From positions 1 to 39,491 of the IMG/VR virus record IMGVR_UViG_3300006919_000018: 39,491 bases of DNA. One strand, written 5' to 3'. Positions 1 to 39,491 of this stretch are shown here, piece after piece. The stretch comes from a virus. A program made the translations under genes and the position numbers. The notes beneath the pieces were generated by a model. It saw only the letters and a list, made by a program, of their open reading frames with translations, did not search any database and was not told the origin of the DNA. Within the stretch, counting starts at the first letter, position 1. Every line of letters starts with the position of its first letter.

Positions 1-123
1 ACCACTGTGTCTGTCAGAAAACTGCGGTCATTTTCTGACAGCCATATCAGAGTTTCCTCACTGAAATATAACGGCGAGGCGATGTCGCAGTAATTGCTAA
101 CGACGATCTTGCCGCAGCCAGTG
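1..123. repeat. Terminal direct repeat, left copy
   Basis: These 123 bases are identical to the last 123 bases of the window. They lie wholly inside the o-spanin gene. Joining the ends through this repeat restores that reading frame and its stop codon, so the overlap is biologically consistent. It may be a circular-assembly overlap or a short direct terminal repeat; the sequence alone cannot separate these. Confidence 0.97.
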
Positions 124-170
124 GCGGGCGCGATCATCAAGACCATCATTATCCAACGAGCGTATTTCAT
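1..170 (-). CDS. Rz1-like outer-membrane spanin lipoprotein, 5' part
   Basis: Starting at the ATG at 170, in a different frame from the i-spanin, there is an open frame that runs off the window edge. Joined through the terminal repeat it continues at 39368 and stops at 39335, giving 67 aa. Residues 1-18 form a signal peptide ending in a lipobox-like A-T-G-C with Cys19. The mature part has YCDIASP near residues 27-33 and a C-terminal N-x-x-W-x-x-x-C motif ending two residues from the stop. That pattern is familiar from small phage lysis proteins encoded beside i-spanins. Its first half is nested in the 3' end of the i-spanin gene, the classic Rz/Rz1 layout. Known role of the family: linking the outer membrane to the inner-membrane spanin to disrupt the outer membrane at the end of lysis. 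The o-spanin role is an inference from position and lipobox. Confidence 0.72.
   Translation of the reverse strand, partial: MKYARWIMMVLMIAPATGCGKIVVSNYCDIASPLYFSEETLIWLSENDRSFLTDTV
11..41. repeat. 11-bp perfect inverted repeat in the terminal repeat
   Basis: CTGTCAGAAAA (11-21) and TTTTCTGACAG (31-41) are perfect inverted arms around a 9-base loop. The element is within the o-spanin coding sequence and inside the terminal repeat, and recurs at 39379-39409. It could form a strong hairpin in RNA of either strand or serve as a protein-binding dyad. Confidence 0.85.
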
Positions 171-336
171 CTTCCACATCCTTTGCAGCCTTCACTGCAT
201 CCAGTCTAGCCTCGTTGGCGTCTGCTTTGACGGCAGCGGCCCCGTCGCGTCTTCCGCTCCAGTAGATACCGAGCAACGCCAGAACGAAGGCAACTACGCC
301 AATGGCGTATAGTTTTAAGCGACCCAGCAGGAACAT
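97..336 (-). CDS. Rz-like inner-membrane spanin (i-spanin)
   Basis: 79 aa from the ATG at 336, which overlaps the previous stop as TGATG; an upstream GTG at 339 is possible but less likely. An N-terminal hydrophobic segment (about residues 8-25, with small residues, then IYWSGRRDG) is followed by a charged, Ala-rich periplasmic helix. This is the usual i-spanin layout, on the short side for the family. The gene ends inside the o-spanin reading frame, which starts at 170. It follows the amidase and the small secreted protein, as expected for the last step of a lysis cassette. Assignment is by topology and nesting, not by a conserved motif. Confidence 0.7.
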   Translation of the reverse strand: MFLLGRLKLYAIGVVAFVLALLGIYWSGRRDGAAAVKADANEARLDAVKAAKDVEDEIRSLDNDGLDDRARHWLRQDRR

Positions 337-521
337 CACGCATCCTCACCCCATGCAACGCACTTGGCATTTTTGACGATCAGGTGCGGGTATCCTTCCT
401 CAATCATAAGCCAGCCGTTGGGAATGTCTGCCATGCAATCATTTAGCGTTGGCCACGCTGGCCCTGCAATTCCCATACATTGGCCATCAAGTGAACACGC
501 TAGTAAGATTGCAGTAAACAT
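336..521 (-). CDS. Small secreted or membrane-anchored protein in the lysis cassette
   Basis: 61 aa from ATG 521, preferred over an upstream start at 551 because a GGAG sits eight bases before it and the amidase stop lies just upstream (526-528). The N-terminus (MFTAILLACSLDGQC) looks like a short signal or anchor ending near a Cys. Two further cysteines could form disulfides outside the cytoplasm. Many phages carry a protein of this shape between endolysin and spanins, but its function is not known to me. The 35910-36140 protein has a similar design: hydrophobic start, acidic middle, two Cys. Confidence 0.6.
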   Translation of the reverse strand: MFTAILLACSLDGQCMGIAGPAWPTLNDCMADIPNGWLMIEEGYPHLIVKNAKCVAWGEDA

Positions 522-525
522 TGGT

Positions 526-1197
526 CTATCTCCAGCCAGAACTCCATGCACGCAACCGCTCGCGCATAATAAACATCGCCAGCAGCGCGATTACGATGCA
601 CCCGGCAATCGCCACGACCTGTGCGACACCGTCAAGGGCATTGAGCGCCCCAATGGCGCCGCCTACAGCCGAGGCGCCTTGGACTACCGATGCTTGCACT
701 GTGCGGCTCTGTGCGGGCGTAGAGCGGCTCTTTGCGCCTACTACGCCGCTAATCTCGGCGGCAGGCTTACGGGCATACCAAGCAGGCACGTTAAAGCACG
801 GGCAAGCCTTGGCGGCATACTGGTTATGGCCGCTGATCTTGGTGATGCTTGGGTATTCACGCTTCAAACCAGCAATAAGCGTGCGCAACGCATTGGCCTG
901 CGCCTGCGTAAAGTTATCTTCAAACTTGTCGTTGGCAGAGCCACCGTGACCACCAAGCAGGCAGACGCCAATGCTGTTGGCGTTGTGGCCCTTAACGTGC
1001 GCGCCAGCCTTTTCGACGGGACGGCCTCTGGCCACCGTGCCGTCTTCATCAATGACATAGTGGTAGCCGATGTCGGCCCAGCCTTTGTCGGTGTGCCAGC
1101 GGCGGATTTCGGCGACCTTTTGCTCTGTCGTTTCGCCTGCGCGCCAGCCCTTTGGCGTGGCAGCGCAATGCACGATGATCTCGTCGATGTTCCTCAT
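526..1197 (-). CDS. Endolysin: N-acetylmuramoyl-L-alanine amidase with C-terminal membrane segment
   Basis: 223 aa. Residues 1-140 form an Amidase_2/PGRP fold like T7 lysozyme. The zinc and catalytic residues align as His10, Tyr45/His46, His124, Lys130 and Cys132 (SGHNQYAAKACPC), with the typical GYHYVIDEDG and NSIGVCLLGG stretches. The enzyme cuts the amide bond between MurNAc and L-Ala in peptidoglycan. After a Ser/Ala-rich linker the C-terminus carries a hydrophobic segment (about residues 191-209) and a basic tail, which is not part of T7 lysozyme. It could anchor the enzyme to the inner membrane or add holin-like activity. It overlaps the upstream holin-like gene by four bases (ATGA). 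Confidence 0.9.
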   Translation of the reverse strand: MRNIDEIIVHCAATPKGWRAGETTEQKVAEIRRWHTDKGWADIGYHYVIDEDGTVARGRPVEKAGAHVKGHNANSIGVCLLGGHGGSANDKFEDNFTQAQANALRTLIAGLKREYPSITKISGHNQYAAKACPCFNVPAWYARKPAAEISGVVGAKSRSTPAQSRTVQASVVQGASAVGGAIGALNALDGVAQVVAIAGCIVIALLAMFIMRERLRAWSSGWR

Positions 1198-1472
1198 TGG
1201 CCACCTCTCAGCTTGAGCGCAAAATATGCCACAACGGACGATGCAATGATCCAGAACAGACGCTCAGCAAACCGCAGCATCTGGCCGTTTGCGCTTGTGG
1301 ACTTTTCAAGATGGCCGACGCGTTTGCCCATTTCGCGCTGGTTTTCGTCATAGCTATCCATGCGCTTAAACAGCGTAATCATGCGCTCTTCCATCCGGGC
1401 CAATGATACGACAGCGTCAGACAACGTGTCCAATTTTTTTTCGATACGTTCCAAACGCTGGTCGTCAATCAT
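1194..1472 (-). CDS. XhlA-like coiled-coil membrane protein (holin or holin accessory)
   Basis: 92 aa. Residues 1-65 form a charged coiled coil (RLERIEKKLDTLSD, then MEERMITLFKRMDSY and RVGHLEKS). One membrane segment near the C-terminus (about residues 69-87, FWIIASSVVAYFALKL) and a short polar tail follow. This topology matches the haemolysin XhlA family, known to act with holins and amidases in lysis. Directly upstream of the amidase and overlapping it, it is the best holin-type candidate in the genome. A run of eight A on the coding strand (1434-1441) encodes part of the coiled coil. Confidence 0.75.
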   Translation of the reverse strand: MIDDQRLERIEKKLDTLSDAVVSLARMEERMITLFKRMDSYDENQREMGKRVGHLEKSTSANGQMLRFAERLFWIIASSVVAYFALKLRGGQ

Positions 1473-1476
1473 TTAT

Positions 1477-1770
1477 CTATGCGTCCTTAATCTTGAACGC
1501 AGCAAAATCGCCGCTCATCAATTTCTTTTTAGCATATTCTGCAAATTCTTTCGACCCAATTGCTGCACCGCACTCGCGCGCCCATGTCTCAGCAATGACA
1601 AAAGGAATGCTGCCCAGCTTTCGCACACGGGCCTGTCCAAACATGCTTGGGGCTTCCTGAGCCTCGTGACGGTTTTGGTCAATAAGAGCCTGCACATCCT
1701 GCGTGCGCTTAATGACCAGCTTGCCGTCAACTAGGTCGTAATCCTCTTTGACGCCAAACTCATTAATCAT
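1477..1770 (-). CDS. Small virion-module protein, function unknown
   Basis: 97 aa from ATG 1770, which overlaps the end of the preceding 57-aa gene by eight bases; a longer upstream reading is out of keeping with that coupling. It is a soluble mixed-charge protein with a conserved-looking middle (ARVRKLGSIPFVIAETWAREC) and a Lys/Ala-rich C-terminus. It lies between the capsid gene with its small partner and the lysis genes, so a role in head completion or virion assembly is possible but only inferred. Confidence 0.7.
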   Translation of the reverse strand: MINEFGVKEDYDLVDGKLVIKRTQDVQALIDQNRHEAQEAPSMFGQARVRKLGSIPFVIAETWARECGAAIGSKEFAEYAKKKLMSGDFAAFKIKDA

Positions 1771-1936
1771 CTTTGGAAGCCGCCTTCTTGGCTGCACGAA
1801 CAGGCTTAACCTCTTCTGCAAAGCCGTTGTTGATGATCGACTGCGCAATGGCTTCATCCAGATCGGCCTCGTAGCCAATGCCGCGCGACTGCCCGTCGAT
1901 CCATACGCCCAGGTCAGTAGTCAGTTTGATTTTCAT
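1763..1936 (-). CDS. 57-aa protein following the major capsid gene
   Basis: ATG 1936 has AAAGGA eight bases upstream; the frame stops at 1763, overlapping the next start. The N-terminus (MKIKLTTDLGVWIDG) and the later EADLDEAIAQSIINNGFAEEV resemble short phage proteins found just after capsid genes: a beta-rich start, then a helix ending in a Gly-x-Ala-Glu turn and a basic tail. Those relatives have no firm function; head completion is a guess. It is the first gene after the hairpin terminator at 1953-1979, so it may be made at lower levels than capsid. Confidence 0.75.
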   Translation of the reverse strand: MKIKLTTDLGVWIDGQSRGIGYEADLDEAIAQSIINNGFAEEVKPVRAAKKAASKDD

Positions 1937-1952
1937 GGAATTGTCCTTTCAC

Positions 1953-1979
1953 AGAAAGTAAGGGCCGCCGAAGCGGCCC
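1953..1979 (-). terminator. Hairpin terminator after the major capsid gene
   Basis: On the leftward transcript a 7-bp stem GGGCCGC/GCGGCCC closes a UUCG tetraloop (1962-1979). TTACTTTCT follows. It sits 16 bases after the capsid stop codon. The T tract is imperfect, so partial readthrough into the lysis genes is likely. Confidence 0.75.
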
Positions 1980-1994
1980 CTACAAGGCTAACCC

Positions 1995-2969
1995 TTAAAG
2001 AGCAGGGTTAATGTCGGCGATGATGCCGTGTGCCTTTTCGTTGTCCACCTGCAGGCCGTATTCAGTCGAAATCAAGCGGCGCTCCGAGTGGCCGGTGCGG
2101 GCCAGCGGTTTCTGCTTGGTTTCTTGCAGGTAAGCAACGCGAGCGTAGTTCGGATCAAGGACAAATACATCCCTAGAGCGAACAAATCTCGACGGCACAA
2201 TCTGAAGTTCACCGAAATCGCTGACATATAGGTCCACAGCGGCTACCACCTTCTTGTCGCTGATGTCGCGGTAGCGAGTAGCCGAACCAGTGAAGGTCGA
2301 GCTGATCTTCTGCTTGACGCCCGAGCCACACAGAACGATCGAAGGCTCTGCACCTTCATCCCAGCACGAAGCGATCACGTCTTTCAGCATTGTTTCCGTT
2401 AGCGCCCGTAGAGTTCCGTCGGTTGCTGCTGCGTTGGGGTAGCCAGCGGTGGTGCCGGACAGGGTGCCGCTTGCGCCACCAGTGCCACGATCCACGTTGG
2501 TTTTCAGGAACGCAGTAAGCGAGGCGGTTTCACGAGCAGTGCCGGACGATCCGGCGACGGCTGCGTTATTGTCGCCTGCCAACATGGTCTCCATGTCACG
2601 TTTAAGTTCTTTCAACTTATACGCGATCTGCTTGGCCATACGCTGTGCGTCGCCTGCGCCGTTCACGGCTTCGTTGGTGTCCGACACTTCGACCACTTTA
2701 TCGCTGATCTGGGTAAAGTTGGCCAAGCGAATTGCGTTGGTCGGCGCGTCGTTGCCGGGAGCCGCTTCACCTTCGATTACGCGGTTCGATGTCGAAGCTG
2801 CTGCCAGCTCAACAACGGGCCACTCAAAGTAGGTGTTGCTGACCGACTTGCGGCCAATGCTCGACATGAACGGAGTTTCGGTCGGGCTGATCGAAATCAG
2901 CGCGTCCTGCAGGTCTTCACGGATTGTCGAAACGCTATACGTTTCGTTGGTATTTGCGGTAACGCCCAT
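1995..2969 (-). CDS. Major capsid protein, DUF5309/SU10 type
   Basis: 324 aa with an AAGGAG-type site before ATG 2969. The N-terminal TYSVSTIREDLQDALISISPTETPFMSSIG and the following FEWPVVELAAAS are typical of the DUF5309 (SU10-like) HK97-fold capsid family. The central NFTQISDKVVEVSDTNEAV and ELKRDMETMLAG helices and the C-terminal GHSERRLISTEYGLQV also fit. The protein forms the icosahedral shell. It follows the scaffold gene by 19 bases and is followed by a hairpin terminator, as expected for the most abundant late product. Confidence 0.92.
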   Translation of the reverse strand: MGVTANTNETYSVSTIREDLQDALISISPTETPFMSSIGRKSVSNTYFEWPVVELAAASTSNRVIEGEAAPGNDAPTNAIRLANFTQISDKVVEVSDTNEAVNGAGDAQRMAKQIAYKLKELKRDMETMLAGDNNAAVAGSSGTARETASLTAFLKTNVDRGTGGASGTLSGTTAGYPNAAATDGTLRALTETMLKDVIASCWDEGAEPSIVLCGSGVKQKISSTFTGSATRYRDISDKKVVAAVDLYVSDFGELQIVPSRFVRSRDVFVLDPNYARVAYLQETKQKPLARTGHSERRLISTEYGLQVDNEKAHGIIADINPAL

Positions 2970-2988
2970 TGGTTTCTCCTTTACGGGG

Positions 2989-3963
2989 TTAGCTCAAGAG
3001 GAATTTAGCAACGTCATCAACGCTGCCGGTTTGCTTCATCCGAGACACCGCTTGCTTACGCTGCTTCACCTTGCCGGTTGTCGCCGTCCTCTTGACCCCA
3101 GGCTTAACCACGGGCCTAGCTTTCTCGACTTTCTTCTGCACCTCACCCTGAGCTGCCATCATCTGGCGATACTTCATGGCGTCGTGCAAAATACGCACGG
3201 CACGACTGTCAGCAACCTCGTTCAGTTCCTCCGGCGCGTAGCCGTAAGACTGACCCGTTTCGAGAATTGCCTGCCGGAGCTGGGTCGCTTTTTCACGGTC
3301 CCCAAACTCTGGAATGGCTTGCTGCAGCTTTTGCATCTCCTGCGCCAAATGATACTGCAGCGCTTGCTGCTGCATCTGTTTTTGGCGGGTCGAGACTTGC
3401 TCCAGCTCCCCCATGCTCTGTTGCCAGGACGCCAAATCCTCTTCGTATTTGATCTTGGCTTCCATGTAACCGATGGGGTCTGCGTCAAACAGTTCCCGGC
3501 TCGGTGGCACAGGCTGCTGGGGAATATTCCCGGCTTCCAATCGTTGGCGAAGCGCCGCAACTTGCTGCGCCTCATTTTGCAGTGCAGTGTAGATCGCCTC
3601 GACCTCTTTTCGGCCTTCGGCTACCTGCCGCATCTGCGTTTGGATATACTCCTGACCCGAATACCCCCTACGGAGTTCATCAAGGGTGACTTGCTTTTCG
3701 ACTCCGTCCACCTTCACGGTGTAGAGTGCTGACGCAGGTTCCTCTTCTAACTCTTCGGCTTCTTCGTCGTCATCGTCATCCTCGGCCTCGTCATCCTCGG
3801 CCTCGTCTGCCTCGTCGTCTGCAGCTTCCACCTCGTCAGCCTGCTTTTCGGCGTCGGCTTCTAAGGTTTCCTCTTCAGGTTCCTCGGCGGGTTGCTCATC
3901 TAAGATGAGCGCAGTTGCTGCTTCAAATTCATCCACAGCTTGGTTTGCAGTCGTGTCAGCCAC
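2989..3963 (-). CDS. Head scaffolding protein
   Basis: 324 aa from a GTG start with GGGAG seven bases upstream. Residues about 18-75 are extremely acidic (runs of Glu and Asp), followed by long Gln/Glu/Lys helices (about 100-230) that suggest a coiled-coil rod. The C-terminus is basic (KKVEKARPVVKPGVKR), the usual capsid-binding end of scaffolds. It is placed between portal and capsid genes. No protease motif was seen, so cleavage of the scaffold is not predicted. Confidence rests on composition and position. Confidence 0.85.
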   Translation of the reverse strand: MADTTANQAVDEFEAATALILDEQPAEEPEEETLEADAEKQADEVEAADDEADEAEDDEAEDDDDDEEAEELEEEPASALYTVKVDGVEKQVTLDELRRGYSGQEYIQTQMRQVAEGRKEVEAIYTALQNEAQQVAALRQRLEAGNIPQQPVPPSRELFDADPIGYMEAKIKYEEDLASWQQSMGELEQVSTRQKQMQQQALQYHLAQEMQKLQQAIPEFGDREKATQLRQAILETGQSYGYAPEELNEVADSRAVRILHDAMKYRQMMAAQGEVQKKVEKARPVVKPGVKRTATTGKVKQRKQAVSRMKQTGSVDDVAKFLLS

Positions 3964-3974
3964 GGTGCTGCTCC

Positions 3975-4205
3975 CTATTTCGACCGACGTTCCGCCATTT
4001 TGCCGTCAACCACAAAGGCTTCCAGCTTGATGCGGAGTGCGTCGAGCGCCCGGACCATCCGGTGCGCTTCCATGATGTCCTCTTGCGAGGCATTGGGGTA
4101 TGTGAATACCCCAATTGCATCATGTTGTATCATGTCCAGCGCCAAACGCAAAGTCTCGTCGTTTAACAGGCGCTCGGCGTTCAGTTTTCTTTGTTCTGGT
4201 GTCAA
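3975..4205 (-). CDS. Small protein between portal and scaffold
   Basis: 76 aa, helical and charged (QRKLNAERLLNDETLRLALDMIQ). The only start near the upstream gene is TTG at 4205, which shares TTGA with the portal stop and has GGGGTGA upstream; the next in-frame ATG is twenty codons in and would remove the conserved-looking N-terminus. A small helical gene in this slot is common in podoviruses with DUF5309 capsids. Function unknown; a portal or scaffold partner is possible. Confidence 0.7.
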   Translation of the reverse strand: MTPEQRKLNAERLLNDETLRLALDMIQHDAIGVFTYPNASQEDIMEAHRMVRALDALRIKLEAFVVDGKMAERRSK

Positions 4206-6412
4206 CGGATCACCCCATTTTGGTCACGCATGGCGTTCTGTTCTGCCTTGATCGCAACCTCGCTTGCCTTGATGCCGTATTTTGCCATCAGCTCTGCGTT
4301 TTGCAGCGCCAAGTCTTGAGCCATCTTGTCACGTTCAAGGTCTTGGTCGATACGCATTTGCTCCAGCTTGCGGCCATGGTCGGCCTGGGCTTTCTGCATA
4401 TCAAGCTGCGCACGCTGCTGATCCGACTGCATCTTGACCTGAGCCTTCATCTGCTCAGCCTGCAGGTATGCCGCATTCGGGTCAGGCTGCTGGCCCTGCT
4501 GGGCCGCCGCTTGCTGCGCTTGCATCATAAGCTGCTGCTCAATCTGTGGGTTCATCGGATTGAAATACCGCTCAGCATTGCGGATGCCAGCCGACGCCAT
4601 CATGTCGGTCAGGGTGTTGCGGATGCCTGTCAAAGTTACGACGCCATTGGTTGGGCCGTATCCTTGATAGATCTGCATCTGCAGGCCCAGGATCTCACGA
4701 TACGCTGCAGCTTTTTCTTCTTCACGGCCAGTGCCGAGGCCGACATTCACGCTCAGATCCATGCTGGTGTCCCATACACGCGGGTCAACAGGCTGGAACA
4801 TGCCATTCAGGCGCATCATTTGCTCGCTGTCGGCGTGCTTGACAGACAGGCGCAGCAGAAGGCCAAACAGGCGACGCATGCCGCCCTCGGCCAAGTTGCG
4901 TGCCATCACTTCAACCTGACCTGCGGCAGCCTGCATGGTGGCCATGACAGCCGCCTTAGTCGTGGATTGCAGAGCGTCAGCATCCAGCCCCATGCTCGCA
5001 CGGGTCACGCCGGTTTTCTGCTCGACCAATGCGTCCATATACTGCAAGGCACCCATGGTTTGGCCAGCAGTAAACGGCACCTCGTATGGCTGCACCATTC
5101 CGGGCGATCGCTGGCGGATCACTGCGCCAATCTCGTTGTTCAGAACGTCATCAATGTTGACCTGGCCCTCAACCACACCGATGCGGGGGTTGTTGGTCAT
5201 TGCCACGTTGTCCAGAATGCCACGCAGCATGGCCGTTGTAGCGTCTTGGTCGTCAATGGTGATGTCTGCCAGAGAATGCCCCAGCATGGTGTGCGGCTCG
5301 GGGTCAATCTCAAAGATGGCGTAGGGGATCTCGTCGCAAGGCTCGACAGACAGCAGCTTGTAGCGGCTGCCGCCCATGATGGCACGATGCAGGACCGGCG
5401 TGCCGGTGCCTTCCACGTCAATGCGCATGTAGGCTTCCGTGACGAGGACTTTCTTCATCGACGGGTCGAGTGCGTTCTCATCCTCGTCAGGGTCGATGCT
5501 GTAGCCGCGCCGAGCGTCTTCCTCTTGCGCAATGATAGTGTCGCTGTCGGTCGAGCTGTCTAGGCCAGCCACATCGTCAAAGTCAAAGCCCATGGCCACT
5601 AGATCGCCGACACGCATGTCGGTGCGCTGGCCGCAGACATAGCACTCGTCGATCGAGCGTGCATTGCGGTCAAAGAAAAATTCTTCTGGCGGGATGCTGT
5701 CAATAACAATGTCGCCAGCGTAGGTCGTCCTGGCGATCTTTACGTCATGCGTCGTAACCGGAGGCTGCATCATCGCCATGTCTGGCGTCTGCATCTCCAT
5801 GCTTTCGGTCATCTCGCTGTGTTCGATGATCTCAATGTCAGGGTCCATCATCAGCGCCTGGAACTGCATGTCGTTCAGGCCGCTGTATGTGTAGATGCGG
5901 GTTGTCGCCTTTTCCTCGTAGTAGGCTTTGACGATCCCCATCTTTTTGACCAATGCGTCGTGGAAGGCGTCGGACAGGATGCGGTAGCCGCCCATCTCGC
6001 TAAACTTCCAGTGCATGTAGGTTGTGGCCTGCTCGGCGTGCATCACGTCCTCTGGGCCGCGCGGGATGTATTCCACAAACTTGCCAGACGATAGAAAGAT
6101 GCGCATGAGCGACGGCTTGACCGCACGGATGGTGTCACGCACTTTGGTCGCTACAACCTTACTGCGTCCATCCTCGTAACCTAGATCACTTTCACCGTCA
6201 TAATAACGCTGCGCGCGGATACGATCCTCGCTCACCTCGCTTTCGATAAAATCAACGGCATCCTCAATGGCCACTGAGAGGATGCTTTCAACTTCATCCT
6301 CTTCCAGCGGCTTGATGCCTTCCATTTCATCTTCGGCCTCCATGACTTCGTCATTCATTTCAGCGAGGATTTCGCGGATGTCGTCGTCTTCGATGCGGTC
6401 TTCGGGTTCCAT
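4202..6412 (-). CDS. Portal protein
   Basis: 736 aa with GAGGA before ATG 6412. The acidic N-terminus (residues 1-45) is followed by the portal core, including SVAIEDAVDFIESEVSEDR, AVKPSLMRIFLSSGKFVEY and a WKFSEMGGYRILSDAFHDALVKKMGI stretch typical of long podovirus portals. From about residue 625 a Gln/Met/Ala-rich helical tail runs to the end, like the barrel of P22-type portals. The dodecameric portal is the DNA gate at one capsid vertex and docks the terminase and adaptors. The gene order portal, small protein, scaffold, capsid supports the call. Confidence 0.92.
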   Translation of the reverse strand: MEPEDRIEDDDIREILAEMNDEVMEAEDEMEGIKPLEEDEVESILSVAIEDAVDFIESEVSEDRIRAQRYYDGESDLGYEDGRSKVVATKVRDTIRAVKPSLMRIFLSSGKFVEYIPRGPEDVMHAEQATTYMHWKFSEMGGYRILSDAFHDALVKKMGIVKAYYEEKATTRIYTYSGLNDMQFQALMMDPDIEIIEHSEMTESMEMQTPDMAMMQPPVTTHDVKIARTTYAGDIVIDSIPPEEFFFDRNARSIDECYVCGQRTDMRVGDLVAMGFDFDDVAGLDSSTDSDTIIAQEEDARRGYSIDPDEDENALDPSMKKVLVTEAYMRIDVEGTGTPVLHRAIMGGSRYKLLSVEPCDEIPYAIFEIDPEPHTMLGHSLADITIDDQDATTAMLRGILDNVAMTNNPRIGVVEGQVNIDDVLNNEIGAVIRQRSPGMVQPYEVPFTAGQTMGALQYMDALVEQKTGVTRASMGLDADALQSTTKAAVMATMQAAAGQVEVMARNLAEGGMRRLFGLLLRLSVKHADSEQMMRLNGMFQPVDPRVWDTSMDLSVNVGLGTGREEEKAAAYREILGLQMQIYQGYGPTNGVVTLTGIRNTLTDMMASAGIRNAERYFNPMNPQIEQQLMMQAQQAAAQQGQQPDPNAAYLQAEQMKAQVKMQSDQQRAQLDMQKAQADHGRKLEQMRIDQDLERDKMAQDLALQNAELMAKYGIKASEVAIKAEQNAMRDQNGVIR

Positions 6413-6423
6413 GCGTTATCCTC

Positions 6424-8412
6424 TTATTCCTGCAACAGCCCAGAAGCTGCACCAATCTGACCAGAGTAAAATTCGGGGCGGCGCAAGAGACTTGCCCGAG
6501 CCGCTTCATCCAGGCCGCCACGCTCAATCAACATCTGCAGAATTTCTGCCTGCCGCTGTGGGTTTGTTTCAAAAAGCATTTTTGAAAGGTCAGCCGCGCT
6601 GCGCTCATTCATCCCAGTCATGCGCGACAGAAGCTGGTTCCCCAACTCTTGTGCTGCCCCAGGGATGCTTGTCAGGCGCATAATCATTGTCGGGTCAACT
6701 CGACCATCCTTCATTAGCGCTTGGCGCTCAGCAGTCTCAGAGCCGCCCATGACCTTCCTGGCAGTCTTACTCTTTTCGACCTGCATCTTCATAAACTTTT
6801 CAAAGCGATCAAAATCTTTCTGGCTGTCAAACGCAAGCCTCAACGCCGTTCTGCGCTGGGGTGACCCGAAAACAGTCTTGGTAAAGTCGCTTGCATCAGG
6901 TGTCGTTGACGCCAGCTCTTGAACCTTTGTGATAACGCCAGTCCTGAACGCCTCTTTTTCTTCAGGCCTCATTTTGCTGACTTGGCGCATCAAATCTTTT
7001 TCGTTCTTCAATTTGAAATCTACGCCAGTGCTGTATGCGTTAGACAGCTCCATCCTGTCAGCATATTTTGCGGTTGCCTCTGCATAAGGCTCATTTAGCC
7101 CCTTGATCCTGTCGTTTATCTTATTCTTCAGGATTGTAACCTCACGACCGCGCTGAGTAACCTTGTTTGTAATCGCGTCGGTTTCGCTCTCGATTATACG
7201 GTCAAGGCCGATCTTAATTTGGTGCAGAACCTCTGTTGGGATGTAGCGCTGGCGCAGTGCATCTTCCAAGTCAGGGAGAGCCTCGCCTTTGATGTCAGCA
7301 AGTTCACGCGCCTTTTCGTAAGCGTCCTTGACTATCTTACGGTCCATAAACTCTGAGAAAGCCCGAGTTGGAAGCGAAATCTTGTTTGCCTCGTCAAACG
7401 CAGGCTTTGCGATAGCGCGCGTCTCTGCGTCAATCGCATCAATAAAGTCTTGACCGACAAAACCAGATGTCCCCGACATTTCGGTCGCAGCTTCTGATAT
7501 TTGGCCTGCCTGAGCAGCCCTACGCTCGTCAAACAAGTCCGATACAGCTTGGGTGCGCTCACTAGGAATTGCTTGGGCGCGCCAGCCTTCACGGCGCATT
7601 GTCTCGCCAAGATCTGCCAGAGTTACATCATCTAGGCCAAGGGCCTGCGCCTCTTGCAGCTTTGTCAGCGCTTCCTCTGGCGACAAACCTTGACGCTCAA
7701 GAGATTGCAATGCCCGGCGCTCAGCGACGGTTGCCGCACGCTTAGCGCCGCCAACACCCATCGCGTCAAGCAATGCTCGTCCGCCCTGAGCAATCTTTTC
7801 ACCACCGACCGATACGGCTGGCGCTGCTACGCCGCCAATCGCTGCGCCCAGCGCTGCGCCTTCTGCACGGTTTGCTAGGCCACCCTCACCGGTCCCGAAG
7901 CCAGCAATCGCACCTTCCGTCGCGCCGATCTTGGCAGCCCTTGCAAGGGTCGGGGCAAGGCGTGCAGCGGTGGCAGAGCCGACAGCCGCACCGCCGGTGC
8001 CAAAGCTGCCCAATGCAGCGGCGGCGGTTGGCAGAACAGCTCCGCCCAATTCATATCCAATAGCCCCTAACGGGTCTGCCTCTTGGTATTGACGCAACTT
8101 GCCGCGAATATCCTCTAATGTTTGAGAATATCCCTCACCATCGCCCAAGCCTGTAGCCGCACCAAGTGCCGACATCGGGTTGCGCAAAGCTGCCTCAATC
8201 TCATCGGCAAAACCAAGCGTCAAGCCTTGGGCCGCAGCACGAGTGCGCGCCCAGTCTGGTATTTCCTGCTGCAATTTTTCTTGGCTTGCAGCGCCCTCTG
8301 CCTGAGCCTGCTCAGAAATCTTGGCCACATACGCATCCTGCTGTTCCCTAGACAAATCCTTAAACTCGTCTGGAACCTCAACAACGCCCACACCCTCGAT
8401 GCGAATTTTCAT
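6424..8412 (-). CDS. Large internal virion / DNA-ejection protein
   Basis: 662 aa; ATG overlaps the preceding stop (TAATG). Residues about 55-215 are rich in Gly and Ala with hydrophobic stretches (GGAVLPTAAAALGSFGTGG and similar), resembling membrane-active ejection proteins. The rest is strongly helical and charged, with RRALQSLERQGLSPEEALTKL and long Lys/Glu helices. No enzymatic motif was recognised. Its place between the lytic transglycosylase protein and the portal matches the internal core proteins that podoviruses eject ahead of their DNA to build a conduit across the envelope. The role is inferred from composition and context. Confidence 0.75.
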   Translation of the reverse strand: MKIRIEGVGVVEVPDEFKDLSREQQDAYVAKISEQAQAEGAASQEKLQQEIPDWARTRAAAQGLTLGFADEIEAALRNPMSALGAATGLGDGEGYSQTLEDIRGKLRQYQEADPLGAIGYELGGAVLPTAAAALGSFGTGGAAVGSATAARLAPTLARAAKIGATEGAIAGFGTGEGGLANRAEGAALGAAIGGVAAPAVSVGGEKIAQGGRALLDAMGVGGAKRAATVAERRALQSLERQGLSPEEALTKLQEAQALGLDDVTLADLGETMRREGWRAQAIPSERTQAVSDLFDERRAAQAGQISEAATEMSGTSGFVGQDFIDAIDAETRAIAKPAFDEANKISLPTRAFSEFMDRKIVKDAYEKARELADIKGEALPDLEDALRQRYIPTEVLHQIKIGLDRIIESETDAITNKVTQRGREVTILKNKINDRIKGLNEPYAEATAKYADRMELSNAYSTGVDFKLKNEKDLMRQVSKMRPEEKEAFRTGVITKVQELASTTPDASDFTKTVFGSPQRRTALRLAFDSQKDFDRFEKFMKMQVEKSKTARKVMGGSETAERQALMKDGRVDPTMIMRLTSIPGAAQELGNQLLSRMTGMNERSAADLSKMLFETNPQRQAEILQMLIERGGLDEAARASLLRRPEFYSGQIGAASGLLQE

Positions 8413-9932
8413 TAGTCAACAACCTCCCAAGTCGGGGCATATTGTGGAATTTTGGCGTCTGGCAGGTTATAGCGCTCACGACGAGTGCGGATTGCCCGCT
8501 CGCGTAGTTGACGGGCGCGTTCGTTAATCCTTTGCAACTTTTCAATTGCAGCATAGGCTTCTGCAGTCGTCCTAGCGCCGCCAAGTTCATCCATTGCGCG
8601 CTGAGCGTCGCCCTCTGTCTGAACGCCTTTATTGAGGCGCAGGCTTTCGTTTACAAGACGTGTCTTAAATGTTTCGTAATCTTCCCTGGCGCGGGCAACT
8701 TTTTCGTTAGCTTCACCGAAACCTATTGACCCTAGGCCGCCAGAAATAAAGCCGCCGACACCAAATTTAAGCGGCCCTTCAAATTCTCCGGTTTTTTCAT
8801 TGAACCCGAACAGTCTTTCCATTCTGGCGGTTTCAGCGGTAATCATGTCGATGGCGCTGAGCGCGTCAAAATCAGTTTCTTCGGCCTTTTGCGCAGTAGT
8901 TGGAAGCCCCTTGCGAATGCGCTCAGCCTCTCGCCCTTGCTCCAGAGACTGACGCTCAGCGTCAATTACTGCCTGGTTTGGAGTTACCACTGGCTGACCA
9001 TCTACATAAGTCGTGGTGTATTTGCCGTTAGCAATAACTTCAGGCCGACGCGGGCCAAGCTGCTGCGCAATCGCTTGCCCTGCTGCGGTTGGAGACAAGC
9101 GCATTGATAAAGCGTATGCCGTCTGGTAGTCCCCTCGCGCCATGGCTTCAGACGCCTGCTGAGCAAGGGCCATCTTTTCCTTGTCTTTGGCAAACTTTAA
9201 AGCCTCTGAGCCGGAGAAAATGCCAGCCCTTACAAGATCCCCAGCGCCAGGCGCAATTTTATCCAATGCATCAGCAGTAGCATTGCGTTGAGCCTTTTCC
9301 TTCCGCTCAGCCCGACGCTCTTTCATTTGCGCAGATAAAACTGGAGCCAAGTTGGGGTCTGGGTTAAGGCGCATGCTGTTAAGAGCCATGGCCAGCGCTG
9401 CCATCCTGTCTGGATCGCTAAACAAGTTGCCTAGCAAGCCGCGAGACTGCTCAGGCTGTTGGCCTTGCGATTGCGCCATTGCGCCTTGCGCGATCTGATC
9501 GGGTGTCACAGTCCCGCCTCCTTTGCCTAATGCTGCCATCGTGTCGGTAGCTACCTCTGCGCCACTGCCAACGCTGCCAAGAATTTTTCGAACATAGTTT
9601 TGAGTTTCACGATAAGGGGGGATCCCGCCATACTTGCTCACCGCGCCAGGGCCAGCATTGTATGCCGCCAACGCCGTTCCCCAGTCACCAAACTTGTTAT
9701 ATTGCTGAGACAAATAGCGGGCAGAACCTTCAAGATTTTGAGCCGGGTCGAGCGGGTCTACGCCAAGTTCTTTGGCTGTCCCTGGCATAAGTTGCCCTAA
9801 ACCAATGGCCCCAGCGTCGCTAACAACACTAGGCCTCCAAGCACTTTCTTGTGTTATCTGCGCAAGAAACAGATCGACGGGGATATTGTATCTCCGCGCT
9901 GTTTCTATTGCCATTTGACGATAGTCAATCAT
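8412..9932 (-). CDS. Virion lytic transglycosylase (SLT domain) / ejection protein
   Basis: 506 aa. Residues 1-115 are a soluble-lytic-transglycosylase domain: catalytic Glu29 in [18 protein letters not shown] at 44-53 and AAYNAGPG at 89-96. The enzyme cleaves MurNAc-GlcNAc bonds with anhydro ring formation, opening a local hole in peptidoglycan during DNA entry. The remaining 390 residues are helical, Ala/Arg/Glu-rich and without recognised motifs, which suits an internal virion protein. The start overlaps the upstream stop (TAATG), and the end overlaps the next ejection gene, so the group is co-translated. Confidence 0.92.
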
Positions 9933-10975
9933 TACGCAGCCACCAGTTCACTCTTCAGTCCAGCATAGTTGACGCGTAGGTAGCCATCGTCACCACGGAT
10001 AACCAGATGCGGGTGCGTTTCCTGCAGCTCGTCGGCCATTACGCCGAAGCCTGGCTGGTTTGGGTTTCCAACGCGCTTGCCCTCTTCATTCCAATCCCAG
10101 CTATAGAATTTGATACCTTTAGCCTCGCCTTCCGGCTTGATATTGGTTTTCAAGCGACGGTCAGATTTTGCGTATGCCGTGGCCGCCAATGTCAGATAGT
10201 CAAACAGGCCGGGCTGTTTTGTTGACGTCTGCGTCTGCGGAACAGGCGTCACGCCAATGGCTTGGTTCATGTAACCAAGAGACTGCGCGGGCTGCCCGGC
10301 AAACTGGCCAAACTGACCACGAGCTGCGTCAATCAACGATTGCTGCAAAAGCTGCTGCTGCGCGCCCTGTTTTGCTTGCTGGTCTTGGATTTGCTGACCA
10401 AAGCCAAAGCCAAGGTTTGCAAGGTTGCCCATCTGCCCTGCTGCCTGCAAACCAAGTTGCTGTTGCTGCTGAGCTGCACCAAGAGCCTGGCTAAATCCTT
10501 GCTGCTGCAGGTTGGCAAATGTCTGCGCGCCCTGGCGAGCAAAGCCTTCATTTGTCAGAGCCTCTGCAACGCCATGACGAGAACCGCCAAACGCGCCAGC
10601 CTGCGTTGCTTGCTGGCCGGTGGTGTTGATTGCCATCTGCCGCTGACGCTCAAGATCTTGCAGCGTTTGCCCCGTCACCATGTTGGTGTATGGGTTCATG
10701 AAGCGGCCAATGTTCGGGCCTGCCGCTGCCGCGCCAGTGCCAGCCAGTGCTGCGTTGTATGCGCCAGCAGACTGCTGGTAGACGTTGGGAGCGCCGGTCG
10801 CAGTGGGGGCTTTTGGCATTTGGGTTGGCTGCCCGACAGGCTGCCCGATTTGATTGCTGCCAAATGGAATTGCTGGCTGCGTAGTCATGCCGCGATTAGG
10901 ATCATAATTAGCAGGAAGCTGCCCAGCGTTGGGAACAATCTGCCTGATTGCGTTCATTGATGCTGCGCCTGCCAT
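9932..10975 (-). CDS. Gln-rich virion protein with C-terminal S74 chaperone domain
   Basis: 347 aa. Residues 1-100 are Pro/Ala/Gly-rich; 100-240 are extremely Gln/Gly/Ala-rich helices. The C-terminus from 271 is a compact Peptidase_S74 (intramolecular chaperone) domain: SDRRLKTNI with the Ser271-Lys276 pair at the spacing of the known catalytic dyad, then GFGVMADEL and [10 protein letters not shown]. In fibres this domain trimerises the protein and cuts itself off. Here it ends only 77 residues after the Ser, short for the family, so cleavage is uncertain. The start could instead be the ATG at 10957. It sits with the ejection genes rather than the fibre genes. Confidence 0.8.
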
Positions 10976-10976
10976 T

Positions 10977-11489
10977 TTATCGCCCCCACATATCGCGAAC
11001 TGTCATGCCGCGCGACTTCATTTCTTCGGTAAGCCCCATCCGTCGCTCTTGGTCGGTTAGAGTTGATGGAGATGCTGCAGGTGCTGCTGGGCCAGGTGAC
11101 GCCGCAGAACCACCAGGTCCGCCGATAAATAATGCGTTTCTGGCCGCATATGTCGTGGGATCATACTGAGCGTAAAGATTGCGAGCCTGCTCATAAATCG
11201 GGAAGTCGCTGTAGCCAGTGATCCCGCCAGCAAATTGCTGCGGAGTTGGCATGCCCTCAGTGCCGGTCAAATTGCTTCCAGCCATTCCGAATGCACCGGC
11301 GGCTTGTCCAGTGTTCTGCATGGATGCAAGCTGCATCGGAGTCAGGGCAGCCGCTGACGGTCCCATCCAAGGCATGAAATCAAGTTGCTGAACATCCTTA
11401 GCCCTAGCCAAATTCTCTTTGGCCGGGCCTTCTAGCCACTCTGGAATTTTTTGAGACTGCGTATTGCTTCCGCCTTTACCGCCGCTCAT
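10977..11489 (-). CDS. Virion-associated protein, function unknown
   Basis: 170 aa, overlapping the upstream gene by four bases (ATGA). It starts with a Gly/Ser-rich tail and QKIPEWLEGPAKENLARAKDV. A Met/Ala/Gly-rich middle (TPMQLASMQNTGQAAGAFGMAG) follows, then a Pro/Ala linker and a charged C-terminus. The opening motif recurs in aquatic podoviruses next to Gln-rich S74-bearing proteins, which suggests a joint role in the internal virion complex. No enzyme or fold was recognised. Confidence 0.7.
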   Translation of the reverse strand: MSGGKGGSNTQSQKIPEWLEGPAKENLARAKDVQQLDFMPWMGPSAAALTPMQLASMQNTGQAAGAFGMAGSNLTGTEGMPTPQQFAGGITGYSDFPIYEQARNLYAQYDPTTYAARNALFIGGPGGSAASPGPAAPAASPSTLTDQERRMGLTEEMKSRGMTVRDMWGR

Positions 11490-11845
11490 GCGCTTTTCTC
11501 CATCACGTAAAGGGTTGGCTTAAAGCCGAATTTACCCATCAGTTTCATCCAGCCCTTACGGCCCGCCAGCGTCATGCCTGTGCAACCTATGCCTTCGCCC
11601 CACCGCCATGCGCTGTCAATCATCTCAAAAAGTTCTTTGCGCTTACCTGAACCCAAGAAAACATGAAGAACTTTTTTGCGAGGGTAACATATTACCTCGG
11701 TAATGGCCACTGTTTCGCCATTCGCCCACATCTGCATGCGGCCATCGGCTACTGCATCCACAACATCTTGGAAAAGATGAGTGCCGCCGCTGTATTTCAA
11801 GGCAGCCTCAATCTTATCCTTGTAGTCGTGAATATTTGGTATCAC
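11486..11845 (-). CDS. GNAT-like internal virion protein (T7 gp13-like)
   Basis: 119 aa from a GTG start that shares GTGA with the preceding stop. The layout resembles the acetyltransferase-like fold seen in small podovirus proteins such as T7 gp13. A strand pair (ETVAITEVICYPRKKVLHVFL) is followed by a helix with GSGKRKELFEMID, and a C-terminal GWMKLMGKFGFKPTLYVMEK matches the usual Gly-Phe then beta-strand ending. A clean acetyl-CoA loop is not visible, so it may have lost catalysis. It neighbours the ejection genes, which fits an internal virion role. The fold is inferred by pattern. Confidence 0.55.
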   Translation of the reverse strand: MIPNIHDYKDKIEAALKYSGGTHLFQDVVDAVADGRMQMWANGETVAITEVICYPRKKVLHVFLGSGKRKELFEMIDSAWRWGEGIGCTGMTLAGRKGWMKLMGKFGFKPTLYVMEKSA

Positions 11846-12504
11846 GCCCTAATCCTCGTTATCGACAGCGAAGTTGATGGCGCTGCCGGAGCATACGCCG
11901 TAGCCGCTGTCGCTTGCAAAAAGCCAGACGTGCTATCCACTGCCCACATTGGTTCAAGATAATCGCCCGCGCTGACCTGAAATATCGCCATGCGAGAAAT
12001 CACTGTCGTGGCATCGTTTTGATGCAGATTAACAACCATTGTGCTGCCCGGCACGTCAGTCCCGTTGATGCGCGGCCAAAACCGAAACGAAACAGTGCTA
12101 GATGATGTTGACGTTACCTGAGCCGAGAACGCCAGAAGATACGTGCCACCCTCCTCGAACACGATCCGCTCAGGGTTGGTTCCATCGAGCGAAATGCCGT
12201 CAGCCATTGTTGGTGTGTCGTAGGTGATCGCGTATGCAGTGCTTGCGGCAGCGGCTGTCACATCATTGTCTTGGCCAAGAAAGGCATAGCCATCAGCCAG
12301 CACGATTTGCCGCCACTCGCCATCTTTCGCAACAACAGGGTAGCCGTTTACGTTGTCATACAAAATGACGCCGTTCTCGGTGGCGCGGGCATCGCTATCC
12401 TTATACGCCAGACGTGATGCCACGCGGCGCAGATATGTTACTACATTCTGCGCCCACACAGTCAGATCGACAGTGACAGGGGGCGGGTTGTATCCGTAAC
12501 TCAC
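11842..12504 (-). CDS. Tail-associated beta-sandwich protein
   Basis: 220 aa from a GTG start overlapping the tail hub stop (GTGA). Residues 1-80 hold a helical start and a short beta region with DNVNGYPVVAKDGEWRQIVL. Residues 100-220 are beta-rich with GGTYLLAFSAQVTS, SFRFWPRINGTDVPGS and AGDYLEPMWAVD, the strand pattern of C1q/TNF-like jelly rolls common in phage appendages. Such modules often bind surface sugars or decorate tails. The exact role is unknown. Confidence 0.65.
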   Translation of the reverse strand: MSYGYNPPPVTVDLTVWAQNVVTYLRRVASRLAYKDSDARATENGVILYDNVNGYPVVAKDGEWRQIVLADGYAFLGQDNDVTAAAASTAYAITYDTPTMADGISLDGTNPERIVFEEGGTYLLAFSAQVTSTSSSTVSFRFWPRINGTDVPGSTMVVNLHQNDATTVISRMAIFQVSAGDYLEPMWAVDSTSGFLQATAATAYAPAAPSTSLSITRIRA

Positions 12505-13994
12505 CGCTTGCCCCCTGCCATTGCGTCGAGGCGCATAATGCCAACCCGCCAGTCGGCGCTGCGCTCAGCGTCAATGCGCATCCTGATCTGCCGCCCAGTA
12601 AATCGCACTGGCGTCGGGTTTGCCATGCTGTATGGGCCATAGCTGCGCTCAACGTCATTTGGGTGGAAGCGCGTCTTGAATGTGGCAGACACGTCGCCCT
12701 GCGTCTTTTCATCAGGGTAAAGCATGGTGGCCTTCAGCACGTTGTCGCCGTTGTCCAAGCTAATCGGGCCGCTTTCTGCGAATATGCTTGCGCCATCGTA
12801 AAGGCTGCCGACCTCATGCACAAACGTATCGCCGCTTGCGTCTGCCATGATCGGCTTTTTAAACACGCCCTGATCTACGCCAGAAGTGCGCGACAGCGAC
12901 CCAATAGACCAGTGCTGCTCTTTGTAGCTGTAGGCTACATATTTGTCGATTTCAGATGACGTTGCGGACTGATAGAACCACCAGATTTCATTGTAAGCCT
13001 GATTGGCGACAGCGAATATCTTTGACTGCTGCTGCACGTTCATATCGTTGAAAACGTAGTCCGACACCTCGCACGGGATGTCCACAACAGCGCCACCGCT
13101 ATATGCAAAAAAGCCACGACGCCCCATCCAGAACACGCCTTCGTCAACGGTGGCAGCAGCCTTGCGGCTAATTGCGCCGCATGACGAACCAACACGTTGA
13201 AATGAGTAAATAAATTGCCCACCAATATATGTCGCCGAATGGGCATCCATATCCGTCAGAATAAGAGCCTGCCCGCGCGTGCGGATGCCCTGCATGATCT
13301 GGCCATTGGTCTGCAACTCAATGTCGCCAGCTTCGTTTGTTGTCGCGGCTGTCCACGTTGTGTTGTCTTCTCGATCTGACCAGATAATGCGCCGTGGGTT
13401 TGGATTACTCTCGCCAGACTTCTTACCGCCAAGCGCAAACAGAAAACGCTCTTCCGTCACCATTAGGCCAGAGTTGTCAGTGGGAGCATTTGCAATGGCC
13501 GATGCCTGACTGGACGTTAAATCCCATTCCCACAGCGTTCCGTCAGCCGTTGAGCATGCCACCAACCTCTCTCCCCAGCTATCCATAGACCACGTGGTGC
13601 TTTCGCCAAATGACCCAGAAGGTGTGGCAGTTGCTGTTTGATACGCACCAGCGCCATACACCCCAGAACCGTAGCCAGTTTGTTGTGCTGCGTTGACTGA
13701 ACCAGCCGTTAGGCCAGTCGGAGTAATGTCGGTGACTAAACCGCTTTCTAGGGCGGCATACAGCTTGTTGTAGGAGCCAGTGGCAATGCGCTTGTCACCA
13801 GACAAACTGCGCCACGCAAGCATGCCCCTAATCGGGCTGCTGTCGATTGAGATGAAATCTTCCCACCCGCCGACAGGGCGCATGGTGTTTTCTGTCCAGC
13901 GCACGAGATTAGCATCGCGCCAGCGGTTGCTTGCCTCGAACTCGGTGCCGTTGCGGTAGATGCCCGCTGGCAGTTTAAGCGGGATCAGTGTCAT
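12501..13994 (-). CDS. Tail hub / nozzle beta-propeller protein
   Basis: 497 aa. The N-terminal PLKLPAGIYRNGTEFEASNRWRDANLVRW and GGWEDF stretches match the start of podovirus tail-hub proteins of the P22 gp10 / packaged-DNA stabilisation type. Repeated blade-like segments follow (TTWSMDSWGERLVACSTADGTLWEWD, RRIIWSDREDNTTWTAA, GVFWMGRRGFFAYSGG). In that family a hexamer closes the tail channel after packaging. The position between adaptor/fibre genes and ejection genes agrees. Whether it is closer to P22 gp10 or to T7 gp12 needs structure prediction. Confidence 0.8.
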   Translation of the reverse strand: MTLIPLKLPAGIYRNGTEFEASNRWRDANLVRWTENTMRPVGGWEDFISIDSSPIRGMLAWRSLSGDKRIATGSYNKLYAALESGLVTDITPTGLTAGSVNAAQQTGYGSGVYGAGAYQTATATPSGSFGESTTWSMDSWGERLVACSTADGTLWEWDLTSSQASAIANAPTDNSGLMVTEERFLFALGGKKSGESNPNPRRIIWSDREDNTTWTAATTNEAGDIELQTNGQIMQGIRTRGQALILTDMDAHSATYIGGQFIYSFQRVGSSCGAISRKAAATVDEGVFWMGRRGFFAYSGGAVVDIPCEVSDYVFNDMNVQQQSKIFAVANQAYNEIWWFYQSATSSEIDKYVAYSYKEQHWSIGSLSRTSGVDQGVFKKPIMADASGDTFVHEVGSLYDGASIFAESGPISLDNGDNVLKATMLYPDEKTQGDVSATFKTRFHPNDVERSYGPYSMANPTPVRFTGRQIRMRIDAERSADWRVGIMRLDAMAGGKR

Positions 13995-13998
13995 TGGT

Positions 13999-14673
13999 TT
14001 ACGCCTTCATGATGTAGGCCAGAGCATAGTAGGGCGGCAGGTTGGCGTTGGTTCCTGACGAACCGCTTGAGGCCGTGGTGCCGCTGAATGTGTGGCTGTG
14101 GTCGCCTGCGGATAGCGCCTTCTGGCCGTTATACATAGTCGTCGGCACACCGTTACTGTCCGTCCGCACACCACCACCTGACGCAGGGCCATCGTCAATG
14201 CTGCTTGCGTTAAGATACAGGCTATGCTCGTGCGCGCCAGTGGTGTTGGTGGTGCCGCTGTAAGTGTGAGTGTGTTCTACAACAATCGCGTCTGCACTGC
14301 CGCCATTTGCGTCAACTGCGTAAGTGTTGCCAGCGCCTACCACAAAGCGATCTGTCAGGTTTGGAGTGCCGTTGTTGCCATCACATAGATGCCAGCCGCT
14401 GGGAATGCTGGCTACGCTGCCTTTCCACATGATGATGCCGCCAGATGGGACGTAGTGCGTCGATGCGGTGTTCAACTCAGAAGTGGTGGCCGTAACCCCA
14501 TCCAGCACGTTCAACTCAGCAGCGGTTGCTGTGATCGCTTCCAGCTTTTGAATGTCTGTGCTGTCAACCGTTCCCAGAACAGCCGCAAGGTTGTCCCAGT
14601 TAGAATTTAGGGTGTTGCCCCATGTGTCAGTCGAAGCGCCGACAGTCGGCTTGGTGTATGAGAGTGTAGCCAT
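13999..14673 (-). CDS. Tail fibre or tip with phage collar domain
   Basis: 224 aa. The N-terminus (TLSYTKPTVGASTDTWGNTLNSNWDNL) is a common virion-attachment motif. It is followed by paired AAELNVLDGVTATTSELN units. Residues 76-224 form a collar/MdpB-type domain: VPSGGIIMWKGSVASIPSGW, LCDGNNGTPNLTDRFVVG and the terminal LPPYYALAYIMKA. Histidine pairs (EHTHTYSG, AHEHSLY, DHSHTFSG) lie in the loops, where related fibres coordinate metal in a trimer. A receptor-contact role is likely. It overlaps the upstream Ala/Ser-coil gene by one base. Confidence 0.82.
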   Translation of the reverse strand: MATLSYTKPTVGASTDTWGNTLNSNWDNLAAVLGTVDSTDIQKLEAITATAAELNVLDGVTATTSELNTASTHYVPSGGIIMWKGSVASIPSGWHLCDGNNGTPNLTDRFVVGAGNTYAVDANGGSADAIVVEHTHTYSGTTNTTGAHEHSLYLNASSIDDGPASGGGVRTDSNGVPTTMYNGQKALSAGDHSHTFSGTTASSGSSGTNANLPPYYALAYIMKA

Positions 14674-15626
14674 TATGCAGCCTCAATCCAGTTTTCCGTT
14701 GTGTCAGCCTGCGGCACCCATATCTCGCTGGTGTCGTCCTGCTGAACCCAAATTTCGGACGTGTTCGGTTGATCTTCCCACGTCTTGATAAGTCTCGCGG
14801 TCACTATAGCAGAAATTGACGCAGATGCACTAACTGGCGTCGAAGCCCCCGCGCTGGCCAAAAACTCGCTGCTTGCGGCAATGCTTGCGCTCGTGACGGA
14901 CGTGACGCCAGCGGATGCGGTAGCGCCAGACCGTGCGTCGATCCCAGCAAATGCGGCGCGTATGCGGGCGTAAGCAGCAGCAACCGATGTGTTAGATGAA
15001 ACGATGCCGCGAGAAATAGCAAAGCGTTTGCCTGCCGCTTGCACTGTAGAAGTGGCAGAGATTGCAGCAGATGCGTTGGCGATGCGCTTGGCCGATGCAG
15101 ATGTTGCCGCCGAGCCAGAAGCGGTTGCAGATACATCAACAACCGATTGGGCAGACGCCGAAGAAGCCGATGTTGCCGAGATGCCTGCGGATGTAATTTG
15201 CAGCCGGGCAACGCTCGCCTGCGTCGTGGCAGAGGCAGAAGCCTGAGCGTCAACCGTTTTAACCGCCGTGGCGCTCACAGAGGCCGCCACAGAGGCGCTT
15301 GACGTTGCTGACACAGATGCAGTGCTAAACGCTACAACAGACGCTGTGGAAGCCGCTGTAGCGCTGCCAGACACATTTCGTGCTGCTACGCTGTCTGCGG
15401 CTGTTGTCGATGCCGCAGAAACGGTTGCGCTAATGCTGACCAGCGTGGCAGTGGTTGCCGACGCTGTGGCTGTGGATGCAGCCGATACTGCCGCAGAAGA
15501 TTGCCTTGTTGCACCTGCAACCGCCGAAACGGTAGCAGACGCAGAGACGCTGGCGCTGGCTTCAACAACTACCGCAGCGAGATCGTCAGCCAGTGCCGCC
15601 GATGCGAGAGGTGAGAAGCCAAGCAT
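14673..15626 (-). CDS. Ala/Ser/Thr/Val-rich repetitive structural protein
   Basis: 317 aa, of which residues 15-275 are almost only Ala, Ser, Thr and Val in short irregular repeats such as SASATVSAV and AASTATASATTA. The last 40 residues contain three degenerate copies of an acidic-aromatic unit: NTSEIWVQQ, DTSEIWVPQ, DTTENWIEAA. No signal peptide or enzyme motif was seen. The composition suggests a thin alanine-type helical rod ending in a Trp-bearing tip. Lying among the fibre genes and overlapping the collar-fibre start, it is probably part of the adsorption apparatus. The function is unknown. Confidence 0.7.
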   Translation of the reverse strand: MLGFSPLASAALADDLAAVVVEASASVSASATVSAVAGATRQSSAAVSAASTATASATTATLVSISATVSAASTTAADSVAARNVSGSATAASTASVVAFSTASVSATSSASVAASVSATAVKTVDAQASASATTQASVARLQITSAGISATSASSASAQSVVDVSATASGSAATSASAKRIANASAAISATSTVQAAGKRFAISRGIVSSNTSVAAAYARIRAAFAGIDARSGATASAGVTSVTSASIAASSEFLASAGASTPVSASASISAIVTARLIKTWEDQPNTSEIWVQQDDTSEIWVPQADTTENWIEAA

Positions 15627-15629
15627 TTA

Positions 15630-15866
15630 TTAGCCCGCCAGTGCGGCGTTGCCCGCAGCGATAGCAGCGTCAATCGGGGTCATGTCCTCAGTGGTCCAGA
15701 AGTCAGCGTTACGCATACCTTCGAGGTGCTGCACATTACGCTGGATCACTGTGTCGTCGCCAATGTATTTGTCAGGGTTGGCGATTGCATCGTTTACGAC
15801 CCACACGCTGTCGAGACAGGCGGAGTAGTGTTTAGCAATGCGTTCTGGTGTCAATTCGTCTTCCAT
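15630..15866 (-). CDS. Small fibre-module protein, function unknown
   Basis: 78 aa from ATG 15866, chosen because GAGGT lies six bases upstream and the previous gene stops there; a start at 15893 would overlap that gene more deeply. The protein is acidic with NVQHLEGMRNADFWTTEDMTPIDAAIAAGNAAL, a pattern I associate with short phage proteins beside tail-assembly chaperones. It directly follows the chaperone-like gene. Confidence 0.65.
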   Translation of the reverse strand: MEDELTPERIAKHYSACLDSVWVVNDAIANPDKYIGDDTVIQRNVQHLEGMRNADFWTTEDMTPIDAAIAAGNAALAG

Positions 15867-15874
15867 TTCAGACC

Positions 15875-16309
15875 TCAAGGTTTGGTGGGCCAAGTGACTT
15901 CGTATGGGAAGCCTGCTTGTGCAGTTATATCACGAAGCGCCTGCCGATACACTTCCCATTCCATCGGGATGTTGGTGCCTTTCTCAGTGTGGTAGACAAC
16001 GACCCAGTCAGTCTCGGCCAGCAGGCTGTCACGGCGGGAGCGGATGTTGCGCTCCGCTTGGTCCAGAGACAGAGCCTCCAGCTTATACGGAAGTATCCAT
16101 GCACCGTTGACGTTGACAAACTCGTCGTCAATTAGACGCCATGATAGGCTGTCGTATTCTGGAACAGCGGGGCGGCTGTATGGATACACGTCATAGCTTG
16201 CCAGAAGATCGTCAGGGATCAGCTTGGGGAAGCTGGTCTGCGGATTATCACGGCGCAGTTGTCCCAGTGTGTATTTGGCTGGGGTGCCGTTTGTGAGTTT
16301 GAGGTGCAT
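15875..16309 (-). CDS. Tail assembly chaperone-like protein (Phage_tail_APC type)
   Basis: 144 aa. The C-terminal half holds the signature of the APC-type tail assembly proteins. AERNIRSRRDSLLAETDWVVV is followed by WEVYRQALRDI and a final PYEVTWPTKP. The N-terminal half is a beta-rich region (YTLGQLRRDNPQTSFPKLIPD). Family members sit next to fibre genes, as here, and are thought to help fibre folding or attachment. In a podovirus it is more likely to serve the fibres than a tail tube. Confidence 0.78.
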   Translation of the reverse strand: MHLKLTNGTPAKYTLGQLRRDNPQTSFPKLIPDDLLASYDVYPYSRPAVPEYDSLSWRLIDDEFVNVNGAWILPYKLEALSLDQAERNIRSRRDSLLAETDWVVVYHTEKGTNIPMEWEVYRQALRDITAQAGFPYEVTWPTKP

Positions 16310-16322
16310 TTAAGTGGCCTCC

Positions 16323-17144
16323 TTAGCCAATGTCGTATTGGTAAACTGAGTCATATTGTTGCCCAACAGTATAAAAACCTGTTCCATCAGGCTTAAAATA
16401 AAGACCTCTTATAGTGTTGTCTTGAGAAGCGACACTAAAACTTTGCGAGTAAGAAGCTGTGGAAAGGTCCCAAGCGGTAGATAAGCTATATTCGAATATG
16501 TTTTTGTTGACATTACCAGCTATATACATTTTGGTGCCGTCAGGTTTAAAGAATAGACCAAACGGAATAGTGTCTTGAGTGGCAATACTAATCTCTTGGA
16601 CGTAAGAAGCAGTAGAAAGATCCCAAGCAGTGGATAAATCAAACTCATTTACTTCATCTGAACCGTAACCGACGACGTACATTTTGGTGCCATCAGGTTT
16701 TAAGTATACATCACATGGGATGTTTTCATAGGCAGATACATCTATACTACTATTAAGAGTGGATGCGGTAACATCCCAAGCTGTGCTTAGGTGACGCTCA
16801 TACACGACGTCACTTAAATAGTTAATTGTATACATCTTAGTGCCATCTGGGCTAAAATACAAACCGAATGGATTAGTTGATCCGGCGGTGCCGCTTTGCA
16901 AATAAGACGCAGTAGAGATATCCCAAGCAGTGCTCAAGTCATATTCGTATACAAGGTTATTCCTGTCACCCGTGACATACATTTTAGTTCCGTCAGGCTT
17001 GAAGAATATTCCTGTTGCAATGTCATCCTGAGATAGAATACTAAAACTCCGAACAAAAGAAGCCGCAGATATATCCCAAGGATCGGCGCCAGCCCCACCA
17101 GCCCCAGATCGAGCCATCAACAATTTCTGCGACGAAGTTATCAT
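16323..17144 (-). CDS. Five-repeat beta-propeller fibre tip protein
   Basis: 273 aa from ATG 17144, which overlaps the YadA-like fibre stop (ATGA). Five repeats of about 50 residues each contain FxPDGTKMY (PDG at 50, 99, 150, 201 and 252) and then EYDLSTAWD-STASY. This is the YncE/NHL-style pattern of a beta-propeller blade. Fused or adjacent propellers at fibre ends usually recognise glycans or proteins. The DNA is clearly richer in A and T than its neighbours (23 G/C in the 60 bases from 16321), which suggests recent acquisition. The receptor is unknown. Confidence 0.75.
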   Translation of the reverse strand: MITSSQKLLMARSGAGGAGADPWDISAASFVRSFSILSQDDIATGIFFKPDGTKMYVTGDRNNLVYEYDLSTAWDISTASYLQSGTAGSTNPFGLYFSPDGTKMYTINYLSDVVYERHLSTAWDVTASTLNSSIDVSAYENIPCDVYLKPDGTKMYVVGYGSDEVNEFDLSTAWDLSTASYVQEISIATQDTIPFGLFFKPDGTKMYIAGNVNKNIFEYSLSTAWDLSTASYSQSFSVASQDNTIRGLYFKPDGTGFYTVGQQYDSVYQYDIG

Positions 17145-19510
17145 GCCATCGCATCCCCAGCGAGGAAGCCATACCAAGTGGTGCCTCCGTCCACTGTCAT
17201 AAACGTGTAGATGTCTTTTTCACCGCTTGCAGGTGCATCAGGAGCCGTGCCGCCAGCCCAATCAACCGATGCAGGCCATGTCAGCGTGTGAGTGCCGCCA
17301 GCCGTGATAATCAAGCTGAACGTGCCGACCTGCCCAGACGACGGAACACCCGTGAAGGTGAAGGTCGTGTTGCCCGAGGTCGTCAGCGTGTAGGTGTCCC
17401 GTGCGCCTACATCCACCGATGGGGTAGTGCCTGAGAGCGCAGCAGAGGTGTTGTCGATGCCTGCGCCGGGAATACGGAAGCGGGTTATGCTTGTGTTACC
17501 AAGGGTAATCTCGTTGTCGGCTGAGGTGGAGGATGGGTCCGCCTGATTACCGATGATGATGCAGTTAGAACCAGTGCTGTGGAGTGTGGACCAGTTACCA
17601 GCACTATAACCGATATACACGTTGTCATTGCCAGTAGTTAGGGAGTTACCAGCACTATAACCGACTGCAGTATTGTCATTGCCTGACACGCTTCCAAGAG
17701 TATTACGACCCAGAGATGTGTTATATTCCCCTGTTGCCGTCTGTTGGCTTGAAGCCCCAACAGCAGTATTTGCTGTCTGTGTGGTAATTGCATTAAGGGC
17801 TAGATACCCCATAGCAACAGTATAAGAACCCGTAGTCGCAGCAGCCAAAGAACGTTCGCCAATAGCTATGTTAGCTGAACCTGTAGTCAGGTTCGAACCA
17901 GCGGTGTATCCTCCAAGGAAGTTGTCCGTGCCCGATGTCAGGTCAAAGCCAGATTGATAGCCAATCGCTACGTTGTCCCCCGACGAATTCGTAAGAACCC
18001 CATTACCCATAGCGGCCTGACCAATGGCGATGTTACGACCGCCAGTAGTAGCTGCATCAAGAGCACCATTGCCGATAGCTACGTTGTTAGTGCCACTAGT
18101 TATTAGGTTACCTGCTCTAAACCCAATGGCGACGTTATCCCCATTGGCAGAAGTAGCAACCCCAAGGCCCATAGCATCCTGACCAATAGCTACGTTCCGG
18201 CCACCAGTAGTTGCTGCATCCAAAGCGCCTTTCCCAAGGGCTACGTTGTTGGAGCCTGTAGTGAGGTTGGCACCTGAGAGGTAGCCCCCGAGGAAGTTGT
18301 AAGTACCAGTGCTTAAATCCTCACCTGTGCTAGTTCCTACAGCTACGTTTCCGGCACCGGTTACGTTAAAAGAACCTAGACCATAGATTGACCTGTAACC
18401 GATTGAGATATTGTCAGCGGCACGAACGTATTGTCCAGCCTCCCTACCAATTGCAATACTGTTGGTTGCTGAGCTGTTTGTGTTTTTAGCTGCTTCGCTT
18501 CCAATCGCAACTTGATTGGCACCCGAGGCTTTAGCGTTATCGCCAATAGCAACTGTTGAATTAGACGCAATGGCAAGATAACCTATAGCTGTGGCGAGTT
18601 GTGTTCCGCCAGACGTAACATCTGCACTACGGCCAATAACAGTATTCCAGCGGCCAGTAGTAACCGTGTCTCCCGCCTGACCACCAATAAAGACGTTGTC
18701 AGAACCTGTGCTTGTTAAATTGCCAGCAGAGGCTCCAATTGCAGTATTGTAATTATTTGTGCCATCATCATTAGCCAAGGCACCAGATCCAAGACCAACA
18801 GAAAATCCGACAGAATAACCATCAGACAGCCCATCAATGTCAGTGGCACCACCACCACCAGTAACCCAGTCGTAGTCACTACCATTCCAGCTAAGAACTT
18901 CGCCAGACGCTGCTGTGGATGTGTTTAGATGTGTATCTACATCAGCGTCTGTATATCCACTAACAGCAACCCAATCGTAGTCACTGCCAGTCCACGACAG
19001 AACCTCTGAGGCAGACGCCGTGCCAGTGTTCAGGTGGGTGTCAACGTCACTGTCGGTATAACCGGGCGTAGCTATTTCAAAATTAGGATACGTTCCGCTG
19101 GCAGTAATCGCCCCAGAACCAGTAATTGAAACTGTTTGATCTGGCGCAGAGTTTGTAATTGTCGAACCAGTGATGCTGATACCAGTGCCTGCGGTCAGGT
19201 CGGCTTCCTGCAAAATATCCTCAGCAGCAGCCGTGATAAACACTACAGCAGAGCCGGACAGGCTAATCAAAGAGCCAGCGTTGCTGCTCTCAGAGGGCGT
19301 GCGGGATAGCGTCGGGCCTGTAGAGTTATACGTCCCAGAGCCGATCTCCCAGTTCGCGCCATCTTCGATGACGTAACGAACCGTTTGGCCGTTGGTGACG
19401 CCCGCATCAGCGAGTGTCTGAAAACCAGATACCGCACTTCCCAGAGAGATCGGGCTGGTTGTGCCAGTGCTGGATGTAAGAACTTTCGCGCGGTTTACGA
19501 GCGTCACCAT
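17141..19510 (-). CDS. Tail fibre with YadA-like head repeats
   Basis: 789 aa. Residues 1-110 form a virion-attachment-like region (VNRAKVLTSSTGTTSPISLG, LSRTPSESSNAGS). Two near-identical 36-residue units follow (GYTDSDVDTHLNT ... SDYDWV). From about 240 to 640 there are many NxAIGxxA units with 14-residue-type spacing, the pattern of trimeric autotransporter head domains that fold as left-handed beta-rolls. One block of about 56 residues around ALDAATTGGRN is duplicated in tandem. The C-terminal 110 residues (YTLTTSGNTTFTFTG, DGGTTWYGFLAG) look like a common phage fibre end domain. The protein probably trimerises and binds the host surface. Confidence 0.85.
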   Translation of the reverse strand: MVTLVNRAKVLTSSTGTTSPISLGSAVSGFQTLADAGVTNGQTVRYVIEDGANWEIGSGTYNSTGPTLSRTPSESSNAGSLISLSGSAVVFITAAAEDILQEADLTAGTGISITGSTITNSAPDQTVSITGSGAITASGTYPNFEIATPGYTDSDVDTHLNTGTASASEVLSWTGSDYDWVAVSGYTDADVDTHLNTSTAASGEVLSWNGSDYDWVTGGGGATDIDGLSDGYSVGFSVGLGSGALANDDGTNNYNTAIGASAGNLTSTGSDNVFIGGQAGDTVTTGRWNTVIGRSADVTSGGTQLATAIGYLAIASNSTVAIGDNAKASGANQVAIGSEAAKNTNSSATNSIAIGREAGQYVRAADNISIGYRSIYGLGSFNVTGAGNVAVGTSTGEDLSTGTYNFLGGYLSGANLTTGSNNVALGKGALDAATTGGRNVAIGQDAMGLGVATSANGDNVAIGFRAGNLITSGTNNVAIGNGALDAATTGGRNIAIGQAAMGNGVLTNSSGDNVAIGYQSGFDLTSGTDNFLGGYTAGSNLTTGSANIAIGERSLAAATTGSYTVAMGYLALNAITTQTANTAVGASSQQTATGEYNTSLGRNTLGSVSGNDNTAVGYSAGNSLTTGNDNVYIGYSAGNWSTLHSTGSNCIIIGNQADPSSTSADNEITLGNTSITRFRIPGAGIDNTSAALSGTTPSVDVGARDTYTLTTSGNTTFTFTGVPSSGQVGTFSLIITAGGTHTLTWPASVDWAGGTAPDAPASGEKDIYTFMTVDGGTTWYGFLAGDAMA

Positions 19511-19524
19511 ATTTCAATCCTCAA

Positions 19525-19905
19525 TTAGTCGAGGGTCACGTCAAGATCGCCTGCGGGGATACGCAGGATGTCACCAGTGTCGATTGCCTTCGACGTGGTG
19601 AGAGACGCATACGCCAGCATGTTGCCACCGCTTACGGCATCGAATATCGCGACGTGCGTGATAGTCCCCCACGAGGCAGTCGCCTCGGTGAACTCAATGT
19701 TTGCGCTGTTCGATGCAGTAGCGCCAGAGACGGTGAATGTGGCGCTCTCGCGGGCGTAGCTGCCGCCAGATACCTCAGTGCCGCCGCCAGCTTCGCCGGG
19801 CGCTGCCGTGAACAGGCCGACATACCAAGCAGTCGGGCGCGTTACGGCGGTGTTGGTCAGAAGCCACTCAAGGACTTCCGTTTCAGTGTAGTTAGTGAAA
19901 GACAT
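19525..19905 (-). CDS. Small fibre-associated virion protein
   Basis: 126 aa. FTNYTETEVLEWLL, TAWYVGLFTAAPGEAGGGTEVSGGSYAR and WGTITHVAIFDAVSGGNMLAY are typical of a widespread short phage protein located at the start of fibre operons. The family is beta-rich and generally annotated only as tail fibre or virion protein. Its start overlaps the upstream adaptor stop by one base (TGATG), tying it to tail assembly. It may link the fibre to the tail. Confidence 0.72.
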   Translation of the reverse strand: MSFTNYTETEVLEWLLTNTAVTRPTAWYVGLFTAAPGEAGGGTEVSGGSYARESATFTVSGATASNSANIEFTEATASWGTITHVAIFDAVSGGNMLAYASLTTSKAIDTGDILRIPAGDLDVTLD

Positions 19906-20519
19906 CAGTAAGCCCTCAGTTTCATGCGCAGACCCGTCCCGCTGTATCGTGCCGTGTCAGAAGCGCGGTTAAGCCCAGCAAGGGCCGCTTCATACAGCGA
20001 AGCCCAGACCTGTATGCGCTGATCTTCGCCAAGAAACGGCGCACTGTGAGCCAGTGTGCCGTATAGGTAAACGTCAGGCGCAGTGGTCAACAGCCAGTTG
20101 CTGGTGTTGCTGTCGCTCAACGCTTCGAGTTCTGCGAAGTAAACCAACTCCGCGTTGTATGTGTCATCTGGTGCAGGCAGGAACTCAAACTGTTCGCCAG
20201 TCACGGCGTAATATTGAGGCCGACCAGATGTAGTTGACGCCTTGCGATCCAGAAGATCGTTGTGGCTAATCAGGTCCAATGCAGTCGTTTTGTCAGCGAC
20301 AATCGAGAAACGGATCGTCTCCAGATAGTCACTGGGCATCGTGCTATATTGGCTGTCGATCTCTGCCACAGAGCGCTTGGTCATCTTCCAGTGACGAAGG
20401 CGGCGGTTTAAGTCCGCCTCCGTCAAAGAGATTAGGCTGGTGACGCTCTGCTCAACGTCTGGCTTGTTAAGCCACACCGTGACAGCATCTTGCAGTTCGG
20501 CATACGTTGAAATCGCCAT
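19905..20519 (-). CDS. Head-tail adaptor protein, copy 2 (SU10-adaptor type)
   Basis: 204 aa, a paralogue of the upstream 229-aa gene. Both begin MAI(S/T)TYAELQ, then WLN and an acidic helix. Both carry SNT(S/T)NWLL-x2-AP-x-VYLY, then PFL and a final helical bundle. This is the pattern of adaptor proteins that bind below the portal in SU10- and P22-like phages. The GRPQYYAVTGEQFEFLPAP hairpin is also usual for the family. The C-terminal Arg-rich helix (RMKLRAY) differs from the other copy, so the two may form successive rings. Confidence 0.8.
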   Translation of the reverse strand: MAISTYAELQDAVTVWLNKPDVEQSVTSLISLTEADLNRRLRHWKMTKRSVAEIDSQYSTMPSDYLETIRFSIVADKTTALDLISHNDLLDRKASTTSGRPQYYAVTGEQFEFLPAPDDTYNAELVYFAELEALSDSNTSNWLLTTAPDVYLYGTLAHSAPFLGEDQRIQVWASLYEAALAGLNRASDTARYSGTGLRMKLRAY

Positions 20520-20529
20520 TGCCTATCCT

Positions 20530-21219
20530 TTACGATGCTTGCGCAGGCTGCGTCATTGCCACCGGGTTGGGATTGTTAGTCCCCTGCGCCGCCATATCCG
20601 CTGGCGATTTCAGAGAGAAGCCAGCGGTTTTAATGTCGTCAAACGAAAGCGTCTGGCTTGATTTCACCGCGTTCATCACCTGCTGCGACACGCTGTTCTG
20701 GAACACTTGATACCGCACGTCATCCATCAGGAACGGAGTTGCGTGCAGCAGCGAAGTGTAGAGATACACATGCGGTGCCTCTTCCAGCAGCCAGTTGGTC
20801 GTGTTGCTGACGCTCAGGGCGGGGATTTTCTGGTAGTAATCCACGTCAATCGAGCCGCTGGCAGGTGTCGGCGTTACCAGCATTTCGCGACCGATGATCG
20901 CAAAAAACTTGGGGTTTCCGGCTGCGCGAGTGCGTGCGCGGCGAAGCATCAAAAGCTGCTGTGGAGCGACCTGCTCCAAAGGCTCGTCTTCGGTCGATGC
21001 CACCTGAGAATATACAATCTCAAGCGCGTCTGTCGGCAACGGCGCACGGCCTGCCGTCACAGTTATTGTGTCGCTTGCAACCATAAACGAAGTGCGCATC
21101 ACGTCATTCAACGTGCTTTCAGCCAGCTTTATGAAGTCAGGGATTTGCTGATCCAAGTCAGCGCGGTTAAGCCAGTCAGCAATGGTCTGCTGCAGTTCAG
21201 CGTAGGTGGTAATAGCCAT
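20530..21219 (-). CDS. Head-tail adaptor protein, copy 1 (SU10-adaptor type)
   Basis: 229 aa. It shares with the next gene the N-terminal MAITTYAELQ/WLN motif, a central GNPKFFAIIGREMLVTP hairpin and NTTNWLLEEAPHVYLYTSL. It has an extra Pro/Ala/Asn-rich C-terminal tail of about 30 residues. The adaptor ring seals the portal after packaging and receives the tail hub. It is separated by 10 bases from copy 2, and follows a 132-base gap with no gene, where a promoter or processing site could lie. Confidence 0.8.
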   Translation of the reverse strand: MAITTYAELQQTIADWLNRADLDQQIPDFIKLAESTLNDVMRTSFMVASDTITVTAGRAPLPTDALEIVYSQVASTEDEPLEQVAPQQLLMLRRARTRAAGNPKFFAIIGREMLVTPTPASGSIDVDYYQKIPALSVSNTTNWLLEEAPHVYLYTSLLHATPFLMDDVRYQVFQNSVSQQVMNAVKSSQTLSFDDIKTAGFSLKSPADMAAQGTNNPNPVAMTQPAQAS

Positions 21220-21351
21220 CTCGGCCCCTTTCTATGTTAGGCCGTGATGGCCTGAGTTTGTGGATACCCGTCACTAAGTCACATACTCAAACGCAGTGTG
21301 TGTTATTTATACCCTAGAAAGGCTCATTGCGCCAGCACAGGGTTTAGGGAG
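21220..21351 (-). other. Gap before the adaptor genes
   Basis: No gene is seen on either strand. The 5-bp inverted repeat AGGCC/GGCCT around 21239-21255 could form a small GC-rich hairpin but has no T tract. TATAAA occurs on the leftward strand (about 21307-21312) without a convincing -35 at 17 bases, so a promoter is only possible. Confidence 0.4.
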
Positions 21352-21456
21352 TTACTTTTTCCCTTTAGCCAAGCAACGGCCAGCGCGCTTGCATGCTGCT
21401 GGCGTAGGGCAGCCTTTGCAGGGCTTGAACGATGGCATTTTCACTGGCTTTTTCAT
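21352..21456 (-). CDS. 34-aa Cys-rich basic phage protein
   Basis: ATG 21456 overlaps the preceding stop (ATGA). The product is Lys-rich with four cysteines in the pattern [16 protein letters not shown], reminiscent of a tiny zinc-binding knuckle. Proteins of nearly this sequence recur in many aquatic phages, usually annotated as hypothetical. High charge suggests nucleic acid contact, possibly packaged with DNA. Function unknown. Confidence 0.78.
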
Positions 21457-21593
21457 TTCTTTCGACCTTTCTTAGTTTTGCCAGCCTTGCTCAAAGCGAT
21501 GGCCACAGCTTGTTTCTGAGGCTTGCCAGCCTTCATCTCCGTGCGGATATTAGCAGAGATAACCTTTTTTGACGAGCCTTTGCGCAGGGGCAT
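21453..21593 (-). CDS. 46-aa DUF6496-type basic protein
   Basis: The frame begins [13 protein letters not shown] and continues with [19 protein letters not shown] before a Lys-rich tail. This is the hallmark of DUF6496, a tiny family common in phage late regions. ATG 21593 is shared with the stop of the upstream 658-aa gene (TAATG) and its own stop overlaps the next gene, so all three are translationally coupled. The function of DUF6496 is not known to me. Confidence 0.85.
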
Positions 21594-23569
21594 TATTGTA
21601 GCTCCATTGGGTAGAAGCTGGTGCCAATGCGCCCCAACTCATGCGACGGGTTCAAAATGCCAGTATATCCACGCTGTTTGGCGATCTGCATCATGTAAGA
21701 TGTCATCATGTTGTCGATCGCGCCTTCGGGGATGTATTCGCCAGCCGCAATTCGCTGGTCAATAATTTGACGCGCCAGGCTAGAGACATCCTCTGGGAAG
21801 CCTGAGCCGATGTTGATCATCTCACCACTTGGCAGCGCCACGTCGTGCCGCGCCTGGCCTACCCCGCGCTCCGGGACGTAGCCGCCAGGCTGACCAACAT
21901 CGATGCCGAAATAGGTTTGCGCCGGGTAAGGCTCAGGCAGCGCGCGCTCAGTCCCACGCATTTCTGGGTTGCTGAACTGCATGCGGGGATCGAGAATGCC
22001 GCGCGGCTCTTGCGAGAAATGCGTGGCCGACAACTGGGCGCCCGGTTGCAACCGCAAATTTGGCACCTGCATCGGGATCTCAGCCGCTTTGATTTTTTCA
22101 GCCATTGGCGCCAGGCTTTCCGGGCCGCTACGCTGAATGGCTTGGATCATCTTGTCTACTGTCGGGTTGGTGCCGCCCACGTCGCCCTTCATCTTGAAGT
22201 TTTGCTTTGTCCGCTCCATCGCCGCTGCGCGCACGGCTGGGCTTTCAGACAATGCTGCCACGGCTGCCGGATCTGCCTCAGATATATTTTTTAGGTATTG
22301 GTTAATAGCCTCTCCAGCGCCCTCTTCCCAAGCACCCTCGTAGCCCGGATAGCCGCCGCCGACCCTGGTGGATACAGGCGTCTTTCCGGTTGCCTTTTTT
22401 AACGCCTTGCGAGCCTTTCGGCTCACGTCAACCGACCCACCCTGAAAATTACGAAGGATGTATCCCTCGCCAACGTCAACAACATCAGTGACGCCAAAAT
22501 CTTTGCCAGCCTCCATAATCTTTTCGATCTCTTTCAGGTTGCCAGCGTTCTCACCGTGCGGAATAAATATCGCAGGCTCATCTCCACCCTTCAGCGTCGT
22601 CCACGGCGTGCCACCTTGAACGTCAATCAACCCGCGCAGGCTTTCCGTAGCCGTCAGCTGCTCTGGGGTAATGTCTGGCGATCTTGCGATCATGTTAGGG
22701 TTATACTCAAGGCCAGCCGGGCCTTGGTAAACACCCTGCCCACGCAGTGTAGGCAAAGTCTTTGCGCCGACAGTCTCAAACAAAATGTCACCGCCAGTTT
22801 CTGGATTAATCCACGATCGAGCCTCCGTGAACGCCCTTGCGTCATCTGGCGATATGAAAAGCAGACCTGGCATGTGGGGAGCAGCTGAAACGCCTGGCTG
22901 ACGCTCGCTAACCAAACGACCAACACCGGCGTAAGGGATCGCCTCAGACGTGCCATACGTCATGCGAGGAAGGCGTGCCTCTCGGACGGTGTTTGGCACA
23001 TCTTCTAAGGCTCGTATTGCTGAAGAACGCCCGCCAGCCTCGGCAATGGCGCCCAACATGCGCCCTTCAGCCCCAAAGCCAGCGCCCTCAAATCCGCCGA
23101 TCATATCTCGCGCCAAACGCTTTTCACTTTCAGTGCCGCTGGCCAACATCTCGGCAAGGTATGCGGCGCCTTTCTGTCCCAAGCCGTAGCCGCCGGAAAG
23201 CGCGCCAGCTCCAATATCTACCACATCCATAATTGTGCGGTTGATTGGCTCCATCATGCCGCCGCGCATACTTTCAGGCAAGGCGTCGTAAAGATTTGTT
23301 TCGCCTAACAGCAAGCCGCGTGCGGCTGACAGCTCTTCATTTCCGTAGCGCTCGGCCACATCGCCAAAGCGGTTTTCACGAAGCGGCTGACCTTCTGGAA
23401 AATTAGCACCAGGCACGACAGGCAGCGGGGCGCCGGTGTAATCGTCAAAGTCAGATCCAGGGTTGTTGTGGCGCATGATGTCTGCGTAAAGGTATTCGCT
23501 GCCGTCTGGCGATCGAGCCATCAGCATTCCATCCTTTTCAAACAGCTCAACGCTTATACCGTTTTCCAT
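21593..23569 (-). CDS. Polyvalent-type virion protein with possible ADP-ribosyltransferase-like C-terminus
   Basis: 658 aa from ATG 23569 (GAGGG five bases upstream), preferred over a weak start at 23602. Residues about 70-190 are helical with a Gly-rich hydrophobic part ([21 protein letters not shown]). The middle holds [13 protein letters not shown] and [20 protein letters not shown]. The last 140 residues contain [14 protein letters not shown], then [30 protein letters not shown] and [10 protein letters not shown]. This order resembles toxin or MuF-linked domains of the ADP-ribosyltransferase-like group found in phage polyvalent proteins. A clear catalytic Arg/Ser-Thr-Ser/Glu triad cannot be fixed by eye. 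An ejected effector is a hypothesis. Confidence 0.5.
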
Positions 23570-23597
23570 TGATGCCCTCAATTTTCTCCAGTAAACT
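23569..23597 (+). promoter_or_regulatory. Candidate sigma70-type promoter for the lone forward gene
   Basis: TTGATG (23569-23574) and TAAACT (23592-23597) are separated by exactly 17 bases. Each matches four of six consensus positions. The expected start would leave a leader of about 20 bases before the forward ATG. It overlaps the start codon region of the leftward 658-aa gene. Confidence 0.5.
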
Positions 23598-23623
23598 ACC
23601 ACAAACTAACAGGGATGACCAAC

Positions 23624-23803
23624 ATGGACTTAGACGAAATCTTAGAAGCCCGCGAAACCATTACTTTGGCCTTTTTCGGCCATACAGACCATGACGTTGA
23701 TGCAGCCGAAAAGTTTGACGAGGTTGTCTGCTACGCGCTTGGCATTAACCAGGCAGAGCATCCGCCGCTTTTCTTAGCTGACGAGTTTTTGCTCGGCGAT
23801 TAG
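23624..23803 (+). CDS. Lone forward-strand acidic protein (moron-like)
   Basis: 59 aa. ATG 23624 is chosen over 23615 because AGGGA lies eight bases before it. The product is small, acidic and soluble (MDLDEILEARETITLAFFG ... DEFLLGD) with one Cys and no recognised fold. It is the only gene on this strand inside the 34-kb leftward operon. It fills the gap between two late genes and its stop overlaps the stop of the 408-aa gene. A private promoter and the opposite orientation fit a moron or an anti-host or regulatory gene. Function unknown. Confidence 0.6.
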   Translation: MDLDEILEARETITLAFFGHTDHDVDAAEKFDEVVCYALGINQAEHPPLFLADEFLLGD

Positions 23804-25026
23804 TCGATAAGACCTTTACTCCTCATATCTTCCAGCATCATCATGTAGTGATCGACCATTTGCGCGTCCACGAGCTGCAGTGGCAGCTGAGTTTTTATCG
23901 CATATGTGGCGTTTGCCGGTGATAGCGCGCCGACAGCGCCCTTTGTGTCTACATAGCCAGGGCTAAAATATTTTCTAAACGCATCACGCATCAGATCTTC
24001 TTGACGCATCGGCGCAAGTAAACCGCCAACATATTCTCCGCGCATCTGGCTGCCATACGTGCTGTGCGGCACCTTTGGTGAGTCAACAAACGGCCTATCA
24101 AGATCAAGTCTTGATATACCAAGGCCGCCATAACCTGACGGCATAGCGCGCTGCGTGGGATCAGTAACTGCGTAACGCGCAGCAGCCACAATGTCTGGCG
24201 GCAAATTTAGATCTTTTCTCACGTTGTCTTTATCAAGCGTGCGCAAAAATATTTTACGCTGTTTTGTCTTAGCATTCAAAAACCACTGATCCAAGTCCGG
24301 CGACATCATGCCGGGCCAGTCTTTCATGTCGGGATTTTGACGCAGAAAATCGTCAAACTTTTTGGCAGATCCTTTTGTCATAAACTGCTGCGCAAGATCT
24401 GCAGCAACTCGCGGCGTAAACGACGCAAAGTCCAATGCATCTGGCGCCATCGAAATCGTCACGCCATACACAGAAGGGTCTTCACCATTTTTTCTCGCAA
24501 GTTCCCTAGCGTCTTGAGCCGCCTTAATCAAACTCTTGGTAATACTCGGCGCAGACGCCCACACGGCATCATCTGTTTGATTTGCCAAGGCGCGCATAAA
24601 GTCTACGCCGCCCTCAAGTTCATACGCTCTCTGCAGATCAATGTCGCCGACGCGAGCAAGCAGCCCGCCAGCCGCGCTGCGGTCGCCGTAAAGCGGCAAA
24701 ATAAACCCGCCCTCAAGATCTTCCATAGTAATAACGCGGCGAGGCAGGTTTGGCGTGTTGGTCTGCCGAACAGTCGGGGTGTATGCTTCAATAGGTCTGG
24801 TCAGCTTTGTTCCGCTGTAGCCCATCGGGTCCAGTTTTTCTTTCTGCACCCGAGTGGGTGGCAGGCCAGGAACGGTAATTGTCGTGCCAGGCTTTGGGAT
24901 CTTGGCTGCCGGGCTTGCAGCTTTCTCTACAGCCTTACGAGCTGCGGAAACCTCTTTAGATGTCGCCTTGCTGGGTAGTGCATCAACGATCAGATCAATG
25001 ATGCTTTTGATTTCACGCCCGGCCAC
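23800..25026 (-). CDS. Polyvalent-domain protein in the late operon
   Basis: 408 aa from a GTG start four bases after the preceding stop. After a Lys/Ala/Pro-rich first 70 residues there is FILPLYGDRSAAGGLLARVGDIDLQ, a GGVDFMRAL motif, WASAPSITKSLIKAA, and VYGVTISMAPDALDFASFT. I associate this sequence of motifs with the domains of large polyvalent phage proteins. Those are injected with phage DNA or found in virions, and no clear enzyme activity is known. The C-terminus has DIVAAARYAVTDPTQR. It lies back to back with the ADP-ribosyltransferase-like protein, and the two may form one ejected set. Confidence 0.55.
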   Translation of the reverse strand: MAGREIKSIIDLIVDALPSKATSKEVSAARKAVEKAASPAAKIPKPGTTITVPGLPPTRVQKEKLDPMGYSGTKLTRPIEAYTPTVRQTNTPNLPRRVITMEDLEGGFILPLYGDRSAAGGLLARVGDIDLQRAYELEGGVDFMRALANQTDDAVWASAPSITKSLIKAAQDARELARKNGEDPSVYGVTISMAPDALDFASFTPRVAADLAQQFMTKGSAKKFDDFLRQNPDMKDWPGMMSPDLDQWFLNAKTKQRKIFLRTLDKDNVRKDLNLPPDIVAAARYAVTDPTQRAMPSGYGGLGISRLDLDRPFVDSPKVPHSTYGSQMRGEYVGGLLAPMRQEDLMRDAFRKYFSPGYVDTKGAVGALSPANATYAIKTQLPLQLVDAQMVDHYMMMLEDMRSKGLID

Positions 25027-25029
25027 AGA

Positions 25030-26451
25030 TCAATACCCCATAGCCTGATTATACATTGAAACCTGAGTGGCGCGGTCAGCAGCCATAAACATCTGACGCT
25101 TTTCTGGCGGTAGGGATTGCCCGTATTCCATCAGCGCAACATCAGTAACAAAACGTGGGCCTGGCCCGCCGCCAAACATTTGATCCCGCTCAGCGTTTCG
25201 AGCAATGGTTGCGTCAGTGCGGGCAAAGAAATCATCAATGTCAGCCTGCGAGTAACCACGGGAAAGCATTGTCTGCGCGCGATCTTCACGGCTTGCAAAC
25301 GGCTGAGTAAAGCCCATCGCAAGATCCATGCCCAACCTGCCTAGCAAACCGCGCTCTGAATATGGCGTTACAGTTTGCGCGGCAGCAGGCTGAGCGGCTG
25401 GCTGCGTCATAGCTTGCGCGACAGTTGCGGGCGACATGGCAGGCTGGGCTGCTGGCGCCGGTATATCTACAGACATCGGACCTTGCGACGCTGGCGCAGC
25501 CGATGGAATAGACCCTAGCAAACCTGACGGAACCCCAAAGTCAAAAGCGTCTGCAACGCTTGGGGCTGTTGTTACGTAGCCACCGCGTCCTGTGGGCGTG
25601 CTGATGCTACGGCCAGCGGCAAGGTCAGCAGCCGTGACGGCCCCAGGCATCTGGCCAACACCAAGATCACCATAGTCATTGCGACCAGACCTTGTGTTTA
25701 ACCCAATAGTCATTTGGGCGCCGGTATTTGGGTTTGTCATGGAGACAGGCGCGCTTAATGCCGAAACAATCCCAGACGCTTCCGCAGGACTAATGCTGCC
25801 AGCAGCATTGGTTGACACGCTTCCACTAGCGCCGGGGATGCCAGTTGTAGACATATTCCCAGAAGCCAAGTCAGCAGAACTTACCGTGCCACCCAACAAG
25901 CCAGGGCCAAAATTGCCACCTTGGACGCCGCCACGGTTTAAAGCAGCATCAACGTCAACCTGTGTGCCAATCGCTTTTGATTGCATTTGGCCCAAGGCTG
26001 ATTGAGCAATTTGACCAACCTGTTCAGCGGGAACGCCGGTCTCTTGTGAGATTTGATTGATACCATGCGGGGTGATTGAGCCAAAAGCGTTAATCGTGGC
26101 ATTTACAGCTTGATGGGCAGCCACAACATTACCGACACCCATTTCAGACTGAGATTTTTGGAACATCCCACGGGCAGCGTTATTTGCAAGCATATTGGCC
26201 AAAGCGATGCTACGCCCGCGATCAGCAAGAGCCTGAACGCTGGCAAACGTAGCATTTGCGTTTGGTGTCCCCATGGGGCCATACCGACCAGCCTGCGCAG
26301 GGTCATCGCCACCGCCGCCAAAGCTGGGACCAAAGCCACCAAACGTGCCGCCAACGGCGCTTGGGCTTACATTGCCGGTCCCTACCTGACCGCCAAACGC
26401 TTCACTAGCGCTAAGTCCGTAACCGCCTTCGGCTGCTGCATTTTCTGGCAT
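25030..26451 (-). CDS. Gly/Ala/Pro-rich protein downstream of terminase
   Basis: 473 aa from ATG 26451, which shares its A with the terminase stop (TAATG). Residues 1-75 are Gly-rich, and 100-320 are Ala/Ser/Gly-rich with HGINQISQETGVPAEQVGQIA. A Pro/Ala/Gln-rich linker follows. The last 110 residues are charged (RGYSQADIDDFFARTDATIARNAERD, PPEKRQMFMAADRATQ). No signal peptide, membrane segment or enzyme motif is visible. The composition suits a flexible virion-internal protein. It links terminase to the two polyvalent genes, so it may be co-packaged with them. Confidence 0.7.
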   Translation of the reverse strand: MPENAAAEGGYGLSASEAFGGQVGTGNVSPSAVGGTFGGFGPSFGGGGDDPAQAGRYGPMGTPNANATFASVQALADRGRSIALANMLANNAARGMFQKSQSEMGVGNVVAAHQAVNATINAFGSITPHGINQISQETGVPAEQVGQIAQSALGQMQSKAIGTQVDVDAALNRGGVQGGNFGPGLLGGTVSSADLASGNMSTTGIPGASGSVSTNAAGSISPAEASGIVSALSAPVSMTNPNTGAQMTIGLNTRSGRNDYGDLGVGQMPGAVTAADLAAGRSISTPTGRGGYVTTAPSVADAFDFGVPSGLLGSIPSAAPASQGPMSVDIPAPAAQPAMSPATVAQAMTQPAAQPAAAQTVTPYSERGLLGRLGMDLAMGFTQPFASREDRAQTMLSRGYSQADIDDFFARTDATIARNAERDQMFGGGPGPRFVTDVALMEYGQSLPPEKRQMFMAADRATQVSMYNQAMGY

Positions 26452-27857
26452 TAGGCCACGCCCTTCAAATTCCTGCGCAGGGGCTGGCCCCACGATGTTG
26501 ATCCTACGCCCAACGCGGTGGCAGCATCGCTCGCCATCGTCAGGCAGACAGCATCAGCCAAGTCAGGTGAACCCAAGCCACGCCGCCGCATCTCATCCTT
26601 GCTCTCAGCCTTCATCTTGCCGGAGCTGCCGAAACTATACCTGATTGACGTTAATTCCGCAATGAGTTGGTCGTCGTGGGGTATCTTACTACCTCTCTCC
26701 TCCAACCAACCACGCAATTTGAAAATCAACTCAGTCCGCAAATTCTGATACGTCTTGCCCATGCTAGGCGCCTCGGACACGTTCACGCCACGCACCGGCA
26801 AGCCCAATTCACGCAAACGGTCAACGACACCTGCACCAAGGCCGATGCTGTCAACAAGTATCTCCGAAGGCCGCAAGCTAAACGGCAGGCCGTCATACTC
26901 CGCTTTCACCCGGCCCACAGTCTGCATCAAATCCAAACCCTGCCAGCGCTCGATCTCAGTCACGACAGGCCCGGTGCGCTTAGCCAACGCCGTCTTGTCC
27001 GTCCCGAAACGTGCTACGTCTAACCCCCATATAGGCTTCGTATCCTTCGGCGTCTCAATGTCACGATCCCGAGCAGCCTCGGCCAAATGGATCGGAATAA
27101 TCGTGTCATCATCAGCAAGAGGAAACTCGCCAAGCACGCGAATGCGAAAAGCGTTGCTTTCCTCGCCATACCGCAGCTTAATTTCTTCGACAAACTCATC
27201 CGACACCAGCGGGCTATCAAGGCACGACCAACGCCGCACCCACCATGCATGCGCCATGCGGTTCTGGCTTTCAAAGAACGTGCCGCTAGAACGTGTCGGG
27301 TTGCCCAGCAAAAGCGTCGTTGCCGAATGCCCGGACATCGAGCCTGCCGCCGCTTCAAACACCGGCTCAGGCACACCGCTGGCCTCGTCAACAACAAGCA
27401 ACACATGCTCGCTGTGAACACCGGCCAATGCTTCTGGGGTTTCCGCTCGGCTGGTCCTGGCCGAAATAAACGCTTCACTTGGGGCGGCAACCAATTCAAC
27501 ACGATCCGACTTGACGTTCAGCAAAGGCTGCAAAGCCTTCGGCATCTCCGTGATCCATTTCTTCAGCTCAGCAAACAACGCGTCAAATAACTGACCAGTG
27601 GTGGGTGCCGTCACGACAACCTTGTTCGGAAACCGAAACATCACAAACCACAGCATCGCCCAGCTTGCAAAAGTTGACTTGCCAGTGCCGTGGCCGGAAC
27701 GGATCGACATCTTACGCTCGCCGCTGGCAAGGGCGTTCAAAGCCTCCTCCTGATACGGCGTCGGCGTCCCGCCAAGAACCTCTTTGACGAACTTTACTGG
27801 GTCGCCGCGATATTCATTGACGAAGTCAAGTAACGGGTTGTCCTGCTGTTCACTCAT
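26451..27857 (-). CDS. terL: Terminase large subunit
   Basis: 468 aa from ATG 27857, which overlaps the TerS stop (ATGAGTGA); a start ten codons upstream is less likely. The ATPase domain has Walker A SGHGTGKS at 54-61 and Walker B VLLVVDEAS at 152-160 with catalytic Glu158. The RNase H-like nuclease has Asp280 (GLDVARFG), Asp336 (ILVDSIG) and Asp432 or 435 (SPDLADAV). The enzyme drives DNA into the procapsid through the portal and cuts the concatemer. The gene sits directly after TerS, as usual. Confidence 0.95.
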   Translation of the reverse strand: MSEQQDNPLLDFVNEYRGDPVKFVKEVLGGTPTPYQEEALNALASGERKMSIRSGHGTGKSTFASWAMLWFVMFRFPNKVVVTAPTTGQLFDALFAELKKWITEMPKALQPLLNVKSDRVELVAAPSEAFISARTSRAETPEALAGVHSEHVLLVVDEASGVPEPVFEAAAGSMSGHSATTLLLGNPTRSSGTFFESQNRMAHAWWVRRWSCLDSPLVSDEFVEEIKLRYGEESNAFRIRVLGEFPLADDDTIIPIHLAEAARDRDIETPKDTKPIWGLDVARFGTDKTALAKRTGPVVTEIERWQGLDLMQTVGRVKAEYDGLPFSLRPSEILVDSIGLGAGVVDRLRELGLPVRGVNVSEAPSMGKTYQNLRTELIFKLRGWLEERGSKIPHDDQLIAELTSIRYSFGSSGKMKAESKDEMRRRGLGSPDLADAVCLTMASDAATALGVGSTSWGQPLRRNLKGVA

Positions 27858-28344
27858 CGTCGGCTGCCTCGGCTGGCGTGATGTCAATCACGTTGGATCT
27901 GGTCTTGCGTAGCGCGTCCAAGTGCAGGTCGCCCAGGTTGATGTTGATGTTAGTGTCAGGCTTTCCGTAACGCCCAGGGTTGGCAGTGGCTGCCCACCAT
28001 TTCCGGCTGCTCGTCTGCTCGCGCAGAACGGCGATCCGCTCGTTTTTGACGTCCTCGCCACGATCAAGCCTGGCTGCCAAGTCATCTGCCAGCTTGATTG
28101 TCTGCTCCGCCAAGGCGTCTGCAGCTTCCAGGCGGGCTTTCTCTAGGGCCTCCTTGATCTCGGGGATGTTGTTAAGGTGCCGGCTGATGTGGCTGCGCGA
28201 ATAGCCGACCTCATCCGCAAGGTCGACCAACGTCTTGCCGCTGGCGACGTAGTCATAGACGAAATCTGCCATGGACATCTTGGCAGCCTCGGCGGCGACC
28301 TCGATCTTCTTTAACATCTCTCTGCGTTGTGGGCGTCCTGCCAT
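27850..28344 (-). CDS. terS: Terminase small subunit
   Basis: 164 aa with AAGGAG six bases before ATG 28344. Residues 35-60 form a helix-turn-helix (TLVDLADEVGYSRSHISRHL). Long Ala/Glu/Lys helices (65-115) for ring oligomerisation follow, then a segment with TSSRKWWAATANPGRYG common in TerS proteins of this kind. The subunit recognises the packaging site and loads TerL. The 464-base noncoding stretch just upstream is the natural place for its target. Confidence 0.88.
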   Translation of the reverse strand: MAGRPQRREMLKKIEVAAEAAKMSMADFVYDYVASGKTLVDLADEVGYSRSHISRHLNNIPEIKEALEKARLEAADALAEQTIKLADDLAARLDRGEDVKNERIAVLREQTSSRKWWAATANPGRYGKPDTNININLGDLHLDALRKTRSNVIDITPAEAADDE

Positions 28345-28516
28345 GTTTGGCTCCTTGGTTGTGGTGGCAGATTAGGCAGTAAAAAAAGGTTTGGCAAAAT
28401 TTTTTCAAAAATTTTTCTCGGACTGCGTCAAAGGGTGTCTTGGGCCAGCGCCCCCGCCGCCGCGCCGGGGTGGGGGGGGGTTTGCCGGATCTGCCAGGCC
28501 TGTCGCGTCTTTTGCG

Positions 28517-28532
28517 CATAATCTGCATTATG
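28517..28532. promoter_or_regulatory. Palindrome overlapping the terminase promoter
   Basis: CATAAT-CTGC-ATTATG forms perfect 6-base arms around four bases. It overlaps the -10 box and probable start of the leftward promoter, as an operator would. Confidence 0.5.
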
Positions 28533-28558
28533 TTAAATGTCCTATTCAATGTTATCAA
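28530..28558 (-). promoter_or_regulatory. Candidate sigma70-type late promoter upstream of terS
   Basis: On the leftward strand TTGATA (28558-28553, five of six consensus) is followed after exactly 17 bases by TAACAT (28535-28530, four of six). Transcription would start near 28523, giving a leader of about 180 bases before terS. It is the best-matching promoter seen in the leftward unit after the 29009 terminator. Confidence 0.6.
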
Positions 28559-28808
28559 TGACTTAGCTGTTTGAGGCGTATTATGTTAAGCATAAGCACA
28601 AGATGTTGTGCCTGCCGCGTCTGCCACGGCGCCCAGATAGTTGACAAATGCAACCATTTTTGGCACGCGCGCGTCCGCGCGGGCAGGTGCGAGCGACGGC
28701 GTGTGCCGGAGCGTGGTCTGAGAGCCACAGAAAGGCATCCTACAGCGGCGTTAAAGGTTTTCTGGTCGTTGGGTAGCCAAGCAAGCCAGAGCCGCTCTAT
28801 GCGGCCTC

Positions 28809-28994
28809 TCAGTGGATCTGACGGTAGTCGCCATGTTCCTCGATGAGCATGCGCAGCGCGATGCCGATAATGACGATCAATTGGCCGACATCGTGGCCTT
28901 CCTCGACAGCCTCGGCAACCAGATCAAGCAGGTCAGCAACACCCTCCTCGATCTCGTCTGCGTCGTATTGCTGTGGATCAATGACGATGTCCAT
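28809..28994 (-). CDS. Small acidic helical protein, function unknown
   Basis: 61 aa with GGAGG five bases before ATG 28994. The protein is very acidic in its first half (DADEIEEGVADLLDLVAEAVEEG) and has a hydrophobic helix (VGQLIVIIGIALRMLIEEHG) that is not clearly a membrane segment. It is the last gene before the noncoding region and lies immediately after an intrinsic terminator, so its expression probably depends on readthrough. Confidence 0.7.
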   Translation of the reverse strand: MDIVIDPQQYDADEIEEGVADLLDLVAEAVEEGHDVGQLIVIIGIALRMLIEEHGDYRQIH

Positions 28995-29008
28995 GCTGCC
29001 CTCCGGCT

Positions 29009-29038
29009 AAAAGAAGACCCTGCACGCATTGTGCAGGG
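29009..29038 (-). terminator. Intrinsic terminator ending the early/middle leftward genes
   Basis: On the leftward transcript an 8-bp perfect stem CCCTGCAC/GTGCAGGG with loop AATGC is followed by TCTTCTTTT. It lies 15 bases before the start codon of the 61-aa gene and a few bases before its ribosome site. The rightward strand lacks a T tract, so it acts leftward. Confidence 0.85.
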
Positions 29039-29056
29039 CCAGTTGTCAGGAGGCAA

Positions 29057-29091
29057 GCATCACGCCAGGGAGGAGAGAAAAAACGTGATGC
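29057..29091. repeat. 8-bp inverted repeat next to the terminator
   Basis: GCATCACG (29057-29064) and CGTGATGC (29084-29091) flank 19 bases that include a run of six A (T on the leftward strand). It might form an alternative RNA structure upstream of the terminator or a protein-binding dyad. Confidence 0.5.
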
Positions 29092-29104
29092 CAGTGCAGA
29101 CACG

Positions 29105-29395
29105 CTACTCGATGTCGATGCCTCTTGCAAGTTCTGCTGCAAGGGCGCAGTAGGCCGCCGCGTCTGTGTATGTATCCAGCGTCGGTCGGCTATCCTTGCC
29201 CACCAAGCGTGCAATCTTCAGCCAGGCCATTGCAAGCGCCACTTGCTCGGCAGTCACATGCTGATCGAAGATAACCGACCAGCCGTCCGCAATGCGGTTG
29301 AAGTTCTCTTCCGGCGTGCCGTAGTTCTGGCTGCGCTCTCCGTCGTCAGCGATCAACTCAATCGCCTGTTCCAGTATTTCAATCCTATTCACCAT
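29105..29395 (-). CDS. DUF6378 domain protein
   Basis: 96 aa from ATG 29395; the longer open frame upstream is antisense-like and unlikely. The sequence NRIEILEQAIELI, ERSQNYGTPEENFNRIADGWS, TAEQVALAMAWLKIARL and the final DAAAYCALAAELA is the standard DUF6378 pattern. That family is frequent in phage early regions and has been compared with all-alpha NTP pyrophosphatases, but no activity is established to my knowledge. It overlaps the upstream gene by seven bases. It would be the last gene read before the terminator at 29009. Confidence 0.85.
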   Translation of the reverse strand: MVNRIEILEQAIELIADDGERSQNYGTPEENFNRIADGWSVIFDQHVTAEQVALAMAWLKIARLVGKDSRPTLDTYTDAAAYCALAAELARGIDIE

Positions 29396-29973
29396 GGGAT
29401 CTCGTCCTCTATGCTGTCGTTGACCTTGTGGCCGATGATCTCGGCCTTCTCGAAATGCTTTCTGACCTCTTCGGTCATGATGCCGATCGCGTGCTTGCCG
29501 TAGAAGTCCAACGCCACAGCAACCTCGCGCAGCGTCACCAGCTTCAGCTCTGGCCGCTTGTCCTTGATCTCTTGCCAGGACCGCCCGTCTTTCATAACGC
29601 CATAAACCTCCCCATCCACCTCGACCTCCCATAGATCCATGGGCGCACGGGAACGCCCTGCCTCTTCGGCGGCCTTGTCCATCGCCTTCAGCCCTCGGAT
29701 GCACACCTCTGCCCTGGCAGCCACGACTGCCGGGTCTTCCGTCATAATCGCGTCGTTCAGCTTCGCCATGGCCGACCCATACTTCTGGGCCATCTCGACG
29801 CTCACCAGCTCGGGCAGCACGTCAATGCCCCACTTCCGATCCATCTCAATCGCCAGCCTGTCGAGCGGTGCGAGTGCAAAGTCGCACATGATCTGATTTT
29901 GCGTCTGCCCGGAATGCAGCAACCGGTCCGACTTCTTCTGCCGCTTTGGCCGCCCTACCACTTGCTTAGCCAT
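29389..29973 (-). CDS. Early-region hypothetical protein
   Basis: 194 aa from ATG 29973, which has AGGAGGT eight bases before it; an extension to 30126 would cross the previous gene out of frame and is rejected. It begins with a basic segment (VGRPKRQKKSDRLLHSGQTQNQ). Helical DVLPELVSVEMAQKYGSAMAKLNDAIM follows, then a beta part VDGEVYGVMKDGRSWQEIK, and an acidic end. No family recognised. The neighbours (AP2-like protein, DUF6378) suggest a nucleic-acid-related role, but this is a guess. Confidence 0.7.
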   Translation of the reverse strand: MAKQVVGRPKRQKKSDRLLHSGQTQNQIMCDFALAPLDRLAIEMDRKWGIDVLPELVSVEMAQKYGSAMAKLNDAIMTEDPAVVAARAEVCIRGLKAMDKAAEEAGRSRAPMDLWEVEVDGEVYGVMKDGRSWQEIKDKRPELKLVTLREVAVALDFYGKHAIGIMTEEVRKHFEKAEIIGHKVNDSIEDEIPW

Positions 29974-30173
29974 TTCTTCACCTCCTCCGCAAAGTTGTCT
30001 CGCTGCCACTGCTCGCGCTTGGCCGCCTTCTCGTGAGCATCCTCGGCCTCGGCCTTGGTCTTGTATGCGCCGACGCAATACACGCCGCCCTGACGGTTTG
30101 GGCGGAACACACACCACCGCTGCCACTCGGGATCGAAGACGACACCTTTTCGATCTTCATATTTTATCTTCAT
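29955..30173 (-). CDS. AP2-like small DNA-binding protein
   Basis: 72 aa with GGAG seven bases before ATG 30173. The pattern GVVFDPEWQRWCVFRPNRQGGVYCVG, then YKTKAEAEDAHEKAAK, resembles an AP2/integrase-type DNA-binding fold: three strands with Trp and Arg, then an Ala-rich helix. Basic residues lie on the strands. It is the first gene after the iteron-like repeats, so it could bind them. The fold is inferred from pattern only. Confidence 0.6.
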   Translation of the reverse strand: MKIKYEDRKGVVFDPEWQRWCVFRPNRQGGVYCVGAYKTKAEAEDAHEKAAKREQWQRDNFAEEVKKWLSKW

Positions 30174-30198
30174 CTCATCTCTCCAATTTTCGGGATCT

Positions 30199-30339
30199 GT
30201 AGGATGTAGGAAAGTCCTATAGACATTTCCTACATTTCCTACACTTTGGTCCGTCCGTAGGATTTAGCGTAGGATTTGTAGGATTTGTAGGATTTAGAAG
30301 CTGTAACCCATTGTTTTCGTTACATCTGCTATTTCCTAC
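30199..30339. repeat. Iteron-like GTAGGA repeat array
   Basis: Nine copies of the hexamer GTAGGA occur. Six are in the forward sense (30199, 30206, 30257, 30269, 30278, 30287) and three reversed as TCCTAC (30228, 30237, 30334). Three of the forward copies lie 9 bases apart as GTAGGATTT. The array is in the only gap of the replication module, after the primase-helicase gene. It is a candidate origin or regulator-binding array. Confidence 0.8.
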
Positions 30340-30343
30340 ACTT

Positions 30344-32452
30344 TCATACACGCCCTTCCTTCGCCGAAATCCACACATACCCATTATTTTGGGTCATATA
30401 CCCGGTCGAAATCAGCCCTTCGAGCGCCTGTTTGTAGGCCGCCCGGACGTTGGCGCCGGTCAGTTTTCCGCGCGCAAACGAGCCAAAATCTTTCTCGTCA
30501 ATGATCCAATACTTGTTCGCCTCTGGCCAACCAGGCCCGCTCGGGTTCTTCTCTCCGACACCCTCATCGCGCATCTGCTTGAACGCCTCGACAAGCGCCT
30601 GCTGGTTCCTTCCCTTCGGCTTCTTCTGCTTGGCGTCTTGCAGCGCCTGCTCGTCCACCTGCTCGATCGTGCATGTGGTGACTGGATCGCCGTCAGCGTC
30701 GTTGCCCAGCTCGTGGGTTTTGAGCTGGAACACGATCGGCTTTCTTGGCTCCAGGTCGCGCTGCTTTGTGGCTGTGGCTGTCCTGACGCCCTCGTTGTTC
30801 TCCAGCTCGATCTCCGTGTCCGTCGCCGCTCTGAGGCTGCTGTGGCCCCTGGCGCCTTGCGCAGTGTCCTTGCCGGTGTGGTGGACGATCAAAACGTGCG
30901 CGCCTGTGTAGTCTCTCAGCGCGTCCAGGTTCCTGATGAATGCCGTCATGTCGGTCGGCCCGTTTTCGTCACCGCCAGCCATTGCCCGGCTTAGCGTGTC
31001 TACCACAATCATCTTTAGCCTGCCGTGTGTTGTTTCGATCTGCTTGCACAGCGCACCTAGCTCGGGCATGTCGGCTTCCGGGTTTAGCAGGTCGACCGGG
31101 CTGGCTCGTATTGCCAGCGGCACGTTTTCGATCTGGTGCTGTTGCTTTAGCGCGTAGACGCGGTTTTTGAACGCGTTGCCGCCTTCGGTTGCCAAGTATA
31201 GGACTGGACCGCCGTTTACTCGGTTGCCCTGCCATTCCTTGTTGGCGGCTACGTGGTATGCCAAGTCCAGCACGAAAAAGGATTTGCCGACGTTGCTAGG
31301 CCCGTAGATCACTGACATTTGCTCCGCACCCAGCCAGCCCTTCACCATGTAGCTGCTTGTCAGCACCGGCGCTGCCTCATCTGCCCAGAAGATTGGCCGC
31401 ATTGGCTTGTCTTCCTTTGGCTTGTCGAATGTCTGCTCGGGCTGCTCGGTTTGCAAACTTTGCAGGGCTTCTTGTGGCGTTACCTGCGGCTCAGGTGTCC
31501 ATCCCTTTGCCCTGGCGCCGTCAATTGCCTGCTGCACCTCCCTGCGGGTGTCTTCCACCGTGTATGGCGGCTGCGTGAAGCGATCGGTCAGTGCGTGGAT
31601 CTCGTGGTCTGCTAGGCCTTTTGACACGTAGCTGGCGACCAGGCGGATGACGTTTTGGTGCCAGTTCTCGCCCTGCAGGATGTTCTGCTCGGCCAAGGCT
31701 CGGTCCATGGCCTGCTTGCCCAGGTCGATAGTGAACGTGCCATCTGTTGGGTGAGCTACGTCATCCATCCTCACCCTAACAGGCGGGAAGGTGCGCATGA
31801 GGCGCTCAAACGGCACCGGGTCACGGTCTGTAGAGAATTCAGTCCTGAGTGTAACTAATTCCGGGATGTAGCCCTTGGCCTGTTTCTTTTCGTCTGGCCA
31901 GCTCACCGTGCCTGCCACGCGCATAATGCGGCTGGGGTTGATGACCACCGGGTCGGTGCCGAGCGTGTTGGCGATCGACTGCTGCACTTGTCGCCACGCG
32001 TCCAAGTTTGCGACTGGCTCTTCCAGCTTCCAGTAGGCGTGGCCTCTGGTGAATGGGGTCGTGCCGGTTTTTACCGACATCGTGAACTTCGGGCCTGCGA
32101 AGGATGTTATGTTTTTCATGGCGCCATCGGTGTCGGCGTCAGCGAAGCAGTAGAAGGCTGCCAGGATGTCTGCGTCGGTCGCGCCTTTACCGGCGCTGAT
32201 TTGTTTTGCGCCGTCGACTGGGTTGATGCACATATAGATGTTTTGCTTGGCTTGGTTCATCTGCCTGGCGTGTTCTACTGCGTCGTCAATCCAGTCCAGC
32301 GAGAACCGGGCGACATTTGCGCCGCCACCGCCCCTGCCGATCGCCCTGATCTCGATCATTGGGTTGCCGTCGATTTCTGCCCAATCTTGTGTGATTTCTT
32401 TGATGAACCGCAAGATTTGGTCTTCATTTGCTTGCGGTAAGATGTTTTGCAT
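30344..32452 (-). CDS. Primase-helicase fusion protein
   Basis: 702 aa from ATG 32452 (AAGGA eight bases upstream); a start at 32473 is weaker. The N-terminal half is a RepB-like primase: FADADTDG with acidic residues near 105-109, GHAYWKL near 138, and NPSRIMRVAGTVSWP near 173-187. The C-terminal half is a RecA-like AAA_25/RepA-type helicase: Walker A GPSNVGKS at 384-391, Walker B MIVVDT at 481-486 and VLIVHHTGKD at 520-529, then SSLRAATD. The protein unwinds DNA and makes primers for the replication fork. A winged-helix-like end lies near 620-702. No phage DNA polymerase was found, so the host enzyme likely extends these primers. Confidence 0.9.
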   Translation of the reverse strand: MQNILPQANEDQILRFIKEITQDWAEIDGNPMIEIRAIGRGGGGANVARFSLDWIDDAVEHARQMNQAKQNIYMCINPVDGAKQISAGKGATDADILAAFYCFADADTDGAMKNITSFAGPKFTMSVKTGTTPFTRGHAYWKLEEPVANLDAWRQVQQSIANTLGTDPVVINPSRIMRVAGTVSWPDEKKQAKGYIPELVTLRTEFSTDRDPVPFERLMRTFPPVRVRMDDVAHPTDGTFTIDLGKQAMDRALAEQNILQGENWHQNVIRLVASYVSKGLADHEIHALTDRFTQPPYTVEDTRREVQQAIDGARAKGWTPEPQVTPQEALQSLQTEQPEQTFDKPKEDKPMRPIFWADEAAPVLTSSYMVKGWLGAEQMSVIYGPSNVGKSFFVLDLAYHVAANKEWQGNRVNGGPVLYLATEGGNAFKNRVYALKQQHQIENVPLAIRASPVDLLNPEADMPELGALCKQIETTHGRLKMIVVDTLSRAMAGGDENGPTDMTAFIRNLDALRDYTGAHVLIVHHTGKDTAQGARGHSSLRAATDTEIELENNEGVRTATATKQRDLEPRKPIVFQLKTHELGNDADGDPVTTCTIEQVDEQALQDAKQKKPKGRNQQALVEAFKQMRDEGVGEKNPSGPGWPEANKYWIIDEKDFGSFARGKLTGANVRAAYKQALEGLISTGYMTQNNGYVWISAKEGRV

Positions 32453-32528
32453 TGTATTGTTCCTTTCAGGCATTGGTTCCCTAACACCGTGTCACTTCCC
32501 AGCCGCGTGCTTTCGGGCGCGCAGTTAA

Positions 32529-32555
32529 TAAGGCCCGGTTTGTCGCCGGGCCTTA
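32529..32555. terminator. Bidirectional-type hairpin between SSB and primase-helicase
   Basis: A perfect 10-bp stem TAAGGCCCGG/CCGGGCCTTA has a 7-base loop. Leftward it is followed by TTAACT, a weak T tract; rightward by CTCTTTTCTC. It lies just downstream of the SSB stop and before the primase-helicase leader, so it may reduce expression of the latter. Confidence 0.75.
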
Positions 32556-32563
32556 CTCTTTTC

Positions 32564-33175
32564 TCAGAACTCGGCGTCGTCAAGGTCCGCAGGCTGAACT
32601 GCCGGGGCAGCCGGTGCGGGCGTCGGCTCTAGCGCAATGCCAGCCGCAGCGCCTTCCTTCAAGCAGTCAGGGCGGTCAACCCATTTCACCACTTCCAGCT
32701 TCGGCACGACTGTCGAGCCTTTTTTGAACTGCAGCAGCTCGGCGTCTGTCATGCGCACAAGCGGTAGCTGGCCTGGTGCTGGCTGCTTGGTCAACTGCGG
32801 CGCCAGGTTTGTGATTGCCTGCCACACAGCCGCGCCTGCCTGTTCCCACGTTGCTACATTGCCGCCACCGACTGCGCAGCGCACGCTGATGCCTTTCTTC
32901 CAGCCCTCGCCTGGGCTTGGCTGCATGTTTGCCGGGCTGCTGTTCCACTTCCACTCCGGGGCTACGCCTGCGATGCCCTCACTGTGCTGCCAGCCGGTCT
33001 TCATGCTTTCAATATCCAGCACGATGCCTTTTGACATATCCATCGGCGTTTTGTTGCCCCCGTCGCGGATAAAGAAACTGCGCGGCGGGACCGAGCCGTC
33101 CTGAGTGCCACGAGCCGACCATGCAATGAACGGGCCTGCTGCGCCGCCTTCGTTTCCGGTATCCAATACAAACAT
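32564..33175 (-). CDS. ssb: Single-stranded DNA-binding protein
   Basis: 203 aa from ATG 33175 (AAGGAC eight bases upstream). The first 160 residues are beta-rich with aromatic pairs (FIAWSARG, SFFIRDGG, GWQHSEG, PEWKWN, GEGWKKGISV). The end is an Ala/Pro-rich linker and the acidic tip PADLDDAEF. The acidic tip is the usual partner-docking end of SSBs. Position after the exonuclease gene and before the primase-helicase supports the call. The OB fold itself is inferred. Confidence 0.78.
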   Translation of the reverse strand: MFVLDTGNEGGAAGPFIAWSARGTQDGSVPPRSFFIRDGGNKTPMDMSKGIVLDIESMKTGWQHSEGIAGVAPEWKWNSSPANMQPSPGEGWKKGISVRCAVGGGNVATWEQAGAAVWQAITNLAPQLTKQPAPGQLPLVRMTDAELLQFKKGSTVVPKLEVVKWVDRPDCLKEGAAAGIALEPTPAPAAPAVQPADLDDAEF

Positions 33176-33240
33176 TTTGTCGTCCTTTTCGTTTTTGACG
33201 TTGTTAGCCGCTGCAGCCCAGCGGTCAGGCATTCACGGCG

Positions 33241-33987
33241 TCAGCCGTAGAATTTATCAAACAGATCTTCGTTGCCGCGCCAGTAAAAGCTGGCTGGGTT
33301 GACCGGGACGATCTCTCGCGCCGTGTCTTTGTCGCAGTGGCGCAGGAACGCTTCCATACGCGCGATCTGTTTCTTGGCTTTCGCCAGTATCTCGTTGACG
33401 TCGCCGTCTTCCAGCATGTTTGCCTTCTTGGCGCTGACGTATAGGAACTTCACGCCCATATTGCCTTTGGCTTTCTGGTAGATGGCGCGCTGTAGCTGGT
33501 GTTCCGCTGACATCGTCGACGGCACGCGGGTGGTTGTTTTCAGGTCAATCACCACGCCGTGTTCCGGGAAGACTAGATCTAGAAAACCGATAACCGGGAT
33601 TGACCAGCCGTCGCCCTTTGCAGTGATGCTGATCTTTTCCTGCTTGCCGTCTTCCGGGAACTCGGGCTTTCCAAACTCCATCAGATGTTCGTATGCGAGT
33701 TGCACCATCGGCTCGATCAGCTCACGCTCTTTTGTGGTTGCCTCGTTGCCGATCAGGAAGCGCTTGTCGAACTTGGCCAGCGCCTTTTCGATCGCCTGGC
33801 GCTCGCTGCCGCCAGACAGGATCTCGACGACCGCGTCTTCCGCGCAGATGCCACGCCAGGGCGCTGGCCCCATCGGGGTTCTGATGCCGTGCAGGTATTG
33901 CATGACCCACACGTCGGGCGCGTTGGACCACAGGTTGATACTGCTGGCAGACAGGTGGTCGATGTTGTGTTTTTCAAAGCCGTTCAT
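33241..33987 (-). CDS. RecB/Cas4-like PD-(D/E)XK exonuclease
   Basis: 248 aa. The N-terminal LSASSINLWSNAPDVWVMQYL is a typical entry motif of the family. The active site has Asp137 (GFLDLVF), Asp148 and Lys150 (VVIDLKT), and the QxxxY motif at Gln166-Tyr170 (QRAIYQ). Such enzymes degrade linear DNA for recombination or replication. It overlaps the HTH gene by four bases (ATGA) and precedes SSB, consistent with a recombination module. A Cys cluster for an Fe-S centre is not evident. Confidence 0.88.
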   Translation of the reverse strand: MNGFEKHNIDHLSASSINLWSNAPDVWVMQYLHGIRTPMGPAPWRGICAEDAVVEILSGGSERQAIEKALAKFDKRFLIGNEATTKERELIEPMVQLAYEHLMEFGKPEFPEDGKQEKISITAKGDGWSIPVIGFLDLVFPEHGVVIDLKTTTRVPSTMSAEHQLQRAIYQKAKGNMGVKFLYVSAKKANMLEDGDVNEILAKAKKQIARMEAFLRHCDKDTAREIVPVNPASFYWRGNEDLFDKFYG

Positions 33988-34286
33988 TCGTATGCCTCCA
34001 TTCCGGCATAGCCTGCCGCGATAATTTCAGAAACTCGGCCCTGATTGACGCCAAATATTTCTCCTATTGCGCGGCACGAAAGGTGTGGGTCTCGGCTGTG
34101 CGTTTTTAGAATGTTAATTGCCGTCAGCTTGGTTACTTTCCTTGCCTCAACTGGCGCGCGTGTTTTTGTAAATGTCCTAGTCATGTAGCCAAGAGCCTCA
34201 TAAACAAGCGACCTTGCCTCGTCAGACATATCCAACGTCAGCGCAGTGTGTAGCAACTGTCTTGCGTGCGGGATATTTGAACTCAT
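33984..34286 (-). CDS. Small helix-turn-helix protein
   Basis: 100 aa. The C-terminal 35 residues carry a helix-turn-helix (SCRAIGEIFGVNQGRVSEIIAAG). The N-terminal part is helical (LLHTALTLDMSDEARSLVYEALGYM). It overlaps genes on both sides. Likely an early regulator or a DNA-binding partner of the nearby nucleases. Confidence 0.78.
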   Translation of the reverse strand: MSSNIPHARQLLHTALTLDMSDEARSLVYEALGYMTRTFTKTRAPVEARKVTKLTAINILKTHSRDPHLSCRAIGEIFGVNQGRVSEIIAAGYAGMEAYE

Positions 34287-34666
34287 GTGAGTTTCTCCCT
34301 CGTGATGTAGCAGAACGCCTCAAACGAAACGTCCACAATATGATTGTCAGTGTCATCTATTAGCGCGCCGAGCGGGATGGCCACCCTGATCGGCTTGCGG
34401 TCGAATTTGTAAATGACGCACGGCAGCTTGCCTTTGGCCTGGGCCGCGTCGGACGCCTGCTGCCACCACGCCGGGTTAAACGAGACGCCAGCGTAGCGCT
34501 TGCACTCGATCGACCACGGAAAGCTGTCGTCGTCCGGTGTTAGGTCGTCGTGGAAGCCAGCGCGGTATTGCTCGAGGTTGCGCTTGAAGCTAATGCCCAG
34601 CTCGGCGTGCAGCAGCTTGGCCACCTCACGCTCGAATGCGGCGCCTTTTGCTCGGCCATTAACCAT
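34283..34666 (-). CDS. Holliday-junction-resolvase-like nuclease
   Basis: 127 aa. RAKGAAFEREVAKLL gives the first acidic residue (Glu12 or 14). The Asp40-Asp41 region and IECKRY (Glu54, Lys56) complete a PD-(D/E)XK site. The following NPAWWQQASDAAQAKGKLPCVIYK is common in resolvase-type members of this group. It probably resolves or trims DNA junctions before packaging. It overlaps the upstream RHH gene by one base. Confidence 0.78.
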   Translation of the reverse strand: MVNGRAKGAAFEREVAKLLHAELGISFKRNLEQYRAGFHDDLTPDDDSFPWSIECKRYAGVSFNPAWWQQASDAAQAKGKLPCVIYKFDRKPIRVAIPLGALIDDTDNHIVDVSFEAFCYITREKLT

Positions 34667-34827
34667 CAGTCCACCTGCGGCTGCTCTGCGTGGTAGCCCA
34701 TCTTGGCTGCCTCTTTCAGCGCGGCTGCCCGGCAGAATGCGCTGACGGTAAGCCCAACCGCATGCGCGGCCAGTTCCAGCGCGACGTATTGGTTTTCCTT
34801 AATCCCAGCTCGGATTTCTTTAGACAT
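34666..34827 (-). CDS. Ribbon-helix-helix-like regulator
   Basis: 53 aa from ATG 34827, which has GGAG eight bases upstream; a start at 34887 would cross the promoter. The sequence EIRAGIKENQYVALELAAHAVGLTVSAFCRAAALKEA fits a beta-strand plus two helices as in Arc/CopG-type proteins. It is the first gene of the leftward unit, next to the divergent promoter dyad, a typical place for an autoregulator. Confidence 0.7.
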   Translation of the reverse strand: MSKEIRAGIKENQYVALELAAHAVGLTVSAFCRAAALKEAAKMGYHAEQPQVD

Positions 34828-34881
34828 CTGCAAAACTCCATTGTTTTGATGCACTCCCTGGGTAACGGCAAAAAAACGTAT

Positions 34882-34905
34882 AGTCAACGTAATTTTTCTG
34901 TTGAC
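34882..34905. promoter_or_regulatory. Dyad with divergent -35 boxes
   Basis: GTCAAC (34883-34888) and GTTGAC (34900-34905) are perfect inverted arms 17 bases apart centre to centre. Each arm contains a -35 hexamer, one facing left (TTGACT) and one facing right (TTGACC). The leftward -10 is poor (TACCCA at 17 bases). A protein bound to the dyad could control both units. Confidence 0.65.
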
Positions 34906-34929
34906 CGTGTTTGTCTAGGTTTGTATGGT
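34901..34929 (+). promoter_or_regulatory. Candidate sigma70-type rightward early promoter
   Basis: TTGACC (34901-34906, five of six) and TATGGT (34924-34929, four of six) have a 17-base spacer. The leader to the first gene would be about 23 bases and contains GAGGAG. Confidence 0.75.
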
Positions 34930-34958
34930 GATTACACAAACACAGAGGAGAGACGCAG

Positions 34959-35165
34959 ATGGAAACAATGATCATCACCAGCCAGAGCGGCAGCAAAACA
35001 GAGGTCGCTATCATTCGTGAGACTGCAAAAGCAATCTTGGTTAAGGGCAATTGTTCTGAGGCTTGGTTCCCCAAGCGCGCTATCGATGCTGACGGCCAGA
35101 TCGCAGAGTGGTTTCAGTTTGATCTGGTTCACAGCTTCCTGTTTCACGCACCCTACAAAGTATAA
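34959..35165 (+). CDS. Small early protein 1, function unknown
   Basis: 68 aa with GAGGAGAG before ATG 34959. Beta-rich and basic in the middle (KTEVAIIRETAKAILVKG), with WFPKRAI and a final FQFDLVHSFLFHAPYK. Short phage proteins of this style are frequent in early regions. It is the first gene of the rightward unit and shares its leader with the next gene. Confidence 0.75.
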   Translation: METMIITSQSGSKTEVAIIRETAKAILVKGNCSEAWFPKRAIDADGQIAEWFQFDLVHSFLFHAPYKV

Positions 35166-35171
35166 CCAACC

Positions 35172-35187
35172 GGGGGCTTCGGCCCCC
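35172..35187 (+). terminator. UUCG-tetraloop hairpin between early genes
   Basis: GGGGGC-TTCG-GCCCCC is a perfect six-base stem. It lies 7 bases after the first early gene. There is no T tract (ACCATAC follows), so it may stabilise or process mRNA more than end it. Either strand could form it. Confidence 0.55.
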
Positions 35188-35211
35188 ACCATACACAGAG
35201 GAGAGACACAG

Positions 35212-35415
35212 ATGATTACCGAAAAACCAGCAAACGGCTTTAACACCCGCGTTTTGATTAAAGACCCTGACACACTGTTCACCATGCCTGCCTGGGCGCG
35301 CTTCACCGAGGCGTCTGACTACGTTGACACGATCCAGATCCGCAAGGATGGCGATTTCGGCGGCTTGATCCGCCGCGTGCATCGCTCGCGCATCATCATC
35401 CCGGCTGCACGCTAA
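35212..35415 (+). CDS. Small early protein 2, function unknown
   Basis: 67 aa from ATG 35212; a longer upstream frame from 35017 overlaps the first gene and is rejected. The leader ACACAGAGGAGAGAC repeats the one before the first early gene. The protein has DPDTLFTMPAWARFTEASDYVDTIQIRK and an Arg-rich C-terminus. Function unknown. Confidence 0.75.
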   Translation: MITEKPANGFNTRVLIKDPDTLFTMPAWARFTEASDYVDTIQIRKDGDFGGLIRRVHRSRIIIPAAR

Positions 35416-35573
35416 TGCAGCCGGAAACACTACCACCGCACCTCGATCTAGTGCTGCGGGCGCTGGGCGTTCTACCGCCAAACAACCCTCCCACAACGGT
35501 AGAACATCGGTCCAGCCCAGCGTCCACACCACCAGATCGTTGGTGGGAACGAAATGAAGAATGCCCCTTTTGA
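35415..35573 (+). CDS. 52-aa Pro-rich early protein
   Basis: ATG 35415 shares its A with the previous stop (TAATG). The frame is complete and Pro/Thr-rich in the middle, ending WWERNEECPF. The N-terminus (PPHLDLVLRALGVLPP) is a short helix. Translational coupling and lack of any alternative gene favour it, but there is no family match by eye. Confidence 0.55.
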   Translation: MQPETLPPHLDLVLRALGVLPPNNPPTTVEHRSSPASTPPDRWWERNEECPF

Positions 35574-35603
35574 AAGTGGCTAAAAATCAAGATGGAGAGA
35601 AAA

Positions 35604-35831
35604 ATGCAGAACGACCAAGAATACCCCACATATATGCCATCGCGCGACGAAGAGATCCGTTCAATCAATGCAATGATCGCCAGCCTGGAGCGCTCGAATG
35701 CCGACTTGCTGGCCCGCTACGGCTATGGCGTCCGCCCGAGCTGGGTGTCTGCCGATATGTCTATGAACACCCACCGCATCCAGTATTACCGCAAGGAACT
35801 GGCCAAGCTGGAGGCAGAAGACAATGCGTGA
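35604..35831 (+). CDS. 75-aa helical early protein
   Basis: ATG 35604 is preferred over 35592 because GGAG lies six bases before it. Long helices (DEEIRSINAMIASLERSNADLL, MNTHRIQYYRKELAKLEAE) suggest a coiled coil or dimer. Its stop overlaps the next microgene by eight bases. Function unknown. Confidence 0.75.
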   Translation: MQNDQEYPTYMPSRDEEIRSINAMIASLERSNADLLARYGYGVRPSWVSADMSMNTHRIQYYRKELAKLEAEDNA

Positions 35832-35913
35832 TTTCATCTGCGATCTGATCGGCGTTATCAGCCTGTTCGCCATCATGTATATACTGCTGTTTATACCGTT
35901 GGTGGTCCAATGA
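35824..35913 (+). CDS. 29-aa single-pass membrane microprotein
   Basis: The frame starts MRDFICDLIG and is then almost wholly hydrophobic to a terminal Gln, consistent with one membrane helix. Both ends overlap neighbours (8 and 4 bases), so it is probably translated by coupling. It is too short for standard gene finders. A membrane regulator or anti-host role is possible; no evidence supports one. Confidence 0.6.
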   Translation: MRDFICDLIGVISLFAIMYILLFIPLVVQ

Positions 35914-36140
35914 ACTACCTGACCATGCTCGTATTTATCGCCAACATAAACGGCAACGAAGACATGCCGTTTCCCATCCCATTCATCACAGAGGCAAGCT
36001 GCGAACAAGCATTGCGCGCAGCCACTGACCTTTATGACGTCTTCAGCCAAGACTGGGATGAAACGATGGTTGGCTGTGTCAAAACACCAGTAGTCACAGG
36101 CTACACAGTAAGGCCGAAGCTAAGGCCGTGGGGTAATTGA
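35910..36140 (+). CDS. Small early protein with hydrophobic N-terminus
   Basis: 76 aa; ATG overlaps the microgene stop (ATGA). The N-terminal MNYLTMLVFIANING is hydrophobic and may be an anchor or part of a beta-sheet. EASCEQALRAATDL and a later GCVKTP bring two cysteines. The shape is like the 336-521 protein of the lysis cassette. Function unknown. Confidence 0.7.
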   Translation: MNYLTMLVFIANINGNEDMPFPIPFITEASCEQALRAATDLYDVFSQDWDETMVGCVKTPVVTGYTVRPKLRPWGN

Positions 36141-36688
36141 TGAAGATCTGGACGGATAAAGAAGAACATCGGCTGCAGCAGATGGTCAATCAGGGATTTC
36201 TGCAGACTGAAATCGCAGAATACCTTGGACGCTCCCTTGGCAGCATATCCAGCAAGGTGAAGAAGATGCGCATGCTCGAAAAGTATGGGCCAAAGAAGCC
36301 ACGCAAGCGCAGCAATTCATGGACCGATGAAGAGGTGGCGAAGCTAATTGAAATGTTCGAGGATGGCTTTTCAACCAAAAAGATTTCCGAGGTTCTAGGG
36401 CGCGGCTGGCCTGCCACGCGCACCAAGCTGACCCTGCTGCGCGAGGAAGGCTACAAGATCAAGCGGCGGCGTTTGAGCCATCGCCAGAAGGCACAGAACG
36501 CCCGTAAACACCATGGTGTGAATATTGGGCATATTTCACTGGCACTATTTGACGACGCAGCAAACGTGACAGAGGATGCGGCTGACTGGATTGTGCAAAA
36601 GACGGCGGCCATGGGCTACAAGTCGGTGGCGGAATATTTGGTCGATATAGCTTTGGAGCAATATTACGAGGAGACAGCCAATGGCTGA
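36140..36688 (+). CDS. Tandem GcrA-like helix-turn-helix regulator
   Basis: 182 aa from ATG 36140, overlapping the previous stop. Two similar units occur: WTDKEEHRLQQMVNQGFLQTEIAEYLG (Trp4 on) and WTDEEVAKLIEMFEDGFSTKKISEVLG (Trp61 on). Each has a spacing of Trp-Thr-Asp, helices, then IAE/ISE-x2-LG-R, as at the N-terminus of GcrA-type cell-cycle regulators of Alphaproteobacteria. A basic linker (residues 105-125) and a C-terminal helical domain follow. GcrA works with sigma70 at methylated promoters. Here a phage transcription factor is likely, perhaps for the host or for late genes. Confidence 0.7.
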   Translation: MKIWTDKEEHRLQQMVNQGFLQTEIAEYLGRSLGSISSKVKKMRMLEKYGPKKPRKRSNSWTDEEVAKLIEMFEDGFSTKKISEVLGRGWPATRTKLTLLREEGYKIKRRRLSHRQKAQNARKHHGVNIGHISLALFDDAANVTEDAADWIVQKTAAMGYKSVAEYLVDIALEQYYEETANG

Positions 36689-36881
36689 CGATCTGCGCGA
36701 AACTCTGCTGGCATACTTTGCCATCGTGCCATCGGCCTGTGCCGACATGGCCGCCAGCGATCTTGGCCTCGGCAAGCGAGAGGTGCAGAACATGCTGCAT
36801 AAAATGGACGATGACGGAGATTTGCTGATGCGCAACTCTTGGTATCGCCTAAGCGAGAGGGCAAAGCAATATGGCAAATGA
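36681..36881 (+). CDS. Small winged-helix-like protein
   Basis: 66 aa with GAGGAG before ATG 36681. Sequence LLAYFAIVPSACADMAASDLGLGKREVQNMLHKMDDDGDLLMR followed by WYRLSE resembles a compact winged helix: helix, helix, recognition helix, then a two-strand wing. It overlaps the GcrA-like gene by eight bases, pairing two DNA-binding proteins. Confidence 0.68.
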   Translation: MADDLRETLLAYFAIVPSACADMAASDLGLGKREVQNMLHKMDDDGDLLMRNSWYRLSERAKQYGK

Positions 36882-37038
36882 GGAAGGCTTTTTCAAACTT
36901 GACCCATGGCCAAAAAAGACAGGAGTCAAGCCAACGCCAGGCAACCTGCAGGCATACAGCCTGTATTACCGCAAAGACATTCCTGTGACGCTGTCGAAGG
37001 CGCCCTGGGAGAAGCAAGAGGAGAACAGCAATGACTGA
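36871..37038 (+). CDS. 55-aa early protein, function unknown
   Basis: ATG 36871 overlaps the winged-helix gene by eleven bases and the stop overlaps the next ATG by eight. It is rich in Lys, Pro and aromatic residues (DPWPKKTGVKPTPGNLQAYSLYYRK). It is absent from usual length-limited gene calls. Function unknown. Confidence 0.6.
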   Translation: MANEEGFFKLDPWPKKTGVKPTPGNLQAYSLYYRKDIPVTLSKAPWEKQEENSND

Positions 37039-37240
37039 CAAGGAAAAGTTTGCGTATCAAAAGACGCAGTATAAGCCGATCACGATACGTGGCACGACGT
37101 TCATCAGCCAGACAGCCGCGGCAAAGCACTTTGGCATATCTACCCACACAGTCAGCAACGCGGCCAAGATCGGGCGCGAGGATTACATCGGCCTGGGCCG
37201 CGGTTACAAGGAGAAGACAAATGCCACACGGGCAGGGTGA
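37031..37240 (+). CDS. NUMOD1-like HTH protein A
   Basis: 69 aa. PITIRGTTFISQTAAAKHFGISTHTVSNAAKIG is followed by DYIGLG. This is the NUMOD1/HTH type of repeat often found beside phage HNH endonucleases, here without a nuclease domain. It overlaps the next gene by twenty bases. Confidence 0.7.
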   Translation: MTDKEKFAYQKTQYKPITIRGTTFISQTAAAKHFGISTHTVSNAAKIGREDYIGLGRGYKEKTNATRAG

Positions 37241-37535
37241 ATATCAGCGCATGGTCAGCAAGCCGGTGACAATACGCGGCGTGACTTACCGCAGCATTGG
37301 CGAGGCTGCGAGGGCGCTTGATGTCTCGCACACGAATATCTCAAAGGCTATGGCGCGTGGGACAACTGATTTTATCGGCCTGCGTCAGCCACATAACCGC
37401 CGTCCAGTGACGTTGGATGGCGTCTGGTATCCGAGCCTGCAGCGGGCTTCGATTGGCAGCGGCATCGGGCTAAAGCGCCTGCGCCGGATGCTAAACAGCG
37501 ATGACATAAGAGCGGAGTGGGCCGATGGCAATTAA
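37221..37535 (+). CDS. NUMOD1-like HTH protein B with two repeats
   Basis: 104 aa from ATG 37221 (AAGGAG seven bases upstream); a start at 37050 is rejected as out of keeping with coupling. It has PVTIRGVTYRSIGEAARALDVSHTNISKAMARG then DFIGL, closely matching protein A. A third, weaker copy follows (PVTLDGVWYPSLQRASIGSG ... RRML). Together the two genes hold three such DNA-binding repeats without a nuclease. Likely a phage DNA-binding or regulatory protein. Confidence 0.7.
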   Translation: MPHGQGEYQRMVSKPVTIRGVTYRSIGEAARALDVSHTNISKAMARGTTDFIGLRQPHNRRPVTLDGVWYPSLQRASIGSGIGLKRLRRMLNSDDIRAEWADGN

Positions 37536-37713
37536 ACTAACAGCAGACGAGGCGTGGGCCGTTTACTTCGCTCTTGACGACAGACTGGCCGCTCGACGGC
37601 AGGGTCTTGGAACGAAGCACGGCTACGTATTGACAGAGGAGGATCACAAGAAGCTGCAGGGGCGCTATCTACGCGCTGCGCTGGTGCTGGAGCGGATTGA
37701 GGGGGAGAAGTGA
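37525..37713 (+). CDS. 62-aa helical early protein
   Basis: It overlaps the HTH gene by eleven bases. Charged helices (DEAWAVYFALDDRLAARRQG, EDHKKLQGRYLRAALVLERI). It ends in EGEK at the first of four conserved stop-start junctions, so it belongs with the following cassette. Function unknown. Confidence 0.68.
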   Translation: MAIKLTADEAWAVYFALDDRLAARRQGLGTKHGYVLTEEDHKKLQGRYLRAALVLERIEGEK

Positions 37714-37961
37714 TGAGTGATGATATTATAGAACCAAGCGACGTTGAGCAAGCTGCGTGGCCACAGGCGACGGAAGCATACGTAAGGGGCATGGAAAACC
37801 GCATCGAGGAACTGGAGGCCAAGCTGGAGAAGGCGGTGGAGTTTGTTGAGTGTGCAATCAACTATGCCAAGACATGCGGTGCTAGGTTTCCCATGGATCA
37901 CGCCCTCACCACCCTCGCAGAACTAACTAATGAACGTAGTGACGAGAAAGGAGAGAAGTGA
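37713..37961 (+). CDS. Coiled-coil cassette protein 1
   Basis: 82 aa beginning MSDDIIEPSD with ATG one base into the previous stop. A central coiled coil (MENRIEELEAKLEKAVEFVE) with two Cys follows, then LTTLAELTNERSDEKGEK. It shares start, coiled coil and GEK end with the next two genes, so the three are paralogous cassettes. No enzyme motif. Confidence 0.72.
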   Translation: MSDDIIEPSDVEQAAWPQATEAYVRGMENRIEELEAKLEKAVEFVECAINYAKTCGARFPMDHALTTLAELTNERSDEKGEK

Positions 37962-38266
37962 TGAGTGATGATCTGGTGAAGCGGGCAAGGCATAATGCTA
38001 TGGCTGACATGCCGCACTACGCAAGTGTTGAGCTGATTGAAGTAATGGCCGACCGCATCGAAGAACTGGAGGAACGCCTCAAGGCGGCAAGAGAGGACGC
38101 CAATGAAGCCGAGACATATGCGGCAGAAATGGAGGACAAGCTGAAGGAGATGTCAGAAATGGAGGACAAGCTGGCGAAGGTGCAGGCCCGGCTCGAGAAG
38201 ATAGCAGCGGCAGACACACAGGCGTGGGCCTTGCGTGCGCTGGCAGATATCAAGGGAGAAAAGTAA
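37961..38266 (+). CDS. Coiled-coil cassette protein 2
   Basis: 101 aa beginning MSDDLVKRARHN. The coiled coil is longer than in copy 1 (MADRIEELEERLKAAREDANEAE, then two MEDKL units). It ends ALADIKGEK. The leader GGAGAGAAGTGATGAGTGA before it both ends copy 1 and starts this gene. Confidence 0.72.
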   Translation: MSDDLVKRARHNAMADMPHYASVELIEVMADRIEELEERLKAAREDANEAETYAAEMEDKLKEMSEMEDKLAKVQARLEKIAAADTQAWALRALADIKGEK

Positions 38267-38571
38267 TGAGTGACGATCTGGTGAAGCGGTTGCGTGAGGG
38301 TGATGAGTTCGAACAGTCTATGATGGCTGAAAGAGCAGCCGACAGCATCGAGGAACTGGAACTTGAGGTGGAGACATGGAAATCTCGTGCTATCCATCAG
38401 AATGAAGTAGCGGGGAGGCTTGAGGCGAAGCTATCGGAGAGCGAAGCTCTCTTGGCGAAGGCTGTGGAGGCTTTGGAAGAAGGTATGCGTTGCACCAGTG
38501 AACATGGCGGCGCAGCGAAGTTTCTTCGTATCGCCCGCACCACCCTCGCAGAACTGAAAGGAGAGAAGTGA
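38266..38571 (+). CDS. Coiled-coil cassette protein 3
   Basis: 101 aa beginning MSDDLVKRLREGDEF; ATG 38266 is used, as the longer frame from 38224 overlaps copy 2 out of frame. A coiled coil (ADSIEELELEVETWKS, EAKLSESEALLAKAVEALEEG) and the end RTTLAELKGEK match copies 1 and 2. One Cys lies in MRCTSEHGG. Such short coiled-coil genes occur in phages beside variable early regions. Confidence 0.72.
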   Translation: MSDDLVKRLREGDEFEQSMMAERAADSIEELELEVETWKSRAIHQNEVAGRLEAKLSESEALLAKAVEALEEGMRCTSEHGGAAKFLRIARTTLAELKGEK

Positions 38572-38780
38572 TGAGTGAAGCACCATTCCGCCTAGAACTT
38601 GCAGAAGTTGAGCATCACGAGAACGGCGATGCGACATACAAGTTCGACATGGATGAAGACGCAGCAAAGTATGTAGCGCAGGAAGGCATGAAGCTGATGC
38701 TATACTGCGGTGTGTCAAAGGTAAATATGCAGGACGTTTATGACTGGATACTCAGTCAGGCGGAGAAGGCTACATCGTAA
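38571..38780 (+). CDS. Small acidic early protein
   Basis: 69 aa beginning MSEAPFRLELAEVEHHENGDATY after the fourth copy of the junction sequence. It has a beta-type first half and a helical end (QDVYDWILSQAEKA). Its last bases overlap the end of the leftward nuclease gene by 11 bases, marking where the two units meet. Function unknown. Confidence 0.72.
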   Translation: MSEAPFRLELAEVEHHENGDATYKFDMDEDAAKYVAQEGMKLMLYCGVSKVNMQDVYDWILSQAEKATS

Positions 38781-38802
38781 TATCGCCGCCTAGTTCTTTT
38801 TT
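38759..38802 (+). terminator. Possible terminator of the rightward unit
   Basis: GGCGG (38759-38763) and CCGCC (38786-38790) could form a weak hairpin with a large loop. TAGTTCTTTTTT follows. The stem is short for a terminator, so this is tentative. Confidence 0.3.
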
Positions 38803-39168
38803 AAGCCAGCGCAGGTCGTTTATCATGGCGACCTGCGTAAACTCGCGGTCAGGCAGGAATAGCTCCTTGCGATCCCGCCAGATGTCGCCAGAGAAAATTC
38901 GCATCAGTCCAATGTCCAGAGCGATGCAGCAATAATAATTTGCCAGCGTAGTCATGCGAGGCCGCTGGAACTTATACCCGCCGCTGGTGCGCTTGCGCCT
39001 ACTGCTAGACTTTACCTCAACGCTCACCAAACGGCCATCGCCTGCATGCACTACCAGATCAAAAGCACCGTCAATTCTGCTTGCTTCAAGCCCAGCGTAG
39101 GCTTCCAGCAGGTAGCAGGCGAGGTATTCACCAGCCCGCCCGTGGCGTATGCTGATGGTGCGGGTCAT
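38770..39168 (-). CDS. PD-(D/E)XK nuclease, last gene of the leftward unit
   Basis: 132 aa. HGRAGEYLACYLLEAYAGLEA supplies Glu14, FDLVV gives Asp37, and VSVEVKSSSR gives Glu51 and Lys53: a complete PD-(D/E)XK site of the small endonuclease type. The remaining residues (FQRPRMTTLANYYCCIAL) continue the fold. It shares a base with the upstream 62-aa gene and lies after the lysis genes on the circle. A role in DNA processing or late host DNA damage is possible. Confidence 0.75.
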   Translation of the reverse strand: MTRTISIRHGRAGEYLACYLLEAYAGLEASRIDGAFDLVVHAGDGRLVSVEVKSSSRRKRTSGGYKFQRPRMTTLANYYCCIALDIGLMRIFSGDIWRDRKELFLPDREFTQVAMINDLRWLKKELGGDITM

Positions 39169-39356
39169 TATTCGTGATAGTGCCTGTAACTTGTCTGGCA
39201 GTGGTCAGGGCCAAACACCCGCACCCACGCCCGCCAGAAGCGGCTGTCACCCTGTAGCCGCCACGCTCGAGAGCAAAGGCTTTCAGATGTATCACGGTAT
39301 GATACATCGTGCATGATGCGGCTGGTTGACTGGATTAATTGCAGAGCGCGTTCCAT
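39168..39356 (-). CDS. Small Cys/His phage protein
   Basis: 62 aa. The C-terminal half has LCSRAWRLQGDSRFWRAWVRVFGPDHCQTSYR. The GPDHCxxS ending is one I associate with short phage proteins of unknown role. It starts inside the end of the o-spanin gene and follows it when the circle is closed. Confidence 0.65.
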   Translation of the reverse strand: MERALQLIQSTSRIMHDVSYRDTSESLCSRAWRLQGDSRFWRAWVRVFGPDHCQTSYRHYHE

Positions 39357-39491
39357 TTCTCGTTGGCCACCACTGTGTCTGTCAGAAAACTGCGGTCATT
39401 TTCTGACAGCCATATCAGAGTTTCCTCACTGAAATATAACGGCGAGGCGATGTCGCAGTAATTGCTAACGACGATCTTGCCGCAGCCAGTG
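39335..39491 (-). CDS. Rz1-like outer-membrane spanin lipoprotein, 3' part
   Basis: The frame of the o-spanin that runs off the left edge continues here: within the repeat it encodes SENDRSFLTDTV and, past 39369, VANEKWNALCN to the TAA at 39337-39335. The unique 34 bases (39335-39368) are needed to finish the protein. The last 22 bases overlap the start of the 62-aa gene (ATG 39356). Confidence 0.72.
   Translation of the reverse strand, partial: TGCGKIVVSNYCDIASPLYFSEETLIWLSENDRSFLTDTVVANEKWNALCN
39369..39491. repeat. Terminal direct repeat, right copy
   Basis: Identical to bases 1-123. It includes the 11-bp inverted repeat (39379-39409). Confidence 0.97.

Follow-up and report, generated by a model that had tools for sequence, protein, structure and literature searches.

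Short conserved boundary sequences of lambdoid phages have been proposed as sites of homologous exchange (Susskind and Botstein, 1978; Clark et al., 2001, for HK620; as cited in PMC3233612 and PMC3029335). Whether phage mosaicism arises by exchange at such sequences or by random joining followed by selection is debated, and the boundary model is disputed on the ground that most boundaries lack such a sequence (PMC3029335, PMC3233612). The Ea22 proteins are likewise mosaic, with a coiled coil and a common, unexplained +GE ending (PMC7093339, PMC10834534). Cassettes with the same blocks and junctions as those described below are present, singly or in pairs, in two cultured phages, roseophage SIO1 (gp13 and its neighbour) and CRP-831 (gene 19), whose records annotate them only as hypothetical or numbered genes and give no family or mechanism.

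With the lambdoid boundary model, as given in the citing papers, the present locus shares conserved short DNA at gene ends and mosaics that respect gene ends. It differs from the model described there in that 66 contigs from many lineages of phage carry one and the same element, at a total of 77 gene ends, in that synonymous variation is nearly absent, and in that blocks also lie within genes, so that parts of proteins are exchanged. With lambda Ea22/Ead (PF13935) it shares variable parts around a coiled coil, mosaic genes, a portable DUF551 domain and the +GE ending, whereas for Ea22 a single gene or a small number of genes is described, in which the C-terminal domain is exchanged, rather than a row of cassettes with four seams (PMC7093339, PMC10834534). 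A reading made from the DNA letters alone (hereafter the sequence-only reading) had taken the row for an unrecognised modular system; its general kind, mosaicism at short conserved boundaries, has already been proposed for lambdoid phages, and no description of this particular cassette pool was found in the open-access literature. Taken as a single explanation, the stretch is probably an accessory-gene island of a tailed phage in which coiled-coil genes would be shuffled by homologous exchange at short boundary sequences.

Phage genome and layout of the cassette island

The window, meaning the whole stretch of DNA that was analysed, corresponds to a 39,491-base viral record in IMG/VR. Its first 124 bp (1–124) are repeated directly at its other end (39368–39491), and the join of the two ends is crossed by contigs L011 and L137. 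The record is classed as linear, yet from the 124-bp terminal repeat and the continuity of L011 across the join it probably represents the entire genome of a phage, ~39.4 kb long and circularly permuted. The minus strand carries structural genes (portal, major head protein, terminase and a virion protein with an endolysin domain), and the plus strand from ~35 kb to 38.8 kb carries small early-type genes. Coordinates of the island, its genes and its conserved parts are given in Table 1.

Table 1. Features of the cassette island and its borders, in window coordinates.
Feature	Coordinates	Strand	Basis or remark
Upstream flanking backbone gene, NUMOD1/HTH-like, 104 aa	37221..37535	+	PF07453, E=5e-5
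Cassette island	37525..38776	+	wholly missing in syntenic relative L137
62-aa gene, ends RIEGEK with first junction	37525..37713	+	in L219, L079, L146; absent from L137
Junction 1	37702..37720	+	one mismatch to motif
Cassette c1, 82 aa: MSDDIIEP..ENRIEELEAKLEKAV..LTTLAELTNERSDEKGEK	37713..37961	+	sequence
CENTRE block of c1 (ENRIEELE)	37794..37817	+	sequence
First half of TAIL in c1, CTCGCAGAACT	37914..37924	+	21-22 bp in-frame insertion before AAAGGAGA
Junction 2	37946..37968	+	23 bp identical to junction 4
Cassette c2, 101 aa	37961..38266	+	N-part 86% aa to L044/L142/L143; C-part 94% to L219
CENTRE block of c2 (ADRIEELE)	38048..38071	+	end point of blastn matches of six contigs
Junction 3	38255..38273	+	exact motif
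Cassette c3, 101 aa	38266..38571	+	N-part 96% aa identical to L015
CENTRE block of c3 (ADSIEELE)	38338..38361	+	sequence comparison
LAKAVEAL block of c3	38452..38475	+	sequence comparison
TAIL element, exact consensus ACCCTCGCAGAACTGAAAGGAGA	38542..38564	+	pattern scans
Junction 4	38556..38578	+	23 bp identical to junction 2
Last island gene, 69 aa, no coil	38571..38780	+	relatives at 27-52% aa in >20 other contigs
Convergent flanking gene, phrog_5018, weak UPF0102/PDDEXK similarity	38770..39168	-	downstream border of the island

Successive genes of the island are linked by a stop-start motif, GGAGARAAGTRATGAGTGA, which was found exactly at 37950–37968, 38255–38273 and 38560–38578 and with one mismatch (GGGGAGAAGTGATGAGTGA) at 37702–37720; a fifth, weaker copy at 37020 has three mismatches. 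Shuffled sequences (n=100) contained a mean of 0.03 such motifs, and none reached the observed five. The shared junction sequence reported in the sequence-only reading was thus recovered, together with the 23-base identity of its second and fourth copies. Each junction codes for (K)GEK, holds the Shine-Dalgarno sequence GGAGA and ends in a stop codon (TGA or TAA) overlapping the ATG of the next gene, so that the same bases do serve, as had been proposed, as protein end, ribosome site, stop and start. Two details were revised. In the mechanical list of open reading frames an overlapping GTG, one codon ahead of the junction ATG, had been taken as the start; and conserved DNA reaches further upstream than had been noted (ACCACCCTCGCAGAACT at 37908–37924 and 38539–38555).

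The three adjacent proteins also proved alike in their MSDD start, RIEELE coiled-coil core and GEK end, c1 being the most diverged, with an MSDDIIEP start and a tail split by an insertion. An AlphaFold2 model of c3 (pLDDT 85) consists of one 65-residue helix (residues 14–78) with short helices at both ends, and the heptad score exceeded that of all shuffles for c1 and c2, not for c3. A central coiled coil flanked by variable parts, as in Ea22-type proteins, is accordingly predicted from the c3 model and from the c1 and c2 heptads. Pfam and PHROG scans of the window cassettes returned only coiled-coil look-alikes with low scores below Pfam's curated cut-offs, which were not accepted. The PF13935 profile matched 0/50 cassette proteins at E<=0.01 and none of the window cassettes, and the cassettes were therefore not filed in the Ead_Ea22 family.

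Roseobacter phages were the nearest named sequences with the cassette feature. A tblastn search of c3 against named phages found nothing, so that the tie to these phages comes from blastn and ORF reading. The TAIL element was absent from the two host genomes checked, a START pattern scan of genomes gave nine scattered matches, and the plasmids searched for the cassette feature gave no match.

Conservation of the blocks as DNA

Four short blocks, START (MSDDLVKRLR), CENTRE (ADRIEELE), LAKAVEAL and TAIL (TLAELKGE plus the stop-start), are found again and again in >100 contigs of environmental phages, with exchange of the segments that lie between them. A set of 154 distinct cassette proteins was obtained by degenerate peptide pattern scans of viral contigs, and each was split at the central block; the contigs, mostly metagenomic, were collected via the blocks under study. 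Since only fully degenerate patterns were used, the codon results below are independent of this collection.

The degenerate pattern for TLAELKGE (16,384 spellings) gave 99 matches, 42 of them exactly ACCCTCGCAGAACTGAAAGGAGA and 78 within 2 mismatches of it; the rest were background, 4–8 mismatches off. A frame-independent scan for TAIL DNA returned 80 copies, of which 77 lie in the LAELKGE frame and <=16 codons from a stop. Codon agreement within TAIL was 0.92, against 0.35 expected from the codon usage of the same genes (24 contigs). Observed and expected codon identity were 0.63 vs 0.33 for START, 0.71 vs 0.32 for LAKAVEAL and 0.54 vs 0.39 for CENTRE, which is the least constrained block at the DNA level, and only moderately so. 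For homologous C-part pairs, DNA agreement at identical residues was 0.95 in the tail and 0.77 in adjacent DNA. The orientation of TAIL was uniform in 26/26 contigs with >=2 copies, and TAIL also closes other kinds of gene, such as a Cro-type HTH gene in L090 and a Lar gene in L120.

The main rival to the recombination reading is that the blocks, chiefly TAIL and the junction, are held constant as an efficient signal for translation coupling, shuffling merely following from the fact that they are shared. Consistent with this, AAAGGAGA, the 3' half, forms a Shine-Dalgarno sequence with the usual spacing, the stop and start codons overlapping, nearly all TAIL copies (77/80) stand at gene ends, and the START block, which is 3' of the ATG, is constrained as well. 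The rival is weakened by the behaviour of CTCGCAGAACT, which lies 5' of the ribosome site and is still exact where an insertion of 21–25 bp displaces it (L012, L013, L014, L087, L147, L163, L174 and c1 of the window). In addition, no conserved RNA fold was found at the junctions, and CENTRE and LAKAVEAL, being inside genes, cannot act on initiation. Translation coupling as the whole explanation is conceivable and rather unlikely.

Ordinary conservation of a functional coiled-coil core and of the LAELKGE tail peptide would account for the peptides being conserved and the reading frame always being kept, but such protein-level constraint is contradicted by the fixation of synonymous codons far beyond that in adjacent homologous DNA, and also by the discordance of N- and C-parts; as the only cause it is very unlikely.

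Two side observations concern TAIL. An insert of ~24 bp, palindrome-rich and in frame (AAGCAGCGTTAGCTGCGCTAACTTG, coding for SSVSCANL), is near-identical within the TAIL of seven contigs (L012:3184, L013:3644, L014:2866, L087:3438, L147:2950, L163 and L174) and looks like a tiny mobile palindromic element. Known parts recognised in cassette or tail-capped proteins are a Cro/CI-type HTH (PF01381; L090:6604-6921), a restriction-alleviation protein Lar (PF14354; L120:3525-3887) and DUF551 (PF04448; L146:6949-7287).

Exchange of segments and of whole cassettes

Cassettes that shared one half seldom shared the other. The C-part was also common to 6/47 inter-contig pairs with the same N-part, and the N-part to 6/53 pairs with the same C-part (11–13%). 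Among other ORFs from the same loci, taken as a control, pairs sharing N also shared C in 611/959 cases (64%) and pairs sharing C also shared N in 611/801 (76%). The corresponding Fisher values (p=6e-19 and 9e-25) are indicative only, the pairs not being independent; the effect is large. The 74 contigs form at least 17–31 sequence clusters, and neither contigs nor pairs are independent.

Individual alignments locate the breakpoints. One whole cassette, beginning at the A of ATGAGTGA and reaching into the tail, is 99% identical between contigs L012 and L014, whose DNA is unrelated on either side of it. Base by base, c3, L012 and L013 share a ~100-bp identical middle segment bounded by CENTRE and LAKAVEAL, and the wider middle segment of c3 (38337–38484) has 95% DNA identity to L012, L013 and L014. 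The blastn matches of six contigs to c2 (37960–38071/2) begin at its start codon and break off with the final base of ADRIEELE. These alignments show segments of different cassettes in new combinations that meet at the blocks. Ends of blastn matches fell in blocks in 52% of cases vs 38% for random positions, a modest excess, so that some exchanges took place elsewhere; judged from these match ends, exchange is biased towards the blocks and not confined to them, and the excess carries no weight in the preferred reading. The junction, which the sequence-only reading had put forward as the exchange site, is one such place (the whole cassette of L012 and L014), and exchange also occurs within genes, at ADRIEELE and LAKAVEAL.

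Whole cassettes vary between the same flanking genes. Contig L137 is syntenic over the early region (70–85% nucleotide identity, with 87% aa identity for the convergent flanking gene); its homologue of the upstream HTH gene (64% aa) is followed directly by the convergent gene, the block 37525–38776 of the window is missing, and the junction motif was not found in L137. Contig L219 is syntenic on both sides (window 36810–37709 at 75% and 38783–39460 at 80%; upstream gene 90% aa) and its island holds four different cassettes, one of which shares only its last 138 bp with c2. The same flanks therefore enclose no cassette in L137, three in the window and four different ones in L219, and in L146 relatives of several island-border genes surround cassettes, one with a DUF551 domain. 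At gene boundaries the same short DNA borders different or unrelated modules, and the same site has different content in L137, the window and L219, as in boundary mosaicism. These alignments show that, while the flanking genes stay the same, cassettes have been added, removed or replaced by others.

The sequence-only reading had suggested that cassettes are gained or lost by recombination at the junction and that their number and order be compared in relatives. Number and content both vary across L137, the window, L219 and L146, and of its proposal gain and loss are upheld by L137 and L219; the breakpoints fit homologous recombination at the boundary, which we infer. Diverged junctions in relatives and unrelated proteins, which it had named as evidence against the idea, were not what was found.

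Tandem duplication and divergence of a single gene under vertical inheritance would explain a tandem layout with a common start, core and end. It is contradicted by the low number of same-contig cassette pairs that share a segment (3/49), which argues that the row did not arise in this way; the closest relatives of the several segments are spread over different contigs, L137 is without the whole island, and this origin is extremely unlikely. Equally improbable is an apparent mosaic made by chimeric metagenome assembly at short repeats, for although the relatives come mostly from metagenomes and the blocks are repeated, assembly words are usually longer than the blocks, a second contig (L011) matches window 38080–39491 at 99.93%, two cassettes with these junctions stand in tandem in the isolate roseophage SIO1, both matches recurring with the same spacing in its strain records, the element is also present in isolate CRP-811, and occurrence in the isolates SIO1, CRP-811 and CRP-831 means that the arrangement is not only a product of assembly.

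Proposed mechanism and function of the proteins

Under the preferred reading, homologous exchange at the blocks, co-infecting phages would recombine at identical blocks of 18–26 bp, via short-homology strand annealing or RecA. The minimal pairing segment is reported as 23–27 bp for Red beta and 31–34 bp for RecA (PMC3945230); the TAIL element, at 23–26 bp, matches the Red beta segment, and the seams as a whole (18–26 bp) lie near the Red beta value and below that of RecA. Since each block would fix the reading frame and TAIL would also bring the ribosome site and start of the next gene, every exchange at a block would leave translatable, translationally coupled genes, and this could by itself let the blocks persist. 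A further step, in which the constancy of TAIL and its partner blocks in DNA would be due to their serving as dedicated exchange points, a 'connector standard' for in-frame swap, addition or fusion of accessory protein segments among many unrelated phages, is put forward as a tentative idea that is probably not correct; in addition, a phage or host protein may recognise the blocks.

The window phage has two PDDEXK nucleases, one of which also matches a RusA-like profile; no annealing protein (RecT/Erf/Sak) was recognised among its genes, and no known relative was found for the 222-aa gene adjoining the nucleases. Assignment of 32564–33232 as a CRP-811-type single-strand binding protein, guessed from gene order, was tested and was not supported.

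Like lambda Ea22, the cassette proteins could be early accessory adaptors, with swapped ends that would target the host or defences. Such accessory functions against host targets or defences are proposed with low confidence, on the basis of the Ea22 analogy and of the Lar and DUF551 parts. If the accessory ends do act on host defences, the pool would provide environmental phages with a combinatorial stock of parts for counter-defence. The seams resemble natural splice points for gene shuffling, with many environmental phages drawing on a common pool of pieces. A natural gene pool with the same 23–26 bp seam at dozens of gene ends, and with further seams inside genes, makes the boundary-exchange model testable by recoding the seams.

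Some minor observations were made on lambda and on the genes bordering the cassettes. Lambda ea22 (J02459 near 29847, L339) ends in AAAGGAGAG-TGA, the same letters as the ribosome-site half of the tail, and no lambda gene starts right after it; the +GE ending of Ea22 may be a ribosome-binding site read as protein. Some relatives of the 69-aa last island gene (..DVYDWI..), which belongs to no known family, adjoin cassettes. The NUMOD/HTH-like genes at 37031–37240 and 37221–37535 are adjacent paralogues (37% aa), and further paralogous matches near the NUMOD/HTH-like genes of L137 and L219 point to a small variable family beside the island.
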